Of a stretch of DNA of 64,000 bases, positions 1 to 64,000 are shown in pieces. The stretch is from contig JAREWP010000013.1 of the NCBI GenBank assembly GCA_029001845.1, positions 1 to 64,000 on the forward strand, written 5' to 3'. The DNA comes from Candidatus Magnetocorallium paracelense. GTDB taxonomy: Bacteria; Nitrospirota; Thermodesulfovibrionia; Thermodesulfovibrionales; Magnetobacteriaceae. Position numbers and translations under genes: made by a program. The notes under the pieces are model-generated. The model worked only from the letters and a program-made list of their open reading frames with translations, was not told where the DNA came from and made no database searches. The first letter of the stretch is position 1, and every line of letters starts with the position of its first letter.

Positions 1-265
1 TGTACTTAATGGTTGTTTATAATCAAATAACAGCAGGATAAATTATATCATGAACAAGGGAGACGCCTTTTCTAAAATATATTGTGCAGTTGTTATTGCA
101 AGATGGGAAAAAGTTTGCTTATTTTTATGCGACATTCTGTTTATCAGATATTATAAGGCTTTTTAAGTTAACAATCCAGTATAAATAACCAATACAGATA
201 GTACCAAGTGCCTTTATGATACTATTTCTCATGAATTTTTTTGTCCTGTACTTAGTATAATTATT

Positions 266-943
266 ATGTCTTTAACTGTCGATGATATACGAAGTGCTTT
301 GTGGTCCGATGTGAGACATGTTTTGCTTGATATGGACGGGACACTCCTTGATCGATATTTCGATGATTATTTCTGGGGGGAATATATTGCGGAAAAGTAT
401 GGAGAAAAGCACAATATTGCCAAGGACATGGCCATGACCGAATTGTATGGCAGGTTTAAGGCCCTTGAAGGTACTCTGAACTGGTACGATGTCGATTTTT
501 GGACAAAGGAACTTGACATGGACATACCTGCATTAAAGTCTCAGATACGTCATCTCATAAAAGTACATCCCCATGTAGAGGCTTTTTTGCGACTTCTGCG
601 GCAGCATAAAAAAATGGTTATCCTTACCACGAATGCCCACCATAAGACTGTTGCCCTTAAAATGAAAGAGACTGAACTGGGTCGATATTTTGACAGAATA
701 ATAACCTGCTTTGACATGGATTCGCCAAAAGAGGACAGTGCTTTTTGGAAACGTATTGAGAGTGTCCTGAATTTCGATCCTGACAGGACGCTTTTTATAG
801 ACGACAGGGACCCGATTATTTCCTCGGCAAAAAAAGGGGGAATCCGGTTTGCACTGATTAAGAAAAAGGCCAACTCAAGATGTCCTGACACGACAAAAAG
901 CTGTCATTTATCTATTGATAGTTTCAACGAACTTTTTCCATAA
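266..943 (+). CDS. yrfG: HAD-family nucleotidase, YrfG (GMP/IMP nucleotidase)-like
   Basis: This 225-residue protein has the haloacid dehalogenase motifs in order: DMDGTLLD near residue 22 (Asp nucleophile), LTTNAH near 120, PKED (motif III Lys) near 152 and FIDD near 175. The blocks YFW, TLNWYDVDFW and PKED match the layout of E. coli YrfG, a 5'-nucleotidase acting on GMP/IMP, which supports that subfamily over a generic phosphatase. No Shine-Dalgarno is visible before the ATG. A TATAAT hexamer ends five bases upstream of it, so the message could be leaderless, although the -35 is weak. It stands alone, on the same strand as the signalling genes that follow. The substrate is inferred from family resemblance. 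Confidence 0.8.
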   Translation: MSLTVDDIRSALWSDVRHVLLDMDGTLLDRYFDDYFWGEYIAEKYGEKHNIAKDMAMTELYGRFKALEGTLNWYDVDFWTKELDMDIPALKSQIRHLIKVHPHVEAFLRLLRQHKKMVILTTNAHHKTVALKMKETELGRYFDRIITCFDMDSPKEDSAFWKRIESVLNFDPDRTLFIDDRDPIISSAKKGGIRFALIKKKANSRCPDTTKSCHLSIDSFNELFP

Positions 944-1098
944 TAATAAAGATAACGGTTTTCAGGTGAAAAATATATGATTGAGGGCGAGTCGTACAGC
1001 GAAAACATTATGTAAGAGCTTTGTGTCATTTACATAGATAACCCTCATTGTCCAACCGTAACTGTCAACTGCAAGCCGATTTGCTCTGTATCGCCAAA

Positions 1099-2427
1099 AT
1101 GACAAAAGAGTTAGAAATTAGTTATTTAAGGGGACTTACACTCCTTTATGTTGAGGATGAAGAGCTTATCAGGGAGGGGACTGCAAAATTCCTTAAGAGA
1201 AGGATAGACAATGTCTACCTTGCCTCAAACGGAATGGAAGGGCTGTCGATGTATCGTAAAATCCATCCCGATATAATAATTACAGACATCAGGATGCCTG
1301 AAATGGACGGTCTGGAAATGGCCAGGACAATCAAAGAACAAAACGACGATATACCGATTATAATAACAACAGGCCATAATGATGAGGAGTTTTTTTTAAA
1401 ATCCATAGACATAGGGATTGATAAATATATAAAAAAACCGCTGGAAAAGGCCTATCTGCTAAATGTATTGGTAAAGTACGCCAAATCGATCTTACAACAA
1501 AAGAAGATCGAGGCGAATAATCAATTTATCAATATCATCCTCGATAACAGTCCTGAGTTTATTTTAATTACCAATGGCGCAGATATATTATACCTGAATA
1601 AATCGTTCCTTCGTTTTCTGGATTGCCGATATATGGAAGAGTTTTTCGATAAATATGGAACTATCGACCCCTTCATTGTTCCTGTGGAGGACTCTTTTTA
1701 TAAAGGAATGATTTTTAAAGAGTGGGTGAGTGTCATTTTAAACAATATCGATAATGAATATATCATTTCCATGAAAGGTACGGAATATACGGCAGACAAG
1801 CCAAAGTCATATTTGATCCATATGAATGAGATACCGGACGTCATGAATTCTCCCAGATATTTAATGACATTTACCGACATTACACAGATCGAGTGTGAAA
1901 GACAGCATTATCATGATCTTTCCATCAAGGATCCTTTAACAAAAATATTTAACAGAAAAAAGTTTTTCGATGAGCTGGACAAAGAGATCGAAAGGGCCGA
2001 TCGATATGAAAGAAAATTATCCCTCATTATGTTCGACATCGATCACTTTAAAGATGTCAATGACAATCACGGTCATCAGGCCGGAGATTATGTGCTGCAG
2101 GAATTAACTGGGATCGTTGAAAATAATATCAGGAAGACTGATGTCTTCGCCAGATACGGTGGAGAAGAATTTATTATAATGTCGCCTGAGATAAATCTTG
2201 AAAGCGCTTTTGAGATTGCAGAGAAACTCAGAGATGCCATAGAGAAGAAAAATTTTGAAAATATTGGCGCCATTACATGTAGTTTCGGGGTTGCCGAGCA
2301 CGAAGCAGGAGAAGATTCGGACGTACTTGTGAGAAAAGTCGATAATGCCTTATATGAGTCCAAATCTTCCGGCAGAAACAGGGTGTCCAGGGCAATGTCA
2401 TTGAACTTAAGGAGTGAAGCACCTTAA
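1099..2427 (+). CDS. Response regulator with PAS-like domain and GGDEF diguanylate cyclase
   Basis: An N-terminal receiver domain (LLYVEDEE acidic pocket, TDIRMPEMDG phospho-Asp, KKP lysine) is followed by a weak PAS-like sensor region and a C-terminal GGDEF domain. The GGEEF signature is intact, and an RKTD motif sits exactly five residues before it, the usual product-inhibition I-site, so an active, feedback-inhibited c-di-GMP synthase is expected. The frame is open from a TTG at 1048. I prefer the ATG at 1099 because it leaves the same short N-terminus as the two paralogous receivers downstream. The last codons and the stop lie inside a short palindromic repeat (2404-2430). Confidence 0.88.
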   Translation: MTKELEISYLRGLTLLYVEDEELIREGTAKFLKRRIDNVYLASNGMEGLSMYRKIHPDIIITDIRMPEMDGLEMARTIKEQNDDIPIIITTGHNDEEFFLKSIDIGIDKYIKKPLEKAYLLNVLVKYAKSILQQKKIEANNQFINIILDNSPEFILITNGADILYLNKSFLRFLDCRYMEEFFDKYGTIDPFIVPVEDSFYKGMIFKEWVSVILNNIDNEYIISMKGTEYTADKPKSYLIHMNEIPDVMNSPRYLMTFTDITQIECERQHYHDLSIKDPLTKIFNRKKFFDELDKEIERADRYERKLSLIMFDIDHFKDVNDNHGHQAGDYVLQELTGIVENNIRKTDVFARYGGEEFIIMSPEINLESAFEIAEKLRDAIEKKNFENIGAITCSFGVAEHEAGEDSDVLVRKVDNALYESKSSGRNRVSRAMSLNLRSEAP

Positions 2428-2430
2428 GTT
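2404..2430. repeat. Short palindrome supplying the end of the GGDEF gene
   Basis: Nine-base arms AACTTAAGG and CCTTAAGTT flank a short loop. The core (CTTAAGG, one base, GTGAAGCACCTT) is the same as in the 122-bp palindrome at 5940-6061, and both are followed by a GGTATTG string. It looks like a collapsed copy of that element. It contributes the final residues and the stop codon of the diguanylate cyclase gene. Confidence 0.6.
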
Positions 2431-2466
2431 ATTGGTATTGGTGTCCAGGGGGTAATAAGACCAAAA

Positions 2467-3978
2467 ATGATTACAGGTCAAGAGGTGGATTTTAAAAATA
2501 TCAGCATACTTTATGTTGAAGATGACATGAATGTGAGAAAGCATCTGGTCACTTTTCTGAAAAGAAGATTTACTGATGTTTATTCCGCCACTAACGGAAA
2601 AGAGGGGCTGGAAATGTTCAAAAGGGAGCATCCAGATATTATTGTAACCGATATTCAGATGCCTGTTATGGACGGTCTGGCAATGGCTTCCCAAATAAAG
2701 GAAATAGATCGTGATACCCCTATTATTATTACAACCGCCTTTAATGAAGTTTCCTTCCTTACAAAAGCGATTGAAATCGGTGTAGACAGATATGTTAAGA
2801 AGCCAATCGTCAATGAAGACCTTATAGACAGTATTTATAAGTGCGCAATCGTGCTTATTCAGAAAAGGGAAATCGAAAATAAAAATATCGAGCTCGCCCA
2901 TGCTAAGAATTACCTTGAAAGCCTCCTTACTTCAATGTCCGATACCTTAATCGTTATTAACCAGCATGACGCCATTCAGACTGTAAATCAGTCGGGATGT
3001 CTTTTATTCGGGTACAAAGAAGAAGAACTGATAGGTACGTCCATAGGAGATCACTTTACAGAGAGTATTGAGAATGAAATTAGAGGGTTGAAAGATAAGG
3101 GCAATATTAGAGATATTTTTATGACTGTCAGGACAAGCACCGGCGAAGAAGTTCCTGTGATGATTAATCTGTCGCGTCTTGGTGAAAGTGGTACAGAGAC
3201 GATTATGGTAATTCATGACATGGGAGAAATCAGGAAACTCGAAGAAGAGAGAAACAGGATTCAGTTAAAGATGCTTTCAACATCCAAAATGGCGACGCTT
3301 GGAGAAATCGCTACAGGCATAGCCCATGAGATAAACCAGCCTCTTACGTATATCAGCAGCTTTATACAGGGATTACTGTCCGATCTGAGAGACGACACTG
3401 TGAATGTGGATGAGATATCCAAGGAACTCCAGATTTCATATAAACAGATAGGAAGAATAGTCGATATCATTCAGCATTTACGCACATTTGGCAGAAGAAA
3501 CGAGTTGATGATGACACCCCTTAGTATCGAGACTGTATTAAATAATACTCTTCTGTTGCTTGGAGAACGGATTCGTCTGAAGAATATACACTTTACGAAA
3601 AATATTTTCGGCAATATCCCGATGATATCCGGAAACGCCAATCAGCTTGAGCAGGTTTTTATAAACCTCTTTCAAAATGCAATGGATTCTCTCTCAGATG
3701 GAGCCGGGAACTCCGAGATAGGGGTTGATGTGACGTCAGATCGTTCCGACGAGACAGTGGTTGTGAGATTTAAAGATAACGGCGTAGGGATAAAACAGGA
3801 ACTGATCGACAAAATTTTCGAACCCTTTTTTACGACAAAAGAGATCGGTAAAGGCATCGGCCTGGGACTATCCATTGTATACGGTATCATTCAGGAACAT
3901 AACGGGACGATTACATGTGAATCCGATGTAGACAGAGGAGCCGAATTTACAATAAAAATTCCGGCTGTTAATGAATAA
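2467..3978 (+). CDS. Response regulator/sensor hybrid: REC-PAS-HisKA-HATPase histidine kinase
   Basis: The 503 residues hold an N-terminal receiver (ILYVEDD, TDIQMPVMDG, KKP), a PAS domain (about 150-260) and a transmitter. The H-box reads AHEINQPL, the class often seen in ZraS/NtrB-like kinases, and the N box (NLFQNAMDSL), DNGVGI, the F box (EPFFTTK) and the glycine-rich GLGLSIVYG are all present, so the kinase should be active. There is no transmembrane segment, so it is cytoplasmic and probably takes phosphate from an upstream kinase. Its receiver closely resembles those of the flanking genes, which suggests tandem duplication with different output domains. It starts 39 bp after the previous stop and is likely co-transcribed. 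Confidence 0.9.
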   Translation: MITGQEVDFKNISILYVEDDMNVRKHLVTFLKRRFTDVYSATNGKEGLEMFKREHPDIIVTDIQMPVMDGLAMASQIKEIDRDTPIIITTAFNEVSFLTKAIEIGVDRYVKKPIVNEDLIDSIYKCAIVLIQKREIENKNIELAHAKNYLESLLTSMSDTLIVINQHDAIQTVNQSGCLLFGYKEEELIGTSIGDHFTESIENEIRGLKDKGNIRDIFMTVRTSTGEEVPVMINLSRLGESGTETIMVIHDMGEIRKLEEERNRIQLKMLSTSKMATLGEIATGIAHEINQPLTYISSFIQGLLSDLRDDTVNVDEISKELQISYKQIGRIVDIIQHLRTFGRRNELMMTPLSIETVLNNTLLLLGERIRLKNIHFTKNIFGNIPMISGNANQLEQVFINLFQNAMDSLSDGAGNSEIGVDVTSDRSDETVVVRFKDNGVGIKQELIDKIFEPFFTTKEIGKGIGLGLSIVYGIIQEHNGTITCESDVDRGAEFTIKIPAVNE

Positions 3979-4066
3979 AGACACATAATCTTTTTTTAGA
4001 ACAACCTCATTTTTATTCTTCTTTTTTTGCCATTCGCTTCTTGTTTACTATTTGAATTGTTGAGAT

Positions 4067-5917
4067 TTGACTGTGGAAAAGAGTTTTTTAAAAGAGTTAT
4101 CCATATTATATGTTGAAGACGACGATTTTATACGAGACGAGATGGCGGAATTTCTCTCCAGAAGGTTCAGGAAAATATATCTTGCAGAAAACGGTTCCCT
4201 TGGTGTCGATCTTTTTAAAAAACACCACATCGACATCATTATTACCGACATTAATATGCCTATAATCAATGGTCTGGATATGTCTAAAATCATTAAAGGC
4301 ATTGACTCTTCCGTTCCAATTATTGTTACAACGGCATATGACGACACGGAACTTCTAATTGAGGCTATAGATATAGGAGTTGATAAGTATGTTCTTAAAC
4401 CAATAAAACTGGAAAATATCGTTAATGCTATATTTAAGTGCGCAGAACAGTTGTTTCATATCAGGGAGATCGAAAAGCTCAATTCCGTTCTTCAGGATAA
4501 TCTGAGCACTTTGAGAGAAAAGACGCTATATCTCGATAATATTTTGAGATATTCAACGGATATGGCGATAATGGCTATTAACCTCGATTTTCGTATTAAG
4601 TATTATAACCCTGTCGCTGAAAATATTTTTGGTTACAGCGCCGATGAAGTTATTGGAAAAACCGTCATGGAAATGCATATATTGCAAAATGTCGATCATA
4701 TACGTTTTTTAAAGGCTATCGACATTGTCAGGAAAGAGGGAGAGTATAAATTTACGATTGAGATGAGCGATAACGGGAATGATCGGATCGTATCGGCAAG
4801 ACTCTCGGGGATACGCGATAAAGAGAATGTTCTTATCGGTTTTGTGATGATGGCCAACGATATAACCCAAAAGAGACAATCCGATTTAGCGTTACGTGAG
4901 ACAAGAAAGAGGTTGCAGTCCATTATGGATAATACAAAGGCGATTATCTATATAAAGGACAGAACAGGGCGTTATATGATGGTAAATCGCCAGATGGAAA
5001 ATTTATTGGATATCTCAAAAGACGAAATCATTGGCAAGACGGATTACGATGTATTTCCCGGCGAAGCGGCGGCATTTTTCCACACAAACGATCGAAAAGT
5101 ACTGGACACGGAGACTCACTTTTCATTTGAAGAGGTCTTTCCTCACAGGAATGAACTCTTCACATATCTGTCTATTAAATTCCCTCTTTATGATACAAAC
5201 GGTAATGCCTATGCAATATGTGGTATTTCAACCGATATCACAGAGAGGAAAAAGATGGAGAAGCAGATAAGGTCGTCTCTCAGAGAAAAAGAGGTTCTTC
5301 TCAAAGAAATACACCACAGAGTGAAAAACAATATGCAGATCGTCTCAAGTCTTTTGAAACTGCAGTCAAGATATATTAAGGACAGCGAATACAAAGAGAT
5401 ATTTAAAGAGAGCGAAAGTCGAATAAGGTCTATGGCTTTGGTGCATGAGAAGTTGTATAGTTCCAAAGATCTCTCCAGTGTTGTTTTCGAAGATTATATT
5501 CAAAATATCGCTCACTCTCTTTTCAGCTCATATGGAATCAATAATAGCAGAGTAAAGCTTATTGTCCGGTGCTGTGATACTCTGATCGGACTCGATACTG
5601 CTGTTCCATGCGGTATGATTATTAATGAACTCCTTACAAATTCATTAAAATATGCATTCCCCGAAAACAGAGAGGGTGAGATTGTAATCTCTTTGCAGGT
5701 ATACGCTGAGGAAGATGATACGGAACGAATAGAGTTAACGGTCAGTGATAACGGGATAGGATTTCCAGATGAGTTCGATTGCATGCAAGCCGAGACTCTT
5801 GGCCTGCAACTGGTAACGGCCATCGCCGTAGATCAGCTTCAGGGAACGATTGAGCTGAATAAAGAGGGTGGGGCCGAGTTTGTAATTTCTTTTAACAAGT
5901 TAAACAGTAGCGTATGA
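4067..5917 (+). CDS. Response regulator/sensor hybrid: REC-PAS-PAS-HisKA_2 histidine kinase
   Basis: A receiver (SILYVEDDDF, ITDINMPI, LKP) leads into two PAS domains (about 155-270 and 285-395; the second ends in the typical DITERKKME) and a HisKA_2-type transmitter. The phosphoacceptor region reads EIHHRVKNNMQIV, followed by NELLTNSLKYAF and DNGIGFP of the ATPase domain. This is the LytS/Pdtas-like class of soluble kinase. No ATG lies in a suitable place: the frame opens at TTG 4067, with GTG at 4073 as the alternative. It is the third of three consecutive receiver-headed paralogues. Confidence 0.88.
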   Translation: MTVEKSFLKELSILYVEDDDFIRDEMAEFLSRRFRKIYLAENGSLGVDLFKKHHIDIIITDINMPIINGLDMSKIIKGIDSSVPIIVTTAYDDTELLIEAIDIGVDKYVLKPIKLENIVNAIFKCAEQLFHIREIEKLNSVLQDNLSTLREKTLYLDNILRYSTDMAIMAINLDFRIKYYNPVAENIFGYSADEVIGKTVMEMHILQNVDHIRFLKAIDIVRKEGEYKFTIEMSDNGNDRIVSARLSGIRDKENVLIGFVMMANDITQKRQSDLALRETRKRLQSIMDNTKAIIYIKDRTGRYMMVNRQMENLLDISKDEIIGKTDYDVFPGEAAAFFHTNDRKVLDTETHFSFEEVFPHRNELFTYLSIKFPLYDTNGNAYAICGISTDITERKKMEKQIRSSLREKEVLLKEIHHRVKNNMQIVSSLLKLQSRYIKDSEYKEIFKESESRIRSMALVHEKLYSSKDLSSVVFEDYIQNIAHSLFSSYGINNSRVKLIVRCCDTLIGLDTAVPCGMIINELLTNSLKYAFPENREGEIVISLQVYAEEDDTERIELTVSDNGIGFPDEFDCMQAETLGLQLVTAIAVDQLQGTIELNKEGGAEFVISFNKLNSSV

Positions 5918-5939
5918 CTTGTTTTTATAATGTCTATGT

Positions 5940-6061
5940 CATTCACTTAAGGGGTGAAGCACCTTCCGCCTTCAGCGGCTAAACTCGAAGGCTCCGCTTC
6001 GCTGCGCCTTCTCAAACATGACCCGCTTCCGTCGGAAGGTGCTTCACCCCTTAAGTGAATG
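5940..6061. repeat. 122-bp palindromic element with perfect 29-bp arms
   Basis: The arms at 5940-5968 and 6033-6061 are exact reverse complements over 29 bases. Each contains CACTTAAGGGGTGAAGCACC or its complement. The 64-base centre holds a smaller imperfect hairpin around GCGGCTAAACTCGAAGG. No tail of Ts follows, so it is more like a MITE or REP-type element than a simple terminator. It fills most of the gap before lgt. Confidence 0.8.
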
Positions 6062-6119
6062 GTATTGTTTAGAATGTTTATTTTAGAGTATTTCTTAATC
6101 TCCCTTTTGGCGGCTGCCT

Positions 6120-6902
6120 GTGCTGATTTATCCTGAAATTCAGCCATATCTGCTTAAACTCGGTCCATTGCAGATCAGATGGTACGGTGTGATGTATATT
6201 ATAGGGTTTGGTCTGTCCTATCTCCTTGTCAGAAAACAGATAAAAAACAACAGGATCGCCATGAGTAAGGAAGAGACCGAAAATCTCTACCTATATCTTA
6301 TGATAGGTCTGATAGCAGGAGGAAGGATAGGGTATGTCATTTTTTATAATCTGTTCTATTATTTAAACAATCTGCCGGAAATCTTCGCCATCTGGCGCGG
6401 TGGTATGTCTTTTCACGGAGGTCTGATCGGGTCGATTGTCGCCGGAATTCTCTTTTGCAGGCAAAGGGGAAAAGATTTTTTTGCACTTGTGGATATTATT
6501 ATAGTAACCGTACCTCTCGGATTGGGACTTGGCAGAATCGGTAACTTTATTAATGCAGAGCTCTACGGCAGAGTTACCACAATGCCCTGGGGAATGGTCT
6601 TCCCCGGAGGGGGTGAGCTGCCAAGACATCCGTCGCAGATATATGAGTTTCTGCTGGAAGGTCTCCTTCTTTTCATAATACTCTGGTTCACGAAAGAGAA
6701 GGTAAAAGTAAAGGGAGGGATGTTGGCCCTGTTTCTTGTTCTCTATGGTCTGTTTCGATCGATTGTTGAATTCTTCAGAGAGCCTGACGTACAGATAGGT
6801 TTTATAATGGGATTTGTTACAATGGGCCAGATATTAAGCTTTTCCATGATATTGACAGGTCTGTTGGTATTTATTGTTATGAGAAGAAAACAAGTTATTT
6901 AA
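6120..6902 (+). CDS. lgt: Prolipoprotein diacylglyceryl transferase
   Basis: Lgt moves the diacylglyceryl group of phosphatidylglycerol onto the lipobox cysteine of prolipoproteins at the inner membrane. The 260-residue polytopic protein carries the family landmarks RWYGVMYIIGF, GGRIGYV, WRGGMSFHGG, the signature GRIGNFINAELYGR and RHPSQIYE. It starts at a GTG whose second codon is CTG. Length is normal. Its stop overlaps the convergent obgE stop by a few bases, so the two genes share a transcription end. Confidence 0.96.
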   Translation: MLIYPEIQPYLLKLGPLQIRWYGVMYIIGFGLSYLLVRKQIKNNRIAMSKEETENLYLYLMIGLIAGGRIGYVIFYNLFYYLNNLPEIFAIWRGGMSFHGGLIGSIVAGILFCRQRGKDFFALVDIIIVTVPLGLGLGRIGNFINAELYGRVTTMPWGMVFPGGGELPRHPSQIYEFLLEGLLLFIILWFTKEKVKVKGGMLALFLVLYGLFRSIVEFFREPDVQIGFIMGFVTMGQILSFSMILTGLLVFIVMRRKQVI

Positions 6903-7897
6903 TCATATAAACGTTTATAAATATAATTTATCAGCTCCTTTACACCATCTCCTGTTACCGATGAGACGGAGAAAAAGGGAAGACCCTTTTGAGCGCAATA
7001 GTCTCCGAGAGATTCAATGTGCGTTGCATCGTCTGCAATGTCCAGTTTCGTTCCCACAATTATTTGCGGTTTTCCTGCAAGTTCTCGGCTGTATTTTGCC
7101 AGCTCATTGTTAATTGTCTCACAGGCATTGATTGTATCGACTCTTTCAAATCCCGATATGTCTATAAGATGGAGGAGAAGCCGTGTTCTCTCGGCATGCC
7201 TTAAGAATGTTAATCCCAGACCGGCGCCTTTATGGGCGTTTTCTATAATTCCCGGTATGTCTACGATTGTAAAACTCCTGTAGTCGCTAAGAGTAACAAC
7301 ACCCAGATTCGGAGTCAGTGTCGTAAAGGGGTATTCTCCGATTTTTGGTTTCGCCGCCGATACGGAAGCAATGAATGTCGATTTTCCTGCATTCGGAAGG
7401 CCTGCCAGCCCGACATCGGCAATAAGTTTCAATTCAATTATAATATTCGCCTCTTCACCGGGTTCACCATCCTGGGCGAACCTGGGTGTCTGCCTGACAG
7501 GGCCTTTAAAATGGGCATTACCTTTCCCCCCCCTGCCTCCTCTGACAACGGTGCATTCGGCTCCTTCGGAATGTAAATCAAAGAGCATCTCTTCGGACTC
7601 GGCATCTTTAATAACGGTTCCTGCAGGGACTTCTATTATCGTGTCTGCGCCGTCTTTCCCATGCATGTTTCTTCCTTTCCCATGTTCACCGTTTTTTGCT
7701 TTGTATATTTTTTTATATCTTTGCGCAAGAAGAGTATTCAATCGAGTTGTGGCTCTGAATATAACGGACCCGCCTTTCCCTCCGTCGCCTCCGTCAGGTC
7801 CCCCGCGTGGGATATACTTCTCTCTTCTGAAGCTGACGCATCCGCTTCCTCCGTTACCTGACTTTACAAAAAGTCTTGCATAATCTACAAAAACCAT
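6899..7897 (-). CDS. obgE: Obg-family GTPase (ribosome assembly/stress)
   Basis: The glycine-rich Obg fold is at the N-terminus (SGNGGSGCVSFRREK, PRGGPDGGDGG), followed by a G domain with P-loop GLPNAGKST, switch TTLTPNLG, DIPG and the base-recognition motif GTKLD, in which the usual Asn is Thr. It ends about residue 332 without the variable C-terminal OCT domain, which is common outside enterobacteria. The frame extends 17 codons upstream to 7948, but family proteins begin at MVFVDYA, so ATG 7897 is chosen. Obg binds the 50S subunit and links ribosome maturation to GTP/ppGpp levels. Confidence 0.95.
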   Translation of the reverse strand: MVFVDYARLFVKSGNGGSGCVSFRREKYIPRGGPDGGDGGKGGSVIFRATTRLNTLLAQRYKKIYKAKNGEHGKGRNMHGKDGADTIIEVPAGTVIKDAESEEMLFDLHSEGAECTVVRGGRGGKGNAHFKGPVRQTPRFAQDGEPGEEANIIIELKLIADVGLAGLPNAGKSTFIASVSAAKPKIGEYPFTTLTPNLGVVTLSDYRSFTIVDIPGIIENAHKGAGLGLTFLRHAERTRLLLHLIDISGFERVDTINACETINNELAKYSRELAGKPQIIVGTKLDIADDATHIESLGDYCAQKGLPFFSVSSVTGDGVKELINYIYKRLYD

Positions 7898-8037
7898 CTT
7901 ATATTCGCCTGCCCTGTAGTCAATATATTGACATATTGACACATCCAAAGAAAAGCTTTTATAATACTCACTTAGAATATTTTATTATTCTCTTTTCATA
8001 CAATCTCTACATTAACTTACCGGTGGGGGGTAATCAT

Positions 8038-9441
8038 ATGCACGAAGAAACAAAAGACATTACTGAAATCATCTTAAAGGCGACAGCTCTCGCACGTGAA
8101 GAAACGAACGCCGAACCTGAACCTGAGATAACAAAAGACGTAAAATGGCCTATAGAATGCACGCTCGGCCCGGGCCTTGAGGGCGCCATCGTGGGTGAAA
8201 CAAATGTGGGTTATGTAAACGGCTCTAAAGGGTGGCTCGTATACAGAGGGTATGATATCTTCGATCTCTGCGCCTATTCGACTTTTGAGGAAGTATCTTA
8301 TCTGCTTCTTCATGGAAGAATGCCTACAAGTCAGCAGCTTCAGGTATTCAAAAGCAAGCTTCACCATTATCAACACCTCAATAAAACATTGAGACTGCTC
8401 ATGGGCTTTCAGGTAGAGGATATGAACGCTATGGCGGCCCTGCGTATGGGGACGAATCTTATGCGCCAGGAGTTTACTTATCATGACACCGAAGCAGGCA
8501 GACCATGCACGGATGACGCTATCAGCTCCGATGAAGACTCCATCGCAATGGAGACAAAACCGACAGGCGAGGAGCATGCCGTGTATGAGATGAAACCACA
8601 GTGTGGTTCCACTTCTTCGGTAATCAAGCATGATTTACAGGATGCAAGCGGACTGGAAGCATGCTACCACTTAATAGCCGGCGTATCTACAATAACGGCT
8701 GCCATATCGAGGATCAGATCCAAACGTATGCCTAAGGAACCTCATCCCGACCTCAGTTTTGCCGGTAATTTTCTTTATATGCTAACCGGCAACGTTCCTA
8801 CACCTGTTGAGGAAAGAGTTATGGATGTGGCCCTGATACTGCATGCAGACCATGGAATGAACGCCAGTACTTTCGCCGCCATGGTTGTGGCGTCAACACT
8901 TTCGGATATCTATTTTTCCGTGGGATCGGGTATTGCCGCTTTAAACGGTCCCCTGCACGGCGGTGCAAATGAACAGGTTGTGCGAACGCTTTACGATATT
9001 GGTAATGAGAAGAAGGTTAAAAAATGGGTAAAAAAGGCTGTTTCCGAGAAAAAGAAAATTTCCGGATTCGGTCACAGGGTTTATAAAGCCTACGATCCTC
9101 GCGCACGCATACTTGGTCCCCTTGCCGAGTTGCTTGTCAGGGATAATAAAGATATTGAGCCTGTCTATCGTGTTGCCGCTGCTCTTGAAAAAGAGGTTCT
9201 TGCTTCTTTTGGCAAGGAGAAAAAGATATTTCCCAATGTCGATTTTTATTCCGGCATTGTTTACAGTTGTCTGAATGTTCCTCCTGAAATATTTACGCCT
9301 ATATTTGCAGTCAGCCGAGTTGCCGGTTGGACGTCAAGAGTTCTCGAGTACCTGCAGAACAACAGAATTTTCCGTCCAAGGGCTATTTATACAGGAGAGT
9401 TCAATAAAAAGTATTCTCCGATAGATGAACGTGTTGACTGA
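8038..9441 (+). CDS. gltA: Citrate synthase with acidic internal insertion
   Basis: The protein catalyses oxaloacetate plus acetyl-CoA to citrate. The catalytic triad contexts are intact: NGPLHGG (His), GFGHRVYK (His) and NVDFYSG (Asp), with SRVAGW near the end. ATG 8038 follows a GGTGGGGGG ribosome site and gives 467 residues; the frame is open further upstream, but that part resembles nothing. Residues about 142-202, between the small-domain helices ALRMGTN and HLIAGVST, form a hydrophilic, acidic stretch (SSDEDS, GEEH) with two Cys that most citrate synthases lack there. It is a stand-alone gene with no other TCA-cycle genes beside it. Confidence 0.94.
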   Translation: MHEETKDITEIILKATALAREETNAEPEPEITKDVKWPIECTLGPGLEGAIVGETNVGYVNGSKGWLVYRGYDIFDLCAYSTFEEVSYLLLHGRMPTSQQLQVFKSKLHHYQHLNKTLRLLMGFQVEDMNAMAALRMGTNLMRQEFTYHDTEAGRPCTDDAISSDEDSIAMETKPTGEEHAVYEMKPQCGSTSSVIKHDLQDASGLEACYHLIAGVSTITAAISRIRSKRMPKEPHPDLSFAGNFLYMLTGNVPTPVEERVMDVALILHADHGMNASTFAAMVVASTLSDIYFSVGSGIAALNGPLHGGANEQVVRTLYDIGNEKKVKKWVKKAVSEKKKISGFGHRVYKAYDPRARILGPLAELLVRDNKDIEPVYRVAAALEKEVLASFGKEKKIFPNVDFYSGIVYSCLNVPPEIFTPIFAVSRVAGWTSRVLEYLQNNRIFRPRAIYTGEFNKKYSPIDERVD

Positions 9442-9505
9442 GTCGGTAACTTGATGGGAGAGGAAATTTTTTTTCAAAGGACATTAAAAAGCTAAGAATG
9501 AAAAA

Positions 9506-9578
9506 CGCGCCTGAGAGGATTCGAACCTCCGACCTGAGGTTCCGGAGACCTCCGCTCTATCCACTGAGCTACAGGCGC
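9506..9578 (-). tRNA. tRNA-Arg (CCG anticodon)
   Basis: Read on the minus strand, a 7-bp acceptor stem (GCGCCTG/CAGGCGC), a D arm (GCTC..GAGC), an anticodon stem GAGGT/ACCTC with loop CTCCGGA, and a T arm with GGTTCGAATCC are all present. The anticodon, CCG, reads the arginine codon CGG. The discriminator is G, the CCA is not encoded, and a run of T follows. Its 5' half is repeated at 17970-18010, so this gene is an attachment site. Confidence 0.95.
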
Positions 9579-9619
9579 GTGCCTCTATTTTAAAGGGTTT
9601 GCGGCGGCGAGGTCAACTT
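9538..9619. repeat. attL: left copy of the 82-bp direct repeat
   Basis: The sequence from the anticodon stem of tRNA-Arg through its 5' end and into the last codons of the integrase is identical to 17970-18051. After position 9619 the two copies diverge but stay recognisably similar, because the right copy also continues into an integrase remnant. Confidence 0.85.
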
Positions 9620-10670
9620 CGGTATTGCCGATTGTACCATTTTTGTACCACTTTTCTGTCAGCACATCAATAAAGGGCCTCAAACTTTCAGGGCTGTGGT
9701 GGGCATATCGCTGTGTAGTAGAAATATCTTTGTGACCTAATAATTTTGCTATTGCGTAAAGATCAACTCCATTCTGGGCTAATCTCGTTGCAAATGTGTG
9801 TCTTAGATCGTGAAAACGAAAGTTTTCTATACCAGCCTTCCTGACCGCTACTGCAAACTCTCTTTGTAAGTTTCTCGGCATAATTTGAGTGCCCTTAGCG
9901 GTACAAAAAACATACCCTGTAATATTTACGGTTTTGCTTTTTATGAGTAAAAGCTCATAAGCAATTTTGTTAAGCGGAACCTGCTTTGGAACTTTATTCT
10001 TTGTTTTGCTTACTATTAAAATCTTCCTGGGAAAATCTATGTCCTTCCACTTCAGGTTGATAATCTCCGACAGTCTTAGACCGGTATTAAGGACAAGGAT
10101 AATAATTTCTCGGAGTTGGCCTCCGAGGTGTCGCATAGATGAGGTAAGCAGCCACTCCTCTTCTTCTCGTGTTAACCACCTGTCTATGATGTTATTTTCC
10201 GGCTCTTTTGAGATTTTTGAACAGGGATTTTCCTGACACCACTCCCATTGCTTGACAGCTACATTGAACGCTGTTGACAATAAAGATACTTCACGGTTCC
10301 TGGTTGCAGGCGTTGCCCCCTCTAAGCGGCGCTTTTCAATGTAAGCTGTAATAACCTTAGGGGTAATCTCCTCCAGCGTCATTGAGTGAAAATATCCATC
10401 AAGGTTAGATAATGCCCCTTTATATCGTCTTTGTGTCGAAATCTCTCTATTAACTGCCTGTTCTCTCATAAATCTTGTCATCATATCACTGAATGTATGC
10501 TTTGCATCTTCCTTTTTTTCGAAATAGCGGCCTTCAATTATTTCTGTCAGAATTTTTGCATGGATTTTCTCAGCAAGCCGTCTATTGTTCGTTTTTAAGG
10601 ATTCCTGAATCCTTTTGCCATCATGTTGTATTCTTAACCAGTATGTTTTGCTACGTCTGACAAGTCCCAT
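9585..10670 (-). CDS. int: Tyrosine recombinase (phage-type integrase)
   Basis: This 361-residue integrase has an arm-type N-terminal domain (residues 1-60, YWLRIQHDGKRIQESL), a SAM-like core-binding domain (65-160) and a catalytic domain with Arg in NTGLRLSE, the HDLRHTFATRLA box, LGHKD and the nucleophilic Tyr in STTQRYAHHS. All catalytic residues are present. An AGGAGGTG ribosome site precedes the ATG. Its stop lies seven bases from the 5' end of tRNA-Arg, the classic position for a tRNA-targeting integrase. The excisionase-like gene is immediately upstream on the same strand. Confidence 0.95.
   Translation of the reverse strand: MGLVRRSKTYWLRIQHDGKRIQESLKTNNRRLAEKIHAKILTEIIEGRYFEKKEDAKHTFSDMMTRFMREQAVNREISTQRRYKGALSNLDGYFHSMTLEEITPKVITAYIEKRRLEGATPATRNREVSLLSTAFNVAVKQWEWCQENPCSKISKEPENNIIDRWLTREEEEWLLTSSMRHLGGQLREIIILVLNTGLRLSEIINLKWKDIDFPRKILIVSKTKNKVPKQVPLNKIAYELLLIKSKTVNITGYVFCTAKGTQIMPRNLQREFAVAVRKAGIENFRFHDLRHTFATRLAQNGVDLYAIAKLLGHKDISTTQRYAHHSPESLRPFIDVLTEKWYKNGTIGNTEVDLAAANPLK
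9632..9650. promoter_or_regulatory. Left-end pair of TTGTACCA repeats (candidate recombinase arm sites)
   Basis: Two exact TTGTACCA octamers start at 9632 and 9643, 11 bases apart, inside the 3' end of the integrase gene. The same octamer with the same 11-base phasing recurs near the right end (17816-17845). One-turn spacing at both ends suits arm-type binding of integrase or excisionase. The function is inferred. Confidence 0.45.
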
Positions 10671-10686
10671 TTAAATATTTCACCTC

Positions 10687-10899
10687 CTATTTGGGACTAC
10701 TGGACTGGGTGAAAGGATTATAACAAGAAGTTACCGGTTTTTTACATTTTTCTATCCAGTCCATGATCTCATCAAGATCAAATCGAAGACACTTATTGAG
10801 CTTAATAGATGGAATTTGACCGAGCTCAGCCCATTGATAAAGGGTTTTTTCTTTAACTTTTATAATATCTGAGAGCTCTTTTGTTGTAACGATTTTCAT
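10687..10899 (-). CDS. Excisionase/AlpA-like helix-turn-helix protein
   Basis: This 70-residue protein consists of a MerR-type winged helix: TTKELSDIIKVKEKTLYQWAE (helix-turn-helix), GQIPSIKLNKCLRFD (wing) and a helix DEIMDWIEKC. This is the HTH_17/excisionase family, whose members direct integrase toward excision. It ends 16 bases before the integrase start, so the two genes are almost certainly co-transcribed. Confidence 0.85.
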   Translation of the reverse strand: MKIVTTKELSDIIKVKEKTLYQWAELGQIPSIKLNKCLRFDLDEIMDWIEKCKKPVTSCYNPFTQSSSPK

Positions 10900-11700
10900 A
10901 TACCACCGCTTGTAATTTGTCTCGGTTTTTTATATGATCCTCAACAGTTTGAAGTCACTTAATCTGTTGAACCAACGCACCGTCATCCTTCCATAGATGA
11001 TTATATTGCCTTAACAAGGTCATGCCTGCGTTTAAATCCAGGCTCTACATCTGTTATATAAAACAAAGCGGGCGAAACCTAAACACGCGGTTTGCCCTTA
11101 CAATCTTATTGACAGCTCTTAACCTAAAAACAGCAATAGAGAGAATTGTTAAATAATACATGTGGGTTGACAGAAAGGGTTTTGAGCAGTTTTGATCATT
11201 GCGTGAGACTCACCTACATGGAGAGTCGCATTGATCACCTCGAAGACTGCATAGATAGTAGCCAAGAATGAGCAAAAGCTCATTCCTGTCAGCCCAACAA
11301 AGGTGTAAATGCCGAATTTAGGTTTTAAGGAAATAGGCATAATTGCAGCATTCAGCGCACGCATAGAGTGACGCTTTGTTCTGCAATTGTGATAAAACAA
11401 GTAAAAATGGAGGTAGGGTATTAATAGAGCACAAAGGTTAATACCCTATAATATCGACGGGATAATTGACAAAAAAATTTTAAAAAGTATTAAGGACCCT
11501 CCATTATTACGGATCCCTCCACTTTAACCACTTATTTTTATAATAACCTATTTTTTTTCGATTTTCAAGGGGAAAATAGCAAAAAAATCTTTTTGTCAAA
11601 AAAAAGATTTTTGCCTATTTTTGAAGCAATTCGTTGAAAGTCAGTAGGACATACTCCTTAGACTATAGCGTGACCATGTTATTAACAAAGCCTGTCAAAA

Positions 11701-11726
11701 AAGGGTTTTTTAACCCTCTTTTTTTT
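11701..11726 (+). terminator. Intrinsic terminator
   Basis: A short AGGGTT/AACCCT stem with a loop of Ts is followed by eight Ts on the plus strand. It lies about 70 bases upstream of the strong promoter for the sigma-like gene and would insulate it from upstream transcription. Confidence 0.55.
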
Positions 11727-11793
11727 ATTGCTAAGATTAGAGTAAAATTGCCGATTTTGTTTTTTAATCTTCCTGTTGATTATCACATAGCCC

Positions 11794-11822
11794 TTGACAG
11801 ATTTTTAAATCCATGCTATATC
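11794..11822 (+). promoter_or_regulatory. Sigma-70 promoter for the sigma-like gene
   Basis: A perfect TTGACA (11794-11799) and TATATC (11817-11822) are separated by exactly 17 bases. A transcript from here would have a leader of about 335 bases before the sigma-like gene, containing the paired arms listed for the non-coding stretch. Confidence 0.6.
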
Positions 11823-12165
11823 TAACAGGAGACACCCGTACAGAAAGCACCAACAAAGACTGACCTGTTTTACCACTCCTACTGCAATAATCGATTAAAC
11901 ACCTCGAATGCCGGTCGTAAAGGAAATAAAGTCATTTTCATAATAAGTGATAAGTAATTCATACCTATGCTTTTTCCCATGGGTTGCGACCTCACTTAGG
12001 TTCCGACACGACCGGCGCTCCAGGTCTTTAATAATACAACCTCAACAGTCTTAATAAATCAGACACCTTTTCCCTCATAACATCTAATCCCCTGAGTACC
12101 GACAACGAGTCTTGCCGGCGGTGCTCAGGGACTTAGACCCTGCAGCACAATACAGGAGGGAGACC

Positions 12166-12711
12166 ATGACCACTTTATCTGAATTAAGGTTAAAGGAGGA
12201 GAGCTTCAACTATGATCACTACAATTATGAACGAAGGGTTAAAGGTGTATTGCCTTTTATCTACAAAAGGACATCCGGCGACAAAGACCTTATGCAGGAG
12301 GCTTTTCTCAAGGTATATGAGACATTAACAGAGTATCCTGAGATAAATAACAGTTATTTGAGGACAAGTATCAGCTGGAGGATCTGCAATGTTCTAAGAA
12401 ACGGCAAGTCCGTAGACAACTCGACACGCAAACGGCAGACACCAATAGAGATCGTCCCATTCGCCGACAGAATGTCTGCCATGTTCTTTACTTCTAAGGG
12501 CAAGACGCCACTGGACGAAAAAGTAATCACAAAAATCTCCTTTGAACGGTTCATAGACAGCCTTACAGAGCTTGAAATGCATTATGTTGAGTTTAAACTA
12601 AAAGGTTACACAGTTTCGGACTTCCGTAAGGTGTTGGAAGTATCGGAATGGAAAGCCTGGCAGATTAGGAAATCTCTTCGTCTGAAATTTTGGGAAGTAT
12701 TTGAAGCCTGA
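12166..12711 (+). CDS. Sigma-70/ECF-like transcription factor of the mobile element
   Basis: The 181-residue protein has a region-2-like block (GDKDLMQEAFLKVYE, then SYLRTSISWRICNVLR) and, after a variable linker, a region-4-like helical C-terminus (LTELEMHYVEFKLKGYTVSDF, VSEWKAWQIRKSLRLKFW). Phage and integrative elements carry such short sigma-like regulators. The frame is open from 12112, but ATG 12166 follows AGGAGGGAGACC and is the clear start. The match is by motif shape. It could instead be a phage late-activator-type protein. Confidence 0.65.
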   Translation: MTTLSELRLKEESFNYDHYNYERRVKGVLPFIYKRTSGDKDLMQEAFLKVYETLTEYPEINNSYLRTSISWRICNVLRNGKSVDNSTRKRQTPIEIVPFADRMSAMFFTSKGKTPLDEKVITKISFERFIDSLTELEMHYVEFKLKGYTVSDFRKVLEVSEWKAWQIRKSLRLKFWEVFEA

Positions 12712-12743
12712 AAGATTCTGATTTCCTGCAATTACGTTTAAGG

Positions 12744-12935
12744 GCCTGTTGTACGCATCTATACAACAGGCTCCGATCTTAGATCGGATCAAAGGTCTTA
12801 AGATAGAGGTTTATCTATACAGGATACCATGCAAAAGGCATGGGGTAAACCAAATTGCGGCCGTCAGGCTCAAGTATCCTGAGCCGGGTCGCAGTCGGGC
12901 CTGTTGTATGGATGTATGCCGTCACAGAATCGGGA
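12744..12935 (+). ncRNA. Candidate structured RNA or multi-hairpin element
   Basis: At least four stable stems follow one another: GCCTGTTGTA/TACAACAGGC (10 bp, 8-base loop, 12744-12771); TCCGATC/GATCGGA (12772-12788); a GGTTTA/TAAACC outer pair enclosing CCATGC/GCATGG (about 12809-12851); and GGCTCA/TGAGCC (about 12867-12885). The first arm, GGCCTGTTGTA, recurs at about 12898, so an alternative fold is possible. The strand is assumed to be that of the flanking genes. It matches no RNA family that I recognise. Confidence 0.4.
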
Positions 12936-13035
12936 AGTCTGAAAACTAAGGAGACGAATAAACATTGGTAAATAAGGGCAAGCTGTTATCTATAGAACAA
13001 TAATTTTCAGATTGAACAACTGGAGGTAATTTAAA

Positions 13036-13278
13036 ATGGATCATGACGCAATTGCAAGCAGGATAGTCGAAAGGATTATAAAAGCTGGAATTGATCCCGA
13101 AAAAGTGATCTACTTTGTAAACATAGGTGATATTGCAGCCTGCATAGCAGATTACTATGAAGAGGAAGCCCTTCGATTCGATATCAAAAAGCTTAAGGAA
13201 CTGCTGTCTGCCGGAGAGAAAGCCATAGACTGTACCGAATGGAAATGTATCATCGAAGACGGGTTTATGTTGTTTTAA
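13036..13278 (+). CDS. Small hypothetical protein
   Basis: The 80 residues are acidic and mostly helical (SRIVERIIKAGIDPEKV, KKLKELLSAGEKAI), with a Cys at 38 and two near the C-terminus. The ATG is preceded by TGGAGGTAA at good spacing. I recognise no family. It is followed after 21 bases by another small gene with its own strong ribosome site, so the two probably form one transcript downstream of the structured region. Confidence 0.6.
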   Translation: MDHDAIASRIVERIIKAGIDPEKVIYFVNIGDIAACIADYYEEEALRFDIKKLKELLSAGEKAIDCTEWKCIIEDGFMLF

Positions 13279-13299
13279 CCAAATCAAAAGGAGGATTTG

Positions 13300-13479
13300 A
13301 TGATAAGGATTTTAATTGAAGAAAGAAGCGGTATGGTATGTCATGTTTATGCCGACGGGCCGATTGACGTAAGGATTCTTGATCGGGATAACCATGAAGA
13401 TGACATGCTCTTCGAGTTTCCCGTTGAAGTTGACAGAGAAAAGCTTGATATTTTAATCGGGAAATATGAAACTGCCTGA
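13300..13479 (+). CDS. Small hypothetical protein
   Basis: The 59-residue acidic protein has beta-strand-like alternation (MIRILIEE, MVCHVYADG, IDVRILDRD) and resembles no family that I can name. AGGAGG stands five bases before ATG 13300; the in-frame TTG just before it is less likely. A strong hairpin follows the stop, marking the end of the transcript that may begin with the sigma-like gene. Confidence 0.55.
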   Translation: MIRILIEERSGMVCHVYADGPIDVRILDRDNHEDDMLFEFPVEVDREKLDILIGKYETA

Positions 13480-13491
13480 AACAGGCAAAAA

Positions 13492-13524
13492 GGGGAGGGA
13501 CATCTTTTCCGGATGTTCCTCCCC
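13492..13524 (+). terminator. Stem-loop at the convergent gene ends
   Basis: A GC-rich stem (GGGGAGGGACATC with GGATGTTCCTCCCC, one bulge) encloses a short loop. A run of eight Ts follows about 15 bases later, just before the convergent hydrolase gene. It is a likely terminator for the small genes. Confidence 0.55.
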
Positions 13525-13548
13525 GTGGGGAGAATCATACACTTTTTT

Positions 13549-14409
13549 TTACCTGCCGCATGTAAATCCGTATATTGCAAGGAAAGTTTTTTCGGGCTGT
13601 TCCTCATGAGGAACATGACCGCACTCCTCGATTATCGTCAGCTTTGAATCGGCCATCTCGCCGTTCAGCCTCATACCGTTAGCCAGGTAATATATCAGAT
13701 CGTACCTGCCCCATATAATCAGGGCAGGTGTTTTTATATCGCGGTATCTCCCTGTGAGTTCATAATAGTCGTCCGGTATTATTTGTCCGGCAGCCTGAAT
13801 GAAAGAATAACCGGAAACGGAACTCTTCAGGAACCGGGCATAGCATCCGATTTTTGATTCAGTGATTTTTTCCTTTTCGTAAAACATTCTATTAAATAAG
13901 AATTTTGCTTTCAGTCTCGCAGTGGTAAGGTGCATAATCAGAAAATTCACAACAGGTATTTGCAGATACCTGATATAAAAAGGTTGAGAGTCCATGTATG
14001 CAGCGCAGTCTATAAGCACCAGCTTTTTTATCAAAGACCCTTTATTATAATCAGTGGCTATGATCTGGGCCAGTAGAGCCACAGCTCCGCCATAGCCATG
14101 ACCGACAAGGACAGCCCCTTTTACAGAGTTATCCTCAATAAATTTTAAGACAATATCGGCCTGGTCTTTGATCCCATACTTACCGTCTCTGGTCTTGGAA
14201 GAAAACCCGAAACCTTTTAGATCAAGGAGATAGAGCCTGTACTGATCTTGAGGAAACAGTTTGACAATATCACGCCATGTATTGAGAGATGATCCAAAGC
14301 CATGGAGGAATACAAGAGAAGTCTTACCGCTACCGTATACCTCATAATTAATCAGCACACCTCTTCTATATGTAAAACTGTTGTGAGGAAAAATAGAGGG
14401 GGTTAGCAT
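13549..14409 (-). CDS. Alpha/beta-hydrolase fold protein lacking the nucleophile
   Basis: The 286 residues have the alpha/beta-hydrolase plan: oxyanion LHGFGSS (about 35), LLDLKGFGFS (about 61), a nucleophile elbow, the acid in WGRYD and His in CGHVPHEE. The elbow reads GHGYGG, so the expected Ser of GxSxG is Gly at residue 105 (codon GGC). The fold appears intact, but serine-hydrolase chemistry should be lost unless another residue substitutes. Possibilities are a non-enzymatic binding protein or early decay. A fragment of a second, broken copy lies at about 16885-17080 in the same element. Confidence 0.8.
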   Translation of the reverse strand: MLTPSIFPHNSFTYRRGVLINYEVYGSGKTSLVFLHGFGSSLNTWRDIVKLFPQDQYRLYLLDLKGFGFSSKTRDGKYGIKDQADIVLKFIEDNSVKGAVLVGHGYGGAVALLAQIIATDYNKGSLIKKLVLIDCAAYMDSQPFYIRYLQIPVVNFLIMHLTTARLKAKFLFNRMFYEKEKITESKIGCYARFLKSSVSGYSFIQAAGQIIPDDYYELTGRYRDIKTPALIIWGRYDLIYYLANGMRLNGEMADSKLTIIEECGHVPHEEQPEKTFLAIYGFTCGR

Positions 14410-14426
14410 AAATGACGGATTTATAT

Positions 14427-14825
14427 TTATATAGTAGAAATTATCTGTAAACCTTCTACTCTTTCGAAATGTCTACGATTATTTGACAGGAGAGTAAGAT
14501 TATAGTGTATTGCCGTAGAAGCAATAAATAGATCGAGATTATCGATAGGTTGACCTTTTTGTCTTAGCTTACTACGCTCTTTACCAAAGATTTTACATAT
14601 ATCGTGATTTAGCCCAAGTATATGCAGATCGGGCGATAAAAATTTATCTAATGCCTGTTGAGCAGCAGCACGGTTATCAGTCCTGTAAATGCCCTCATAG
14701 ATTTCAGCTAAAGATATGACACTGACGGCCATGCCGTCAGGCGTAAGTTTCTTTAGATGTTGAGTAACAGAGGCATTTTGTCTGAAATGATGGATTATCC
14801 AGTCCGTGTCAATCAAATATTTCAC
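14427..14825 (-). CDS. vapC: PIN-domain toxin (VapC-type RNase)
   Basis: The 132-residue PIN domain has the acidic cluster D6 in LIDTD, E41 in SLAEIYEG and the pair in NLDLFIAS, the geometry of VapC ribonucleases. It begins at a GTG that overlaps the antitoxin stop in a GTGA tetranucleotide, so translation is coupled. The toxin cleaves RNA when free of its partner. It probably stabilises the integrated element. Confidence 0.9.
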   Translation of the reverse strand: MKYLIDTDWIIHHFRQNASVTQHLKKLTPDGMAVSVISLAEIYEGIYRTDNRAAAQQALDKFLSPDLHILGLNHDICKIFGKERSKLRQKGQPIDNLDLFIASTAIHYNLTLLSNNRRHFERVEGLQIISTI

Positions 14826-15064
14826 AGTCCAACCACCGACCTGGTTGACACCGAACGCGCCTCATATATATCTTTTTCGAGTTTTTCGCAATCGATGATT
14901 TCCTTCCATGCCCCGGCGGTAGAGTCCAGGGCATCTATAAAATTTTTAATCTCTTTATCATCGGACTCTACGGCAATGGTAACCTCCTTACCCTCTGGGA
15001 AGTCAATCTTTTCTAAAGGTCTAAAAACACCTTTAGAAAATTTGGCTTTAACAGTAGTAACCAT
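14822..15064 (-). CDS. DUF104/AF2212-type antitoxin
   Basis: The N-terminus (VKAKFSKGVFRPLEKIDFPEGKEVTI) is the signature of the DUF104/AF2212 antitoxin family, paired here with a PIN toxin. The 80-residue protein has a helical C-terminus that presumably neutralises the toxin. A GGAGG ribosome site precedes the ATG. This family is distinct from the AbrB-type VapB at 44035. Confidence 0.85.
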   Translation of the reverse strand: MVTTVKAKFSKGVFRPLEKIDFPEGKEVTIAVESDDKEIKNFIDALDSTAGAWKEIIDCEKLEKDIYEARSVSTRSVVGL

Positions 15065-15165
15065 CTCTAATCCTCCTAAGTTTATCGGGCTGTATTTTTA
15101 GAACTGCTTTAGTAATTCGTAATATAATAATATTATACCTGACAATTTACGGCAATAGATATATT

Positions 15166-16155
15166 CTATCGATCAAAGATACTTATCGGCACATCACTTA
15201 GAGGATGATACCAGATATTTTTAAATAAATTTTCGGGATGTTCCATGTCTATAATCTCCTTAGAGGTAAAAAGAAAAAACTTAGACCCCTTTTTTTTGGG
15301 GTCAACAGACCTTGCCGCCTTAACCATATTCCCGACTCTCTCCATGGAGGTAGTCACAGTTAGAACCCGCACATTTTTAAACCCGAAGTGTCTGGGCCAT
15401 ATATCCTGCCGCCAAGACTGCCAGTACAGAAAGAGCTTCTTTCTAAAAGAGTTTTGCCTGATATCGCTTCGAGATATCGGCATGGTGGCTCTGTCCAGCT
15501 CAACAAAGAAATATGATTCATAATGACTCAAATCGTCAAAGACAGTTCTCAGGCCAAATACTTTATCAGGAACAACAGTATAGCTTTTTTTGCTTTTCCA
15601 GTCATCCCTTACCTGTACTTTCCAGCCAAGAGGATTAGAAAGTCTTTGAGTTTCCGGAGGCGACTGTGCGATAATCTCTTCCGGTTCTATTACCCTTGTG
15701 TTTTTATATCGCCTTGAGGCCAGTTCAAAGGAGACCATTAGATCGGCCACCTCTAGGGTATGCTCTAAAAAGACGTTTTTAACACTACGGTTTTTAGTAG
15801 TCCAGTCCATCTTACCCCTTGGTATTTTCAATCTATCGGCCATAAGGTCAGCTCCTTTGTTGCCCAATCCATAGACAATAGGTCTGTTTCCTAATACCTG
15901 AGGTACAGCCTGCTCAGATGGCCTGTCCAGATAACCGTGCCTGAACAGATGAGTAAGACGCCTTAAAATCCTCTGGTCACTTCCGTAAACCAAAGAGCAG
16001 ATATGACGGGAGCTCAGGAATCTGTGACGATATACCTGATATATTATCTCCAGGTCTCTGTTTTGTAGCTTAAATCCGGCAGGTTTCATACTGATAACCC
16101 GATTATAGCGCGGATAACGTTTTTTTAAAGCCCCAGAGGGCTGTGTCATGGTCAT
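15166..16155 (-). CDS. Replication-relaxation family protein
   Basis: The 329-residue protein opens with a winged-helix domain (LQNRDLEIIYQVYRHRFLSSRHIC, LTHLFRHGYLDR, YGLGNKGADLM), continues with the helix VFLEHTLEVADLMVSFE, and has a C-terminal part with a conserved ELD (FFVELDRATMP). This layout matches the Replic_Relax family found on plasmids and integrative conjugative elements. Two ATGs, at 16155 and 16149, are possible starts and neither has a clear ribosome site. Downstream of the coupling-protein remnant, it supports a conjugative origin. Confidence 0.7.
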   Translation of the reverse strand: MTMTQPSGALKKRYPRYNRVISMKPAGFKLQNRDLEIIYQVYRHRFLSSRHICSLVYGSDQRILRRLTHLFRHGYLDRPSEQAVPQVLGNRPIVYGLGNKGADLMADRLKIPRGKMDWTTKNRSVKNVFLEHTLEVADLMVSFELASRRYKNTRVIEPEEIIAQSPPETQRLSNPLGWKVQVRDDWKSKKSYTVVPDKVFGLRTVFDDLSHYESYFFVELDRATMPISRSDIRQNSFRKKLFLYWQSWRQDIWPRHFGFKNVRVLTVTTSMERVGNMVKAARSVDPKKKGSKFFLFTSKEIIDMEHPENLFKNIWYHPLSDVPISIFDR

Positions 16156-16238
16156 ATTATGGAAGGGTTTGTTGGGAAGAGCATGTCTTTAAAGGGCCTG
16201 ACGGCCTTTTTTAGATATTCTATCAGGTTATCTAAAAG

Positions 16239-16769
16239 TCAGCAAGGTATCCAACCATGCCTGAGTGTCTGTAGCGGGCCGCTTTTGTTCGGTTTGTTCT
16301 GTAGGGACTCAGACAACGCCGGTGGTTCCATCGTTATTACAGCCTCTTTAGGAGTTGGTGTTTCAGGCTTGTTTTGAGGCATTATCGATTCCCGTAAGGT
16401 TATATCTTTTAACCCCTCGGTTTTCATATCATCCTTGATCACTCCTTCCGCCTCTGTCCGAGGAGGAGGTGGAGTGTAGGGTGGTACATCCGGCGGTTTA
16501 ACGGTTTTAACAAACATGACATCGTTTCCGATCTGGATATAGGCGTAGTATTTAGGTATCTTCGCCATTTTTTCTTTTTCTATCTGATAGACCCTGGACA
16601 TCTTAACGGCCTCGTCATATCCGCATGCAAAGACAGCTTTTGTATGACATGTGCCGAGTATAGTGTTAAGGGTCTTTGACGTGATCTGGAGATGATTGTG
16701 ATGAGAGAGGTTTACCGATATATTGAACTTGGCGCATTCAGTAAGCATATCATCAAAATTCGGGGTCAC
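16239..16769 (-). pseudogene. C-terminal fragment of a conjugative coupling/HerA-type ATPase
   Basis: Residues FDDMLTECAKFNISVNLSHHN, LNTILGTCHTKAVFACGYDEA and KMSRVYQIEKEKMAKIP match the C-terminal third of TraD/HerA-type ATPases of mobile elements, including the sensor-like HNHLQ helix. The Walker A and B parts are absent, and the sequence upstream of 16769 does not continue them. A proline-rich tail follows (PPYTPPPPR). The apparent GTG start is probably just the break point. The fragment indicates loss of transfer functions. Confidence 0.6.
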
Positions 16770-16884
16770 AAACTGTCAACACAACTCCTGACTACCCCAG
16801 GTCACAGGACATTCCCATGTACCATGACCGGGTGTCTGACAGTCTTGTTCTCAGTTTAATCTTTATGTCAGTAAGGTATAGAAG

Positions 16885-17080
16885 CCGTCACCCCAATGAT
16901 TCTGCACGGCTTTGGAGCCTCTCTAAATACTTGGAATGATATATAGGGCTTTTTCCTAAAGATAGTCTCTATTTGCTTGATCTTAAGGGTTTTGGTTTTC
17001 TTCAGCACCAAGGGACGGTAAATATGCTTTCGAGGATCAGGCTAAGATTGTGCTGAGGATTGTCTCAGGCAAGTAGACGA
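16885..17080 (+). pseudogene. Decayed alpha/beta-hydrolase fragment
   Basis: Across three frames the plus strand reads ILHGFGASLNTWNDI, then FPKDSLYLLDLKGFGF, then SSAPRDGKYAFEDQAKIVL. These match in order residues about 34-90 of the intact hydrolase at 13549-14409 (LHGFGSSLNTWRDI, YLLDLKGFGFSS, TRDGKYGIKDQADIVL). At least two frameshifts and an in-frame TAG disable it. It is on the opposite strand from the intact copy. Confidence 0.75.
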
Positions 17081-17123
17081 GTATTTTGTAAGGCCTGTAA
17101 GGGAGGATGCTGTCTACAATATT

Positions 17124-17396
17124 TTACTTTTTCTGTTTATAGACTTTATCATGGTGTTGAAACTCTTTAAAGATTACTTTTCTATCGACCTCATTGACTT
17201 CGAAAGTCAGGACATAGCTTTCTATATGAGTTCTTCGCCTGCCCTTTAAAACGTTTCTAAGGGATTTATAGTGAAAAGGATTCTCTAAAATTTTCTCTAT
17301 TTTGCTTTTTAGTCGTTTTTGGAGCCCAAAACTTGATTTAAGCTGCTTTACGTCCTTTAGAAATTCGGGTGTGTACTCTCTTTTATATTTACACAT
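17124..17396 (-). CDS. RelE/YafQ-type mRNA interferase toxin
   Basis: The 90-residue basic protein has the RelE fold: YTPEFLKDVKQLK, KIEKILENPFHYKSLRNVLKGRRRTHIESYVLTFEV and a C-terminal IFKEFQHHDKVY with the catalytic-type basic and His residues. Toxins of this class cut mRNA on the ribosome. Its start overlaps the upstream antitoxin gene by eight bases, as in typical operons. Confidence 0.85.
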   Translation of the reverse strand: MCKYKREYTPEFLKDVKQLKSSFGLQKRLKSKIEKILENPFHYKSLRNVLKGRRRTHIESYVLTFEVNEVDRKVIFKEFQHHDKVYKQKK

Positions 17397-17646
17397 TCCA
17401 AATCTTATCTAATAATGCGTCACTTTCTTCTTTAGTCTCGCAGATAATAGACTCCTCTGATTTATAATTCCTATCGTTTTCTTCTGCCTTTTTGATGAAC
17501 TCCGGCCGTATCATTTCTTCAGGCGGCATATCTTCTTCTACATCTACCGTGATGGTGACAAACTGGTCGGGATAGATATCCAACTGCTCACGCCACCTGG
17601 CTGGCATCTCGCTGGCATGAATGTGTTCTAATATCTTTGTCTGCAT
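17389..17646 (-). CDS. Putative antitoxin of the RelE-type pair
   Basis: The 85-residue acidic protein (EDMPPEEM, KKAEENDRNYKSEE) precedes and overlaps the RelE-type toxin and has a good GGAGGAG ribosome site. I do not recognise a DNA-binding motif. The antitoxin role rests on position, size and charge. The C-terminal LLDKIWNV helix could be the toxin-binding part. Confidence 0.7.
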   Translation of the reverse strand: MQTKILEHIHASEMPARWREQLDIYPDQFVTITVDVEEDMPPEEMIRPEFIKKAEENDRNYKSEESIICETKEESDALLDKIWNV

Positions 17647-17815
17647 ATCGGCTCCTCCATGGCTGATTTAATATAGTGTCAGTTACTTAGAATAACGTAA
17701 ATCGTAAAAGATTGCAATATGCTCGCATACACTCACACAACATTGAAGTTGTTGCTGGCAGTAATAATTGAATCTTGTTAACATTTTTTTCTACAGCGAG
17801 GATTTGAAAAATCGA

Positions 17816-17845
17816 TTGTACCGGAATTGTACCACTTTTGTACCA
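17816..17845. promoter_or_regulatory. Right-end triplet of TTGTACC repeats (candidate arm sites)
   Basis: TTGTACC occurs at 17816, 17827 and 17838, each 11 bases apart; the last two extend to TTGTACCA. The left end has the same octamer twice with the same spacing. The group lies about 125 bases inside the right attachment repeat, in the non-coding gap 17647-17969, in which I otherwise see no gene. Confidence 0.5.
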
Positions 17846-17969
17846 GAACAGGCAGAAATAACAGAAATAACGGGAAACAATGGAATCTATGGAATGTAAA
17901 AAATCGTTAAAAATCAACAACTTAGCTTTAAATCCAGTCCAGCAGCCACTTTGCGAATTTTATATAATC

Positions 17970-18051
17970 GGTTCCGGAGACCTCCGCTCTATCCACTGAG
18001 CTACAGGCGCGTGCCTCTATTTTAAAGGGTTTGCGGCGGCGAGGTCAACTT
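17970..18051. repeat. attR: right copy of the 82-bp direct repeat
   Basis: This copy holds the 5' half of tRNA-Arg, from the anticodon stem to the 5' end (17970-18010), and the start of an integrase 3' end, identical to 9538-9619. It is the displaced half-gene expected after insertion. Because integrase sequence continues beyond it, the target site must already have carried a related element. Confidence 0.85.
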
Positions 18052-18250
18052 TGAAATCGCCGATTGTAGCATTTTTGCACCACATTTCTGTCAGCACATC
18101 AATAAAGGGCCTCAAACTTTCAGGGCTCTGGTGGGCATATCGCTGAGTAGTAGAAATATCTTTGTGACCTGATAATATAGCTATTGCGTATAGATCAACA
18201 CCTTCCTGAGCTAATCTAGTAGCAAATGTGCGCCGAAGAAAATCCAAACG
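18017..18250 (-). pseudogene. Remnant of a second tRNA-Arg integrase (C-terminal part)
   Basis: From the conserved LRRTFATRLA box to the stop, this fragment aligns with the last 75 or so residues of the intact integrase at 9585 (LYAIA, GHKDISTTQRYAHQSPESLRPFIDVLTE, VDLAAANPLK) with scattered substitutions, including loss of Leu in the LGHKD box. Everything upstream of the HxLRHTF box is gone. It is what remains of an earlier element at the same tRNA. Confidence 0.85.
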
Positions 18251-18277
18251 TTTGGATTTCCTACGACACACATTTGC
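18222..18277. repeat. 56-bp zero-loop palindrome joining two recombinase fragments
   Basis: Arms 18222-18249 and 18250-18277 are reverse complements at about 24 of 28 positions, with a perfect 20-base core centred on AAACGTTT. Each arm encodes the RHTFA-box region of a tyrosine recombinase, one on each strand, so both sides read RRKSKRLDFLR followed by (R/H)TFA. Confidence 0.75.
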
Positions 18278-18413
18278 CGTCACATGCATTCAAAAAGGAA
18301 TATCGACAAGAGCCGTTCAGGAAATACTTGGGCATGATTATATTTCCACGACCGAGATTTACCTGAATCTGTCTCCGGAGGACATAATCAGGGAGTTTCA
18401 ACATAAGTGGTAA
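18250..18413 (+). pseudogene. C-terminal fragment of another tyrosine recombinase
   Basis: The plus strand reads LRHTFAVTCIQKGISTRAVQEILGHD, then ISTTEIYLNLSPEDIIREF: the His-x-x-Arg box, LGHD and the nucleophilic Tyr of an XerC-like recombinase of a subfamily different from the tRNA integrase. All N-terminal parts are missing. It is fused head-to-head with the minus-strand remnant. Confidence 0.75.
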
Positions 18414-18428
18414 AAACAGGGAACATTG

Positions 18429-18542
18429 ATGAACGATACTGTAGAAATCTATCAGCTTCGAATAAGGTTAAGGAGAATCAGCCCCATAATCTGGAGACGA
18501 ATACTTGTCCGTAAAATACCGGTTACATGCAGAGTGTTTTGA
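18429..18542 (+). pseudogene. N-terminal stub of a pRiA4b ORF-3-type protein
   Basis: The short frame MNDTVEIYQLRIRLRRISP followed by IIWRRI is the characteristic start of plasmid pRiA4b ORF-3-like proteins, which normally run to about 180 residues or more. Here it stops after 37 codons. It is one more fragment in this junkyard of mobile DNA. Confidence 0.5.
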
Positions 18543-18625
18543 TCGTCATGAAGTCAACCGCAGGTTAAACCAATATGCTTTGAATGGTAAAAGACCGGAA
18601 ATGGTAATAATGGAGGGCCAATATC

Positions 18626-19051
18626 ATGAATATAAAAGTCCGAGTTATCATTGAATCCGAGAACAATGATAAATTGATTACCGAGGAAATTTCCTGTTTG
18701 CACAGAGGCGATCTGATACCTGAATCATTAGGCATAACACTAAATGAAAGCAAAGAGCTGCTGTCAAAGATTCAGCAAGCAGTCGTTGCCGGTCAAGTGG
18801 CCGAGTATATCACCGAACATAAGCATTGCCCGGTCTGTAACGATGAGTATCATAACAAAGGTATGCATGAGATATCATTCAAAACGTTATTTGGTAAACT
18901 GAGACTGTCCAGCCCTCGATTTTATGATTGCTCATGTCATGTACGAACCGTGAAAAGCTTTAGCCCGCTGGCTGAATGTTTACCTGAGCGAACATCACCT
19001 GAACTGCTTTATCTTCAAACAAAATGGTCTTCCTCATGTCTTATGGTCTAA
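18626..19051 (+). CDS. ISKra4-like transposase, N-terminal part
   Basis: The 141 residues contain a zinc-finger-like HCPVCNDEYHNKG, then FKTLFGKLRLSSPRFYDC, as in ISKra4-family transposases. GGAGGG precedes the ATG. The frame ends shortly after LYLQTKW, where the continuous protein would go on with SLMSYGLS. That continuation is in the next frame (19024-20067), so the gene is split by a -1 shift. No convincing terminal inverted repeats were located, so element ends are not given. Confidence 0.7.
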   Translation: MNIKVRVIIESENNDKLITEEISCLHRGDLIPESLGITLNESKELLSKIQQAVVAGQVAEYITEHKHCPVCNDEYHNKGMHEISFKTLFGKLRLSSPRFYDCSCHVRTVKSFSPLAECLPERTSPELLYLQTKWSSSCLMV

Positions 19052-20067
19052 GCATTGATTTGCTTGAGGAAGTATTACCCCTTAAATTAAATGTTGCCGC
19101 TGCCATGCGAAACACTCACAAGGTTGCCGAGAGAATTGAAAGCGAATTGGGCAACGAGCAACCAATGTTTATAGAGGGATGTGAGAGGGAGTGGGAAGAG
19201 TTGCCTCGCCCTGATGAACCTCTGACAGTGGGTATTGACGGCGGATATGTGCATGCACGGGATGGTGATAACAGAAAGGCAGGTTGGTTTGAAGTAATTG
19301 TAGGTAAAAGTATGCAGGACAGGAAAGAGTCTAAAAGATTCAGCTTTGTTAATGACTATGATAAGAAGCCAAAACGACGACTGTATGATACATTGAAATC
19401 TCAGGGTTTGCAAATGAATCAGGGGATTACATTTCTCTCTGACGGAGGTGATGTTGTTCGTAACTTACAGCTTTATATGAGTCCGCAGGCAGAACATCTT
19501 TTGGATTGGTTTCACATTACAATGAGGCTGACAGTCATGACGCAGATGGCTAAAAAGGTTTCTTCAACAGAGGAATTTCAGGAACTGGAAAGTAATATTG
19601 AGAGTGTTAAGTGGTATTTGTGGCATGGTAATGTATTCAGATCTCTGCAAATATTGGACGATATTATATGGGACTTTGAGGCATTTGAAGATAAAGCCCC
19701 TCCTGAGAGCAATTTCTCTAAACTTAATAAAGCTGTCCTGGAATTCAGAGGTTATATTGCAGCCAACAGAGCATTTATTCCCAATTACGGAGATCGTTAC
19801 CGCTACGGAGATACTATTACAACAGCTTTTGTGGAATCAACCGTAAACGAAGTTATCAGCAGACGTATGGTTAAAAAGCAGCAAATGCGCTGGACAAAAA
19901 AGGGGGCTCACCTTCTCATTCAGGTCAGGACACAGACTTTGAATGATGACCTGAAAAGTACATTCCATCGGTGGTTTCCAGGTATGGTTAATTGGTTAAT
20001 ACAGTCGGCCATGTTACTTCAGGCAGTGTACAAACAGATACCGGGGTTTGTTAAGCACTCGGTTTGA
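19024..20067 (+). CDS. ISKra4-like transposase, catalytic part
   Basis: The frame continues the previous one: LMSYGLSIDLLEEVLPL, TVGIDGGYVHARD (first catalytic Asp), FLSDGGDVVRNL (second), HLLDWFHITMRLTVM and a C-terminal block with TAFVESTVNEVISRRMVKKQQMRW (catalytic Glu). These are the landmarks of ISKra4-family DDE transposases. It overlaps the N-terminal frame by 28 bases in the -1 frame. Either programmed frameshifting or a one-base deletion explains this. The catalytic part itself looks undamaged. Confidence 0.75.
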   Translation: MVFLMSYGLSIDLLEEVLPLKLNVAAAMRNTHKVAERIESELGNEQPMFIEGCEREWEELPRPDEPLTVGIDGGYVHARDGDNRKAGWFEVIVGKSMQDRKESKRFSFVNDYDKKPKRRLYDTLKSQGLQMNQGITFLSDGGDVVRNLQLYMSPQAEHLLDWFHITMRLTVMTQMAKKVSSTEEFQELESNIESVKWYLWHGNVFRSLQILDDIIWDFEAFEDKAPPESNFSKLNKAVLEFRGYIAANRAFIPNYGDRYRYGDTITTAFVESTVNEVISRRMVKKQQMRWTKKGAHLLIQVRTQTLNDDLKSTFHRWFPGMVNWLIQSAMLLQAVYKQIPGFVKHSV

Positions 20068-20086
20068 AATGGTCTCCATTATGCAA

Positions 20087-20107
20087 ACCACCACCTCTGG
20101 TGGTGGT
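20087..20107. terminator. Stem-loop after the transposase
   Basis: Nine-base arms ACCACCACC/GGTGGTGGT enclose TCT. The core CACCTCTGGTGG, followed by a near GGTAGTTGAGTTT, recurs in the hairpin at 35064-35106. No T-run follows, so it may be an element end or a REP-like repeat and not a terminator. Confidence 0.35.
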
Positions 20108-20146
20108 AGTTGAGTTTAAAATTAAAAACTATACCATAAACATGTG

Positions 20147-20485
20147 ATGCAGAGTTACAATACCTACGAAAGAGGTCTGTTGACCTTCATTCTTTATAAA
20201 ACATCCGAGCAGACATACGTTGCCGGCTGCAATGAGTTGTGCCTCCTTGTAGAAGACAAAAACAGGGCGGAAACAAAGGGGGAAATTGTAAAAAAAGCTC
20301 AAAGCTATATGCTTAATGTCATAGAAAGAGATATTGGAGAACATCTTCTGAATCAGTCTTTACCTGATGAGATAGTCGATGAATTTTACGAAGCCGTTTC
20401 TAAACGGGCAGAGTACTTTGAACGCTGGACAGAACCGTTAGAGTCATTTCACGGAAGACCTGTTCGTCGGGAAGTCTTTGCATAA
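20147..20485 (+). CDS. hicB: HicB-like antitoxin
   Basis: The N-terminal half (LTFILYKTSEQTYVAGCNELCLLVED, KGEIVKKAQSYML) follows the HicB partial RNase-H fold; the C-terminal half is longer than usual and lacks an obvious ribbon-helix-helix. It lies directly before a HicA-like gene. ATG 20147 and GTG 20144 are both possible starts. The assignment is by fold pattern and neighbour. Confidence 0.55.
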   Translation: MQSYNTYERGLLTFILYKTSEQTYVAGCNELCLLVEDKNRAETKGEIVKKAQSYMLNVIERDIGEHLLNQSLPDEIVDEFYEAVSKRAEYFERWTEPLESFHGRPVRREVFA

Positions 20486-20487
20486 AA

Positions 20488-20715
20488 GTGAGAAAAGACG
20501 AAATTTTAAAAAACTGGAAGCCGAAAGAAATAGTAGCTTTTCTCCTGAAAAACGGTTTTGAAGAAATCAAGAAGAAAAAACGGGGTGACTACAGGTGTCT
20601 TTACAACAGAGAGACCGGGGCTTACACCGAAATTGACATGAGCAGGCAGTCCTTCTCGGCACGTGAGATGCTTACTGTTGCCAAGAATTTTTCCAATGTT
20701 TTGCCCCCGTTTTGA
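20488..20715 (+). CDS. hicA: HicA-like toxin with substituted active-site His
   Basis: The 75-residue dsRBD-like protein (KPKEIVAFLLKNGFEEIKKKKRGDYRCLYN, followed by SAREMLTVAKNF) has the HicA/YcfA layout. Active HicA toxins have Gly-Ser/Thr-His at the end of the second strand; here the triplet is GDY, with Tyr for His. It starts at a GTG two bases after the antitoxin stop. It may be inactive or a divergent subtype. Confidence 0.65.
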   Translation: MRKDEILKNWKPKEIVAFLLKNGFEEIKKKKRGDYRCLYNRETGAYTEIDMSRQSFSAREMLTVAKNFSNVLPPF

Positions 20716-21120
20716 AATGGTCTCTCCAATTCGGGGTTTGAAGTCCAATGGTACGAAAAGTTACTATAAAGTTTATGAGTCCATCAACTAAAAATCAGTG
20801 AGTTCCTGATTATAAAACTGTTAGCTGTTAGCCAATAACGTTCGTTTTCAATCAAACAGTACTTTGCAGTGCTTAACAGATATGGAATACCCTTTAATAA
20901 ATCTTTATAAATGGACGAGAAAGAGTGAATTTCCATTGAGACACACTTAGTATTGAACACGAATTCTATGGGGATTTTGCCCTGAATGTTTAATTATACC
21001 CACATATATCTATATCTGTCGTACCTTAATTAAGATAAGCATATGAAATGTTTTATGCGAAATTATTTACACCTCTACTAAAGAACATCGGTTTTTTTCC
21101 GTTACTATCTACACCATCAC
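20716..21120. other. 405-bp intergenic stretch
   Basis: No gene is seen. The 14-mer TTTGAAATGGTCTC at 20711-20724 repeats the one at 20063-20076, so an exact direct repeat brackets the HicBA-like pair. The rest is AT-rich and featureless to the eye. Confidence 0.4.
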
Positions 21121-22620
21121 TCACTTTCCTCCTCGAACGCACCGCACATGGTCGTCGTTCGACCTACTGTGGCTGTCGCCGTAACCGTAGGTGAAAAGGA
21201 TGTTCCACGCATTGATCGTAGCGTCCGCGGGCGTAGTAGAGGTCCAATAAAAAAACGAATTTGTATTCGGAAAATACCTCTCATCTATCGCCGGACTGTA
21301 AGTATCAAGGTTTACTATAGACGCCAGCTCTTTTATGTTTGGAAGACGCCAGTCGCTGTATCCCGCAAGCGATAATCCTTCACAATATTCTATAGCCTCC
21401 TTCCAGTTTTTTCGATCATTGTCTTCCTCTTGCTGCCATGTTAACTTAGTAGTATTGTCTGTTACTGTTCCATCACCTGAAATAATCAAATTATCAAGTA
21501 ACCAATACTGCTCTCCTCGAACGCAACGCACATAGTAGCTGCTTGACTTATCATGGAAGTGGTCGCGACTGTTGCTGAAAGTGATGCCCCACGCTTCGGA
21601 AGTATAGCGTACGTTCGTAGTAGACGACCAATAAATATACGAATTTGTATTCGGGAAATACGTCTCATTTATCGCTGGCGAGTATTTACCATAATGTATA
21701 ATTGATCTCAGTTCCTCTCTTTCAGGAAGACGCCAGTCATTATAGCCTGCTAAGCTTAGGTCTTCACAATAACTTATCGCATCTTCCCAATCCCTTTTGG
21801 TATCGTCATCTTCCTGCTGCCACATCAGACCCGTATTGTTATCAGTTACCGTTCCATTTACATTGTCCGTATAACTCAGTGGGTTGGTGGTATAATCCGA
21901 ATCCTCTCCCCATATGTCCGTGTATGACTCTGTTTGTCCTGTGTCAGGAAGCTTGAAATCTGAAAAACCACTATTGTCTGAACTTATTACAACCATAACG
22001 CTGTCATAGAAAGTGTTAATGTTATCTGTAGCCCTATCATAGCCATCTATATTAATTACAGTGGCGCCATTCTCATTACTTTCATCACTATAATCGAAAC
22101 AGTCGTCATCCGTATCCATATTAATAACTGTAGTTGTATCATCATTATGATCGAAAATGCAGTCATTTGCGAGACCATCCATCTCAATATCCACTGCAAA
22201 AACAAACTCATAAGACCCCTCAGGCCGGCTGGATAAAGTTATCAGTTCAAAAAGATCAAATCTAAATAGAGGTCCCTGGTATGTAGGCGTTATAGCAGAC
22301 ATACCAAAATCAGTTCCTATATAGTTTAAATCCCATGTCAGAATATCAAAATAATAAATACTGCCGTCAGGTGCATATTCCAGAAACCACCAGTCCGCAT
22401 TTATCCCTTCATAATCCCCTGTGTCAAGCCCTATTGATATCTTCAATTGGTCATCTGTGGCTATGGTTATTGATTCGTCAAAACCATTAGCTTTAATATC
22501 GGGCGCGGGATTCTCTGCGTAAGCAGCATTGATACAAAAAAGCGTCATTAAAATTATGATTACTATAGTTAACAAAAAAGAATATCTTCGCCGATTCGCT
22601 GCCAAAAATTCACTATTCAT
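21121..22620 (-). CDS. Secreted protein with two DUF1566 (Lcl C-terminal) domains
   Basis: A signal peptide (hydrophobic LLTIVIIILMTLFCINAAYA) leads a 499-residue exported protein. Residues about 40-240 are acidic, with Asp-rich stretches. Two DUF1566 units follow (about 255-365 and 382-498), each with GTVTDN-T-L-WQQE, a YCE-LSLAGY-DWRLP block, SPAI-E-YFPNTNS, YW-S/T-ST and a final VRCVRG. An AGGAGGG ribosome site precedes the ATG. The function of DUF1566 proteins is not established; they are often surface or periplasmic and abundant in sediment bacteria. Confidence 0.85.
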   Translation of the reverse strand: MNSEFLAANRRRYSFLLTIVIIILMTLFCINAAYAENPAPDIKANGFDESITIATDDQLKISIGLDTGDYEGINADWWFLEYAPDGSIYYFDILTWDLNYIGTDFGMSAITPTYQGPLFRFDLFELITLSSRPEGSYEFVFAVDIEMDGLANDCIFDHNDDTTTVINMDTDDDCFDYSDESNENGATVINIDGYDRATDNINTFYDSVMVVISSDNSGFSDFKLPDTGQTESYTDIWGEDSDYTTNPLSYTDNVNGTVTDNNTGLMWQQEDDDTKRDWEDAISYCEDLSLAGYNDWRLPEREELRSIIHYGKYSPAINETYFPNTNSYIYWSSTTNVRYTSEAWGITFSNSRDHFHDKSSSYYVRCVRGEQYWLLDNLIISGDGTVTDNTTKLTWQQEEDNDRKNWKEAIEYCEGLSLAGYSDWRLPNIKELASIVNLDTYSPAIDERYFPNTNSFFYWTSTTPADATINAWNILFTYGYGDSHSRSNDDHVRCVRGGK

Positions 22621-22778
22621 GTATCCCTCCTTATTTTGGTATTAAAATACATAATCTTTATTAGGATTTCATATAAGTACACATTCGGGGTATGGCAACG
22701 ATTCGTTCGTTTTAAAAACGAGGACAGGTCAGTCATCGCAGCCGAATTAATTGAGTAGGATGATAAGATGACTGCTTG

Positions 22779-23147
22779 TTATCTACAAGATTCCCATAGG
22801 ACATTGTCATAAAAGCTGTCGCCGCAATCAGCTGCTATTACTCCTTCAGCCCTGATGGGATTTAAACCGGTTACCGATCCTTCTGCATAGCCTGTTTCGC
22901 AACAATTTCCATCCTCTAAATGGAAACCAAAATTAATGCCTTCATTTCCGCCTGCTACATCCCATTGGCAACCTGACGGGTATGCAACGGTACCAAATAT
23001 GCCATCCATACCTTTGACTAAATTCCAATCACCTCCTAAATTGTCCTTTAGACAAAATGGAATTTCAGCATAAGACTCATGAGTCAAATAGATTGGAAAG
23101 AGAAAGATTACAAGTGTTAAAAGAAAAATTGTTTTTGATCTTATCAT
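22779..23147 (-). CDS. Small exported cysteine-containing protein
   Basis: A clear signal peptide (IFLLTLVIFLFPIYLTHESYAE) is followed by about 95 residues with six cysteines (PFC, SGC, NCC, ADC, ESC) and many glycines. AGGAGG precedes the ATG. I recognise no family. The even number of cysteines suggests disulphides in the periplasm or outside. It is alone between larger genes on the same strand. Confidence 0.65.
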   Translation of the reverse strand: MIRSKTIFLLTLVIFLFPIYLTHESYAEIPFCLKDNLGGDWNLVKGMDGIFGTVAYPSGCQWDVAGGNEGINFGFHLEDGNCCETGYAEGSVTGLNPIRAEGVIAADCGDSFYDNVLWESCR

Positions 23148-23313
23148 TGTTGATTACCTCCTTCTAAGTTATATTGTTAATATCCACAACACCATACAGC
23201 AATAGGATGTACAGGACAACACTCCATCTGTCGGTATCAAAACACCTCAGCTTGTAAAGCGCAGCAGACAACTCAAGACCGCATTGAGATTTCTTCCTTA
23301 AATCATCAATCGT

Positions 23314-24402
23314 TTAATCGGGATCTGCAAAAGTCTTAGCCACTTCATTAAATTTATCGGAAATCTCAATAAAGGCATTTACAATATCGGGGTCGAAGTG
23401 TGCGCCGGCGCTCTCTTTTATAATATCAGATGCTTTTTCATGGGGGAACGGAGGTTTATAAACCCGTTTACTTATTAAGGCGTCATACACGTCGGCAAGA
23501 GCCATCAATCTGGCCGATATGGGAATATCCTCACCTGCCAGACCTTCCATATAGCCTGCGCCGTCCCATTTCTCATGGTGGTAATAGGCGATTTCACGAC
23601 CTATGGAGAGAAAGTTGTCCGGGTCGTCGAGATGTTTTTCAGCTGCTTTTATTGCATTTCTGCCATAAACCGTATGCCTCTTCATCTCTGCAAACTCTTC
23701 ATCTGTCAGGCGGCCCGGTTTTAATAAAATCTGATCCGGTACTCCCACTTTACCGATATCGTGTAATGGCGAAGATTTGTATAGAAGTTCTATACGATCG
23801 GGTGTCAGATAATTTCTGAATTTGGGATGATTTTTCAAGTGGGAAGCCAGCAGTTTTACAAAATGCTGCGTTCTGCGAATATGGTTTCCCGTTTCAGGAT
23901 CGCGGGACTCCGCCATGGCGCCCATTGCAATCATGGTTACATTTTGTAACTGACCGATCTGTTTTGTACGCAATTCCACCTTATCTTCCAGAATTTGATT
24001 TTGATCTCGTAAAAAGTCGTTCGCCTCTTTCAGTTTCAGATGAGTGCGTACGCGGGCCAAAAGAATAGGGGGGCTGATTGGTTTATGGATGTAGTCTACG
24101 GCGCCGAGATCAAATCCCTTTTGCTCGTCCTCTACCTGTGTTTTGGCTGTGAGGAATATGACCGGTATCTCTCTTGTCGATTCACTCTCTTTCAGCCTTT
24201 GACATACTTCGTATCCATCCATCTCAGGCATCATAATGTCTAAGAGGATAAGATCAGGCGGACTGCCCATAGAGACCACTTTAAGCGCCTTCTCGCCTGT
24301 GTTGGCCACTTTTGTTTTGTATGTTTCTTTAAGCAGGCCGTTTAAAAGTGATATATTGTCCGGTGTGTCGTCTACAATCAGAATCGTTGCTTTTTCACTC
24401 AT
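23314..24402 (-). CDS. Response regulator with HD-GYP c-di-GMP phosphodiesterase domain
   Basis: A receiver (ILIVDD, phospho-Asp near 55 in LLDIMMPEMDGYE, IHKP) is joined by a coiled linker to an HD-GYP domain: HDIGKVGVPDQILLKPG and HHEKWDGAGYMEGL, with later DVYDAL. The catalytic HD and HHE residues are present, but the name-giving GYP triplet is GYM. RpfG-type proteins degrade c-di-GMP and could oppose the GGDEF protein at 1099-2427. The 362-residue length is normal. Confidence 0.92.
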   Translation of the reverse strand: MSEKATILIVDDTPDNISLLNGLLKETYKTKVANTGEKALKVVSMGSPPDLILLDIMMPEMDGYEVCQRLKESESTREIPVIFLTAKTQVEDEQKGFDLGAVDYIHKPISPPILLARVRTHLKLKEANDFLRDQNQILEDKVELRTKQIGQLQNVTMIAMGAMAESRDPETGNHIRRTQHFVKLLASHLKNHPKFRNYLTPDRIELLYKSSPLHDIGKVGVPDQILLKPGRLTDEEFAEMKRHTVYGRNAIKAAEKHLDDPDNFLSIGREIAYYHHEKWDGAGYMEGLAGEDIPISARLMALADVYDALISKRVYKPPFPHEKASDIIKESAGAHFDPDIVNAFIEISDKFNEVAKTFADPD

Positions 24403-24575
24403 ACTTTATACTCCAATCTGGTAGCTGCTTAGGTGTATAGACTGAAGGCTGAAGAATAACAGGTAAAACATAAGTTATCTATAAAACTTTAACCTTTTTT
24501 TATTGGCCAACGGACCCAAGTTTTCTGATTTTTTGCTTCAGCCTGTATAACTGAGTAGTTACCCAATCTGTATTC

Positions 24576-24971
24576 TTAGCAGGTAAATGCTCTCTTTACC
24601 ACTGCTGACGGAATATTGGGGCTTTTTGGATTGACCGTAACTTGTTGCAGTCTCGGATTGATCACCAGATCCATATCTTCCAGAGGTACAGCCCCTAAAA
24701 GTACTGAATCGCCCAATACCAGCGCCCCTGTAAAACAATTGCGACTTTCAAAACGAACCTGAATCGGCCCGACATAGGGAACAAGAATTCTTTTCCCTTC
24801 TGCAGTCGTTACTTCACGTTCTTCCAATTTATCCAATTTTAATTGAATTACTATATGTTCGGGGATGCAAAGAGTGATGGCGCCTGAATCTACAAGCGCA
24901 GTAACGGTAATGGTCTTTAATGAGGCATCTTTGGGATTGATTAGCTCTATGTTGGTGTATATAAGGCCCAT
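24576..24971 (-). CDS. Retroviral-type (clan AA) aspartic protease family protein
   Basis: The 131-residue protein has the single-domain aspartyl protease motif ALVDSGAITLCIP near residue 27 and a hydrophobic flap-like ALVLGDSVLLGAVPLEDMDLVI. This matches small bacterial clan AA proteases, which act as dimers. GGAGGT lies five bases before the ATG. It precedes no obvious substrate gene. Confidence 0.8.
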   Translation of the reverse strand: MGLIYTNIELINPKDASLKTITVTALVDSGAITLCIPEHIVIQLKLDKLEEREVTTAEGKRILVPYVGPIQVRFESRNCFTGALVLGDSVLLGAVPLEDMDLVINPRLQQVTVNPKSPNIPSAVVKRAFTC

Positions 24972-25049
24972 AGTAAACCTCCAATGTTTATGTCTGTTAT
25001 ATTTTCATCTATAAATGCTTTAAAAATCAATGCGTCATCTAATGCAACT

Positions 25050-28000
25050 CTATATTGAATCGGATTGTTCACCCAATGGTATATTTAAATTCTCTGAGAT
25101 TCCCTCCAATATCTCCATTGCCTCGTCAAAACTGAACTCTTTCATCTTACTCTCCAGTTTTGTAACATCCGTTATGGACGCTGCGTGGGTCAGCTCTTTT
25201 CGTATTTCAAAGAACACCTCTTCCGCTTCGCTGTCAAAATCCGCCAACAGCTTATAAAATTTAATTAAATTGGCTGATAGGGTTTCGCGGTCCATTCCTG
25301 TTTTTCCTGTTGTCTCCTTTGAAGGTTCTATTGTTTTTAAATAAGACGTTAATGTATGGAGCACCTCTTTATGTCGAAGTTCAAAGGCGTTAAAGGCCGT
25401 TGTGAAATCCGATTCCCGACGATTGTGAATAATATCTTCCAATTCAGCAGATGTTTCTTCGACAAGAGTGGCTCCGATATTGCCTGAAACGCCCTTTACC
25501 GTATGGGCCAGTCGTTCGGATTCCTCTAAATTGCCTTGTTCAAAGGTTTCTTTTATCCGCTCCGAGGTCACGGATTGGCTCTCTGCAAATTGTCTTAAGA
25601 GGTTTATATATAGTTTTCTGTTGCCGGCCACTCGACTTATGCCTGCGCCTGTATCAATATTCTCTAATTCAGGGATTTGATCCTCCTCCAGGGACTCAGA
25701 GGGTTGAAAAGTTTCCCCTGAAGAGGTTGGTTTAATAAAGCGACTCATGGCGTTGAAAAGCTCTTGCGGGTTTATCGGTTTGCTTACATGATCGTTCATG
25801 CCGGCGTCAAGACAACGCTGCCTCTCCTCGATCAAGGCATGGGCTGTAAGGCCGATAATGGGTATCTCTTTATAGCGCTCCTCTTTGCGGATACGCCGGG
25901 TCGCCTCATGGCCGTCCATTTCAGGCATTTGTATATCCATCAATATACCGTCTATTTCAGGAGGATTGGGGTTTTCCAGGAGCAGGTTAAGGGCTTCCAG
26001 ACCGTTGTTCGCTACAGTGACGGTGACATGGCTGCTTTGCAGAAGCTCCACTGCAATTTGCTGATTGATTTCGTTGTCTTCCACAAGGAGTATCTTTGCA
26101 CCGGCTATCTGCTTTTGCGCATTGGATGCAGGTTCTTCTTTTGATGTGCGTTTTTTGTCTCCCAAATGAGTTGGAGCAAAAAGGCCTACAATAATATCGT
26201 ACAAGAGAGATTGGTTCACCGGTTTTAGAATCATTCCGTCCAGTCCGGCAGTTTCTGCATGTTCTCTCACTTCTTCTCGTCCAAAGGCGGTTACAAGCAC
26301 AATGGCCGGGGGGTGGGTCAGGGACAAACCGGCTTTTATTTTTCTGGCAGTCTCTATGCCGTCCATATCGGGAAGCTGCCAGTCCATCAGAATGAGTTTA
26401 AAGGGCTCTTCCGTATGGTCCGCCTGGACAACTTCGGCAATCGCTGCTTTAGAGGAGTCCACGCCTTTGACAGGTAATTGGAAATTCGATACAGTACGAC
26501 ACAATATCTCCAATGCGCTTTCATTGTCGTCCACAACCAATACCCTAAGACCACTTAATTCCGGAATAATGTGGAGGGTCTTATCTTTCACTTCCTCTCC
26601 AATCCCGAACCATGCATCAAAAATAAAACAGCTCCCTCTGCCCGGTTCGCTTTCCACGCCTATTGACCCCTCCATCATTTCCACCAGATGCTTACTAATG
26701 GACAAACCAAGACCGGTGCCCCCGTATTTTCTTGTTGTAGAGGTGTCGGCCTGCGTGAAGGATTGAAAGAGCTTAGCCGTCTGATCCGGTGTCATGCCGA
26801 TTCCCGAGTCTTTGATGGCAAACTCCAGCTTAACTCTTTCACCCTTTTTTTCTATCATTGAAATGGTAATGATGATTTCGCCCTGGTCCGTAAATTTAAT
26901 GGCATTGTTCGTTAAATTGATAAAAATTTGACCCAGCCTCAATTGGTCGCCAACAAGACCCAACGGCACGGAGGGATCGACGGATATGAGAAATTCAAGT
27001 CCCTTTTGCTGGGCTTTGTGGGCAACGACATTGTTGATATTGTTGATTACATCGTCGAGACTGAAGGGGATGTGCTCAATATCGAGTTTACCGGCCTCTA
27101 TCTTGGAAAAGTCCAAAATGTCGTTAATAATTCCTAAAAGTGATTCGGAAGCGGACTGAATTTTACTTAAGTAGTCGAACTGTTTGGCGGAAAGGTCTGT
27201 TTTTAGAGCCAGGTGAGCCATGCCGATAACCGCGTTCATAGGGGTGCGGATTTCATGGCTCATATTGGCCAGAAAGTCACTCTTCGCTTTGGTGGCGTCT
27301 TCTGCCTTTTCTTTGGTTTTTATCAGTTCCTCTTCCATGGCTTTTCTCTCGGTGATATTCTGCTTTACGGCAATAAAATGAGAAACCTTCCCCTGGTTGT
27401 CTCGAATCGGAGAAATGGAGGCGCTCTCCCAATAGAGCTCTCCATCTTTCTTTTTATTGCAGAATTCTCCGTTCCAGACACTGCCGGTATTGATGGTATC
27501 CCACAGTTCTTTGTAGAACTCCGGTGTATGCACGTTGGATTTTAAAACACGGGGATTTCTGCCTACAGCCTCTTCCGGAGTGTAACCCGTTACATCGGTG
27601 AAGTGTGGATTCACGTATTCGATCGTGCCGTTCAGATCGGTTATCACTACTGAGACAGGGCTTTGTTTCACTGCCTGTGACAGCTTTTGCAGTTCCTCTT
27701 CAGCCTCTTTTAAAGCGGTTAAATCAAAGGTAACACCATCGATTCGTATGGGAAGACCCTTATTATTATAGGTCACATTGCCGCGGGCTGCTATATTTTT
27801 TACGGTTTTATCGGGGTGTACGACCCGGAATTCCGTATCGAATCCACCTTTTCCGGTTATGGCCTTTTCAAGAGACTCCATCACCTGCACTCTGTCATCT
27901 CGGTGAAGGGCGGTCTTAAATGCTTCCATATCACCCTTCATACCTTTCGGAAGGCCATACATTTTGTTCAGACGTTCATCCCAGTTCCATGTTTTGTGAA

Positions 28001-31000
28001 TCAGATCACCACTCCAAACCGCAATATTGGCGGCGTCAAGGGCCAGGTTTCGAGTGAGCTCGGACTCCCTGAGGGCCTCTTCCGCTGTTTTTCTGGCAAT
28101 GTCGGAGCGCAGGGAGAGTATGCTGTGCGCCACATTATCCGCCAGGCGTTGCAGAGTATTAATATTTTCTTCGTCGAACCCGTCTCTGTTTTCGGAATAG
28201 ACATTAATGGACCCGAAGGCGTCCCCGTGGTCCAACAAAGGAAGCGACAATACAGACGCATATCCCCGCTGCCCGGCATCGTCACGCCAGGCGACAAAGG
28301 CGGGATCTGTGCGTACATCACTAATCAGGGAATACTTCCCCAAACGAATCGCCCTGCCTACAGGGCCGCGTCCGCGTTCTGTATCCGCCCAGCTTACCTT
28401 TACATTACGTAAATATCCCTTCTCAAATCCGTAATAGGCGACAGGTTTTACGCTCTTTTCCTTATCGAACTCTGCATAACCGATCCATACGAGCTTCTTA
28501 TTATTCGCCTGTACGATAATTCTGCAAACTTCATATAAAAGCTGCTCCTCTGTCATGGATCGCATAACCGCCTCATTGCACTGACTGATTGTCGCCAGGT
28601 CTCTGTTTGCGATCGTGATCTTGTGTTCCGATTCTCTCTGATCGGTAATATCCTCTTCAATGGCAAGGTAGTGGGTTATGACGCCGTCTCTTCTCCTCAT
28701 TGGCGATACTGTGGAGGAAACCCAGAATACCTCACCGTTTTTCCTTTGCTTACAGTACCTGCCGTGCCACTCCTTTTCTGTAAGAAAGAAGTCAATATCG
28801 CACATTTTTTCGCCGTTGGTAAGCTCGTTATAATTTTCTGAACTGTTAACAGCCTCCATGCTTTTACCAATTACCTCATCGCTTCGATAACCCGACACCT
28901 GCTCAAATTTCTGATTGACATACTCTATCACACCTGTTGTGTCCGTTATGATCACGATAGAGGAACTCTGTTGTACAGCGGCAGAGAGTTTTCTGAGTTC
29001 CTCTTCGGCTGTTCTCCGTTCCGTAATATCACGAACCGACGCAACGACGAATATCCCGTCTTCTGTCTTGATAGGGCTTAGAGACACTTCCACGGGAAAA
29101 TGCTCTCCACTGCTTCTGACGGCCTGCAATGTGTCGTCATTGCAGGCCATGCATCTGACAGAGGCGTCCTGAATGTAATTCCTGCGATGGCCCGGATGCA
29201 TATTCCTGACCCCTTGGGGAACCAGCATTTCCACCTGCCTGCCAATAATTTCTTCCCTTTTGTAACCGAAAATATTTTCCACCTGCCTGTTTACAAATTC
29301 TATGGCGCCCTCTTCATCGATCATTAACATAGCGTCGGGCGCCGCTTCCATTAAGGTATAAAACCTCTTTTGAGCTGCTTTTTGTTCCGTTATATCGACA
29401 AATGTGACACGCAGTTCTTTGAGATTATAATAGTCGTCCAAAACGGGTTTGGCAGTGATTGACACATCGATCAGGGCGCCTCCTTTTTTTATCATTTGGT
29501 CTTCCAGCACCTGTGTGGTTGTGTTGTCTGCAGATGAATTGATAAGATTCTTTATTAAAGACAACGCCTCCGATTTTTCGGGAAAAAAATGGTGAACCTT
29601 AATATTACCGAACTCCTCTCTGTTGTATTCGAGCAGTTGAGAGAGCGCTTTGTTGTGCTTAACGATGCCTCCATCGTTGTCCGTGCTCACGGAAGCATAG
29701 GCAATGGGAGCATTTTCATAGAGATCCCACATATAACCTTCCCGCTCTTTCAGTTCCGCCGTACGCTGCTCTACTTTGTCTTCCAGTTCGTCTCTGGCCT
29801 TTCTTAAAGAGCGATTTGCGTTTTGTCCTATCCAAAAAGCCAAACCGGAAAGAAAAGAACCGATAATCGCGGTAATGATCAAGAGAAAAAAGACTGTGTT
29901 TCGTGTTTTATAATAGGGCTCGAGGGCTTCCTCTGCATCGATTTCCGTTGTCATGCCAATGGATAAGTCATTGTCCCACAGCCATGCGCCAAAAACAGGG
30001 ACTCCCCTGTAGTCTCTGTACCCTTCTACATTGTCGCCGTTCCTTCCGGATACAGCTTCTCCGGCCATTAAGGTCAGCGGCAGGCCCGATAAGTCTCCCT
30101 TTAGAGCATGGCCGGTGATCAGATTTTCTCCCGGATCGACAAGTCTGAGATTCAAAATCGCGTTTTCGTCCTTTTGTATTAAACCGATATTGTTCAGCAT
30201 ATCATCGAAACGGCTCTCAGTAATCAAAAGGCCCTTCCTGTCAAAGGCGTATGTCTCTCCTGTTTCCCCAATACGACCGAGGCGGGTAATGCGTGTAAAG
30301 TCCCTGGCTACATCAAGGCGAAGAGTGATGGCGGCGATAACTGCGCCTTTTTTGTCTTTTATAGGCGCTGCAATGAACATCGTTGGTTCGCCTTTTTTGT
30401 CTTTTAACATGACGTCTGACCTGAGTGGCGGAACGAAGAGAGTTTTGCCTTGAAATACTCCTTTCAGAATGGCAGGTCTCTGCTTTGCAATGAGATTTGT
30501 TTCGCCCAGATTCGTATCGCGCATAGAGGCGATATTGATAAAATCCGGAGAGATGATAAAAAAGCCGATATTTTTTATTTTATTACGCTGTGTGGATATA
30601 TAATTTCGCAGACTTTTCAACTCTCGACTTGAAGAGAGGGCGGATTTTGTGGGGATCAGCTCGAGAAGTTCAATGGTCTTTTGGATGACAACGGGGTTTT
30701 CAGCCAGTTCATCGATATGCTGACTATAACTCTTAATCCATATACGAAGGGCTTCGTGAGTCGTTGTAAGCACTGTACTCAGCGATTGGGCGGTCTCCTT
30801 TCTCACCTGCCGTTCCACGCTGCTTACGGCAATCCATGCCGTTACAATAACAAGACAGAGAAAAAGTATCACAGCCACAATACCGAGGCGTTTAAATTTT
30901 ACGGATTCAAAGAGGTTGACCCTCTCCTTTTTAAAGAAACGCTTAACGATCATTAATATACCGACCATAAACAGGACAAAGAGGGCCACGATAGTCAGCA

Positions 31001-33278
31001 TAGCGAATTTGTTGTCAAAGCTGTCCGAAGTCTTTGTCGGTTCCTTTAAAAGAGGCAGGCTGAAGGTAATACCGGCCCTTTGTTTCATTTCCAACCGCTC
31101 TTCCGGGCTTATCAGGGCCAGCCATTTATTGATGATCTCGACCGGTTCGGGCCAATCCTTTCGAATTCCGAATCCAAGCTTCAGCAAGTATGGCGTTTGC
31201 GCGGAAATGGCGATGTTTGTTAAAGATAATTCCGAAATATGATAATTGATTGTCGCCAGATTGCCCACAAAGGCGTCTATCCTGCCGGTAGACAGAGCCA
31301 TCAGGCCCTTTTGAATGTTTTGAAAAGTTGTAAGATGTAATCGAGGATGGTCCTTTTTAAGAAGCTCCTCAATGGCGTATCCTTTGACTACCCCTACCTT
31401 TGAACCATACAAATTCGTTAGTCCGTAAATTTGTTCCCTCTCTGTTTGTTGTGCAATCACATTGGGGAACAGGAGGTATGGTTCTGTAAAAGTCAGAAAT
31501 TTCTCTCTTTCCGGAGTTTTTGCAACACAAGGCAATATATCCAGTTTCTTTTCTTTGGCCCTCTCGATAATTTCATTCCAGGGGAGAGGCTCCGGGGGGG
31601 CAAAAGAGATACCAAGGTCATTGGAAAGGAGGGTCATAAACTCGGCGGATACACCCTTATAGTTGTTGTCACTGTCTATAAATTCAAAGGGAGGCCAATT
31701 GCTGTCCACTCCTATTCTGATTTCTCCATGCGCCTTTAGCCACTCCTTTTGTCTCTCTGTCAGTTGGAGCCTGTTTCGTCTCTCATTGGGTTTATCGAAG
31801 AAACGAAGCTTAGGATTACTGATCCAACGCCTGTCCAGCTCAATAAGGTCTTTGGTTGCGATTTGAGACAGACCACTGTCAATCTTCACGATCAATGAGG
31901 AGTTCTCTGTTAAAACAGCGCTGTGTAATGAATTGGTAAATACTCTCACAGGGCTTCTGTCTATTTCCGACCTCAGTCCCAGATTGTCAAGGGCAATTTC
32001 CATCTCCGGTTCTTCCACTACGATGGCGTCTACCGTACCGTCCAATAAGGCGCGTATCTGGCTGTCCAAAGAATCTTCTAAAAGGAAGTTAATGTCGTGA
32101 TACTTATCTCTTAAATAATCGGCCTGATATGTATCCGATTGCACGGCGATTACTTTATCCTCATAGTCTGCAATGTCCAAAGGAAGTACCTCTCCGTATC
32201 GGAGGTATATGCCCGTTCCGATGGGGAACATGGGTTTCGAGAAAGAGAGCCACCGGCTTCTTTCGTCATTAATAAAAAGGCCTGAGTGTATATCAGCCTC
32301 GCCGCTTTTGAGGGAATCTAACGTTCCTTTCCATGTATTTGGTGCAAAAAGGATGGTTTCACCCGTTTTTTGCGCCCATAATCGCCATAAATCGACAAGG
32401 TATCCTGTGGGCTCTCCCTTTGCATTCAAAAAGGAGAAAGGCGCATAGGAGTAATCTATGGCGATAACCAGAGCGTCTTTATCATCTTCGTCCCCTTTGG
32501 AAGAAGACCATTTTTGACCGATTTGACGTCTCTCTTCCTCTGTAATCAGTTCCATCGCGCTGTTAATATATTGAATAAGCGAGGTATTTCCCTCTTGTGC
32601 GGCAACGTACCAGTCGTTTTGATAGAGCAGGGTCTTTTTCGAAAAAAGGAAGTCGCTTAAGAGATGGTTGCGTTGTAAGTGATATATCGCAGTCGGCGTA
32701 TCAGCTGCAAAGACCATCAGAGACCCGTTTTTAAGCTCCTTCATAATTGTGTCGTAATCGGGAAAGGGTTCGATGATAGCTCGTTCCAGGCGCTCCTTGA
32801 GGTATCCTTCCACATAATCTCCGCTTAATACGCCTATGCGGTATGCGGAAAGTTCGTCAAGGCCGGTAAAAAAGGGAAGTCTTTTATTGTAAAAGAGATG
32901 GGTATCTGTCTTTCTAAGAGCGGCTCCGTATTCAAGATAGGCATCGCGCTCCTTATTATAAAAGAGCCCTGCATGAACGTCTGCTTTACCGTCTCTTGCC
33001 AATGCAAGGGAGTCGTTCCATGTTGCAGGGAGATAGGTAAGCTTTACACCTGTTTTTTCGGCCCACAGTTTCCAGATATCGATAATAATGCCTGTGGGGT
33101 TGCCGCTTTCATCCTGAAAGTGAAAAGGTACGCAGTCGATGCAGTAGGTTATGGATATGGATTCCGGTTTGGTTATTTCCGGTGAGTTCGATTGCGCAAA
33201 GACATTATGTGCGTACAAAAGAAGTATTGCAGTGCATAAGATAAAAAAGATTGTTTGGTATCGATTGTATAATGACAT
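25050..33278 (-). CDS. Giant hybrid sensor kinase: three solute-binding domains, dCache, PAS/GAF array, HisKA, two receivers, Hpt
   Basis: About 2,742 residues. The signal/TM segment starts at [12 protein letters not shown]; the open frame above it to 33407 runs through a REP-like palindrome and is not used. In order (by coordinate): three bacterial family-3 solute-binding domains (about 33160-32500, 32480-31800, 31740-31060); TM helices near 31000 and 30860; a dCache-like extracytoplasmic domain; TM near 29860; three PAS; GAF (about 28560-28090); two PAS; HisKA with [13 protein letters not shown] (about 27250); HATPase with [11 protein letters not shown]; two receivers ([10 protein letters not shown] and [10 protein letters not shown]); and Hpt with [12 protein letters not shown] (about 25490). 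It resembles BvgS/EvgS but has an extra binding domain and a dCache. A complete phosphorelay in one chain; no DNA-binding partner lies beside it. Confidence 0.9.
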
Positions 33279-33840
33279 TTTATCCTGAAAATAAAAATGT
33301 AAGGGCAGAACTGCGTGTCTGCCCCGGCGGTGGCTAACGAACAACCGCACCGGTGTAACGGCGCGCGACCGGGGCGAACACACAGGTTCGCCCCTACGAA
33401 TCATCATGAATAATTTTCATGCTTTGTGGTGACCCCCAGGGCCATGAGCCTTTATCCGGAGAACAGACTAACGACGCGCCGGAAAGAAGCGCTTTGCTAT
33501 GAAAAAGATCGGATTAATTATAAAAAATTCAGTATATTATCATGATAAATAGTGATTTGCCAACACCGGTGTTCTTGATCCAAAGGAAATACCTGTCTTA
33601 TCAATATCGAATACAATCAAAACAAATCGTCATTCCCTTAATCCCTTAAAGGGGAATTCAGATACATTACATTTATTAACCTGAACCTGTGCATGGGTTT
33701 CATTTTCATATTATATTCCTGTTTCTGTATGCCTGAGTAGTTGTTAGGAAGAGTTTTTTAAATGGTGGAAGTTTGAAAAATTATGTTAGATTAAGTAATG
33801 CCTGATTAATCACGGAGGAGCCGGGCTTTACGGGATCTAT
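33279..33840. other. Intergenic region with REP-like palindrome
   Basis: No gene is seen. A palindrome with arms GGGGCGAAC (33371-33379) and GTTCGCCCC (33386-33394), followed by TACGAA, is a REP-like unit; part of its sequence recurs at about 35274 (CCGGGGCGAACAG). A short CCTTAAAGG palindrome is near 33650. The remainder is AT-rich and unremarkable. Confidence 0.5.
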
Positions 33841-34779
33841 ATGGAGAGAAAGAACCAATCCGATTATGACAGTGGCTGGAAGGAAGTCATAGAGAGTTAT
33901 TTTGAGGAGTTTTTAGACTATTACTTTCCCGCTGTTTACAATGATATTGATTTTACAAAGGGAATTGAATTTCTCGATAAGGAATTCAATAAGATAGTTA
34001 AGGAGTCCGATGAGAAGAAGAGATATACTGACAAGCTTGTAAAAGTGTATCTGAAAACCGGAGAAGAGAAATGGCTTTTGATCCATATAGAGGTGCAGGG
34101 AGCTAATGAGAAGGGATTTGAATTAAGATTGTATGTATATAACTACAGGATATATGACAGATACGGTAAAGAGGTAATCACGCTGGTAATATTAACCGAT
34201 GAAGACGAGGCATATCGACCGGAAGTATATGAAGTAAAGAGGTGGGGCTTTGAGCTGAGATTCGGATTTCCTGTGATAAAACTTACAGATTACAGGGGTA
34301 AAGTAGAGATAGATAGTGCTAAGAATCCCTTTGAGATAGTAACGTGTGCTCATTTAAAAAGCCTTGAGACAAAGAGAGATAAAGACAAGAGATTGTTTTG
34401 GAAGGTAACATTGGTAAAAGCACTGTATGGAAAGGGATATGGCAAGGCCGATATTCTGAACCTGTACAGATTCATAGACTGGATCATGGGCTTGCCGGAA
34501 GAGCTGTCCATAAAGTTTCATGAGGAGATCATAAAATATGAGGAGGAGAGAAAGATGCCGTATGTAACGACAGCCGAAAGAATAGGGATGGAAAAGGGAA
34601 TGGAGAAAGGGATGGAGAAAGGGATGGAGAAAGGGATGGAGAAAGGCGCATACAAGACAAGGAAGGAAGATATCGTTAAATTATACATAAGAGCGAATAT
34701 GCAGCCTGATAATATAGCAGAGGTGTTAGAGGTAGATGCCGGTTTTGTCATGCAGGTGTTAAATGAGGCGGGTATTTAA
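33841..34779 (+). CDS. Rpn-family PD-(D/E)XK nuclease/transposase-like protein
   Basis: The 312-residue protein has the Rpn/transposase_31-like core: YDSGWKEVIESYFEEFLDYYFP, DKLVKVYLKTGEEKWLLIHIEVQG (the PD-(D/E)XK D...ExQ residues), RLYVYNYRIYDRYGKEV and a C-terminal helical part. Rpn proteins are recombination-promoting nucleases, often present in many copies per genome. Near the C-terminus, five MEKG repeats (34588-34647) form a charged linker before a final helix-turn-helix-like segment (DNIAEVLEVDAGFVMQVLNEAG). The ribosome site is weak. Confidence 0.8.
   Translation: MERKNQSDYDSGWKEVIESYFEEFLDYYFPAVYNDIDFTKGIEFLDKEFNKIVKESDEKKRYTDKLVKVYLKTGEEKWLLIHIEVQGANEKGFELRLYVYNYRIYDRYGKEVITLVILTDEDEAYRPEVYEVKRWGFELRFGFPVIKLTDYRGKVEIDSAKNPFEIVTCAHLKSLETKRDKDKRLFWKVTLVKALYGKGYGKADILNLYRFIDWIMGLPEELSIKFHEEIIKYEEERKMPYVTTAERIGMEKGMEKGMEKGMEKGMEKGAYKTRKEDIVKLYIRANMQPDNIAEVLEVDAGFVMQVLNEAGI
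34588..34647 (+). repeat. 12-bp tandem repeat encoding MEKG five times
   Basis: Five in-frame copies of a 12-base unit, consensus ATGGAGAAAGGG, lie near the 3' end of the Rpn-type gene. Copy-number changes would alter linker length without breaking the frame. Confidence 0.85.
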
Positions 34780-35063
34780 TTTGGGTAGTCACGAGTTGTG
34801 TTGTCAGGGTTGCATTTTTTCATTATTCGCCGTAAAACCGTCTATATTATCGGTAGTCACGTTATGAGCTTTACAGACCTCTTCAGCATGCCTGTGACGC
34901 GCCGGATTGTCCATATCTTTTAAGCGTGAAAAAACGCCCGATCTTCTGTCCGTTATGTAGCTGATAGTTGTTTTTAGTATGAATGCTGTTTTTTACTCTG
35001 CTGTGTCCGGGATCAGTAAATCTTACTAAAACTGAAAAGCCAATCGCAGATGAAAAGTACTTA

Positions 35064-35106
35064 AAAACTCAAATACTTTCACCTCTGGTGGCGGTATTTG
35101 AGTTTT
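35064..35106. terminator. Long stem-loop between the Rpn and FG-GAP genes
   Basis: Perfect 13-bp arms AAAACTCAAATAC and GTATTTGAGTTTT enclose an inner CACC-TCT-GGTG hairpin. The strong stem followed by T-rich sequence suits a bidirectional terminator. The core resembles the hairpin at 20087-20107. Nothing else is recognised in the 34780-35290 gap. Confidence 0.55.
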
Positions 35107-35290
35107 GCTTTATATAATATGCTAAAATTACGGTAACTATTCAGCCGGTTAGGCTGAAGGCTGAAGCAAAAGATAAAAAAACAACCTGTCATTGTCGGAA
35201 AAAGCGGAAGATTCTTTTGATAACGCATATCCTCACTTTCAGTGACACACCGGAGTAATTGTACACCGGCCGGGGCGAACAGTTACGAAA

Positions 35291-37441
35291 ATGAAGAGAA
35301 TTGATGCTAAAAAAGTTTTTTTTCTAATTTTTTTATTTGCCATGCATTTGTTTATCGGTACTGTTCATGCCGATAATTCTCTATACTCAGCCTTTAAGGC
35401 CGAGCACTCCTATACCCCTGGGCAATATCCCGTCGATATACACGCCTGTGATCTTACAGGCGACGGGCTTCAGGAGATTTTAGTTGCAAATTACATAGGT
35501 AAGTCAGTTACGATTTACAGGTATGATAAAAAGGGGGCATTCGAGGTATTAAAGGAGGTGGCGTTATCCGGTCATCCTTCCTCTGTCACTGCGGGAGACC
35601 TTAATGGAGATTTTATTTTAGATATCGTTACATCGAATTTGGATGAGAACAGCGTTTCCATTCTTTATGGAGATGGTTCCTATAATTATAAAGAACAGAT
35701 TGCATCTACCGGCAGAGCTCCTGTTGATATTGTTACAGGCGACCTGGACGGTGACGGCGCCATGGACGATACAGGCGTGTTGAGCTATATTGACGGATCG
35801 ATTTCCCTGTACCACGGTGCTGTTTTGTTTAAAACTATCAAGACAGGTAAGAAACCGGGCTCGTTGAATATCTATGATATGAATTCAGACGGTTTAACGG
35901 ACTTAATTGTAACAAATACCGGTGATGATAGTGTTTTCATCTATTTACAAGACGTAAAGGGCGATTTTGTACATAGGGAAACTTTAGTTTCCCAGGGTTT
36001 TCCCGTAGATACTGTGTTTGGCGACTTTAATAACGATAATCGTACCGATATCGGAGTTGCAAATGTTTCAAAGGGGAATATCCAAATCTTTACACTTTCT
36101 CAAGATGGTTCTTATACAAAAGGACAAGTGCTTAAAGAGAATATTTTTCAACCCTTTCGTATTGTGGCAGGCGATTTTAACGGTGATCATTATCACGACA
36201 TCGCCATATCGGACATAAGGAACCTTAAAAGTACGATAGCAGTTTATCTTGGCGGAGCCGGAGGGATGTCCTTTTACAGTCAGCTATATACAGGTGTAAA
36301 TCCTGTTTCAATAATTTCCGAGGATATCACATCCGATAATATTCAGGATTTGGTCAGCGTTAACAGCGATAGCCATAATATGGTGGTTTACACAGGTCAT
36401 GGCGACGGAAACTTCGGTTTTACGAGTCATTTTCCGGCAGGCGCCGGAGCGCACTGGATAGAATCGGGCGATTTCGATTCAGACGGCAATATGGATATCG
36501 TTACTTCCAATATTGACAGTACCGATATAAGCGTGTTGATGGGTAGAGGCGACGGTTCCTTTGAACTGCCTGTCATCTATAAAATTGGTGAAACCGTACA
36601 TGCCGTAACGGCAGGAGATGTGAATGGAGACGACGTTCTCGATTTGGTTACGGCAAATATAAGTGCTAAAACCATTACGTTGTTATACGGAAAGGGAGAT
36701 GGTGCTTTTGTTATAGGCGATCTTTACTTTGTCACGGCGGCGCCCCATATAGTACGAATAAAGGATTTAAACGGTGACGGAATTAACGACCTTGTCGTTC
36801 CTGTATATGGCGCCTTTTTTACTATAATAATGACAGGACGCGCCAACGGGATTTTCGACTATGGAGCTACTCTGTTTTCCGGTGAAACACCCTCTGACGC
36901 CGTGATCGACGATACGAATGGAGACGGAATCGAGGATATTATTGTATCTCATTTTGATGAGCCCTTTGTAACAATCTTTTTGGGAAGAGGAGATGATACT
37001 TTTATCGATAACGGAAATCTCTATACCGGAGGAGGGCAGCATTCAGTGCTTTTGAAAGATGTCAATCTGGACGGCAATACAGATATCCTGGGCAGTCACT
37101 TTTATGACAACGAATTGTTTGTTTCCTTTGGAGACGGAAAAGGAGGATTCAACGATGTAATTACATTTCCCGTCGGTAGGATGCCCTCAACCTTTGTGAT
37201 CGAGGATTTTAGTGACAATGGTTTAGATGATATTGCAGTGGTCTGTGAGTTGGATAATATCATCTCGATCTTGTCCGGCGACGGCAGGGGAAATTTTTCC
37301 GAAGGCGCTCATTTTCTTGCAGGGAGCAGACCTGCCGCAATAACGGGAAAGGATTTTAACAATGACGGTAAAATTGACCTGGCTTCAGCCAACTGGTATT
37401 CGAACGATGTGTCGGTTTTATTGAGAAACGAGATTTACTAA
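35291..37441 (+). CDS. Secreted FG-GAP/VCBS-repeat beta-propeller protein
   Basis: A signal peptide (FFLIFLFAMHLFIGTVHA) is followed by about 690 residues of tandem FG-GAP-type units. Each has a calcium-binding-like DxNxDGxxD motif (LTGDGLQEI, LNGDFILDI, FNGDHYHDI, VNGDDVLDL, LNGDGINDL, FNNDGKIDL and others). About a dozen such units suggest one or two integrin-like propellers. There is no anchoring helix at the C-terminus, so the protein is probably periplasmic or released. No Shine-Dalgarno is clear. Followed after 53 bp by the chemoreceptor gene. Confidence 0.9.
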   Translation: MKRIDAKKVFFLIFLFAMHLFIGTVHADNSLYSAFKAEHSYTPGQYPVDIHACDLTGDGLQEILVANYIGKSVTIYRYDKKGAFEVLKEVALSGHPSSVTAGDLNGDFILDIVTSNLDENSVSILYGDGSYNYKEQIASTGRAPVDIVTGDLDGDGAMDDTGVLSYIDGSISLYHGAVLFKTIKTGKKPGSLNIYDMNSDGLTDLIVTNTGDDSVFIYLQDVKGDFVHRETLVSQGFPVDTVFGDFNNDNRTDIGVANVSKGNIQIFTLSQDGSYTKGQVLKENIFQPFRIVAGDFNGDHYHDIAISDIRNLKSTIAVYLGGAGGMSFYSQLYTGVNPVSIISEDITSDNIQDLVSVNSDSHNMVVYTGHGDGNFGFTSHFPAGAGAHWIESGDFDSDGNMDIVTSNIDSTDISVLMGRGDGSFELPVIYKIGETVHAVTAGDVNGDDVLDLVTANISAKTITLLYGKGDGAFVIGDLYFVTAAPHIVRIKDLNGDGINDLVVPVYGAFFTIIMTGRANGIFDYGATLFSGETPSDAVIDDTNGDGIEDIIVSHFDEPFVTIFLGRGDDTFIDNGNLYTGGGQHSVLLKDVNLDGNTDILGSHFYDNELFVSFGDGKGGFNDVITFPVGRMPSTFVIEDFSDNGLDDIAVVCELDNIISILSGDGRGNFSEGAHFLAGSRPAAITGKDFNNDGKIDLASANWYSNDVSVLLRNEIY

Positions 37442-37494
37442 ACAGAGTCTCTAAGGGGCTAACCAAATATCGATTCTAAAGGAGGAACACAGGA

Positions 37495-39066
37495 ATGACA
37501 GGGAATTCATTAAGCTTAAAACTGATGCTATTGGTCGGTGTTTTTGCAGTTCTCATTTTTGTTATAGTGGGAACGACATTTTATGTAACCAACTCTCAAT
37601 CGGCAGATGCAAGAGTCATCGACATATCGGGACGTCAGAGAATGCTGACTCAGAAAATGTCCAAAGAGGCTCTGAAGCTTCAGACATTAAAGGATGGGCC
37701 GGCAGTGGAGGAAGTCACAAAGAGCCTGAAAAAAACACTTGCATTATTCAGTAAAAGCCTGAATGCCTTGAAGGACGGTGGTGTAACACTAGGAACGGAC
37801 GGAAAGGAGACTGTTTTGCCGGCAAGTAAGGGAAAGGCGAAAATACAGTTGGAAAAAGTAGCCGCTAAGTGGGCGGAGTTCAAAAAACAGATGGATACTA
37901 TTACAGCATCGGCAGGCGATAAGGATAAAGAAGCCTTTGTAAGTGCAGCCGACACTATATGGAAAAGTAATATTGCTTTGTTAAAGGAATCCAATAAAGC
38001 CGTTGTTTTATTAAAAGAGGCTTCCGAGGAAAAGACAAAGATGCTGAAAATTGTGCAAATAAGTTCCATCATCTGTACTTTTGTTGTCATGTTTTTATCG
38101 TGGCTATTTTTGAGAGCCCTGGTTATGAGTCCGCTAAAAGAGGCAGTCAAAGCGGCTTATCAAATAGCTGACGGAGACATGACCATGCGACTGCAGGTAA
38201 AGAGTAAAGACGAAATAGGGCAGCTGTTGACTGCCATGAATATAATGGTTGACAAATTATGCGATTTTCTTCACGAAGTAAAAACAATAACGAATAGACT
38301 GGTAAACGACAGCAGGCAATTGAGCAGTTCCTCAAAGGAAGTATCCGACGGAGCGACAGAGCAGGCCGCATCGATAGAGGAGTCTTCCGCCGCTGTCGAG
38401 CAGATGGTGTCCAACATATCCAGCAGCTCTGAAAATGCAAAGCAGACAGAGCAGATATCCTTAAAGGCCGCAGAAGACGTAAAAGGAGGCAGTGAAGTCT
38501 TTGGCAAGACGATAGGCGCAATGAAAGATATTGCAGATAAGATATCTATTATAGAAGATATTGCAAGGCAGACAAATCTTCTTGCATTAAATGCGGCAAT
38601 AGAGGCGGCAAGGGCCGGAGAGCACGGGAAAGGCTTCGCCGTTGTCGCTTCCGAGGTAAGAAAGCTGGCTGAGAGAAGTCAGACCGCTGCACGGGAGATC
38701 AATGACCTCTCCTCCTCGAGCGTTAAAATCGCAGAAGAGGCCGGCAGGATACTTGACCAGATCAATCCGGATATACAAAAAACATCGGAACTCGTGCAGG
38801 AGATAAGTGCGGCAAGCGCAGAAGAAAAGGCCGGTGTCGAGCAGATAAACCAGGCCATACAGCAGCTGGACAAGATCATTCAACAGAATGCCGCCATTGC
38901 CGGCGAGATGTCCGTCATTGCAGGAGGGCTTGAATCTCAGGCCAATGAGCTGAATGAGTCTATGGCGTCATGCAGAACCACGGAGGATGACTTTGCAAAG
39001 CAAAAGAAAGCCGATGAGATAGTGGAGCAGCACAGGAACACAGGGCAGTTCAAATATTTGAATTAA
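37495..39066 (+). CDS. Methyl-accepting chemotaxis protein with PilJ-type sensor
   Basis: An N-terminal TM helix is followed by a PilJ/NarX-like motif ([18 protein letters not shown]) in the periplasmic part, a second TM (about 190-210), HAMP (about 210-265) and a signalling domain with the conserved hairpin [28 protein letters not shown] described here by its first and last residues. No C-terminal methylation-docking pentapeptide is seen. AGGAGG precedes the ATG. It probably feeds a chemosensory or pilus-control array, but no che genes are in the window. Confidence 0.92.
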
Positions 39067-39121
39067 CCTGACGAGGAATCAATAGTCCCAATAATCGATG
39101 TTTATATGAGAAGATACCGTC

Positions 39122-39147
39122 ATTCCCGCAGTCTTTTAGGCGGGAAT
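39122..39147. repeat. Hairpin between convergent genes
   Basis: Arms ATTCCCGC and GCGGGAAT enclose a 10-base loop, within a CGTCATTCCCGC...GCGGGAATCCGG context typical of dispersed REP-like units. It lies between the convergent chemoreceptor and exosortase-like genes and may also terminate transcription. Confidence 0.5.
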
Positions 39148-39218
39148 CCGGAGTATGGAAAAAAGGAAACATCAAAAACTTCTTTGATTTTTTACTTTCA
39201 GCTACATACCTTGAGTCG

Positions 39219-40316
39219 TTACCTTTTATTTTTCTTATTAAATATTTGCAGCAACAGATATCCGCCTATGAGAAATGCAGTGAATCTGTTGCCTGTAAAT
39301 GTAAAAAAGTCTAAAAAGGATTTCCATAAAAAAAGAGTCAATTCCTTGCTGTCCTCCATTCCTCTTCTTGTCATGGCCTCTGTCAGTTCATACCCAAAAG
39401 CGACAAAGAGAGCGAAAAAATGCATAGTGACCACTAGGAGTGCGATAAAGAGACAGACCCTCTTTCCTTTAATAAAAGGAAATAAACCTGTAACAATTGA
39501 AAAAATCATGGGCGTATTTCCTGTATATGCCGATGTTTTTATAATTATTGACTTCGTTAAATCGCCGATGTAATCTTTGCGGATTGTAAAATCTACTGTA
39601 ATAACATCATAGGTGCCTGTTATTTTGGTTACCAAAGCTCCTTTTATGATTGAAATTGTATTGGAAGCCATGTGCGTAATAATTGTGGCATAGAAGTCTT
39701 TCACCATCAGCCAGAGAAGAAGAGAGAGAATATAGAGGGAAACAATGATCGATAAGGACATATATATTTTCAATCTCACTATATCCTTTTTAAATGAGAA
39801 TGTATGATTCAGGTACATAAAAAAGAGGCTCAATATAACGATAATGGCGATGTCCTGAAAAACGAAGTTATGAAAGTAGTCGAAAAACCGGATATTATAA
39901 ACTGCTACATATGATAGGCCTGTCAACCTGAGAAGGTTAACGATTTGAATAATAAAAAAGCCCGATACTATCCAGTATGGCTTCCTTTGCCACTGCCCCG
40001 GTGAAGCAATAACCGATGCTGTGTAGATAATAAACATGTCAAGTCCCGTACAGGCAAAAATTATATTAAAAGTAAGAGAGGGAAAATAGAGAAATGTCTC
40101 ATGATGTGTATGAGGTATACCTGCCATCTTGAGAAGATGAGAGGTTAAAAGAGCGATAAATTGAGAATAGTAATTATCTAAATCTATAAACTGTTGGAAC
40201 GTCTCTGAAAGTAGAAGGTAATAACATAATAGTGTAAATCCAAAAAAGATGATGGCGGATCGAGCGGTGTTTATGTTATTTGATTTTTTATGGTTTTCAT
40301 CATCTTGTTGAAGCAT
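39219..40316 (-). CDS. Exosortase-family-like membrane protein
   Basis: The 365-residue polytopic protein has the three exosortase signatures in order within consecutive membrane helices: Cys in FACTGLDMF (residue about 89), Arg in NLLRLTGLS (about 130) and His in YFHNFVFQD (about 149). These are the proposed cysteine-protease-like catalytic residues of exosortases and archaeosortases, which process C-terminal sorting signals. A periplasmic loop and two further TM helices follow. The frame is open to a TTG at 40343, but ATG 40316 is preferred. Its 3' neighbour on the same strand, upstream in transcription, is a large secreted protein with an exosortase-signal-shaped segment. Substrate and subfamily are inferred. 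Confidence 0.65.
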   Translation of the reverse strand: MLQQDDENHKKSNNINTARSAIIFFGFTLLCYYLLLSETFQQFIDLDNYYSQFIALLTSHLLKMAGIPHTHHETFLYFPSLTFNIIFACTGLDMFIIYTASVIASPGQWQRKPYWIVSGFFIIQIVNLLRLTGLSYVAVYNIRFFDYFHNFVFQDIAIIVILSLFFMYLNHTFSFKKDIVRLKIYMSLSIIVSLYILSLLLWLMVKDFYATIITHMASNTISIIKGALVTKITGTYDVITVDFTIRKDYIGDLTKSIIIKTSAYTGNTPMIFSIVTGLFPFIKGKRVCLFIALLVVTMHFFALFVAFGYELTEAMTRRGMEDSKELTLFLWKSFLDFFTFTGNRFTAFLIGGYLLLQIFNKKNKR

Positions 40317-40372
40317 TTTACCCTGATGGCGTTGGAATTTCAAAGAAATTCATTTGTTTAAAACAAATCGTT

Positions 40373-43300
40373 CTAATCGCCCCATTTGACCCCTTCGGCC
40401 GCTCTGTTCGTTAATACCGGCAAATATCTGTTTCCCGGCAGGCCGGGGTCTTTTTGCACGCAAGTTGCATAGATTTCGTTTTTGTTTCCTGTTATTATAA
40501 TTGTTCCTGTATATCGAATTGTATTTGCTCCAAGTTCGGGTAAATCGATTGTTTCCACTCGATTACTGCTGTGCAGGGTTGCCGTTGTTCCATGAAACTC
40601 GATGCCGGCTGTTTTGTTGCTTTCTATTTCTCCAAGATTGATATTTGACAAACCGGAGGTCGCTCCGCCTTCAGAAGCAAGAATACTCAGAAAAACATCG
40701 ACACTATCATTTGTGCTGTTCGTTACAGTACACGTTGATGCATATGAATCAAGAGTAAGAAGATAGGGGATAATTCCCCGATAACCATTTATGGCCCAGT
40801 TCCCGGCAGATTCTTTTATTAAATAGTCATAGCTTGTAAAACCGGCCTCTGCAACAGAGCTTATCGTTGTTGTAAATTTTCTCTCCTCTATTATATTGGA
40901 AGTATCGACATAGATTGTAAATGGTGTTGAAATTGTCGATCCCGTACTGACATCGGATCTTATGCGCCATCTGCTGTTTTCGGAGTCGTAGGCTAATATC
41001 GTTCCCCCTGATACGACACTCGATACAGCCTGGTTGGTTCCTTCCAGGTCGATCAGAAGATCGTAAACAGAGCCTCCTCCCGCTGTCTGGGTCATAAGAA
41101 ATCTCGATGTATAATCGAGGTCGTCATAAAATGGATCCCCTGTGGTGACAACAGCGTTTCTGTCTGCCATAGATACGACAACGGAGTCATTGGTTATGTT
41201 TTGGGTAAACTTTTTTCTCTCTGCGTACACATTTATGATCCCGTCGGCTTTCGATGTTACGCCTGCTGCATACTGTTTGAAATATTCCGCGAATATTGCA
41301 GAATATGTGTGAGTTGAATTTTCCGTTACTTCGATACTCAACGTGTCGGCAGTACTGCCGCCTGATGCGACATACCAGTTAAATCCGATATTATCAGTAG
41401 TAAAGAGCGTGGACGGTTTGTAGCGGGAGCCGCTTGTGTCTCCTGTGATGTGCATGATTGTAACCTTGTCCGTTGTGGTCAGAGTAGACAGGTTGGCGGG
41501 ATTTCCCGCAATGTCGTAACCAAGCCTGTCATCGGAAGAGGTATAAAAGAAAAGACATCCTCCAACTGTAGAGGTTATCCCGACCGGTACTGTGCTCGAG
41601 CCGCTGTCTATTACAGGCAGCAGCTCCCCTGCCTCAATGGTATTGTCTGCAATATACTCGGCAGTGGATGTGCCTGTCGTATCCTTCCATACGGCAAGAT
41701 AATAGGTATATCCGCTTGTTGCGTTTTCAAATCCTCCTTTGCTGTCTGCAAAACAAAACTTCAAAGATTGCGGGTTGTTTACAGTTGGTGATGTCATGAT
41801 CAGGGGGCTGATCCCGTCTGCATCGGAAACAGTCATTTTTACATCCGGCGTAAAAGCTTCTTTTGCCATGTAATAGGTTTTCAGGCGATTTCCGGTGTTG
41901 CTGCCTCCTCCATATACCCCGAGACTTCCTGCTTCCGCATTGGACGGGACCTGACAGGCATAGACAATTATAAGAATCAACAGCGACTCTTTGTACCTCT
42001 TTAAAAACAACAACAAACCAGCGCCGGAGACAGCTATGAAAAACAGCATTGACCGGTTGTCCGTAAAGGGGACGTTTGTTGCGGAACCGGAAGATGAGAC
42101 TGTAAATGTGGCTGTCACCGAAGTTGCCGCCGTGAATGTAAAGGTGCAGGTAGAGCTCGATCCGCTGCATGTACCGCCTGACCATCCGGTAAATGCATAA
42201 CCCGAGTCCGCAGACGCTGTGAGTGTAATACTCTCGCCATAAGAATAGGTTTCCGAGCAGTCGCTTTCGCAGTTAATGCCCCCGTCAGAGCTTGTTACCG
42301 TCCCTCCGCCGGAATTGGTTACTGTGAGAGTATATGTTGATAATGTAAAGGTGGCTGTTATTGTTGTATCGCTTGTGAGTGTGGACGTCGTGCAAGTACC
42401 GGCGCCGCTGCAGCCGCCGTTGCTCCATCCGGTAAACTCATAGTTTGTTGAAGGCGTGGCCGTGAGTGTGAGAGTGTTGGCGCAGATATAGGTCTCTGTA
42501 CAGTCACTGCCGCAGTCTATCTCAGAGGCGCTGCTGGTTACCGTGCCGGAACCGCTTATGCTTACCGTTAATGTGTAGGTCGGGTATGTATTTGCCGCAT
42601 ATTTCAGGTCATCATCGGTGTCGTCAAAATAGCTGATATGGAACTGGCCGCTTGAATCCACTGCCAGTGAGGTATACAAGCCTGCTGTTGACGCAGTGTC
42701 AATATTTGTGAAAACCCATGAACCGGAAGAGTTGGTCGCATACTTCAGGTTGTCAAAGCTCATGTCATAATAACTGATATGTTGGTAACCGCTTGAATCC
42801 ACTGCTATCGAAGTCTCTCTGCCTACATATCCCGAGGTGTCAATGTGCGTAAAGGCCCAAGAACCGGAAGAGTTGGTCGCGTATTTCAGGTTACTGTTGG
42901 TGCTGTCAAAATAGCTGATATGCCGGTAACCGCTTGAATCCACTGCCAGAGAGGTGTACAAACCTACAGTGGAGGCAGTGTCAATGTGTGTAAAAGCCCA
43001 AGAACCGGAAGAGTTGGTCGCATACTTCAGGTTCGCGTTGGTTAAATCATAATAACCGATATGCCGGTAACCGCTTGAATCCACTGCTATAGATGTATAA
43101 AAACCTACTGTTGATGCCGTGTCAATGTGTGTAAAGGCCCATGAACCGGCAGAGTTGGTCGCGTACTTCAGGTCAGCGTTGGTCGTGTCATAATAGCTGA
43201 TATGGAGCTTGCCGCTTGAATCCACTGCTATTGAGCTATAAGAACCTACGTTTCCAAAAGTGTCAATGTTTGTAAAGGCCCAAGAACCGGAAGAGTTGGT

Positions 43301-43669
43301 CGCGTATTTCAGGTCACCGGGACCGTAATAATAACTGATATGTTGGTAACTGCTTGAATCCACTGCTATTGAGGTATAAAAACCTACATTTCCGGAAGTG
43401 TCAATGTTTGTAAAAGCCCACGAACCGGAAGTGTTGGTCGCATATTTCAGGTTATCGTCGGTGCCGTCGTAATAACTGATATGGAGCTCACCGCTTGAAT
43501 CCACAGCCAAGGAAGTATAATAGCCTACAGCTCCCGATGTGTCAATGCTTGTTGTCGACCATGATAGAGAGCAGGTCGCCCGAGCTTTGGTTTGAAGGAG
43601 AGTATTGAATATAATAAAGAAAGTTAATGAAAAAAACAGATAGGTAACGGATAAAACGCCTTTTTTCAT
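40373..43669 (-). CDS. Large secreted propeller/InlB-repeat protein with internal sorting-like segment (copy 1)
   Basis: From ATG 43669 the protein has about 1,098 residues: a signal peptide (LSVTYLFFSLTFFIIF...ARA); seven repeats of about 43 residues, each with VGxYTSxAVDSSG and HISYxD and ending LKYATN (a seven-bladed propeller is likely); two divergent InlB-type repeats with GTVTSS, CxSDCxETY and GWSxGxCSG cysteines; then NVPFTDNRSMLFF, a TM helix and KRYKE, shaped like an exosortase sorting signal; then a second hydrophobic stretch ending SNAEAGS, like a signal peptide; and a domain of about 480 residues ending LPVLTNRAAEGVKWGD. The frame above 43669 is not used. Confidence 0.8.
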   Translation of the reverse strand: MKKGVLSVTYLFFSLTFFIIFNTLLQTKARATCSLSWSTTSIDTSGAVGYYTSLAVDSSGELHISYYDGTDDNLKYATNTSGSWAFTNIDTSGNVGFYTSIAVDSSSYQHISYYYGPGDLKYATNSSGSWAFTNIDTFGNVGSYSSIAVDSSGKLHISYYDTTNADLKYATNSAGSWAFTHIDTASTVGFYTSIAVDSSGYRHIGYYDLTNANLKYATNSSGSWAFTHIDTASTVGLYTSLAVDSSGYRHISYFDSTNSNLKYATNSSGSWAFTHIDTSGYVGRETSIAVDSSGYQHISYYDMSFDNLKYATNSSGSWVFTNIDTASTAGLYTSLAVDSSGQFHISYFDDTDDDLKYAANTYPTYTLTVSISGSGTVTSSASEIDCGSDCTETYICANTLTLTATPSTNYEFTGWSNGGCSGAGTCTTSTLTSDTTITATFTLSTYTLTVTNSGGGTVTSSDGGINCESDCSETYSYGESITLTASADSGYAFTGWSGGTCSGSSSTCTFTFTAATSVTATFTVSSSGSATNVPFTDNRSMLFFIAVSGAGLLLFLKRYKESLLILIIVYACQVPSNAEAGSLGVYGGGSNTGNRLKTYYMAKEAFTPDVKMTVSDADGISPLIMTSPTVNNPQSLKFCFADSKGGFENATSGYTYYLAVWKDTTGTSTAEYIADNTIEAGELLPVIDSGSSTVPVGITSTVGGCLFFYTSSDDRLGYDIAGNPANLSTLTTTDKVTIMHITGDTSGSRYKPSTLFTTDNIGFNWYVASGGSTADTLSIEVTENSTHTYSAIFAEYFKQYAAGVTSKADGIINVYAERKKFTQNITNDSVVVSMADRNAVVTTGDPFYDDLDYTSRFLMTQTAGGGSVYDLLIDLEGTNQAVSSVVSGGTILAYDSENSRWRIRSDVSTGSTISTPFTIYVDTSNIIEERKFTTTISSVAEAGFTSYDYLIKESAGNWAINGYRGIIPYLLTLDSYASTCTVTNSTNDSVDVFLSILASEGGATSGLSNINLGEIESNKTAGIEFHGTTATLHSSNRVETIDLPELGANTIRYTGTIIITGNKNEIYATCVQKDPGLPGNRYLPVLTNRAAEGVKWGD

Positions 43670-43732
43670 GTTTGCCTGATCCAGACTCCTCCCCAGGAAT
43701 AGTAAGGACATCACAACTATTAAACAAAACAA

Positions 43733-44034
43733 TTTGTCAGGATCCTATTGTTGAATTATAGTCTTTATTCTAATTAAATGACAATATGCAGGTATCTGAT
43801 TTATATGGATTACATAAGACAATTAACACAGTGAAGGGAAATATATGAAAATCCGTAGTTCAAATTAATTGGCTCTATCAATACAGTCTGTTGTCGACCG
43901 GTGGCGATCATGATTCGTTGAGAGGGCCAATGGGGATTCAATCCCCAAACGATTGTGTCAATTGAATGAATTTGACTTTTTGATCGTTTTGATATATACT
44001 TTGGGTATATATCAAAAAAACTTGAGGTAAATGG
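43733..44034 (+). promoter_or_regulatory. Intergenic region with VapBC promoter and operator
   Basis: TTGACT (43972-43977) and TATACT (43995-44000) are 17 bases apart. The -10 is inside a palindrome with arms GATATATAC and GTATATATC (43991-44012), suited to autorepression by the VapBC complex. A GAGGT ribosome site follows. No gene is seen in the rest of the gap. Confidence 0.65.
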
Positions 44035-44268
44035 ATGGGGAATAAAACTTCAAAGATATTTATGAATGGCCGCAGCCAGGCGGTGCGTTTGCCTAAAGAG
44101 TTTCGTTTTGACTGTGATGAAGTATATGTCAGGAAAGAGGGTAATAGTGTTATCTTATCTCCAAAACATAAATCCTGGCGGGAATTCTTTGAAGAGGTTC
44201 CTCTCCCGTCAGACGATTTTATGAATGAACGCTTAGATTTAACGCCTCAAAAGCGGGAGGAGTTATAG
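44035..44268 (+). CDS. vapB: VapB antitoxin (AbrB/SpoVT type)
   Basis: The N-terminus SKIFMNGRSQAVRLPKEFRFDCDEVYVRKEGNSVIL is a swapped-hairpin AbrB fold as in VapB antitoxins (quoted here by its first and last residues: SKIFMNGR to NSVIL). The acidic C-terminus binds the toxin. The 77-residue gene is followed after five bases by vapC and preceded by a palindrome-covered promoter. Confidence 0.92.
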   Translation: MGNKTSKIFMNGRSQAVRLPKEFRFDCDEVYVRKEGNSVILSPKHKSWREFFEEVPLPSDDFMNERLDLTPQKREEL

Positions 44269-44273
44269 TACGG

Positions 44274-44669
44274 ATGTATATGTTGGATACGAATATCTGC
44301 ATTTATATTTTAAAAAAACGTCCTCTAACCGTATTCAAAAGGTTTGAAAACCTTGATGTTGATGATCTGTGCATTTCTATCGTTACCTATGCGGAACTTC
44401 AATATGGTGTTGAGAAATCTATAAAAAAAAGAGAAAATAAAATCATTGTCAATGAGCTTGTCTCTCGTTTGCTCATTCTGTCCTGGGATGAAGGCGCAGC
44501 CATGGAGTATGGAAAGATAAGAGCTTACCTCGATAGAAAGGGTAATCCTATAGGTAATATGGATTTATTGATCGCCTCCCATGCAAAAAGCAACAGGCAC
44601 ACACTGGTGACAAACAACCTGAAGGAGTTCAAGAAAATACCGCAGCTCAAGTTAGAAAACTGGGTGTGA
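44274..44669 (+). CDS. vapC: VapC toxin (PIN-domain RNase)
   Basis: The 131-residue PIN domain has D5 in MLDTNICIY, E in TYAELQYGVEKS and GNMDLLIASHA with late VTNNLKEF, all acidic positions being intact. GGGAGGAG stands upstream of the ATG. The operon lies on the plus strand between two minus-strand copies of the propeller protein family. Tadpole-like insertion there is plausible but not shown. Confidence 0.93.
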   Translation: MYMLDTNICIYILKKRPLTVFKRFENLDVDDLCISIVTYAELQYGVEKSIKKRENKIIVNELVSRLLILSWDEGAAMEYGKIRAYLDRKGNPIGNMDLLIASHAKSNRHTLVTNNLKEFKKIPQLKLENWV

Positions 44670-44690
44670 TGATAGCGGCTCTAATCGCCC

Positions 44691-44938
44691 CATGTAACCC
44701 ATCCCGCCGCTCTGTTCGTTAATATCGGCAAATATCTGTTTCCCGACAGGCCGGGGCTTTTTGTACGCTTATTGCATAGATTTTGTTTCTGTTTTCTGTT
44801 ATTACATTTTTTCCTGCATATTGAATTGTATTTGCTCCGAGTTCGGGTAAATTGATGGTTTCGACTCGATTACTACTGTACAGGGTTGCCGTTGTTCCAT
44901 GAAACTCAATGGCGGCTGTTTTATTGCTTTCTATTTCT
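44691..44938 (-). pseudogene. Detached C-terminal remnant of the copy-2 propeller protein
   Basis: This 248-base stretch matches the last 80 or so codons of copy 1 (40375-40632) base for base over long runs, including the same stop context CTAATCGCCCC. It is joined to copy 2 at a point where about 1.19 kb present in copy 1 is missing. It is read in a shifted frame, and a further one-base deletion after the VQK codons makes it non-coding. It is the broken tail of the gene at 44921-46810. Confidence 0.85.
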
Positions 44939-46810
44939 TACATCGGAAACCGTCCTTTTTGCAGACGGTGTAAAAGCTTCCTTTGCAAGGTAATAAGCTT
45001 TCAGGCGATTTCCGGTGTTGCTCCCTCCTCCGTATACTCCGATGCTTCCTGCTTCCGTATGGGACGGGACCTGGCAGGCAAATACAATTATAATCATCGA
45101 TATCGACTCTTTGTACCTTCTTAAAAACAACCACAAACCTGCGCCGGCTGTAGCTATAAAAAACAGTATTGACATGTTGTCTGTAAAGGGAACGTTTGTC
45201 GCGTAACCGGAAGAAGAAGAGACTGAAAATGTCGCAGTCACCGAAGTTGCTGCCGTGAATGTAAAGGTGCAGGTAGAGCTCGAACCGCTGCATGTACCGC
45301 CTGACCATCCGGAAAAGGTATAACCCGAGTCCGCAGACGCTGTGAGTGTAATGCTCTCGCCATAAGAATAGGTTTCCGAGCAGTCGCTTTCGCAGTTAAT
45401 GCCCCCGTCAGAGCTTGTGACGGTGCCGTTGCCGGAATTGGTTACAGTGAGAGTATATGTTGATAATGTAAATGTAGCTGTTTCCGTCGTATCGGCAGTA
45501 AGTGAAGAAAGTGTACAGGTGCCGGTACCGCTACAGCTCCCTCCGCTCCAGCCTGTAAATTCATAGCCGGTAGACGGGGTTGCCGTAAGGGTAAGGGAGT
45601 TAGAACATGTATAGGTCTCTGTACAATCGCTTCCGCAATCAATCTCCGAAGCACTGCTTGTTACAGTGCCTGAACCGCTCAGGGTGACCGTTAATGTGTA
45701 TGAGGGGTATGTTCTTGCTGCATATTTCAGGTCATCGTTGGTATCGTCAAAATAGCTGACATGCATCTGTCCGCTTGAATCTATAGCTATTGAGGTAAAT
45801 TGACCTACAGATCCCACAGTATCGATTGATGTTGCGCCCCAAGTACCTGCCGGATTGGTTGCATACTTGAGGTCACCGGTGTCAAAATCATAATAGCTGA
45901 TATGAAGTTCACCGCCGGAATCTACTGCAATCGAGGTAGGTTTACTAAAACCGGTGCCGCCAACGGAATCAATTGTGGTGCTGCCCCAGGTACTTGAAGG
46001 ATTGGTTGCGTATTTTAATGTATTGTTAAAATTGTCATAATAACTGATATGTAACTGTCCGCCGGAATCTACAGTTATCGACGTGTTGTAACCCACCCAA
46101 CCCGATGTGTCTATGGAAGTCGTGCTCCAAGAACCCGATGAGTTGGTTGCGTATTTCAGGTCCAGGTTGGTTGTATCGTAATAACTAATATGTGAATATC
46201 CGCTTGAGTCTACTGCAATAGATGTATAATCGCCCACGGAATTCGCAGTGTCAAGAAATGTAGTACTCCAAACACCTGAAGGATTGGTTGCGTATTTCAA
46301 ATCAAAATTCGTATCGTCAGAATAACTGATATGCAGTTGTCCGTCGGAATCCACTGCTATTGAGTTCTGTTCGCCTACCCAGTTGCCGGCGCCTGAATCA
46401 ATAGTGCTAAGAGCCCATGAGCCGGAAGAGTTGGTTGCATATTCCAGGTCATGGTTGTTACCGTGTTCATGAATAATATGCAAGTATCCGCCGGAGTCCA
46501 CTGCTATAGAGGAATAATTACCTGCCACATCGGTGTCGATTGTGGTCGTACCCCAAGTACCTGAAGGATTGGTTGCATATTTCAGATCGTTATTGGCGCC
46601 GTCACGATAACTGATATGCAACTGCCCGCCGGAATCCACCGCTATTGAGGTATACAGGCCTACGCTGCCAACTGTGTCGATACTTGTCGTCGCCCAGGAG
46701 AGAGAACATTGAGCGTTGGCATTCGTATGGAAGAAAATGTTTGATGTAAGAGAGGAAAGCAGACAATATATGAGAATTTCAACTAAGAAAAAGACTCTTT
46801 TATTCTTCAA
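44921..46810 (-). CDS. Propeller/InlB-repeat protein, copy 2, truncated by internal deletion
   Basis: The 629 residues run from a signal peptide (FFLVEILIYCLLSSLTSNIF...NAQC) through seven propeller repeats and two InlB-type repeats to NVPFTDNMSILFF, a TM helix and RRYKE, then a signal-peptide-like MIIIVFACQVPSHTEA and only the first 35 residues of the C-terminal domain before a frame-shifting deletion ends it at VRNRKQ. It starts at a TTG overlapping the end of the upstream glycosyltransferase/TPR gene by 11 bases, with GGGAGAGGG before it. The secreted propeller part and sorting-like segment survive, so a product is still possible. Confidence 0.75.
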   Translation of the reverse strand: MKNKRVFFLVEILIYCLLSSLTSNIFFHTNANAQCSLSWATTSIDTVGSVGLYTSIAVDSGGQLHISYRDGANNDLKYATNPSGTWGTTTIDTDVAGNYSSIAVDSGGYLHIIHEHGNNHDLEYATNSSGSWALSTIDSGAGNWVGEQNSIAVDSDGQLHISYSDDTNFDLKYATNPSGVWSTTFLDTANSVGDYTSIAVDSSGYSHISYYDTTNLDLKYATNSSGSWSTTSIDTSGWVGYNTSITVDSGGQLHISYYDNFNNTLKYATNPSSTWGSTTIDSVGGTGFSKPTSIAVDSGGELHISYYDFDTGDLKYATNPAGTWGATSIDTVGSVGQFTSIAIDSSGQMHVSYFDDTNDDLKYAARTYPSYTLTVTLSGSGTVTSSASEIDCGSDCTETYTCSNSLTLTATPSTGYEFTGWSGGSCSGTGTCTLSSLTADTTETATFTLSTYTLTVTNSGNGTVTSSDGGINCESDCSETYSYGESITLTASADSGYTFSGWSGGTCSGSSSTCTFTFTAATSVTATFSVSSSSGYATNVPFTDNMSILFFIATAGAGLWLFLRRYKESISMIIIVFACQVPSHTEAGSIGVYGGGSNTGNRLKAYYLAKEAFTPSAKRTVSDVRNRKQ

Positions 46811-49109
46811 TACCCTCTCCCTTTTCTCTGCCCAACTCTTTCAAGGCTGCTTTCATGTTATCTCTGGCCTGGTTATGTTTCGGGTTAATTGTAACGGCCT
46901 TTTCATAGTATTCTATTGCCTCCTCATATTTCAGTTGTCGCGCCAAAGCAAAGCCAAGGTTATTATGGGCGTCTGCATAATCCTCTTTTATTCGAACGGC
47001 CCTGGTAAAATGATCGATTGCACTTTCTGTATCGCCCTGTTTCAGAAACACAATGCCGAGATTATTATAGGCCTCTGCGAATTCCGGGTTTAAAGAGATC
47101 AGTTTATTAAAAATGTCCAATGCCTCGGATAATTTACCTTCTCCCGCCAGCTCTACACCAAGTTGATTATACATATAGGCTTTTTCCGTGTTTCTCCCTT
47201 GTCTTACGTTCCGGACCTTTTGGAAACCCCTCTCTCCATTCATTTTTTTTCTGACAAACTCTATGTTATCCCTGGCCTCAGGCAGATCGGCGTCATGTTT
47301 CAAAGCTTCATTAAAATAATCCAGTGCTCTCTCATAATCACCGATTTCTACATAGATGTTTCCAAGATTATTGTAGGCCTGAGAGTTTTTGGGGTCGACT
47401 TTGACTGCTTCCATAAAATGATAAAGCGCCTTGTTGGTCTCTCCCTTTTCTACCCAGGCGGCTCCGAGATTGTTGTGCGCCTCCGAATTAAAGGGTTTAT
47501 ATGTAAGGGAGGTCGTATAGTAAGAAATCGCCTCGTCGAACCTTCCCAAGACGAACATGGCGCGGCCCATATTGACATAGGCGTTTGCATAGTCTTTGTT
47601 AATGGCAATGGCGTTGGTAAGATGTACTATCGCTTCTTCTGTCTCTCCCTTTTCAATCAAAGCGGAACCGAGATTATTCAGAGCTGCAGAATTGCCTGTT
47701 CGTATTTCCAACGCTCTTCTGTAATGCTCTATCGCCTTGTCCAGGTTGCCCTCTTTTTGAAAGGAATGTCCCAGATTGGTGTGACCTGACGGGTGGTTTG
47801 GATTTAATTCCACAGCCCTGGAAAAGAGGGCCATACTGTTTCTCCATTGTTGAGACTGATGATAGGAGAGTATGGCAAGTGTTATAACCATAAGCGGTGG
47901 AACGGTGATTAAAAGTATTCTAAGTTTATATAACTTTATCAGTAAAAAAGCCGTAACTACAGAAATACCTGCAAGGGGCAGATAGAGAAACCTGTCTGCT
48001 CTGAAAATATGGTGGGCCATAATTTGCGAACTCGGCGCCATGGCGATTAGAATAAAGAGTATGCCGAATATGAGTAGCCGGTGTCCCCTCAGGCGTACGG
48101 TTGTAAAGAGTAAAAGGATTGTCAAACCAATACCTGTAAGAACAGTCGCTTCAAAAAGGCTCTTCGATACGATCTCCGGATACATAATAGATAAACGATT
48201 CGGCCATATGAGAGTCTTCATGTTGAAATAAAAAGTTGTAAATATGGTGAGTATTCTGTCCGTCAGAGTGAGCTCCAATATATCGATGTAATATTGATCG
48301 TCTCGATAGTTGGCGGAGCCTTTCATCTTTAAGACAACGGCGCCGATTACGATCAGCCATAAAGACCATGTGTTGATCAGATATCTTTTTGAATTGTCTT
48401 TGAGACTTTTAATATGTTTTGCCGAAAAAGAGAACTCAAAGGCTGCAATCAGAATGGGTATGACAATCCCTGTAACATTGCTCAAGCACGAAAGGAGACA
48501 AAACAGTGTAGTCAATATGTAATATTTCCTGCTCTTTTCCCCATTGTTTATGGCTTCTTTTAAGGATAAATAGGAGTTAAATGAAAGAAAAGCAAAGAGG
48601 GTCATAAGAAGCTCCTCTCTCGCGCCGATCCATGAAACCGGTTCCGCAACAACAGGGTGCAGGGCGAAGAGGGATGTTGCAAAAAAAACGGAAAGAGCTG
48701 TGTGTCTGCTCCTCTGTTTTATGATTTCCATATCTGTAAGTTTTATTAAACGAAGGAGCGTTAAATAGAGAATCGACACATTTAATATATGGAGTATTAA
48801 GTTCGTAAGATGATGCCCCCCTGGATTGAGTCCCCATAATTGATAATCCACTGCACTTGAAAGCAGACGCATCGGGTAATAGCTTCGCGTTGAAAAGTTG
48901 GTGAATATCCGGTAGAGATTATCTGTGCTCAGGCTCCTGATAAAGGGGTTTTCAACGACCTGATTGTGTTCGTCATAGCCTGTGAATTCGAATTGCAGGG
49001 TCGAATGAAAAGCGACAGAGACTATGATAATCAGTAATGGTAAAAGGAAGTAGAGTAAACGATTGCTTGCTCGGGAGTTACATTTTTTTTGTGTCTTGAT
49101 TTTTCTCAT
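46800..49109 (-). CDS. TMTC-like membrane glycosyltransferase (GT-C type) with TPR repeats
   Basis: Residues 1 to about 430 form roughly ten membrane helices with GT-C landmarks: an early acidic pair in the first loop (FEFTGYDEHNQ), HPVVAEPVSWIGAREELL and RFLYLPLAG. Residues about 440-769 are about eight or nine TPR units (NPNHPSGHTNLGHSFQ, DYANAYVNMGRAMF and so on). This plan matches TMTC-type O-mannosyltransferase-like proteins. TPR proteins are also common companions of exosortases. The stop overlaps the start of copy 2 of the propeller protein family, so they form an operon, which suggests that secreted repeats of this family could be the glycosylation target. That target is inferred. Confidence 0.8.
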   Translation of the reverse strand: MRKIKTQKKCNSRASNRLLYFLLPLLIIIVSVAFHSTLQFEFTGYDEHNQVVENPFIRSLSTDNLYRIFTNFSTRSYYPMRLLSSAVDYQLWGLNPGGHHLTNLILHILNVSILYLTLLRLIKLTDMEIIKQRSRHTALSVFFATSLFALHPVVAEPVSWIGAREELLMTLFAFLSFNSYLSLKEAINNGEKSRKYYILTTLFCLLSCLSNVTGIVIPILIAAFEFSFSAKHIKSLKDNSKRYLINTWSLWLIVIGAVVLKMKGSANYRDDQYYIDILELTLTDRILTIFTTFYFNMKTLIWPNRLSIMYPEIVSKSLFEATVLTGIGLTILLLFTTVRLRGHRLLIFGILFILIAMAPSSQIMAHHIFRADRFLYLPLAGISVVTAFLLIKLYKLRILLITVPPLMVITLAILSYHQSQQWRNSMALFSRAVELNPNHPSGHTNLGHSFQKEGNLDKAIEHYRRALEIRTGNSAALNNLGSALIEKGETEEAIVHLTNAIAINKDYANAYVNMGRAMFVLGRFDEAISYYTTSLTYKPFNSEAHNNLGAAWVEKGETNKALYHFMEAVKVDPKNSQAYNNLGNIYVEIGDYERALDYFNEALKHDADLPEARDNIEFVRKKMNGERGFQKVRNVRQGRNTEKAYMYNQLGVELAGEGKLSEALDIFNKLISLNPEFAEAYNNLGIVFLKQGDTESAIDHFTRAVRIKEDYADAHNNLGFALARQLKYEEAIEYYEKAVTINPKHNQARDNMKAALKELGREKGEGIEE

Positions 49110-49479
49110 TGAAATTATATCCTTAAATATTTTATTTAACGGCTTATGTTACAATCCGGTTTGTTTAGCGGAGGTGTTATATTGTAAAGGAAAGCGGAGA
49201 AAAAAGGTGTTTTAATGCTAAGGAATTTCAAAACAGTAACAACTGTGAGAGTCACCTGCCTACAGGTGACCTCTGCGGTGCGCTTGCAAGACGCTGCCGG
49301 AGGGAGTCACCCCTGGGCAGGGAGTCAAATGTTTAAACCATAAGGATTCATTTGTCTTATTAATGTTCGAACAATGTCATTAACTTAAGTAGCCGCAGGC
49401 TTCAGCCTGCGCAAACCGTTGGCTCATTGAAAGGGGAGGACGGAGGGTGCATTTTTTGAAGTCCGTTGCTTAATAGATC
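49110..49479. other. Intergenic region with two hairpins
   Basis: No gene is seen. GTCACCTG/CAGGTGAC (49251-49270) is a strong hairpin. CGCAGGC/GCCTGCG (49394-49411), preceded by TAGC, is a REP-like unit whose sequence recurs as an inverted pair at 61361-61510. The divergent genes on either side need promoters here; none is obvious. Confidence 0.5.
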
Positions 49480-51678
49480 ATGAATAAAAATAATTGGTTA
49501 CATATAATCGGGCGGCTAGCCTCGACAGAGTTGTTTCTTATCAGCTTTCTTGCGCTCTTTTGGGAGATACTCTTTATAAGATGGATACCGAGTCAACTGC
49601 CTTTCCTCACTTACTTTAAAAGTCTTGTGTTGCTTGCCTCTTTTTTCGGACTCGGAGCGGGGTGTATGATCTACAGGCGATTCGCCCGAAGTCGTGGATT
49701 TTTAATCGTTGTTTTTACTCTCATTGTATCTGTTTTCGCTTTTACAGTGCTCTTGGATAATGAGTATATAAAAAGCAGAGGATTTAAAAGAGGATATTCC
49801 GGTGAGAGAGAGACGATAAGCCCGGGCGGGTATGAGTCGGAGTTTACGATTGAGTTTCAGGGCGGAAGAAGAGGAGGCGCAATCGTTATTATAACGATAT
49901 TCGCGATCGTCTCTTCCATATTCATTCCATTGGGGATTATCATGGCCGACTGTTTCGGGAAACTGCCGCCATTGACCGGTTATACAATAAATATTATGGG
50001 AAGTCTTACTGGAACGATCGCCTTTTTGGTCATATCGTTTCTCAGGGCGCCTCCTTTTATATGGTTTTTTATCGGTTTCGCCCTGTTGTTATGGTTTGTG
50101 CGCCAAGACAAAAAAAAGTTTTATTACCTGACGGCAATCGTAACAATCCTGTTGATATCCATATTTCTAAAGGAGAGACAATTCTACTGGTCGCCATATT
50201 ACAAAATAAGAACATCGGAAGAGACTGCTGTCGTCGATGTACGCAATCCGAAGAGTAATGAACTTGTCGCAACAAAAGAGGTGTTGACCAGGATTAATAT
50301 TTTTGTGAACCATACCTATCATCAGGCCATAATCAATATGGGTGTATATAACGATAAAGAGAGGATGGAGGATTTTCTCAATCGCCTTGATATTGCCAGA
50401 GGACCAAATATCGATCCATATATCGGTTTTTTCAGACGTTACAATAATCCCTTTCAACGATATTTTCAGGAGTTTCGTAAAACTCCGGATAATGTTTTGA
50501 TCATTGCAGCCGGCTGCGGTAACGAAGCGGCGGCGGCGATCAGACATGGCGTGAAAGAAATCGATGCTGTTGAGATAGAGCCCGGGATTATAGAGATTGG
50601 CAGGAAAATGCACCCTGAAAAACCTTACCACAATCCTACCGTAAGAGTTATAAATACTGATGCCCGCGCTTTTTTGCAGAGAACCGATAAAAAATACGAT
50701 CTCATCGTTATGAATGTCGTTGATTCCCACTCTCAATACGCCACCAGCACGGGATTGCGTCTTGACAGTTATATTTACACCATAGAGAGTTTCGAGCAGA
50801 TAAGAGATCATTTAAGCGATGAAGGGGCCTTTATTATGGAAGCCAGCGGATATCATTGGGGCATTCCATGGTCTTTTAAGAGACACATGAAGATGATTGA
50901 AAGCGTATTCGGCTCTCCGGGGGAGAATACCGGATGGGGTGCAGGAGGGCCTTTGCTTTTTATCAGACCTATGGAAAGACAGGACGATTCTTTAAAAAGT
51001 AGTCGTGACGGCGTTTTGGCGGCAACGGATGACTGGCCACAGTTTTATCTCCATAAGCGAGCCATACCTGGTGTATATGTCATAATTATTGTCATTATAC
51101 TGTTGATTTCAGTTTCATCGATTTATCTGATAGAGCCCGATATAACGGAGAAGCTGGATCTTCACTTTTTTTTCCTCGGTTTTGGATTTATGTTATTGGA
51201 AATTAAGTCCATAACTCATTTGTCGCTTCTTTTTGGCGCAACATGGGTCGTAAATTCCATTGTAATATCTGCGATTCTTTGCGCCATTGTGATTGCGAAC
51301 CTGGTAGTGGAAAGAGCAGGTGGAGTGGATTTTAAAATTGGTTACTTTCTGCTCTTTTGCCTGCTTATTTTAAGTTATTCTGCTCACCGATGGATCGATT
51401 TATTGAGCCTGAGTATTTTTTTGCGTATTGTTGTGTCATCTCTTTTGTTGGGAGCGCCGCTTTTTTGCGCAGGTCTTGTTTTCGCAGATTCCTTTAAAAA
51501 AACAGATGACAGCGGTTTGGCCCTTGGCGCCAATCTCCTTGGGGCAATGGCCGGAGGATTTGGGGAATATGTCTCTTTAATTACAGGCGTGAGGAATCTG
51601 TTAGTGGTCGCTTTTATTGTTTATATTTTGTCGTTTTTAGCTTTATTGGCTTCGTTAAGACGAAAAAGGAATCAATGA
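49480..51678 (+). CDS. Polytopic membrane protein with spermidine-synthase-like domain
   Basis: The 732 residues have an N-terminal membrane part (about six helices), a cytoplasmic Rossmann domain (about 330-500) and a C-terminal part with about six helices. The Rossmann domain reads VLIIAAGCGNEAAAAIRHG, AVEIEPGIIEIG, NTDARAFL and YDLIVMN, as in spermidine synthases and SAM methyltransferases. Such fusions are widespread and are sometimes found with exosortase loci; the reaction is not established. It is divergent from the glycosyltransferase/TPR gene. Confidence 0.8.
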   Translation: MNKNNWLHIIGRLASTELFLISFLALFWEILFIRWIPSQLPFLTYFKSLVLLASFFGLGAGCMIYRRFARSRGFLIVVFTLIVSVFAFTVLLDNEYIKSRGFKRGYSGERETISPGGYESEFTIEFQGGRRGGAIVIITIFAIVSSIFIPLGIIMADCFGKLPPLTGYTINIMGSLTGTIAFLVISFLRAPPFIWFFIGFALLLWFVRQDKKKFYYLTAIVTILLISIFLKERQFYWSPYYKIRTSEETAVVDVRNPKSNELVATKEVLTRINIFVNHTYHQAIINMGVYNDKERMEDFLNRLDIARGPNIDPYIGFFRRYNNPFQRYFQEFRKTPDNVLIIAAGCGNEAAAAIRHGVKEIDAVEIEPGIIEIGRKMHPEKPYHNPTVRVINTDARAFLQRTDKKYDLIVMNVVDSHSQYATSTGLRLDSYIYTIESFEQIRDHLSDEGAFIMEASGYHWGIPWSFKRHMKMIESVFGSPGENTGWGAGGPLLFIRPMERQDDSLKSSRDGVLAATDDWPQFYLHKRAIPGVYVIIIVIILLISVSSIYLIEPDITEKLDLHFFFLGFGFMLLEIKSITHLSLLFGATWVVNSIVISAILCAIVIANLVVERAGGVDFKIGYFLLFCLLILSYSAHRWIDLLSLSIFLRIVVSSLLLGAPLFCAGLVFADSFKKTDDSGLALGANLLGAMAGGFGEYVSLITGVRNLLVVAFIVYILSFLALLASLRRKRNQ

Positions 51679-51709
51679 GATTTTAAGAGTTTCTCAGTCG
51701 CAGATTTAC

Positions 51710-51889
51710 ACCTAAAAGTGACAATTAGGTCGAGGACCGAGGGTGTAAAAGCAAGTGCTTAGGCAAGGAGGCAAGACGATTTAGGCGCAGGCGTAGCTGA
51801 GCTGCGTTGAGCACTAAATCGGTGAAGTCCGACGCAGCATAAGTGCTTGATTTTACAGCCGAATCCCGATCTAATTGTCACTTTTAGGT
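51710..51889. repeat. 180-bp MITE-like palindromic element
   Basis: End arms of 23 bases (51710-51732 and 51867-51889; they begin ACCTAAAAGTGACAATTAGG) pair at 22 positions. Further inside, GGTGTAAAAGCAAGTGCTTA pairs imperfectly with TAAGTGCTTGATTTTACAGC, and CGATTTAG with CTAAATCG. The whole element folds as one long stem with no coding capacity. No target duplication was established. Confidence 0.75.
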
Positions 51890-51935
51890 TACATTAAGAG
51901 GTTCGCCCAATGTAGGGGGGAAATTTTTTGAATCC

Positions 51936-54900
51936 CTACTGCCCCCACTGTGCGCCTGAAGTCGTCCTGTCAGTCAGTACCGGAACAAATCTTTTATTTT
52001 GGGGTGATCCGCCCTGTCTCTGCATACATGAAGTCCAAAGGTTATCCTTATTGCCGGTTATTATAATTTTGCCTGCATATCTTATGACATCACTTCCCAT
52101 GGCTGAAACATCGACAGTCGCACCGGTGAGCGTTTTGTCCATTAAGGTTATTTCCGTACCGTCAAACTGAATAAAGGCCAAACTGTTGTCTTCGATTTCA
52201 CCCAGATCAAGATTGATTAAATCGGACACAGAGCCTTCTGAACTGATAATATCGAAGAATACATCTACCCTGCTGCCGCTGTTGTTTGCAACGATACAAA
52301 AGGTTTCATGATTGCCAAGTGTAAGTATGTAAGGTATGATTCCCTGATAGGCGTTGAGCGACCATGCGCCGGCGGAGTTGCTGTCCAGGTAGGTATATGA
52401 CGTATAGCCGGTGTCTGCAACGGAATTCACGATTGTCTTGAATTTCCTTGTATCTATTACATTACTTTCGTTGATCGTGATTTTAAAACTCCCGGCTGCG
52501 GAACTGCCCATGGAAACATCGGAAGTGATGCGCCATCTGTTGTTGTTGGAATCATAGGTCAGTGTCGTTCCCTCTGTGACTACTTTGGATATGGCCTGAT
52601 TGTCTGCTTCTATGTCGATCAGGATATCCGCAACCGACCCGCCTCCCTGACTTTGGGTCAGGAGATATCGGCTTGTATAGTCCTCTCCGTCATAGTAGGG
52701 GCTCGAAGTGGTGGTCACGGCATTTCTGTCCGCTATGGTTACGGTTATGATATCGCTTGTAATATTTTGCTGAAATCTCTTCCTCTCCGAATTGATATCG
52801 ATGACTCCATCGGCCTCTGTGGTTACGCCTGCAATATACTGTTTTTTGAATTCCGCAAATGTGGATTCATAGGTTTGAGAGTTGTTTTCTATTACCTGAA
52901 GGTTTAGTATGTTCGATTCCGACAGGCCCGAGGAGAGATACCAGTTGAATCCGATATCGCCTATCGTAAATGTTGAAGCCGGGGAGTATCTCGCAAAAGA
53001 GGTATCGCCGGTCAGGTGCATAAGAATTACCTTGTCCGTTGTTGCCAGAGATGTCAGAGAATCGCTGACGCTTCCGGCAATATCGTATTGCAAATTACCG
53101 TTGCCTGAAAATATCAGGCAGCCGGCCGTGGAGTTGGTTGTGCTTATCGGTACTCTGCTTGCCGCGCTGTCCAGAACCGGCAGAAGTTCTCCTGTGGTGA
53201 TCAGGTTGTCAGCCGTGTATTCGGCGCTCGTCGCACCGGTCGTATCTTTCCACACTGCCAGATAGTAGGTATAACCGCTTGTTGCATTGTTGAATCCGCC
53301 CTTACTGTCTGCAAAACAGAATTTCAGGTCTTGAAGGCTTGTGGTATTGGGAGAAGTCATGATTAAAGGATGCATTCCGTTTAATACATCGGAGATATTG
53401 TTGGAGACCGTGCTTTTGTACGCCTCTTTGGCGAGAAGATAGGTGGAAAGGGAAAAAGAACCGGACGACGATGAGTTGTAGCAGCCGCCGTAAGTAAACG
53501 TAGCGGTAACGTCGGTATCGGCGGACAGGGAAAGCGTGCATGTTCCCGTACCGCTGCAGACCCCTCCCGACCATCCGCAGAATCCGTATCCCGAACTCGG
53601 CGTTGCCGTGAGGGTTACCGATGTGGTGGATGTATACGTTTCCGTACAATCGCTGCCACAGTCTATGCCGTTGTCCGAACTCGTTACCGTGCCTCCGGCG
53701 GAATTGGTTACTGTTAATACATATTCTGAGCTGTCAGAGGCGGAGGCTGTAAAAACAGCTGTTTCCGTTGTATCGGCTGTAAGTGAGGAAAGGGTGCATG
53801 TACCGGCGCCGCTGCAGCTCCCTCCGCTCCAGCCGGTGAACTCATAGCCTGTGTCAGCAGTGGCCGTAAGGGTGATGGAGTTGGAGCATGCAAAGGTCTC
53901 TGTACAGTCTCTTCCACAGTTTATCTCCGAATCGCTGCTTGTGACACTGCCCGAACCGCTTACGCTTACTGTTAATGTGTATGACGGGTAAGTTGCAGCC
54001 GCGTATTTCAGGTCGCTGTTGCCGGGCTCCCAATAGCTGATATGTAACTGACTGCTTGAATCCACTGTGATCGACGTGTTTTCACCAACGGTACTCACAG
54101 TGTCAATAGAAGCAGAGCCCCATGTGCCGGAAGGGTTAGTGGCGTATTTCAGTTTGCCGTTGGTGTCGTCATAATAACTGATATGTAACTGCCCCCCTGA
54201 ATCCACTGCGATGGATGTATAATGACCAACGGAACCTAATGTGTCAATAGATGTAAAGCCCCATGTGGCTGACGGATTGGTTGCGTATTTCAGGTCGCCG
54301 TTGACGCCGTCGAAGTAACTGATATGCACCTGACCGCCCGAATCCACAGCGATTGAGTTATATTGCCCAACGGAACCAACGGTGTCAATGGATGTAAAGC
54401 CCCATGCGCCGCCAGGATTGGTTGCGTATTTCAGATCCAGGTTGGTTGTGTCGTAATAACTGATATGCAGCTGTCCGCTTGAGTCCACTGCGATGGATGT
54501 ATAGTCTCCAACGGAACCAACTGTGTCAATATATGTAAAGCTCCATGCGCCGCCGGGATTGGTCGCATAGTTCAGGTTATCGTTGAGGCCGTCATTATAA
54601 CTGATATGTAACTGACCGCCTGAATCCACGGTAATCGAGGTGTAATTACCTGCCGAGTTCGAGGCGTCGATGACTGTAGAGCCCCATGTGCCGGAAGGAT
54701 TGGTGGCGTATTTCAGTTCATAACTGGTGGCTTCGGAATAACTTATATGTAACTGCCCACCGGAATCCACTGAGATAGAGGTATATTTACCTGTTGAATT
54801 CGCAGTGTCAATAAATGTGGAACCCCATGTGGCTGACGGATTGGTGGCGTATTTCAGGTCGCCGTTGGTTTTGTCATAATAACTGATATGCGCCTGCCCG

Positions 54901-55076
54901 CCTGAATCCACTGCGATTGCATTATATCTGCCTACTTCGCCTGAGGTGTCGATGAATGTTGCTGACCAGGATAAAGAGCACTGTGCTTCGACGCGGTTAG
55001 AGAAGATGAGAGTAAACAGAGTAGTTAAAAGTATAAAGAGCGTGAGGGTTGTGGTGTTTAAAAACAGTTTTTTCAT
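51936..55076 (-). CDS. Large secreted propeller/InlB-repeat protein without the sorting-like segment (copy 3)
   Basis: From ATG 55076 about 1,046 residues: a signal peptide (LTLFILLTTLFTLIFSNRVEA), seven propeller repeats ending LKYATN, two InlB-type repeats with paired cysteines, then directly a short GGCYNSSSSGSF linker and the same C-terminal domain as copy 1 (LAKEAY, PLIMTSP, LKFCFADSKGGF, WYLS, VPVLTDRTTSGAQWGQ). The NVPFTDN segment, TM helix and second signal-like stretch of copies 1 and 2 are absent. A GGGGAG precedes the start. The frame above 55076 is not used. Confidence 0.8.
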   Translation of the reverse strand: MKKLFLNTTTLTLFILLTTLFTLIFSNRVEAQCSLSWSATFIDTSGEVGRYNAIAVDSGGQAHISYYDKTNGDLKYATNPSATWGSTFIDTANSTGKYTSISVDSGGQLHISYSEATSYELKYATNPSGTWGSTVIDASNSAGNYTSITVDSGGQLHISYNDGLNDNLNYATNPGGAWSFTYIDTVGSVGDYTSIAVDSSGQLHISYYDTTNLDLKYATNPGGAWGFTSIDTVGSVGQYNSIAVDSGGQVHISYFDGVNGDLKYATNPSATWGFTSIDTLGSVGHYTSIAVDSGGQLHISYYDDTNGKLKYATNPSGTWGSASIDTVSTVGENTSITVDSSSQLHISYWEPGNSDLKYAAATYPSYTLTVSVSGSGSVTSSDSEINCGRDCTETFACSNSITLTATADTGYEFTGWSGGSCSGAGTCTLSSLTADTTETAVFTASASDSSEYVLTVTNSAGGTVTSSDNGIDCGSDCTETYTSTTSVTLTATPSSGYGFCGWSGGVCSGTGTCTLSLSADTDVTATFTYGGCYNSSSSGSFSLSTYLLAKEAYKSTVSNNISDVLNGMHPLIMTSPNTTSLQDLKFCFADSKGGFNNATSGYTYYLAVWKDTTGATSAEYTADNLITTGELLPVLDSAASRVPISTTNSTAGCLIFSGNGNLQYDIAGSVSDSLTSLATTDKVILMHLTGDTSFARYSPASTFTIGDIGFNWYLSSGLSESNILNLQVIENNSQTYESTFAEFKKQYIAGVTTEADGVIDINSERKRFQQNITSDIITVTIADRNAVTTTSSPYYDGEDYTSRYLLTQSQGGGSVADILIDIEADNQAISKVVTEGTTLTYDSNNNRWRITSDVSMGSSAAGSFKITINESNVIDTRKFKTIVNSVADTGYTSYTYLDSNSAGAWSLNAYQGIIPYILTLGNHETFCIVANNSGSRVDVFFDIISSEGSVSDLINLDLGEIEDNSLAFIQFDGTEITLMDKTLTGATVDVSAMGSDVIRYAGKIIITGNKDNLWTSCMQRQGGSPQNKRFVPVLTDRTTSGAQWGQ

Positions 55077-55653
55077 TTCTATGTTTTCTCCCCTCGAAAC
55101 ATGGAAATTCAGGGTATGAATGTTAAAAGAAAAAAGGTAACAGTTCACGGGGGTCAGGGATCGGTGGTCTGTTTAGAGAGATTTGTTTTTTTCATAGTAA
55201 AAACTTGGGAAAAAGTGGAAATGACAATTATGTTCATGAAATTCAATAATAAAATCTCTTTTGCTTTCAACTGACCTCTGATCTCGGATCACTGTGAACA
55301 GTTACTTTTTTTTATGCGCCTGTTGTTGAAATAAATAAGAATTAAGGAAAAGAAGATTAAGTTTATTATGAAAAAAATATGATGCCGGCAGTCGTGATAT
55401 CGGTATTATAAAAAAGTAAAAATAAAAAAGCAACCAAACTTTTTATAATGGAAATGTCGTTTTTTTCGATAGGAGTGTTTCTTTGCGTTATCCATTGGAA
55501 CGGCCTGCCGGGTAGTTACAATTATAAAAAAATATGGTATACTGGTTTCATAATGATTCTCTGATAATAAAGATAGACCGTGCAGGGGTTCAAGGTTCTG
55601 AATCACTACTACCCTTGTAATTACTATTAAGACATTGTCAGTATATTGCACTA
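55077..55653. other. AT-rich intergenic region with a degenerate REP
   Basis: No gene is supported. A degenerate palindrome of the GGGGTTCA family lies at about 55583-55610 (CAGGGGTTCAAGG...CTGAATC). The many runs of A and T leave promoters possible but none stands out. Confidence 0.45.
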
Positions 55654-57144
55654 TTGAAACTAACACTCATATTTAACCCCTTCTCTTACAAACTCCACGA
55701 AGAGAACCTGAGAATCGTACAACGTTACTTCGGCCTCTTCCCGCCCCTCTCCCTTGCATGGGTGGCCTCCATTGCCGAAAAAGCAGGGCATGATGTGGAT
55801 ATCATTGACGCCAGGACCTTGCGTCTTTCCAAAGATCAGGTCGTAAAAATGCTAAAAAAAGACAGACCTGATATGATCGGTTTTATGATGACTACTTACA
55901 TGTACCGCGAGACTCTGGAGTGGATCAAATATATTAAGAAGGAGATGCCGAAATTAAAGGTAATCATCGGCGGCTATAATCTGCGGGTCTATCCCATAGA
56001 GTCGGTTATGGATGAGACGATCGATTACGGCTGTTTTAATTCTGCCTATGAAACCGTGCCCGGATTGTTGGAAACGATTGAAAACAACAGGGATCCCGGG
56101 GATGTGCCCGGTTTGATTTACAAACGCAATGGTAAGGTGATTCAAACGGACTATCCCCATGAACCTGATTTTAATCTCTACCCCAATCCCGCCAGGCATT
56201 TACTGCCCAATGAACTCTATGCCGAGTTTCCCACGGAGCGTAAGAATTTTACGGTGATGGTGACTAGTAAGGGATGCCCTATGGGGTGTAAGTTCTGCGA
56301 AGCAGGGGGGACAAAGTATAATCCCAGGAGTATACAGACAGTTGTAGATGAGATAGAAGAGTGTTATAATCGGTACGGAATCAGAGAGATCGATATATTT
56401 GATTATGAATTTTTGATTAATAAAAAAAGGGCCATGGGCATATGCGAGGAGATAGAGAGACGGAAGCTGGATATATTGTGGGCCTGCAGGGCGAGGATCG
56501 ATTCCGTAAACGACGAATTGCTCGGGGCCATGAAGAGGGCAGGGTGCGGGAGGATTTATTTTGGTATTGAATCGGGTCTTCAGGAGATGCTGGATCGCGT
56601 GAATAAGCGAATTACCCTTGAAAAGGTGAGAGAGAGCATAAAGATGACCAAAAAACACGGTATCCGGACGTTGGGATTTTTTATGACAGGGCTGCCCGAC
56701 GAAACGCGTGAGAGTTTAAAGGCCACGGTAAAGTTCGCCAGGCGTCTGGATCTCGATTATGTACAGTTTTCAAAGGCCACGGCGAAACCTTTGACAACAT
56801 TGTGGAGGGATCTTGTAGCAAGTACGGGACACGATTACTGGCGGGAGTATATTTTGGGAAATCAGGAAGAGGCGGTTTTACCGAGACCGTGGACGGAATT
56901 GACAAACGATGAGATCGATTATCTGACAAAGGATGCCTATGTAAAGTACCATTCAAGACCCTTTTTTCTGTTAAAACATGTTTTGCAGTTAAGGTCGTTC
57001 GATGAATTTAAGAGGAAGTTCAGGGGCTGGCTGGAGATGAAATTCTCCCAGGAGGATGTGTCCAAAGCAGATCACAAGTTTGAGGCCTATATAGAAAGCA
57101 AATCCCACCTGGAGTGGTATAAGAAGATGTCAAAGTGGAGGTAG
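55654..57144 (+). CDS. B12-binding-type radical SAM enzyme
   Basis: The N-terminal half is a cobalamin-binding-like Rossmann domain (PPLSLAWVASIAEKAGHDVDIID, DMIGF, VIIGG). The radical SAM core has the cluster motif CPMGCKFC, then EIDIFDYEF, GRIYFGIESG and TLGFFMTGLPDET. It is class-B-like (MiaB/BchE-type superfamily); substrates include hopanoids, lipids, peptides and tetrapyrroles. It starts at a TTG (MKLTLIFNPF). Its stop codon lies in a REP palindrome (57141-57168). It begins a run of radical SAM genes on this strand. Confidence 0.85.
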   Translation: MKLTLIFNPFSYKLHEENLRIVQRYFGLFPPLSLAWVASIAEKAGHDVDIIDARTLRLSKDQVVKMLKKDRPDMIGFMMTTYMYRETLEWIKYIKKEMPKLKVIIGGYNLRVYPIESVMDETIDYGCFNSAYETVPGLLETIENNRDPGDVPGLIYKRNGKVIQTDYPHEPDFNLYPNPARHLLPNELYAEFPTERKNFTVMVTSKGCPMGCKFCEAGGTKYNPRSIQTVVDEIEECYNRYGIREIDIFDYEFLINKKRAMGICEEIERRKLDILWACRARIDSVNDELLGAMKRAGCGRIYFGIESGLQEMLDRVNKRITLEKVRESIKMTKKHGIRTLGFFMTGLPDETRESLKATVKFARRLDLDYVQFSKATAKPLTTLWRDLVASTGHDYWREYILGNQEEAVLPRPWTELTNDEIDYLTKDAYVKYHSRPFFLLKHVLQLRSFDEFKRKFRGWLEMKFSQEDVSKADHKFEAYIESKSHLEWYKKMSKWR

Positions 57145-57168
57145 GGGTTCAAGATTTTGAACCCCTAC
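57141..57168. repeat. REP palindrome, GGGGTTCA family
   Basis: Arms GTAGGGGTTCAA and TTGAACCCCTAC are perfect over 12 bases with a short centre. The TAG inside the first arm is the stop codon of the preceding radical SAM gene. The same palindrome occurs at 57472, 57526 and 61559. Confidence 0.85.
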
Positions 57169-57207
57169 AGCGAACAGGTGTGGACGCCCCCACATATTTT
57201 TGATAAC

Positions 57208-57600
57208 ATGGAAAAACAACGTCGCCGTTCTATACGATTAAAAGGATACGATTATTCGCAGGCAGGGTTATATTTTATTACAATTTGCACCCATAATAAA
57301 AAGTGTTTGTTTGGTAATGTTATTGAAGGAGAAATGGTCCTGAATGACGGGGGAGAAATTGCAAAGCAGTGTTTACTGGATATTCCAAAGCATTTTCCGA
57401 ATAGGATGTTACTTGAATATATTGTAATGCCGAACCATATCCATATGATCATACAGATTGTTGATGCCTCCGTAGGGGTTCAAAATCTTGACCCCCTACG
57501 ACGAACGAACAGGGATGGCGTATTCGCAGGGGTTCAAAATCTTGAACCCCTACGGTGTTTTTCGGGATATTGCGATATTGAATATTACAATTATCTATAA
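57208..57600 (+). pseudogene. Truncated REP-associated tyrosine transposase (RAYT)
   Basis: The frame reads RRRSIRLKGYDYSQAGLYFITICTHNKKCLFG, GEIAKQCLLDIPKHFP and VMPNHIHMII, the start and HUH motif of Y1-type RAYT transposases. Homologues continue for at least 50 more residues to the catalytic Tyr; here coding sequence passes into two REP palindromes and the start of the next gene, so the nucleophile is lost. ATG 57208 is the likely original start. RAYTs mobilise REP elements, and REPs of one family surround this remnant. Confidence 0.75.
57472..57553. repeat. Two tandem REP palindromes (57472-57499, 57526-57553)
   Basis: Each unit pairs (G)GGGTTCAAAA with a complementary TTGA(A/C)CCCCTAC arm. 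They are 26 bases apart, in the same orientation, between the RAYT remnant and the next radical SAM gene. Fully matching arms are seen in the second unit; the first has one substitution. Confidence 0.8.
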
Positions 57601-59083
57601 AGGCCGATATCACATACGACAGGCTCTTGATTTGGAGATTCTTTCCTCTGTGCTTCAGAACAGAGGCCATACGGTCAGGTTCGTATATGTACCCGATCTT
57701 TTTGGCGTTACCGATAATGTTTTGCAAATAAAATATCTTAACGCTCTTGTTACATCTCTAGGGAAAAGCATAACGAATATTGTCGAAACAACCCCCTCTG
57801 TTGTCATATTCAGCGTACTGCCCGGTACTTACAGATGGATGAGAGAGCTTGCCGAAGAGACGAAAAAAGTGGTGAATGCTCCCATTGTATTTACAGGGCT
57901 TCACCCTACGCTCGTACCTGACAGAGTGATGAAAGACCGGTTTGTCGATTATGTCATTGAAGGCGAGTGTGAAGAAGCGATTCCAGCACTCATCAATGCG
58001 TTGAAAAATTCCGGAGATATGGAAAAGGTCGGTAATCTCAGATATCGAATGGATGGAGAGGTTAAAAAAACAACTCAAATGAATCCCGTTGATCTCGATT
58101 CTCTTCCCATACCTGACAAAGCACTTTTTACGCCCCATGTGCAACATTCCTACAGCTATGTCGCCATGGTGAGCCGGGGATGCCCCTTTCACTGCTCTTA
58201 CTGTGAGGAAACTTCCATGAAGAAGGTATATGGAAGCAGGTATTTCAGGAGGAGAAAGGTCGATAATATTATTGAAGAGCTTTCATCGGCAAAGCAAAAA
58301 TACGGATTCAAAGAAGTCATATTTAAAGATTCCTATTTAACGGGTGATATGAAGTGGCTCGTAAGCTTAATGAAAAGATATAAAGAAGAGATCGATCTGC
58401 CATTTAAATGCTTCTGCACAATAAATGGATTTAACGAGAAAACCGCCTCTCTTTTAAAAGAGGCGGGATGCTATTGCATCGAGTTCGGATTGCAGACATG
58501 GAACGAGAGGTTACGTCGTGAAGTTTTAAAGAGATATGAGACCAATAAAGAGGCTTTGGAGGCCTTTGAAATATGCGATAAAGCCGGATTATCTTATGAT
58601 ATCGATCATATGTTCGATTTACCTGGCGAAATGGAAGAGGATCACATCAAGGGAGCGAAAAGGTATAAAACATTGCGTTGTTTAAACAGAATAAAGGTGC
58701 ATCGACTCGTTTACCTGCCAGGGGCCGGGATTATCGAGGAGGGGATTAAATGCGCTTCTTTACCGGGCAATTTCGATGTAATCTCTGCGGAGGGTGTGGA
58801 GAGTGATTTTTACGAGCAACATAAAGATATTTCAAAGGATGGTGCGTCAGTCAGGGATTTCTCGGTTTTATATAAAATTCTCCCTCTTTTGCCTGAAAGG
58901 ATGTTGACCATACTGCTTCGCAGGAGACTCTACAAAGTGTTACATCTGATTCCGTCGGCTGTGACGATCATTGCACAGGGAATTATCGCCTTTAAAAACA
59001 GAGACCTCAGATTTTCGATATATTTGAGATATTATCCTTATAAAATAGTAAAGGCAGTTTTTGAAAGGGGGTTCAGGTCATAA
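57578..59083 (+). CDS. B12-binding-type radical SAM enzyme
   Basis: After a cobalamin-binding-like domain (LEILSSVLQNRGHTVRFVYVPDLFG, VVIFSVLPGTYR, PIVFTGLHPTLVPDR, YVIEGECEEAIP) comes the cluster motif CPFHCSYCEE and later CIEFGLQTWNE and FDLPGEM. The layout and length are those of MiaB/BchE-like enzymes. The open frame begins at 57488 inside the first REP, but the encoded residues there are REP-derived. Family similarity begins near TTG 57578, so the start is uncertain. It may have lost its original promoter and 5' end to REP insertion. Confidence 0.8.
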   Translation: MNITIIYKGRYHIRQALDLEILSSVLQNRGHTVRFVYVPDLFGVTDNVLQIKYLNALVTSLGKSITNIVETTPSVVIFSVLPGTYRWMRELAEETKKVVNAPIVFTGLHPTLVPDRVMKDRFVDYVIEGECEEAIPALINALKNSGDMEKVGNLRYRMDGEVKKTTQMNPVDLDSLPIPDKALFTPHVQHSYSYVAMVSRGCPFHCSYCEETSMKKVYGSRYFRRRKVDNIIEELSSAKQKYGFKEVIFKDSYLTGDMKWLVSLMKRYKEEIDLPFKCFCTINGFNEKTASLLKEAGCYCIEFGLQTWNERLRREVLKRYETNKEALEAFEICDKAGLSYDIDHMFDLPGEMEEDHIKGAKRYKTLRCLNRIKVHRLVYLPGAGIIEEGIKCASLPGNFDVISAEGVESDFYEQHKDISKDGASVRDFSVLYKILPLLPERMLTILLRRRLYKVLHLIPSAVTIIAQGIIAFKNRDLRFSIYLRYYPYKIVKAVFERGFRS

Positions 59084-59162
59084 CTCCGAACCTGCACATA
59101 GGGTTTATAATTCGAGGTTGTTTTTTTTGGGGAACTGTCCGATATATGACAGTTGTTAAATA

Positions 59163-60128
59163 ATGAAAAAATCATCGGCCCCTGTTTCTCTTTTTATCAG
59201 AATATCGATCTCCCTCTTAATTTTGGCTGTTCTCTGCTATTATAAAGAGATAGATATCTATATATTGAAAGAGGAGTGGGGAAAGGCGAATGGCGCTTTA
59301 CTTATCATAACAGCGATAGCCTCTCTTGTGGTGCATACACTGGCGGGAGCCGACAAATTATGGCGTGTTTTAAGGGCCATGAATGTGGATATCTCTTTTA
59401 AGGAGATATTCAGAATACGGATGGGTACAGGGCCTCTCAGGGTGTTGATGCCTTTAAAAACGGGTGATTTAATTAATATCGCCTATCTTAGGCGATGTAA
59501 TTACATGCCCTTTGGTCAGGCCTCGGGTGCCGTGATATTCGATAAGGGATTAAACGGGATCGGCATTTTTTTCTGGCTTCTTTTGAGCATCGTTTTTTTG
59601 CCCGACATATTAATGCATTGGCAGTTACCGGCTGCATTCGCTATTTGTCTTTTTTATTTTTCAATTGTTTTCAACCCATGGCTTCAGGAAAAGATCGCAA
59701 TGACAGGAGGTCTGGTTCATCCCAAAATCGAGAAACTTGTAAAGGAAATAATGGTTCCCTTTAAAAGTTTTCCAAATAGATTAAAGCTGTTCTTCATAAC
59801 CTATGGTATCTTATTTCAGGCAAGGCCGCTGATTGTTATATACCTGCTCTTTATGGCGTACGGAATCACACCCGATATCAGTAATGTTATTGCCTATACC
59901 TCGATCGCCATACTTTTTGGCCATATACCGATAACTCCCCTGGGTATAGGGCCTCGTGAGGCGACTTTGGTTGCTCTTTTTGCCGGACAGGCGACATCTG
60001 AGATCATTGTAAGTGTGGCGGCATTAATGACGTTGGCAGTGTATGTTATCCCTATGATGGCCGGGGCGTTTTGGACGCCCGGTATTATGAGGGATTTTAT
60101 CTCTCCCGATGTGGAGATAAAAATGTAA
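59163..60128 (+). CDS. LPG-synthase-TM/flippase-like membrane protein
   Basis: The 321-residue polytopic protein has about eight helices and the family signatures VLRAMNVDISFKEIFRIR, PLKTGDLINIAYLRR, GQASGAVIFDKGLNGIGIF and a late ITPLGIGPREATLVALF. This is the lysylphosphatidylglycerol synthase TM-region (PF03706) family, whose members are found as stand-alone lipid or glycolipid flippase-like proteins. With radical SAM genes on both sides it may help export or flip their modified lipid or product. The role is inferred. Confidence 0.8.
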   Translation: MKKSSAPVSLFIRISISLLILAVLCYYKEIDIYILKEEWGKANGALLIITAIASLVVHTLAGADKLWRVLRAMNVDISFKEIFRIRMGTGPLRVLMPLKTGDLINIAYLRRCNYMPFGQASGAVIFDKGLNGIGIFFWLLLSIVFLPDILMHWQLPAAFAICLFYFSIVFNPWLQEKIAMTGGLVHPKIEKLVKEIMVPFKSFPNRLKLFFITYGILFQARPLIVIYLLFMAYGITPDISNVIAYTSIAILFGHIPITPLGIGPREATLVALFAGQATSEIIVSVAALMTLAVYVIPMMAGAFWTPGIMRDFISPDVEIKM

Positions 60129-60245
60129 GGTTCCGGTTACAATCCTAAACCTGTACAGACGTTGCATATATGCACATATAGGGTTGGGGTGATAGGGGTA
60201 CAATCCTCGATATGTTAACGCTTCTCCACCGTCACCCCTCACCTT

Positions 60246-60275
60246 GTCTCCTCTCCCCTCAAGGGGAGAGGAGAC
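60246..60275. terminator. 14-bp perfect stem between radical SAM operons
   Basis: Arms GTCTCCTCTCCCCT and AGGGGAGAGGAGAC flank only CA, so the stem is nearly a palindrome. It resembles a widely dispersed CTCTCCCC palindrome. Absence of a T-run argues for a REP-like element over a strict terminator. Confidence 0.5.
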
Positions 60276-60354
60276 ATATCCGGAATTTCTTTGAAATTCC
60301 CAAGCATTAAATCAAACCTGTTTGGCGCCGGTTATGCCGGATTAGGTATGGAAT

Positions 60355-61344
60355 TTGATTCTTAAAAATAAAGCAAAGCTGGCGTTTTCGGTATTATCCT
60401 ATAAATTTAGCAGGCATAAGAGACATCCCGTTGTGGTTGCCTGGCTTATCACGGGCAGGTGCAATGCGTCGTGCCTTTATTGTAAGTGGAAACATCTCCG
60501 CGCTTCCGATGAACTGAATACCAATGAAGTTAAGAATATGGTAGATCAGATGAAACAGGCAGGTGTGCTTTTTATCTCTTTTACAGGAGGAGAACCTCTT
60601 TTAAGGGAGGATATGGGAGAGATTATAAGATATGTAAAGGATTCCGGTCTTGTATGTAAATTAAACACCAACGGTTCTCTTGTAAAGTCACGGATAGACG
60701 ATTTAAGGGGACTCGATCTTTTGCAGATAAGCTTTGACGGCCCTGGTGAACTGCACGACAAACTTCGGGGAAACGGTACATCCGGTGTCGCTTCGGAGGC
60801 TGTAAGGGCTGCCAAAAAGGCAGGCATCAAAGTGCAGCTTATCACATGTTTAACAAAAAAGAATATTTCGGCCCTGGATCAGGTGCTGGCATACGGGGTA
60901 AACGTAGGCTCTAAATTTAACTTTCAGATACTGTCGAAAGAGTTTATGGGAAAGAGCGAGATCGATACCTGTTTGCCCGGGAAAGAGGAGTTAGTAAATG
61001 CATTACAATATCTGATCGATTTGAAAAGGAATAGAGATTCACTTTCAAAGGCAATAGGAAACTCCCGAAGCGAACTTGAATATTATCTGAACCAAACGGA
61101 GGGGGGCGACGGGAGATGTGATTGTGAGCTTGTGACCGCTACGATGCTTCCTGAGGGGAAACTGATTTTTTGTGGTAATTCCAGGGAGTATAAGTATTTC
61201 GACGCACGAAGCGAGGGATTTCAAAGCGCCTTTTCAAAGCTGACGATTCCGGAGTGCGACGGTTGTGTATGTGTCGGGAAGTTACGGCTTTCCAGGGTAT
61301 ATAAGTGGGATATTTCCGTTATAGGAGATATGATTCGTAAGTAA
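60355..61344 (+). CDS. Radical SAM protein with SPASM-like C-terminal cysteines
   Basis: The 329-residue protein has CNASCLYCKW (CxxxCxxC), FISFTGGEPLLREDM, KLNTNGSLV and QISFDGPGELHD, the standard radical SAM TIM-barrel strands. A C-terminal cluster region follows (GDGRCDCELV, LIFCGNS, CDGCVCVGK), suggesting one extra iron-sulphur cluster as in SPASM/twitch enzymes that modify peptides or cofactors. No B12 domain. It starts at a TTG; an ATG just upstream is out of frame. No precursor-peptide gene is visible nearby. Confidence 0.82.
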   Translation: MILKNKAKLAFSVLSYKFSRHKRHPVVVAWLITGRCNASCLYCKWKHLRASDELNTNEVKNMVDQMKQAGVLFISFTGGEPLLREDMGEIIRYVKDSGLVCKLNTNGSLVKSRIDDLRGLDLLQISFDGPGELHDKLRGNGTSGVASEAVRAAKKAGIKVQLITCLTKKNISALDQVLAYGVNVGSKFNFQILSKEFMGKSEIDTCLPGKEELVNALQYLIDLKRNRDSLSKAIGNSRSELEYYLNQTEGGDGRCDCELVTATMLPEGKLIFCGNSREYKYFDARSEGFQSAFSKLTIPECDGCVCVGKLRLSRVYKWDISVIGDMIRK

Positions 61345-61360
61345 TTTGGTTGTAAAGAAG

Positions 61361-61510
61361 ATGTAGCCGCAGGCTTCAGTCTGCGTAAAGGGCGGCGAAT
61401 AGAAATCCGTATTTATTGTCAAAAAAGGCGAGACCTGGAGTCATGACCTTTCGTGTAAAGGGATGTGTCCTTTAACAGAACGCGGCGCAGGCTGAAGCCT
61501 GCGGCTACAT
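61361..61510. repeat. Inverted pair of 25-bp REP-like units
   Basis: The unit at 61361-61385 (ATGTAGCCGCAGGCTTCAGT...) is complementary at 24 of 25 positions to 61486-61510. Each half is itself a GCAGGC/GCCTGC hairpin. The paired arrangement resembles a bacterial interspersed mosaic element. A third copy of the unit is at 49389-49411. Confidence 0.75.
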
Positions 61511-61558
61511 TTATTTGTAGCATAATGAGGAGTCTGCCCCGATATGTAAAAGCCTCTC

Positions 61559-61586
61559 GTAGGGGTTCAGGATTCTGAACCCCTAC
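61559..61586. repeat. REP palindrome, GGGGTTCA family
   Basis: Perfect arms GTAGGGGTTCAG and CTGAACCCCTAC around GATT. It belongs to the same family as the copies at 57141, 57472 and 57526, and lies just upstream of the last radical SAM gene. Confidence 0.85.
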
Positions 61587-61618
61587 AACGAATCGATTCT
61601 AAAAAAACGGTAGTGTTT

Positions 61619-63040
61619 ATGAAAAACAAAAAAGTTGTATTAATAAACCCGAGAGCGACATATGTAAACGAGATCGCGCAGAAGTGTTATCCCCCTTTAA
61701 ATCTTCTCTATCTTGCTTCTTCCCTGAAAAGCAGAGGTTTTGAATCTGTTGTTCTCGATGCCAATGCATTTAAAATGAGTGATGAATATCTTATCGATAT
61801 TATTAATAAAATCAAACCTTTGCTTACCGGTATTCCTCTGTACTCCGATATTTTGCAGCAGGTATATACTCTGACAAAGAAAATTAAAAGAAAAATACCC
61901 GGCTCAGGCATCGTGACAGGAGGTCCTCATGCAAGTGCGGTTCCTGAAGAGACATTGGCTCAATTCAGCGCAATAGATTATGTTCTTGCAGGGGAAGCCG
62001 AGGATTCCCTGCCGGAACTTTGTCACAGATTGATAAATAATGATCCCCTGAAAGAGACAGGAGGGATTTATTTCAGAGAGAATGGTGAAGTCATCAGGGG
62101 AACACACGATAAAAGACCGGATATTCATAAAATCTCTTATCCCTCGAGAGAACTCGTTGCAGACGCCTATAAAGAAAAAAGATACTACACCCTTATGGTG
62201 CGCAGGAAACCTGTAGATACAATGATCACAAGCCGGGGTTGTCCCTTTCATTGCGGATTTTGCTATAACATGAATTATCAATACAGGGCGCGTAAACCTG
62301 AAGATGTTGTTCATGAACTTACACTAATACGGGAGAGAGGTATTCGTGATGTAGAGATTTGTGATGATAATTTTACTGCAAACAAGGAGAGGGCATTAAG
62401 GATTCTCGATTTGATTATAAAAGAGAAGCTGGATATTTCATTCCGAATAAAAAGCAGGGCCGATATTTTTACAGAGGAACTTGCCGCAAAAGCCAGGCAG
62501 GCCGGTGTATATCTTGTCGCCTTTGGATTGGAATCGGGCTCACAGCGTATGCTTGACATTATGGAGAAAAAGATTACTATTGAAGAGAGCGCTCGAGCCT
62601 GTTACCTGACAAGAAAATACAAAATGCTCTCTCATTCAAGCTGGATCATAGGATACCCCGGAGAGACCGTGGAGAGTATTAACGACACTCTTACTTTTAT
62701 AAAGAAGAATCGTCCCGGTACGGTAAATATGGCTGTTATCCGACCATATCCGAAAACAGTTGCTTATGAAATCGCTAAACAGGAGGGAACACTTACAGGA
62801 CAATGGCGTCCTGATATGGATGACACGCCGTGGATAAAGCTTCCCTGGGTGAGTGAGATAAGCGACTTGTACAGGATTTGCGAAAGGATTAAAAGGGAGA
62901 TATATTTTACGCCCTATTATATGGCGTCATTTGCGGGACATATAATTAAAGAGGCAAATCCAACTCTTGCCCGTTATGCGCTCCAGGAGGCAGGAAAGTC
63001 ATTGGTCGGGCCATTTTTTCGCTTAACAAAAAAAACTTAA
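61619..63040 (+). CDS. B12-binding-type radical SAM enzyme
   Basis: A cobalamin-binding-like domain (VVLINPRATY, YPPLNLLYLASSLKSRGFE, VTGGPHASAVPEETL, YVLAGEAEDSLPEL) precedes the radical SAM core with CPFHCGFCYN, IRDVEICDDNFT and AFGLESGSQRMLD. It ends with a helical region (WIKLPWVSEISDLYRICERIKREIY). A GTG at 61613 is an alternative start to ATG 61619. It is the fourth radical SAM gene of the run, and probably shares its substrate class with the first two. Confidence 0.87.
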   Translation: MKNKKVVLINPRATYVNEIAQKCYPPLNLLYLASSLKSRGFESVVLDANAFKMSDEYLIDIINKIKPLLTGIPLYSDILQQVYTLTKKIKRKIPGSGIVTGGPHASAVPEETLAQFSAIDYVLAGEAEDSLPELCHRLINNDPLKETGGIYFRENGEVIRGTHDKRPDIHKISYPSRELVADAYKEKRYYTLMVRRKPVDTMITSRGCPFHCGFCYNMNYQYRARKPEDVVHELTLIRERGIRDVEICDDNFTANKERALRILDLIIKEKLDISFRIKSRADIFTEELAAKARQAGVYLVAFGLESGSQRMLDIMEKKITIEESARACYLTRKYKMLSHSSWIIGYPGETVESINDTLTFIKKNRPGTVNMAVIRPYPKTVAYEIAKQEGTLTGQWRPDMDDTPWIKLPWVSEISDLYRICERIKREIYFTPYYMASFAGHIIKEANPTLARYALQEAGKSLVGPFFRLTKKT

Positions 63041-63150
63041 AATTTTAAAACCCTGCACCTGAACTAATGGAAAATAACATGATATGCTTTAGCTATTTTA
63101 GGCCAAACCACTGAGTTTTGGAATATTATAATCGAACCGGTGCATATACG

Positions 63151-64000
63151 ATGAAGGTTTTGACCAGGCAAAATACCAGAGCAATACTGGAACATATCTT
63201 TTATGCTGCATTGGAAGGTCTTTCACCTAAAAAGATTTTACAGGGTTACAGCGATTATATCAAAATGATTTATAAAGAGAGAAACTGCAATTCTCTTTAT
63301 ATTCTTGGATTCGGTAAAGCGTCATGTCAGTTGCATACAGCAATCGAACCCGACCTGAGAGGGCTGATTACCGGCGGCGTAATAATAACGAAATACGGCC
63401 ATAAAAATGACTTGGATGATTGCTTACCTTATACAAAAATTTTTGAAGCAGGCCATCCTGATCCGGATGAAAACGGGATTTTAGGTGCAAATGAAATTTT
63501 GAGTATTGCAGAAAAGGCAGACAGCAGGTCCCTTGTCGTCTGTCTGCTCTCAGGCGGGGGGTCTTCTTTATTTGTCAAGCCTTACAGCGGAGTTACACTG
63601 AGAGACAAACAGATGATTTCAAGTCAGCTTATGAAGAAGGGCGCAGATATTGACGAGTTAAATACAGTGAGAAAGCATCTTTCCGATGTAAAGGGAGGCA
63701 GGCTGGCAATGAGACTTTCAAAGGCCGGAACAATCGCCCTGACTATATCGGATGTTATTGGCGACTCTCCGGATGTTATTGCATCCGGTCCTCTTTCGCC
63801 GGATACTACAACATACAGCGATTCATATAATATAATAAAAAAATACGGTATTGAAAACACTCTTTCAGAGAATGTAAAGAATTTGCTGGATAGAGGTATA
63901 AAGGGCTTTCTTCCCGATACTCCTAAACCGGGTGACAGAGCATTCGATAATATAGAGAATTTTATAATTGCAAATAACAGGTCAGCTGTTGAAGCTGCTA
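63151..64000 (+). CDS. Glycerate 2-kinase (MOFRL family), partial at window end
   Basis: The open frame from ATG 63151 runs off the window. Motifs of the GckA-type glycerate 2-kinase are in order: ILGFGKASCQL, GHPDPDENG, VCLLSGGGSSLF, NTVRKHLSDVKGGRLA and SDVIGDSPDVIASGPLSPD. It phosphorylates D-glycerate to 2-phosphoglycerate. At least 283 residues are visible of about 430-450 usual for the family, so the MOFRL C-terminal domain lies outside. The gap before it (63041-63150) holds no hairpin that I can see. Confidence 0.9.
   Translation, partial: MKVLTRQNTRAILEHIFYAALEGLSPKKILQGYSDYIKMIYKERNCNSLYILGFGKASCQLHTAIEPDLRGLITGGVIITKYGHKNDLDDCLPYTKIFEAGHPDPDENGILGANEILSIAEKADSRSLVVCLLSGGGSSLFVKPYSGVTLRDKQMISSQLMKKGADIDELNTVRKHLSDVKGGRLAMRLSKAGTIALTISDVIGDSPDVIASGPLSPDTTTYSDSYNIIKKYGIENTLSENVKNLLDRGIKGFLPDTPKPGDRAFDNIENFIIANNRSAVEAA

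Follow-up and report, generated by a model that had tools for sequence, protein, structure and literature searches.

The window analysed here is a stretch of 64,000 nt (positions 1-64,000, forward strand) of contig JAREWP010000013.1 from the assembly GCA_029001845.1 of Candidatus Magnetocorallium paracelense. Among B12/radical SAM genes it contains a truncated gene for a REP-associated tyrosine transposase (RAYT/TnpAREP), together with four near-perfect copies of a palindrome of the type GTAGGGGTTCA(n)TGAACCCCTAC, located at 57141-57168, 57472-57499, 57526-57553 and 61559-61586 and given here without strand. Each copy differs from GTAGGGGTTCAAAATTTTGAACCCCTAC at 1-3 of 28 positions, whereas the closest match in 100 dinucleotide shuffles of the window had 8 mismatches, and all four fold into stable hairpins of ~12 bp with a 4-nt loop (z -5.5 to -7.7). 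These palindromes, which a sequence-only reading of this DNA had located at the same four places, are far above chance. Of the two degenerate copies claimed alongside them, the one near 55583 is probably real: it occupies 55582-55609, and with 6 of 28 mismatches it is above chance as a sequence, while its hairpin is lost (z -0.7). The other, at 59068, is doubtful, as neither the mismatch count (more than 9 from GTAGGGGTTCAAAATTTTGAACCCCTAC) nor the weak fold (z -2.6) supports its membership of the family. A further degenerate copy, absent from the earlier reading, is found at 51912-51939 (6 of 28 mismatches). A large predicted surface or secreted protein (51936-55148, minus strand), which contains 141-bp tandem repeats (YATNPSGTWGS...) at about 54525-54947, adjoins the REP region.

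On the plus strand, a B12/radical SAM gene runs to 57144 and obtains its TAG stop codon from the first REP (57141-57168), which carries GTAG at both ends. The ATG of the RAYT fragment follows after 39 nt at 57208, and the N-terminal HUH half, with the motif MPNHIHM (NH[IFV]H in subclass 2.4), extends to about 57471 within an ORF that continues to 57600. Directly after the HUH strand come the REP at 57472-57499, a spacer of 26 nt and the REP at 57526-57553. Both keep to the RAYT frame, GTA or GCA being read as a codon, and encode VGVQNLDPLRR and AGVQNLEPLRC, respectively. RAYT homology stops at these two internal REPs, and the next B12/radical SAM gene begins 24 nt further on at a TTG (57578), the start being our choice. 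The non-RAYT tail of the truncated ORF (57554-57600, plus strand) overlaps the start of this gene. The earlier description of a remnant lying between palindromes is therefore right as to the REPs around the fragment but misses that two of the four sit in frame inside it and that the break occurs at them; a 3' flanking REP is not separable from the internal copies. The fourth copy (61559-61586) is intergenic, with a radical SAM gene on either side. The radical SAM genes are the neighbourhood of the system and not part of it, although one takes its stop codon from a REP.

ORF 57208-57600 showed a weak match to the NCBIfam family REP_Tyr_transpos (E 6.9e-6, below the family cut-off) and a strong match (E 9.7e-46) to positions 4-105 of a 176-position profile built from intact relatives, so that the lack of RAYT homology, which the sequence-only reading had named as a result that would count against it, is not observed. 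The family profile also matches the TnpAREP structure 4er8 (E 1.9e-8). The WQ motif and the YIxNNP motif with the catalytic Tyr are absent from the ORF, its 3' half being missing, and a search for the Tyr half found none downstream of the fragment and none convincing elsewhere in the window. Judged by these sequence matches, the ORF is the HUH half of a RAYT without its Tyr half, as had been proposed. An IS200/IS605 insertion sequence was considered and rejected: Y1_Tnp reaches only E 0.16 against the fragment, NCBIfam prefers REP_Tyr_transpos, and no second copy of the RAYT unit was found in the genome by profile. No relatives of the fragment were found in IMG/VR.

REP families and the intact RAYT of the genome

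Pattern searches of the 6.0 Mb genome located the GTAGGGGTTCAAAATTTTGAACCCCTAC palindrome, with up to 3 mismatches, at 7 places, and a reversed control pattern at none. Four of these places are in the window and one each is on contigs C101, C30 and C73; confinement to the window, which had been named as contrary evidence, thus does not hold. The palindrome is repeated above chance and mostly intergenic, as in the GTAG REP families, yet the genome-wide count reveals a tiny family, far below the more than 100 copies that REPs usually reach. Allowing up to 2 mismatches, the palindrome was not found in the 99 related genomes searched. The copy on C101 (C101:38385, about position 1500 of locus L012) lies between two genes of an apparent type III CRISPR (Cas10/Csm-like) cluster, which was called by eye from ORF translations.

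A search of the genome with the subclass profile returned exactly two members, the window fragment and an intact gene (L014) on contig C2, which is the kind of full-length RAYT that the earlier reading had suggested looking for. L014 encodes 220 aa with the HUH motif, WQRNYYEH and YIMNNP. Its REP pair, GGGGCAGACC... and GGGGCGAACACACAGGTTCGCCCC, occurs on the 5' side of the gene, within the gene in frame, and on its 3' side, and the associated REP family (GTAGGGGCGAAC...) gives 65 strand hits at about 39 places in the genome. One copy of the L014-type family (GTAGGGGCGAACCTGTGTGTTCGCCCC) is located in the window, at 33368-33397.

The presence of L014 raises the question whether the palindrome family of the window is still alive, with the intact enzyme mobilising the GGGGTTCA palindromes in trans. 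L014 has all three motifs, both REP families have a GTAG foot and a GGGG stem start, and some cross-activity on another REP has been described for the E. coli TnpAREP (PMC8266576). However, L014 has its own REP family both within the gene and in its flanks, and this family is present at about 39 places as compared to 7 for GGGGTTCA, and the stems of the GGGGTTCA and GGGGCGAAC families diverge from the sixth base on. The fragment is just 51% identical to L014, and each tnpAREP goes with its own REP family according to the main text of PMC6006769. Mobilisation in trans is thus unlikely: the other RAYT on which active movement was said to depend does exist, but with its different and larger REP family it is probably not the mobiliser.

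A Pfam Y1_Tnp search of the genome found five genes whose frames are open over 285-338 aa and one further frame interrupted by stops. These were rejected as the missing partner, as none shares a contig with the GGGGTTCA palindromes and none is matched by the subclass profile. A third GTAG palindrome family, GTAGCCGCAGGCTTCAGCCTGCG, is present at about 83 places in the genome (90 strand hits), frequently as two inverted copies whose starts are 49 nt apart; it is seen in the window at 61363-61385 (+), 61486-61508 (-) and 49389-49411 (+), and also at C93:65175. No RAYT matching the subclass 2.4 profile accompanies this family in the genome. Another palindrome, CTCTCCCC...GGGGAGAG, occupies 60245-60276 in the intergenic stretch after 60128, and a similar one is present beside another GGGGTTCA REP in locus L008 (about 1440-1490), possibly representing a further repeat family.

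Internal REPs in intact relatives

TnpAREP subclass 2.4, which Quentin et al. 2018 (PMC6006769) describe from Cyanobacteria, Bacteroidetes and various phyla, is characterised by double-foot REPs and by REPs that interrupt the gene in frame between HuH and Y. The window ORF has such in-frame REPs (57472 and 57526), as do its relatives, and the window locus is a broken member of this known kind (Bertels group 4). Protein searches yielded about 100 relatives from many phyla, of which 85 intact genes were used for a hairpin test. The strongest hairpin of the gene is located in the HUH-Tyr linker in 60 of these 85, compared to 18.3 expected from linker length, and 72 of the 85 have a linker hairpin scoring at least 8 bp. 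At 22 of these 72 loci the hairpin core recurs in the gene's own flanks, compared to a mean of 5.4% when the flanks of other loci are used. Composite units with their spacers can be common to linker and flank, as in L063 (107 nt, 88%), L027 (98 nt, 100%) and L099 (131 nt, 92%). The GGGGTTCA palindrome itself is found at the corresponding place within the intact genes of L063 (Desulfobacterales), L049 (Anammoxibacter), L109 (Emticicia), L059 and L061, and in L109 and L063 matching REPs lie 24-55 nt 3' of the gene.

The internal REPs are read in one register. At linker occurrences of GTA[GA]GG, in genes that are related and do not represent independent events, GTA is a codon in 79 of 84 cases, the second open register is used in 5 and the register giving a TAG stop in none. 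For the first linker REP, the GTA register is kept in most of 14 phylum groups, whereas occurrences outside the linker more often use the other open register. REP types, assigned by simple peptide patterns, cluster on a weakly resolved tree of the N-terminal halves (30 changes compared to 53.8 in shuffles). Some linkers, those of L093, L098, L117, L055 and L115, are expanded into tandem peptide repeats (VAQNTN..., VAQNDM..., VAPNNA..., DDGDV..., ELHSPENAN), with up to about 165 residues between the HUH and Tyr motifs.

A protein model of L014 (mean pLDDT 77.8) adopts the HUH fold, resembling the TnpA of IS608 and ISDra2 and the TnpAREP 4er8 (E 1e-5 to 4e-5). The core is mostly above 90 while the linker, residues about 91-150, is mostly at 46-62. 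The low confidence of the linker in this model suggests that the REP-encoded peptide probably forms a disordered loop on the protein surface, and this would account for its being tolerated. A bolder idea is that the internal REP of subclass 2.4 RAYTs is a maintained part of the gene, the transposase's own target kept within it and not a tolerated stray insertion, and that the window shows the price, a gene cut at its own REP. This idea comes from the single register in nearly all genes across many phyla and supposes that the stem changes along with the flanking REPs; we advance it tentatively and regard it as rather doubtful. If it were true, a role in autoregulation or in linkage of the enzyme to its substrate would be possible.

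Deletion at the internal REP was rejected as a general fate of these genes, as the truncated relatives with enough downstream DNA retain the C-terminal half with the Tyr, mostly in another frame. Truncation like that of the window fragment was found in none of the relatives.

Probable decay of the REPtron and comparison with known systems

The explanation that we strongly favour is that the window contains a decayed subclass 2.4 REPtron, whose transposase gene was cut short at an internal REP of its own with loss of the catalytic half, probably through deletion between REPs, and whose palindromes are relics. In its intact form, the REPtron would have had double-foot GTAG palindromes on both sides of a gene encoding a single-domain HUH/Tyr ssDNA endonuclease, and copies of that palindrome would also have formed an in-frame part of the loop that connects the HUH strand (beta-3) to helix alpha-C. 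By analogy with the biochemistry reported in the literature of the family, the substrate of such an enzyme would be its cognate REP, recognised as a single strand folded into a hairpin; the catalytic Tyr would cleave close to this hairpin, and the enzyme would rejoin the REP at another site, so that REPs become scattered between genes. The REPtron was most likely acquired horizontally, judging from the absence of the palindrome from the related genomes searched and from the sequence of the fragment, which is closer to proteins of other phyla than to L014 (70% identity to a Bacteroidetes protein over 81 columns). After its arrival it would have scattered a few REPs before losing all of the gene beyond the edge of an internal REP, a 3' half that encodes alpha-C and the Tyr helix. 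In the simplest scenario, this loss would have come about by recombination or deletion between the internal REP and its matching counterpart, normally found just downstream of the gene (24-55 nt 3' in L109 and L063), and the seven copies left in the genome would be immobile fossils. No empty site or intact allele of the window locus was found; the identity of the downstream radical SAM gene to its nearest relatives is only about 29-35%, and reconstruction of the empty site from its orthologues failed.

The same structure could arise if the assembler, misled by near-identical REPs, had left out the 3' half of a gene that is in fact intact. In intact relatives, the REPs inside the gene and those in its 3' flank are indeed near-identical, and the host assembly is fragmented into 103 contigs, in which repeats can mislead assembly. 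However, the junction lies within a 99-kb contig and the missing half was found nowhere else in the genome, where the full-length profile matches just L014 and the window fragment, so an assembly artefact appears improbable. Still less probable, in our view very much so, is a functional short protein, such as a REP-binding regulator made from the HUH half. The ORF is open, its 5' two-thirds are free of stops and frameshifts and the HUH motif is intact, but the fold of the product would be incomplete without the alpha-C and Tyr helices, its tail after 57553 is non-RAYT and runs into the next gene, and no relative with the same truncation was found. A further reading, in which the palindromes have nothing to do with the RAYT and are ordinary transcription terminators or inverted repeats that arose by chance, as their gene-end positions (57141, 61559) and strong folding might suggest, is refuted by their recurrence inside intact RAYT genes of other phyla and by the shuffles, and also disagrees with the lack of a T-run after them, the conserved sequence of loop and both feet, and the two copies within an ORF.

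A decayed REPtron accounts for a truncated RAYT between REPs as a worn member of a documented subclass. To the 2018 description of that subclass our survey adds the position of the hairpin, the frequency with which internal and flanking repeats are shared, and one conserved register, and its figures make a function of the internal REP (autoregulation, substrate linkage) testable against a frozen insertion. Neither the single register nor truncation at an internal REP is described in the main text of PMC6006769 or of Di Nocera et al. 2013 (PMC3733652).

In comparison to the subclass 2.4 REPtrons in the main text of PMC6006769, the window copy lacks everything past the internal REPs and is accompanied by a REP family of only 7 copies. 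The GTAG foot of the palindrome, the dimer arrangement and a REP giving the TAG stop of a neighbouring gene are shared with the GTAG REPs of PMC3733652, whose main text describes intragenic REPs and REP-supplied stop codons; there, however, intragenic REPs reside mainly in DNA repair and other genes and not in the transposase itself. The HUH fold, as seen from the profile and from the model of the intact relative, is common to the E. coli TnpAREP (4er8) and the TnpA of IS608 and ISDra2. The E. coli enzyme belongs to subclass 2.2, for which internal REPs are not described, and IS608 and ISDra2 are true insertion sequences, unlike the system in the window.
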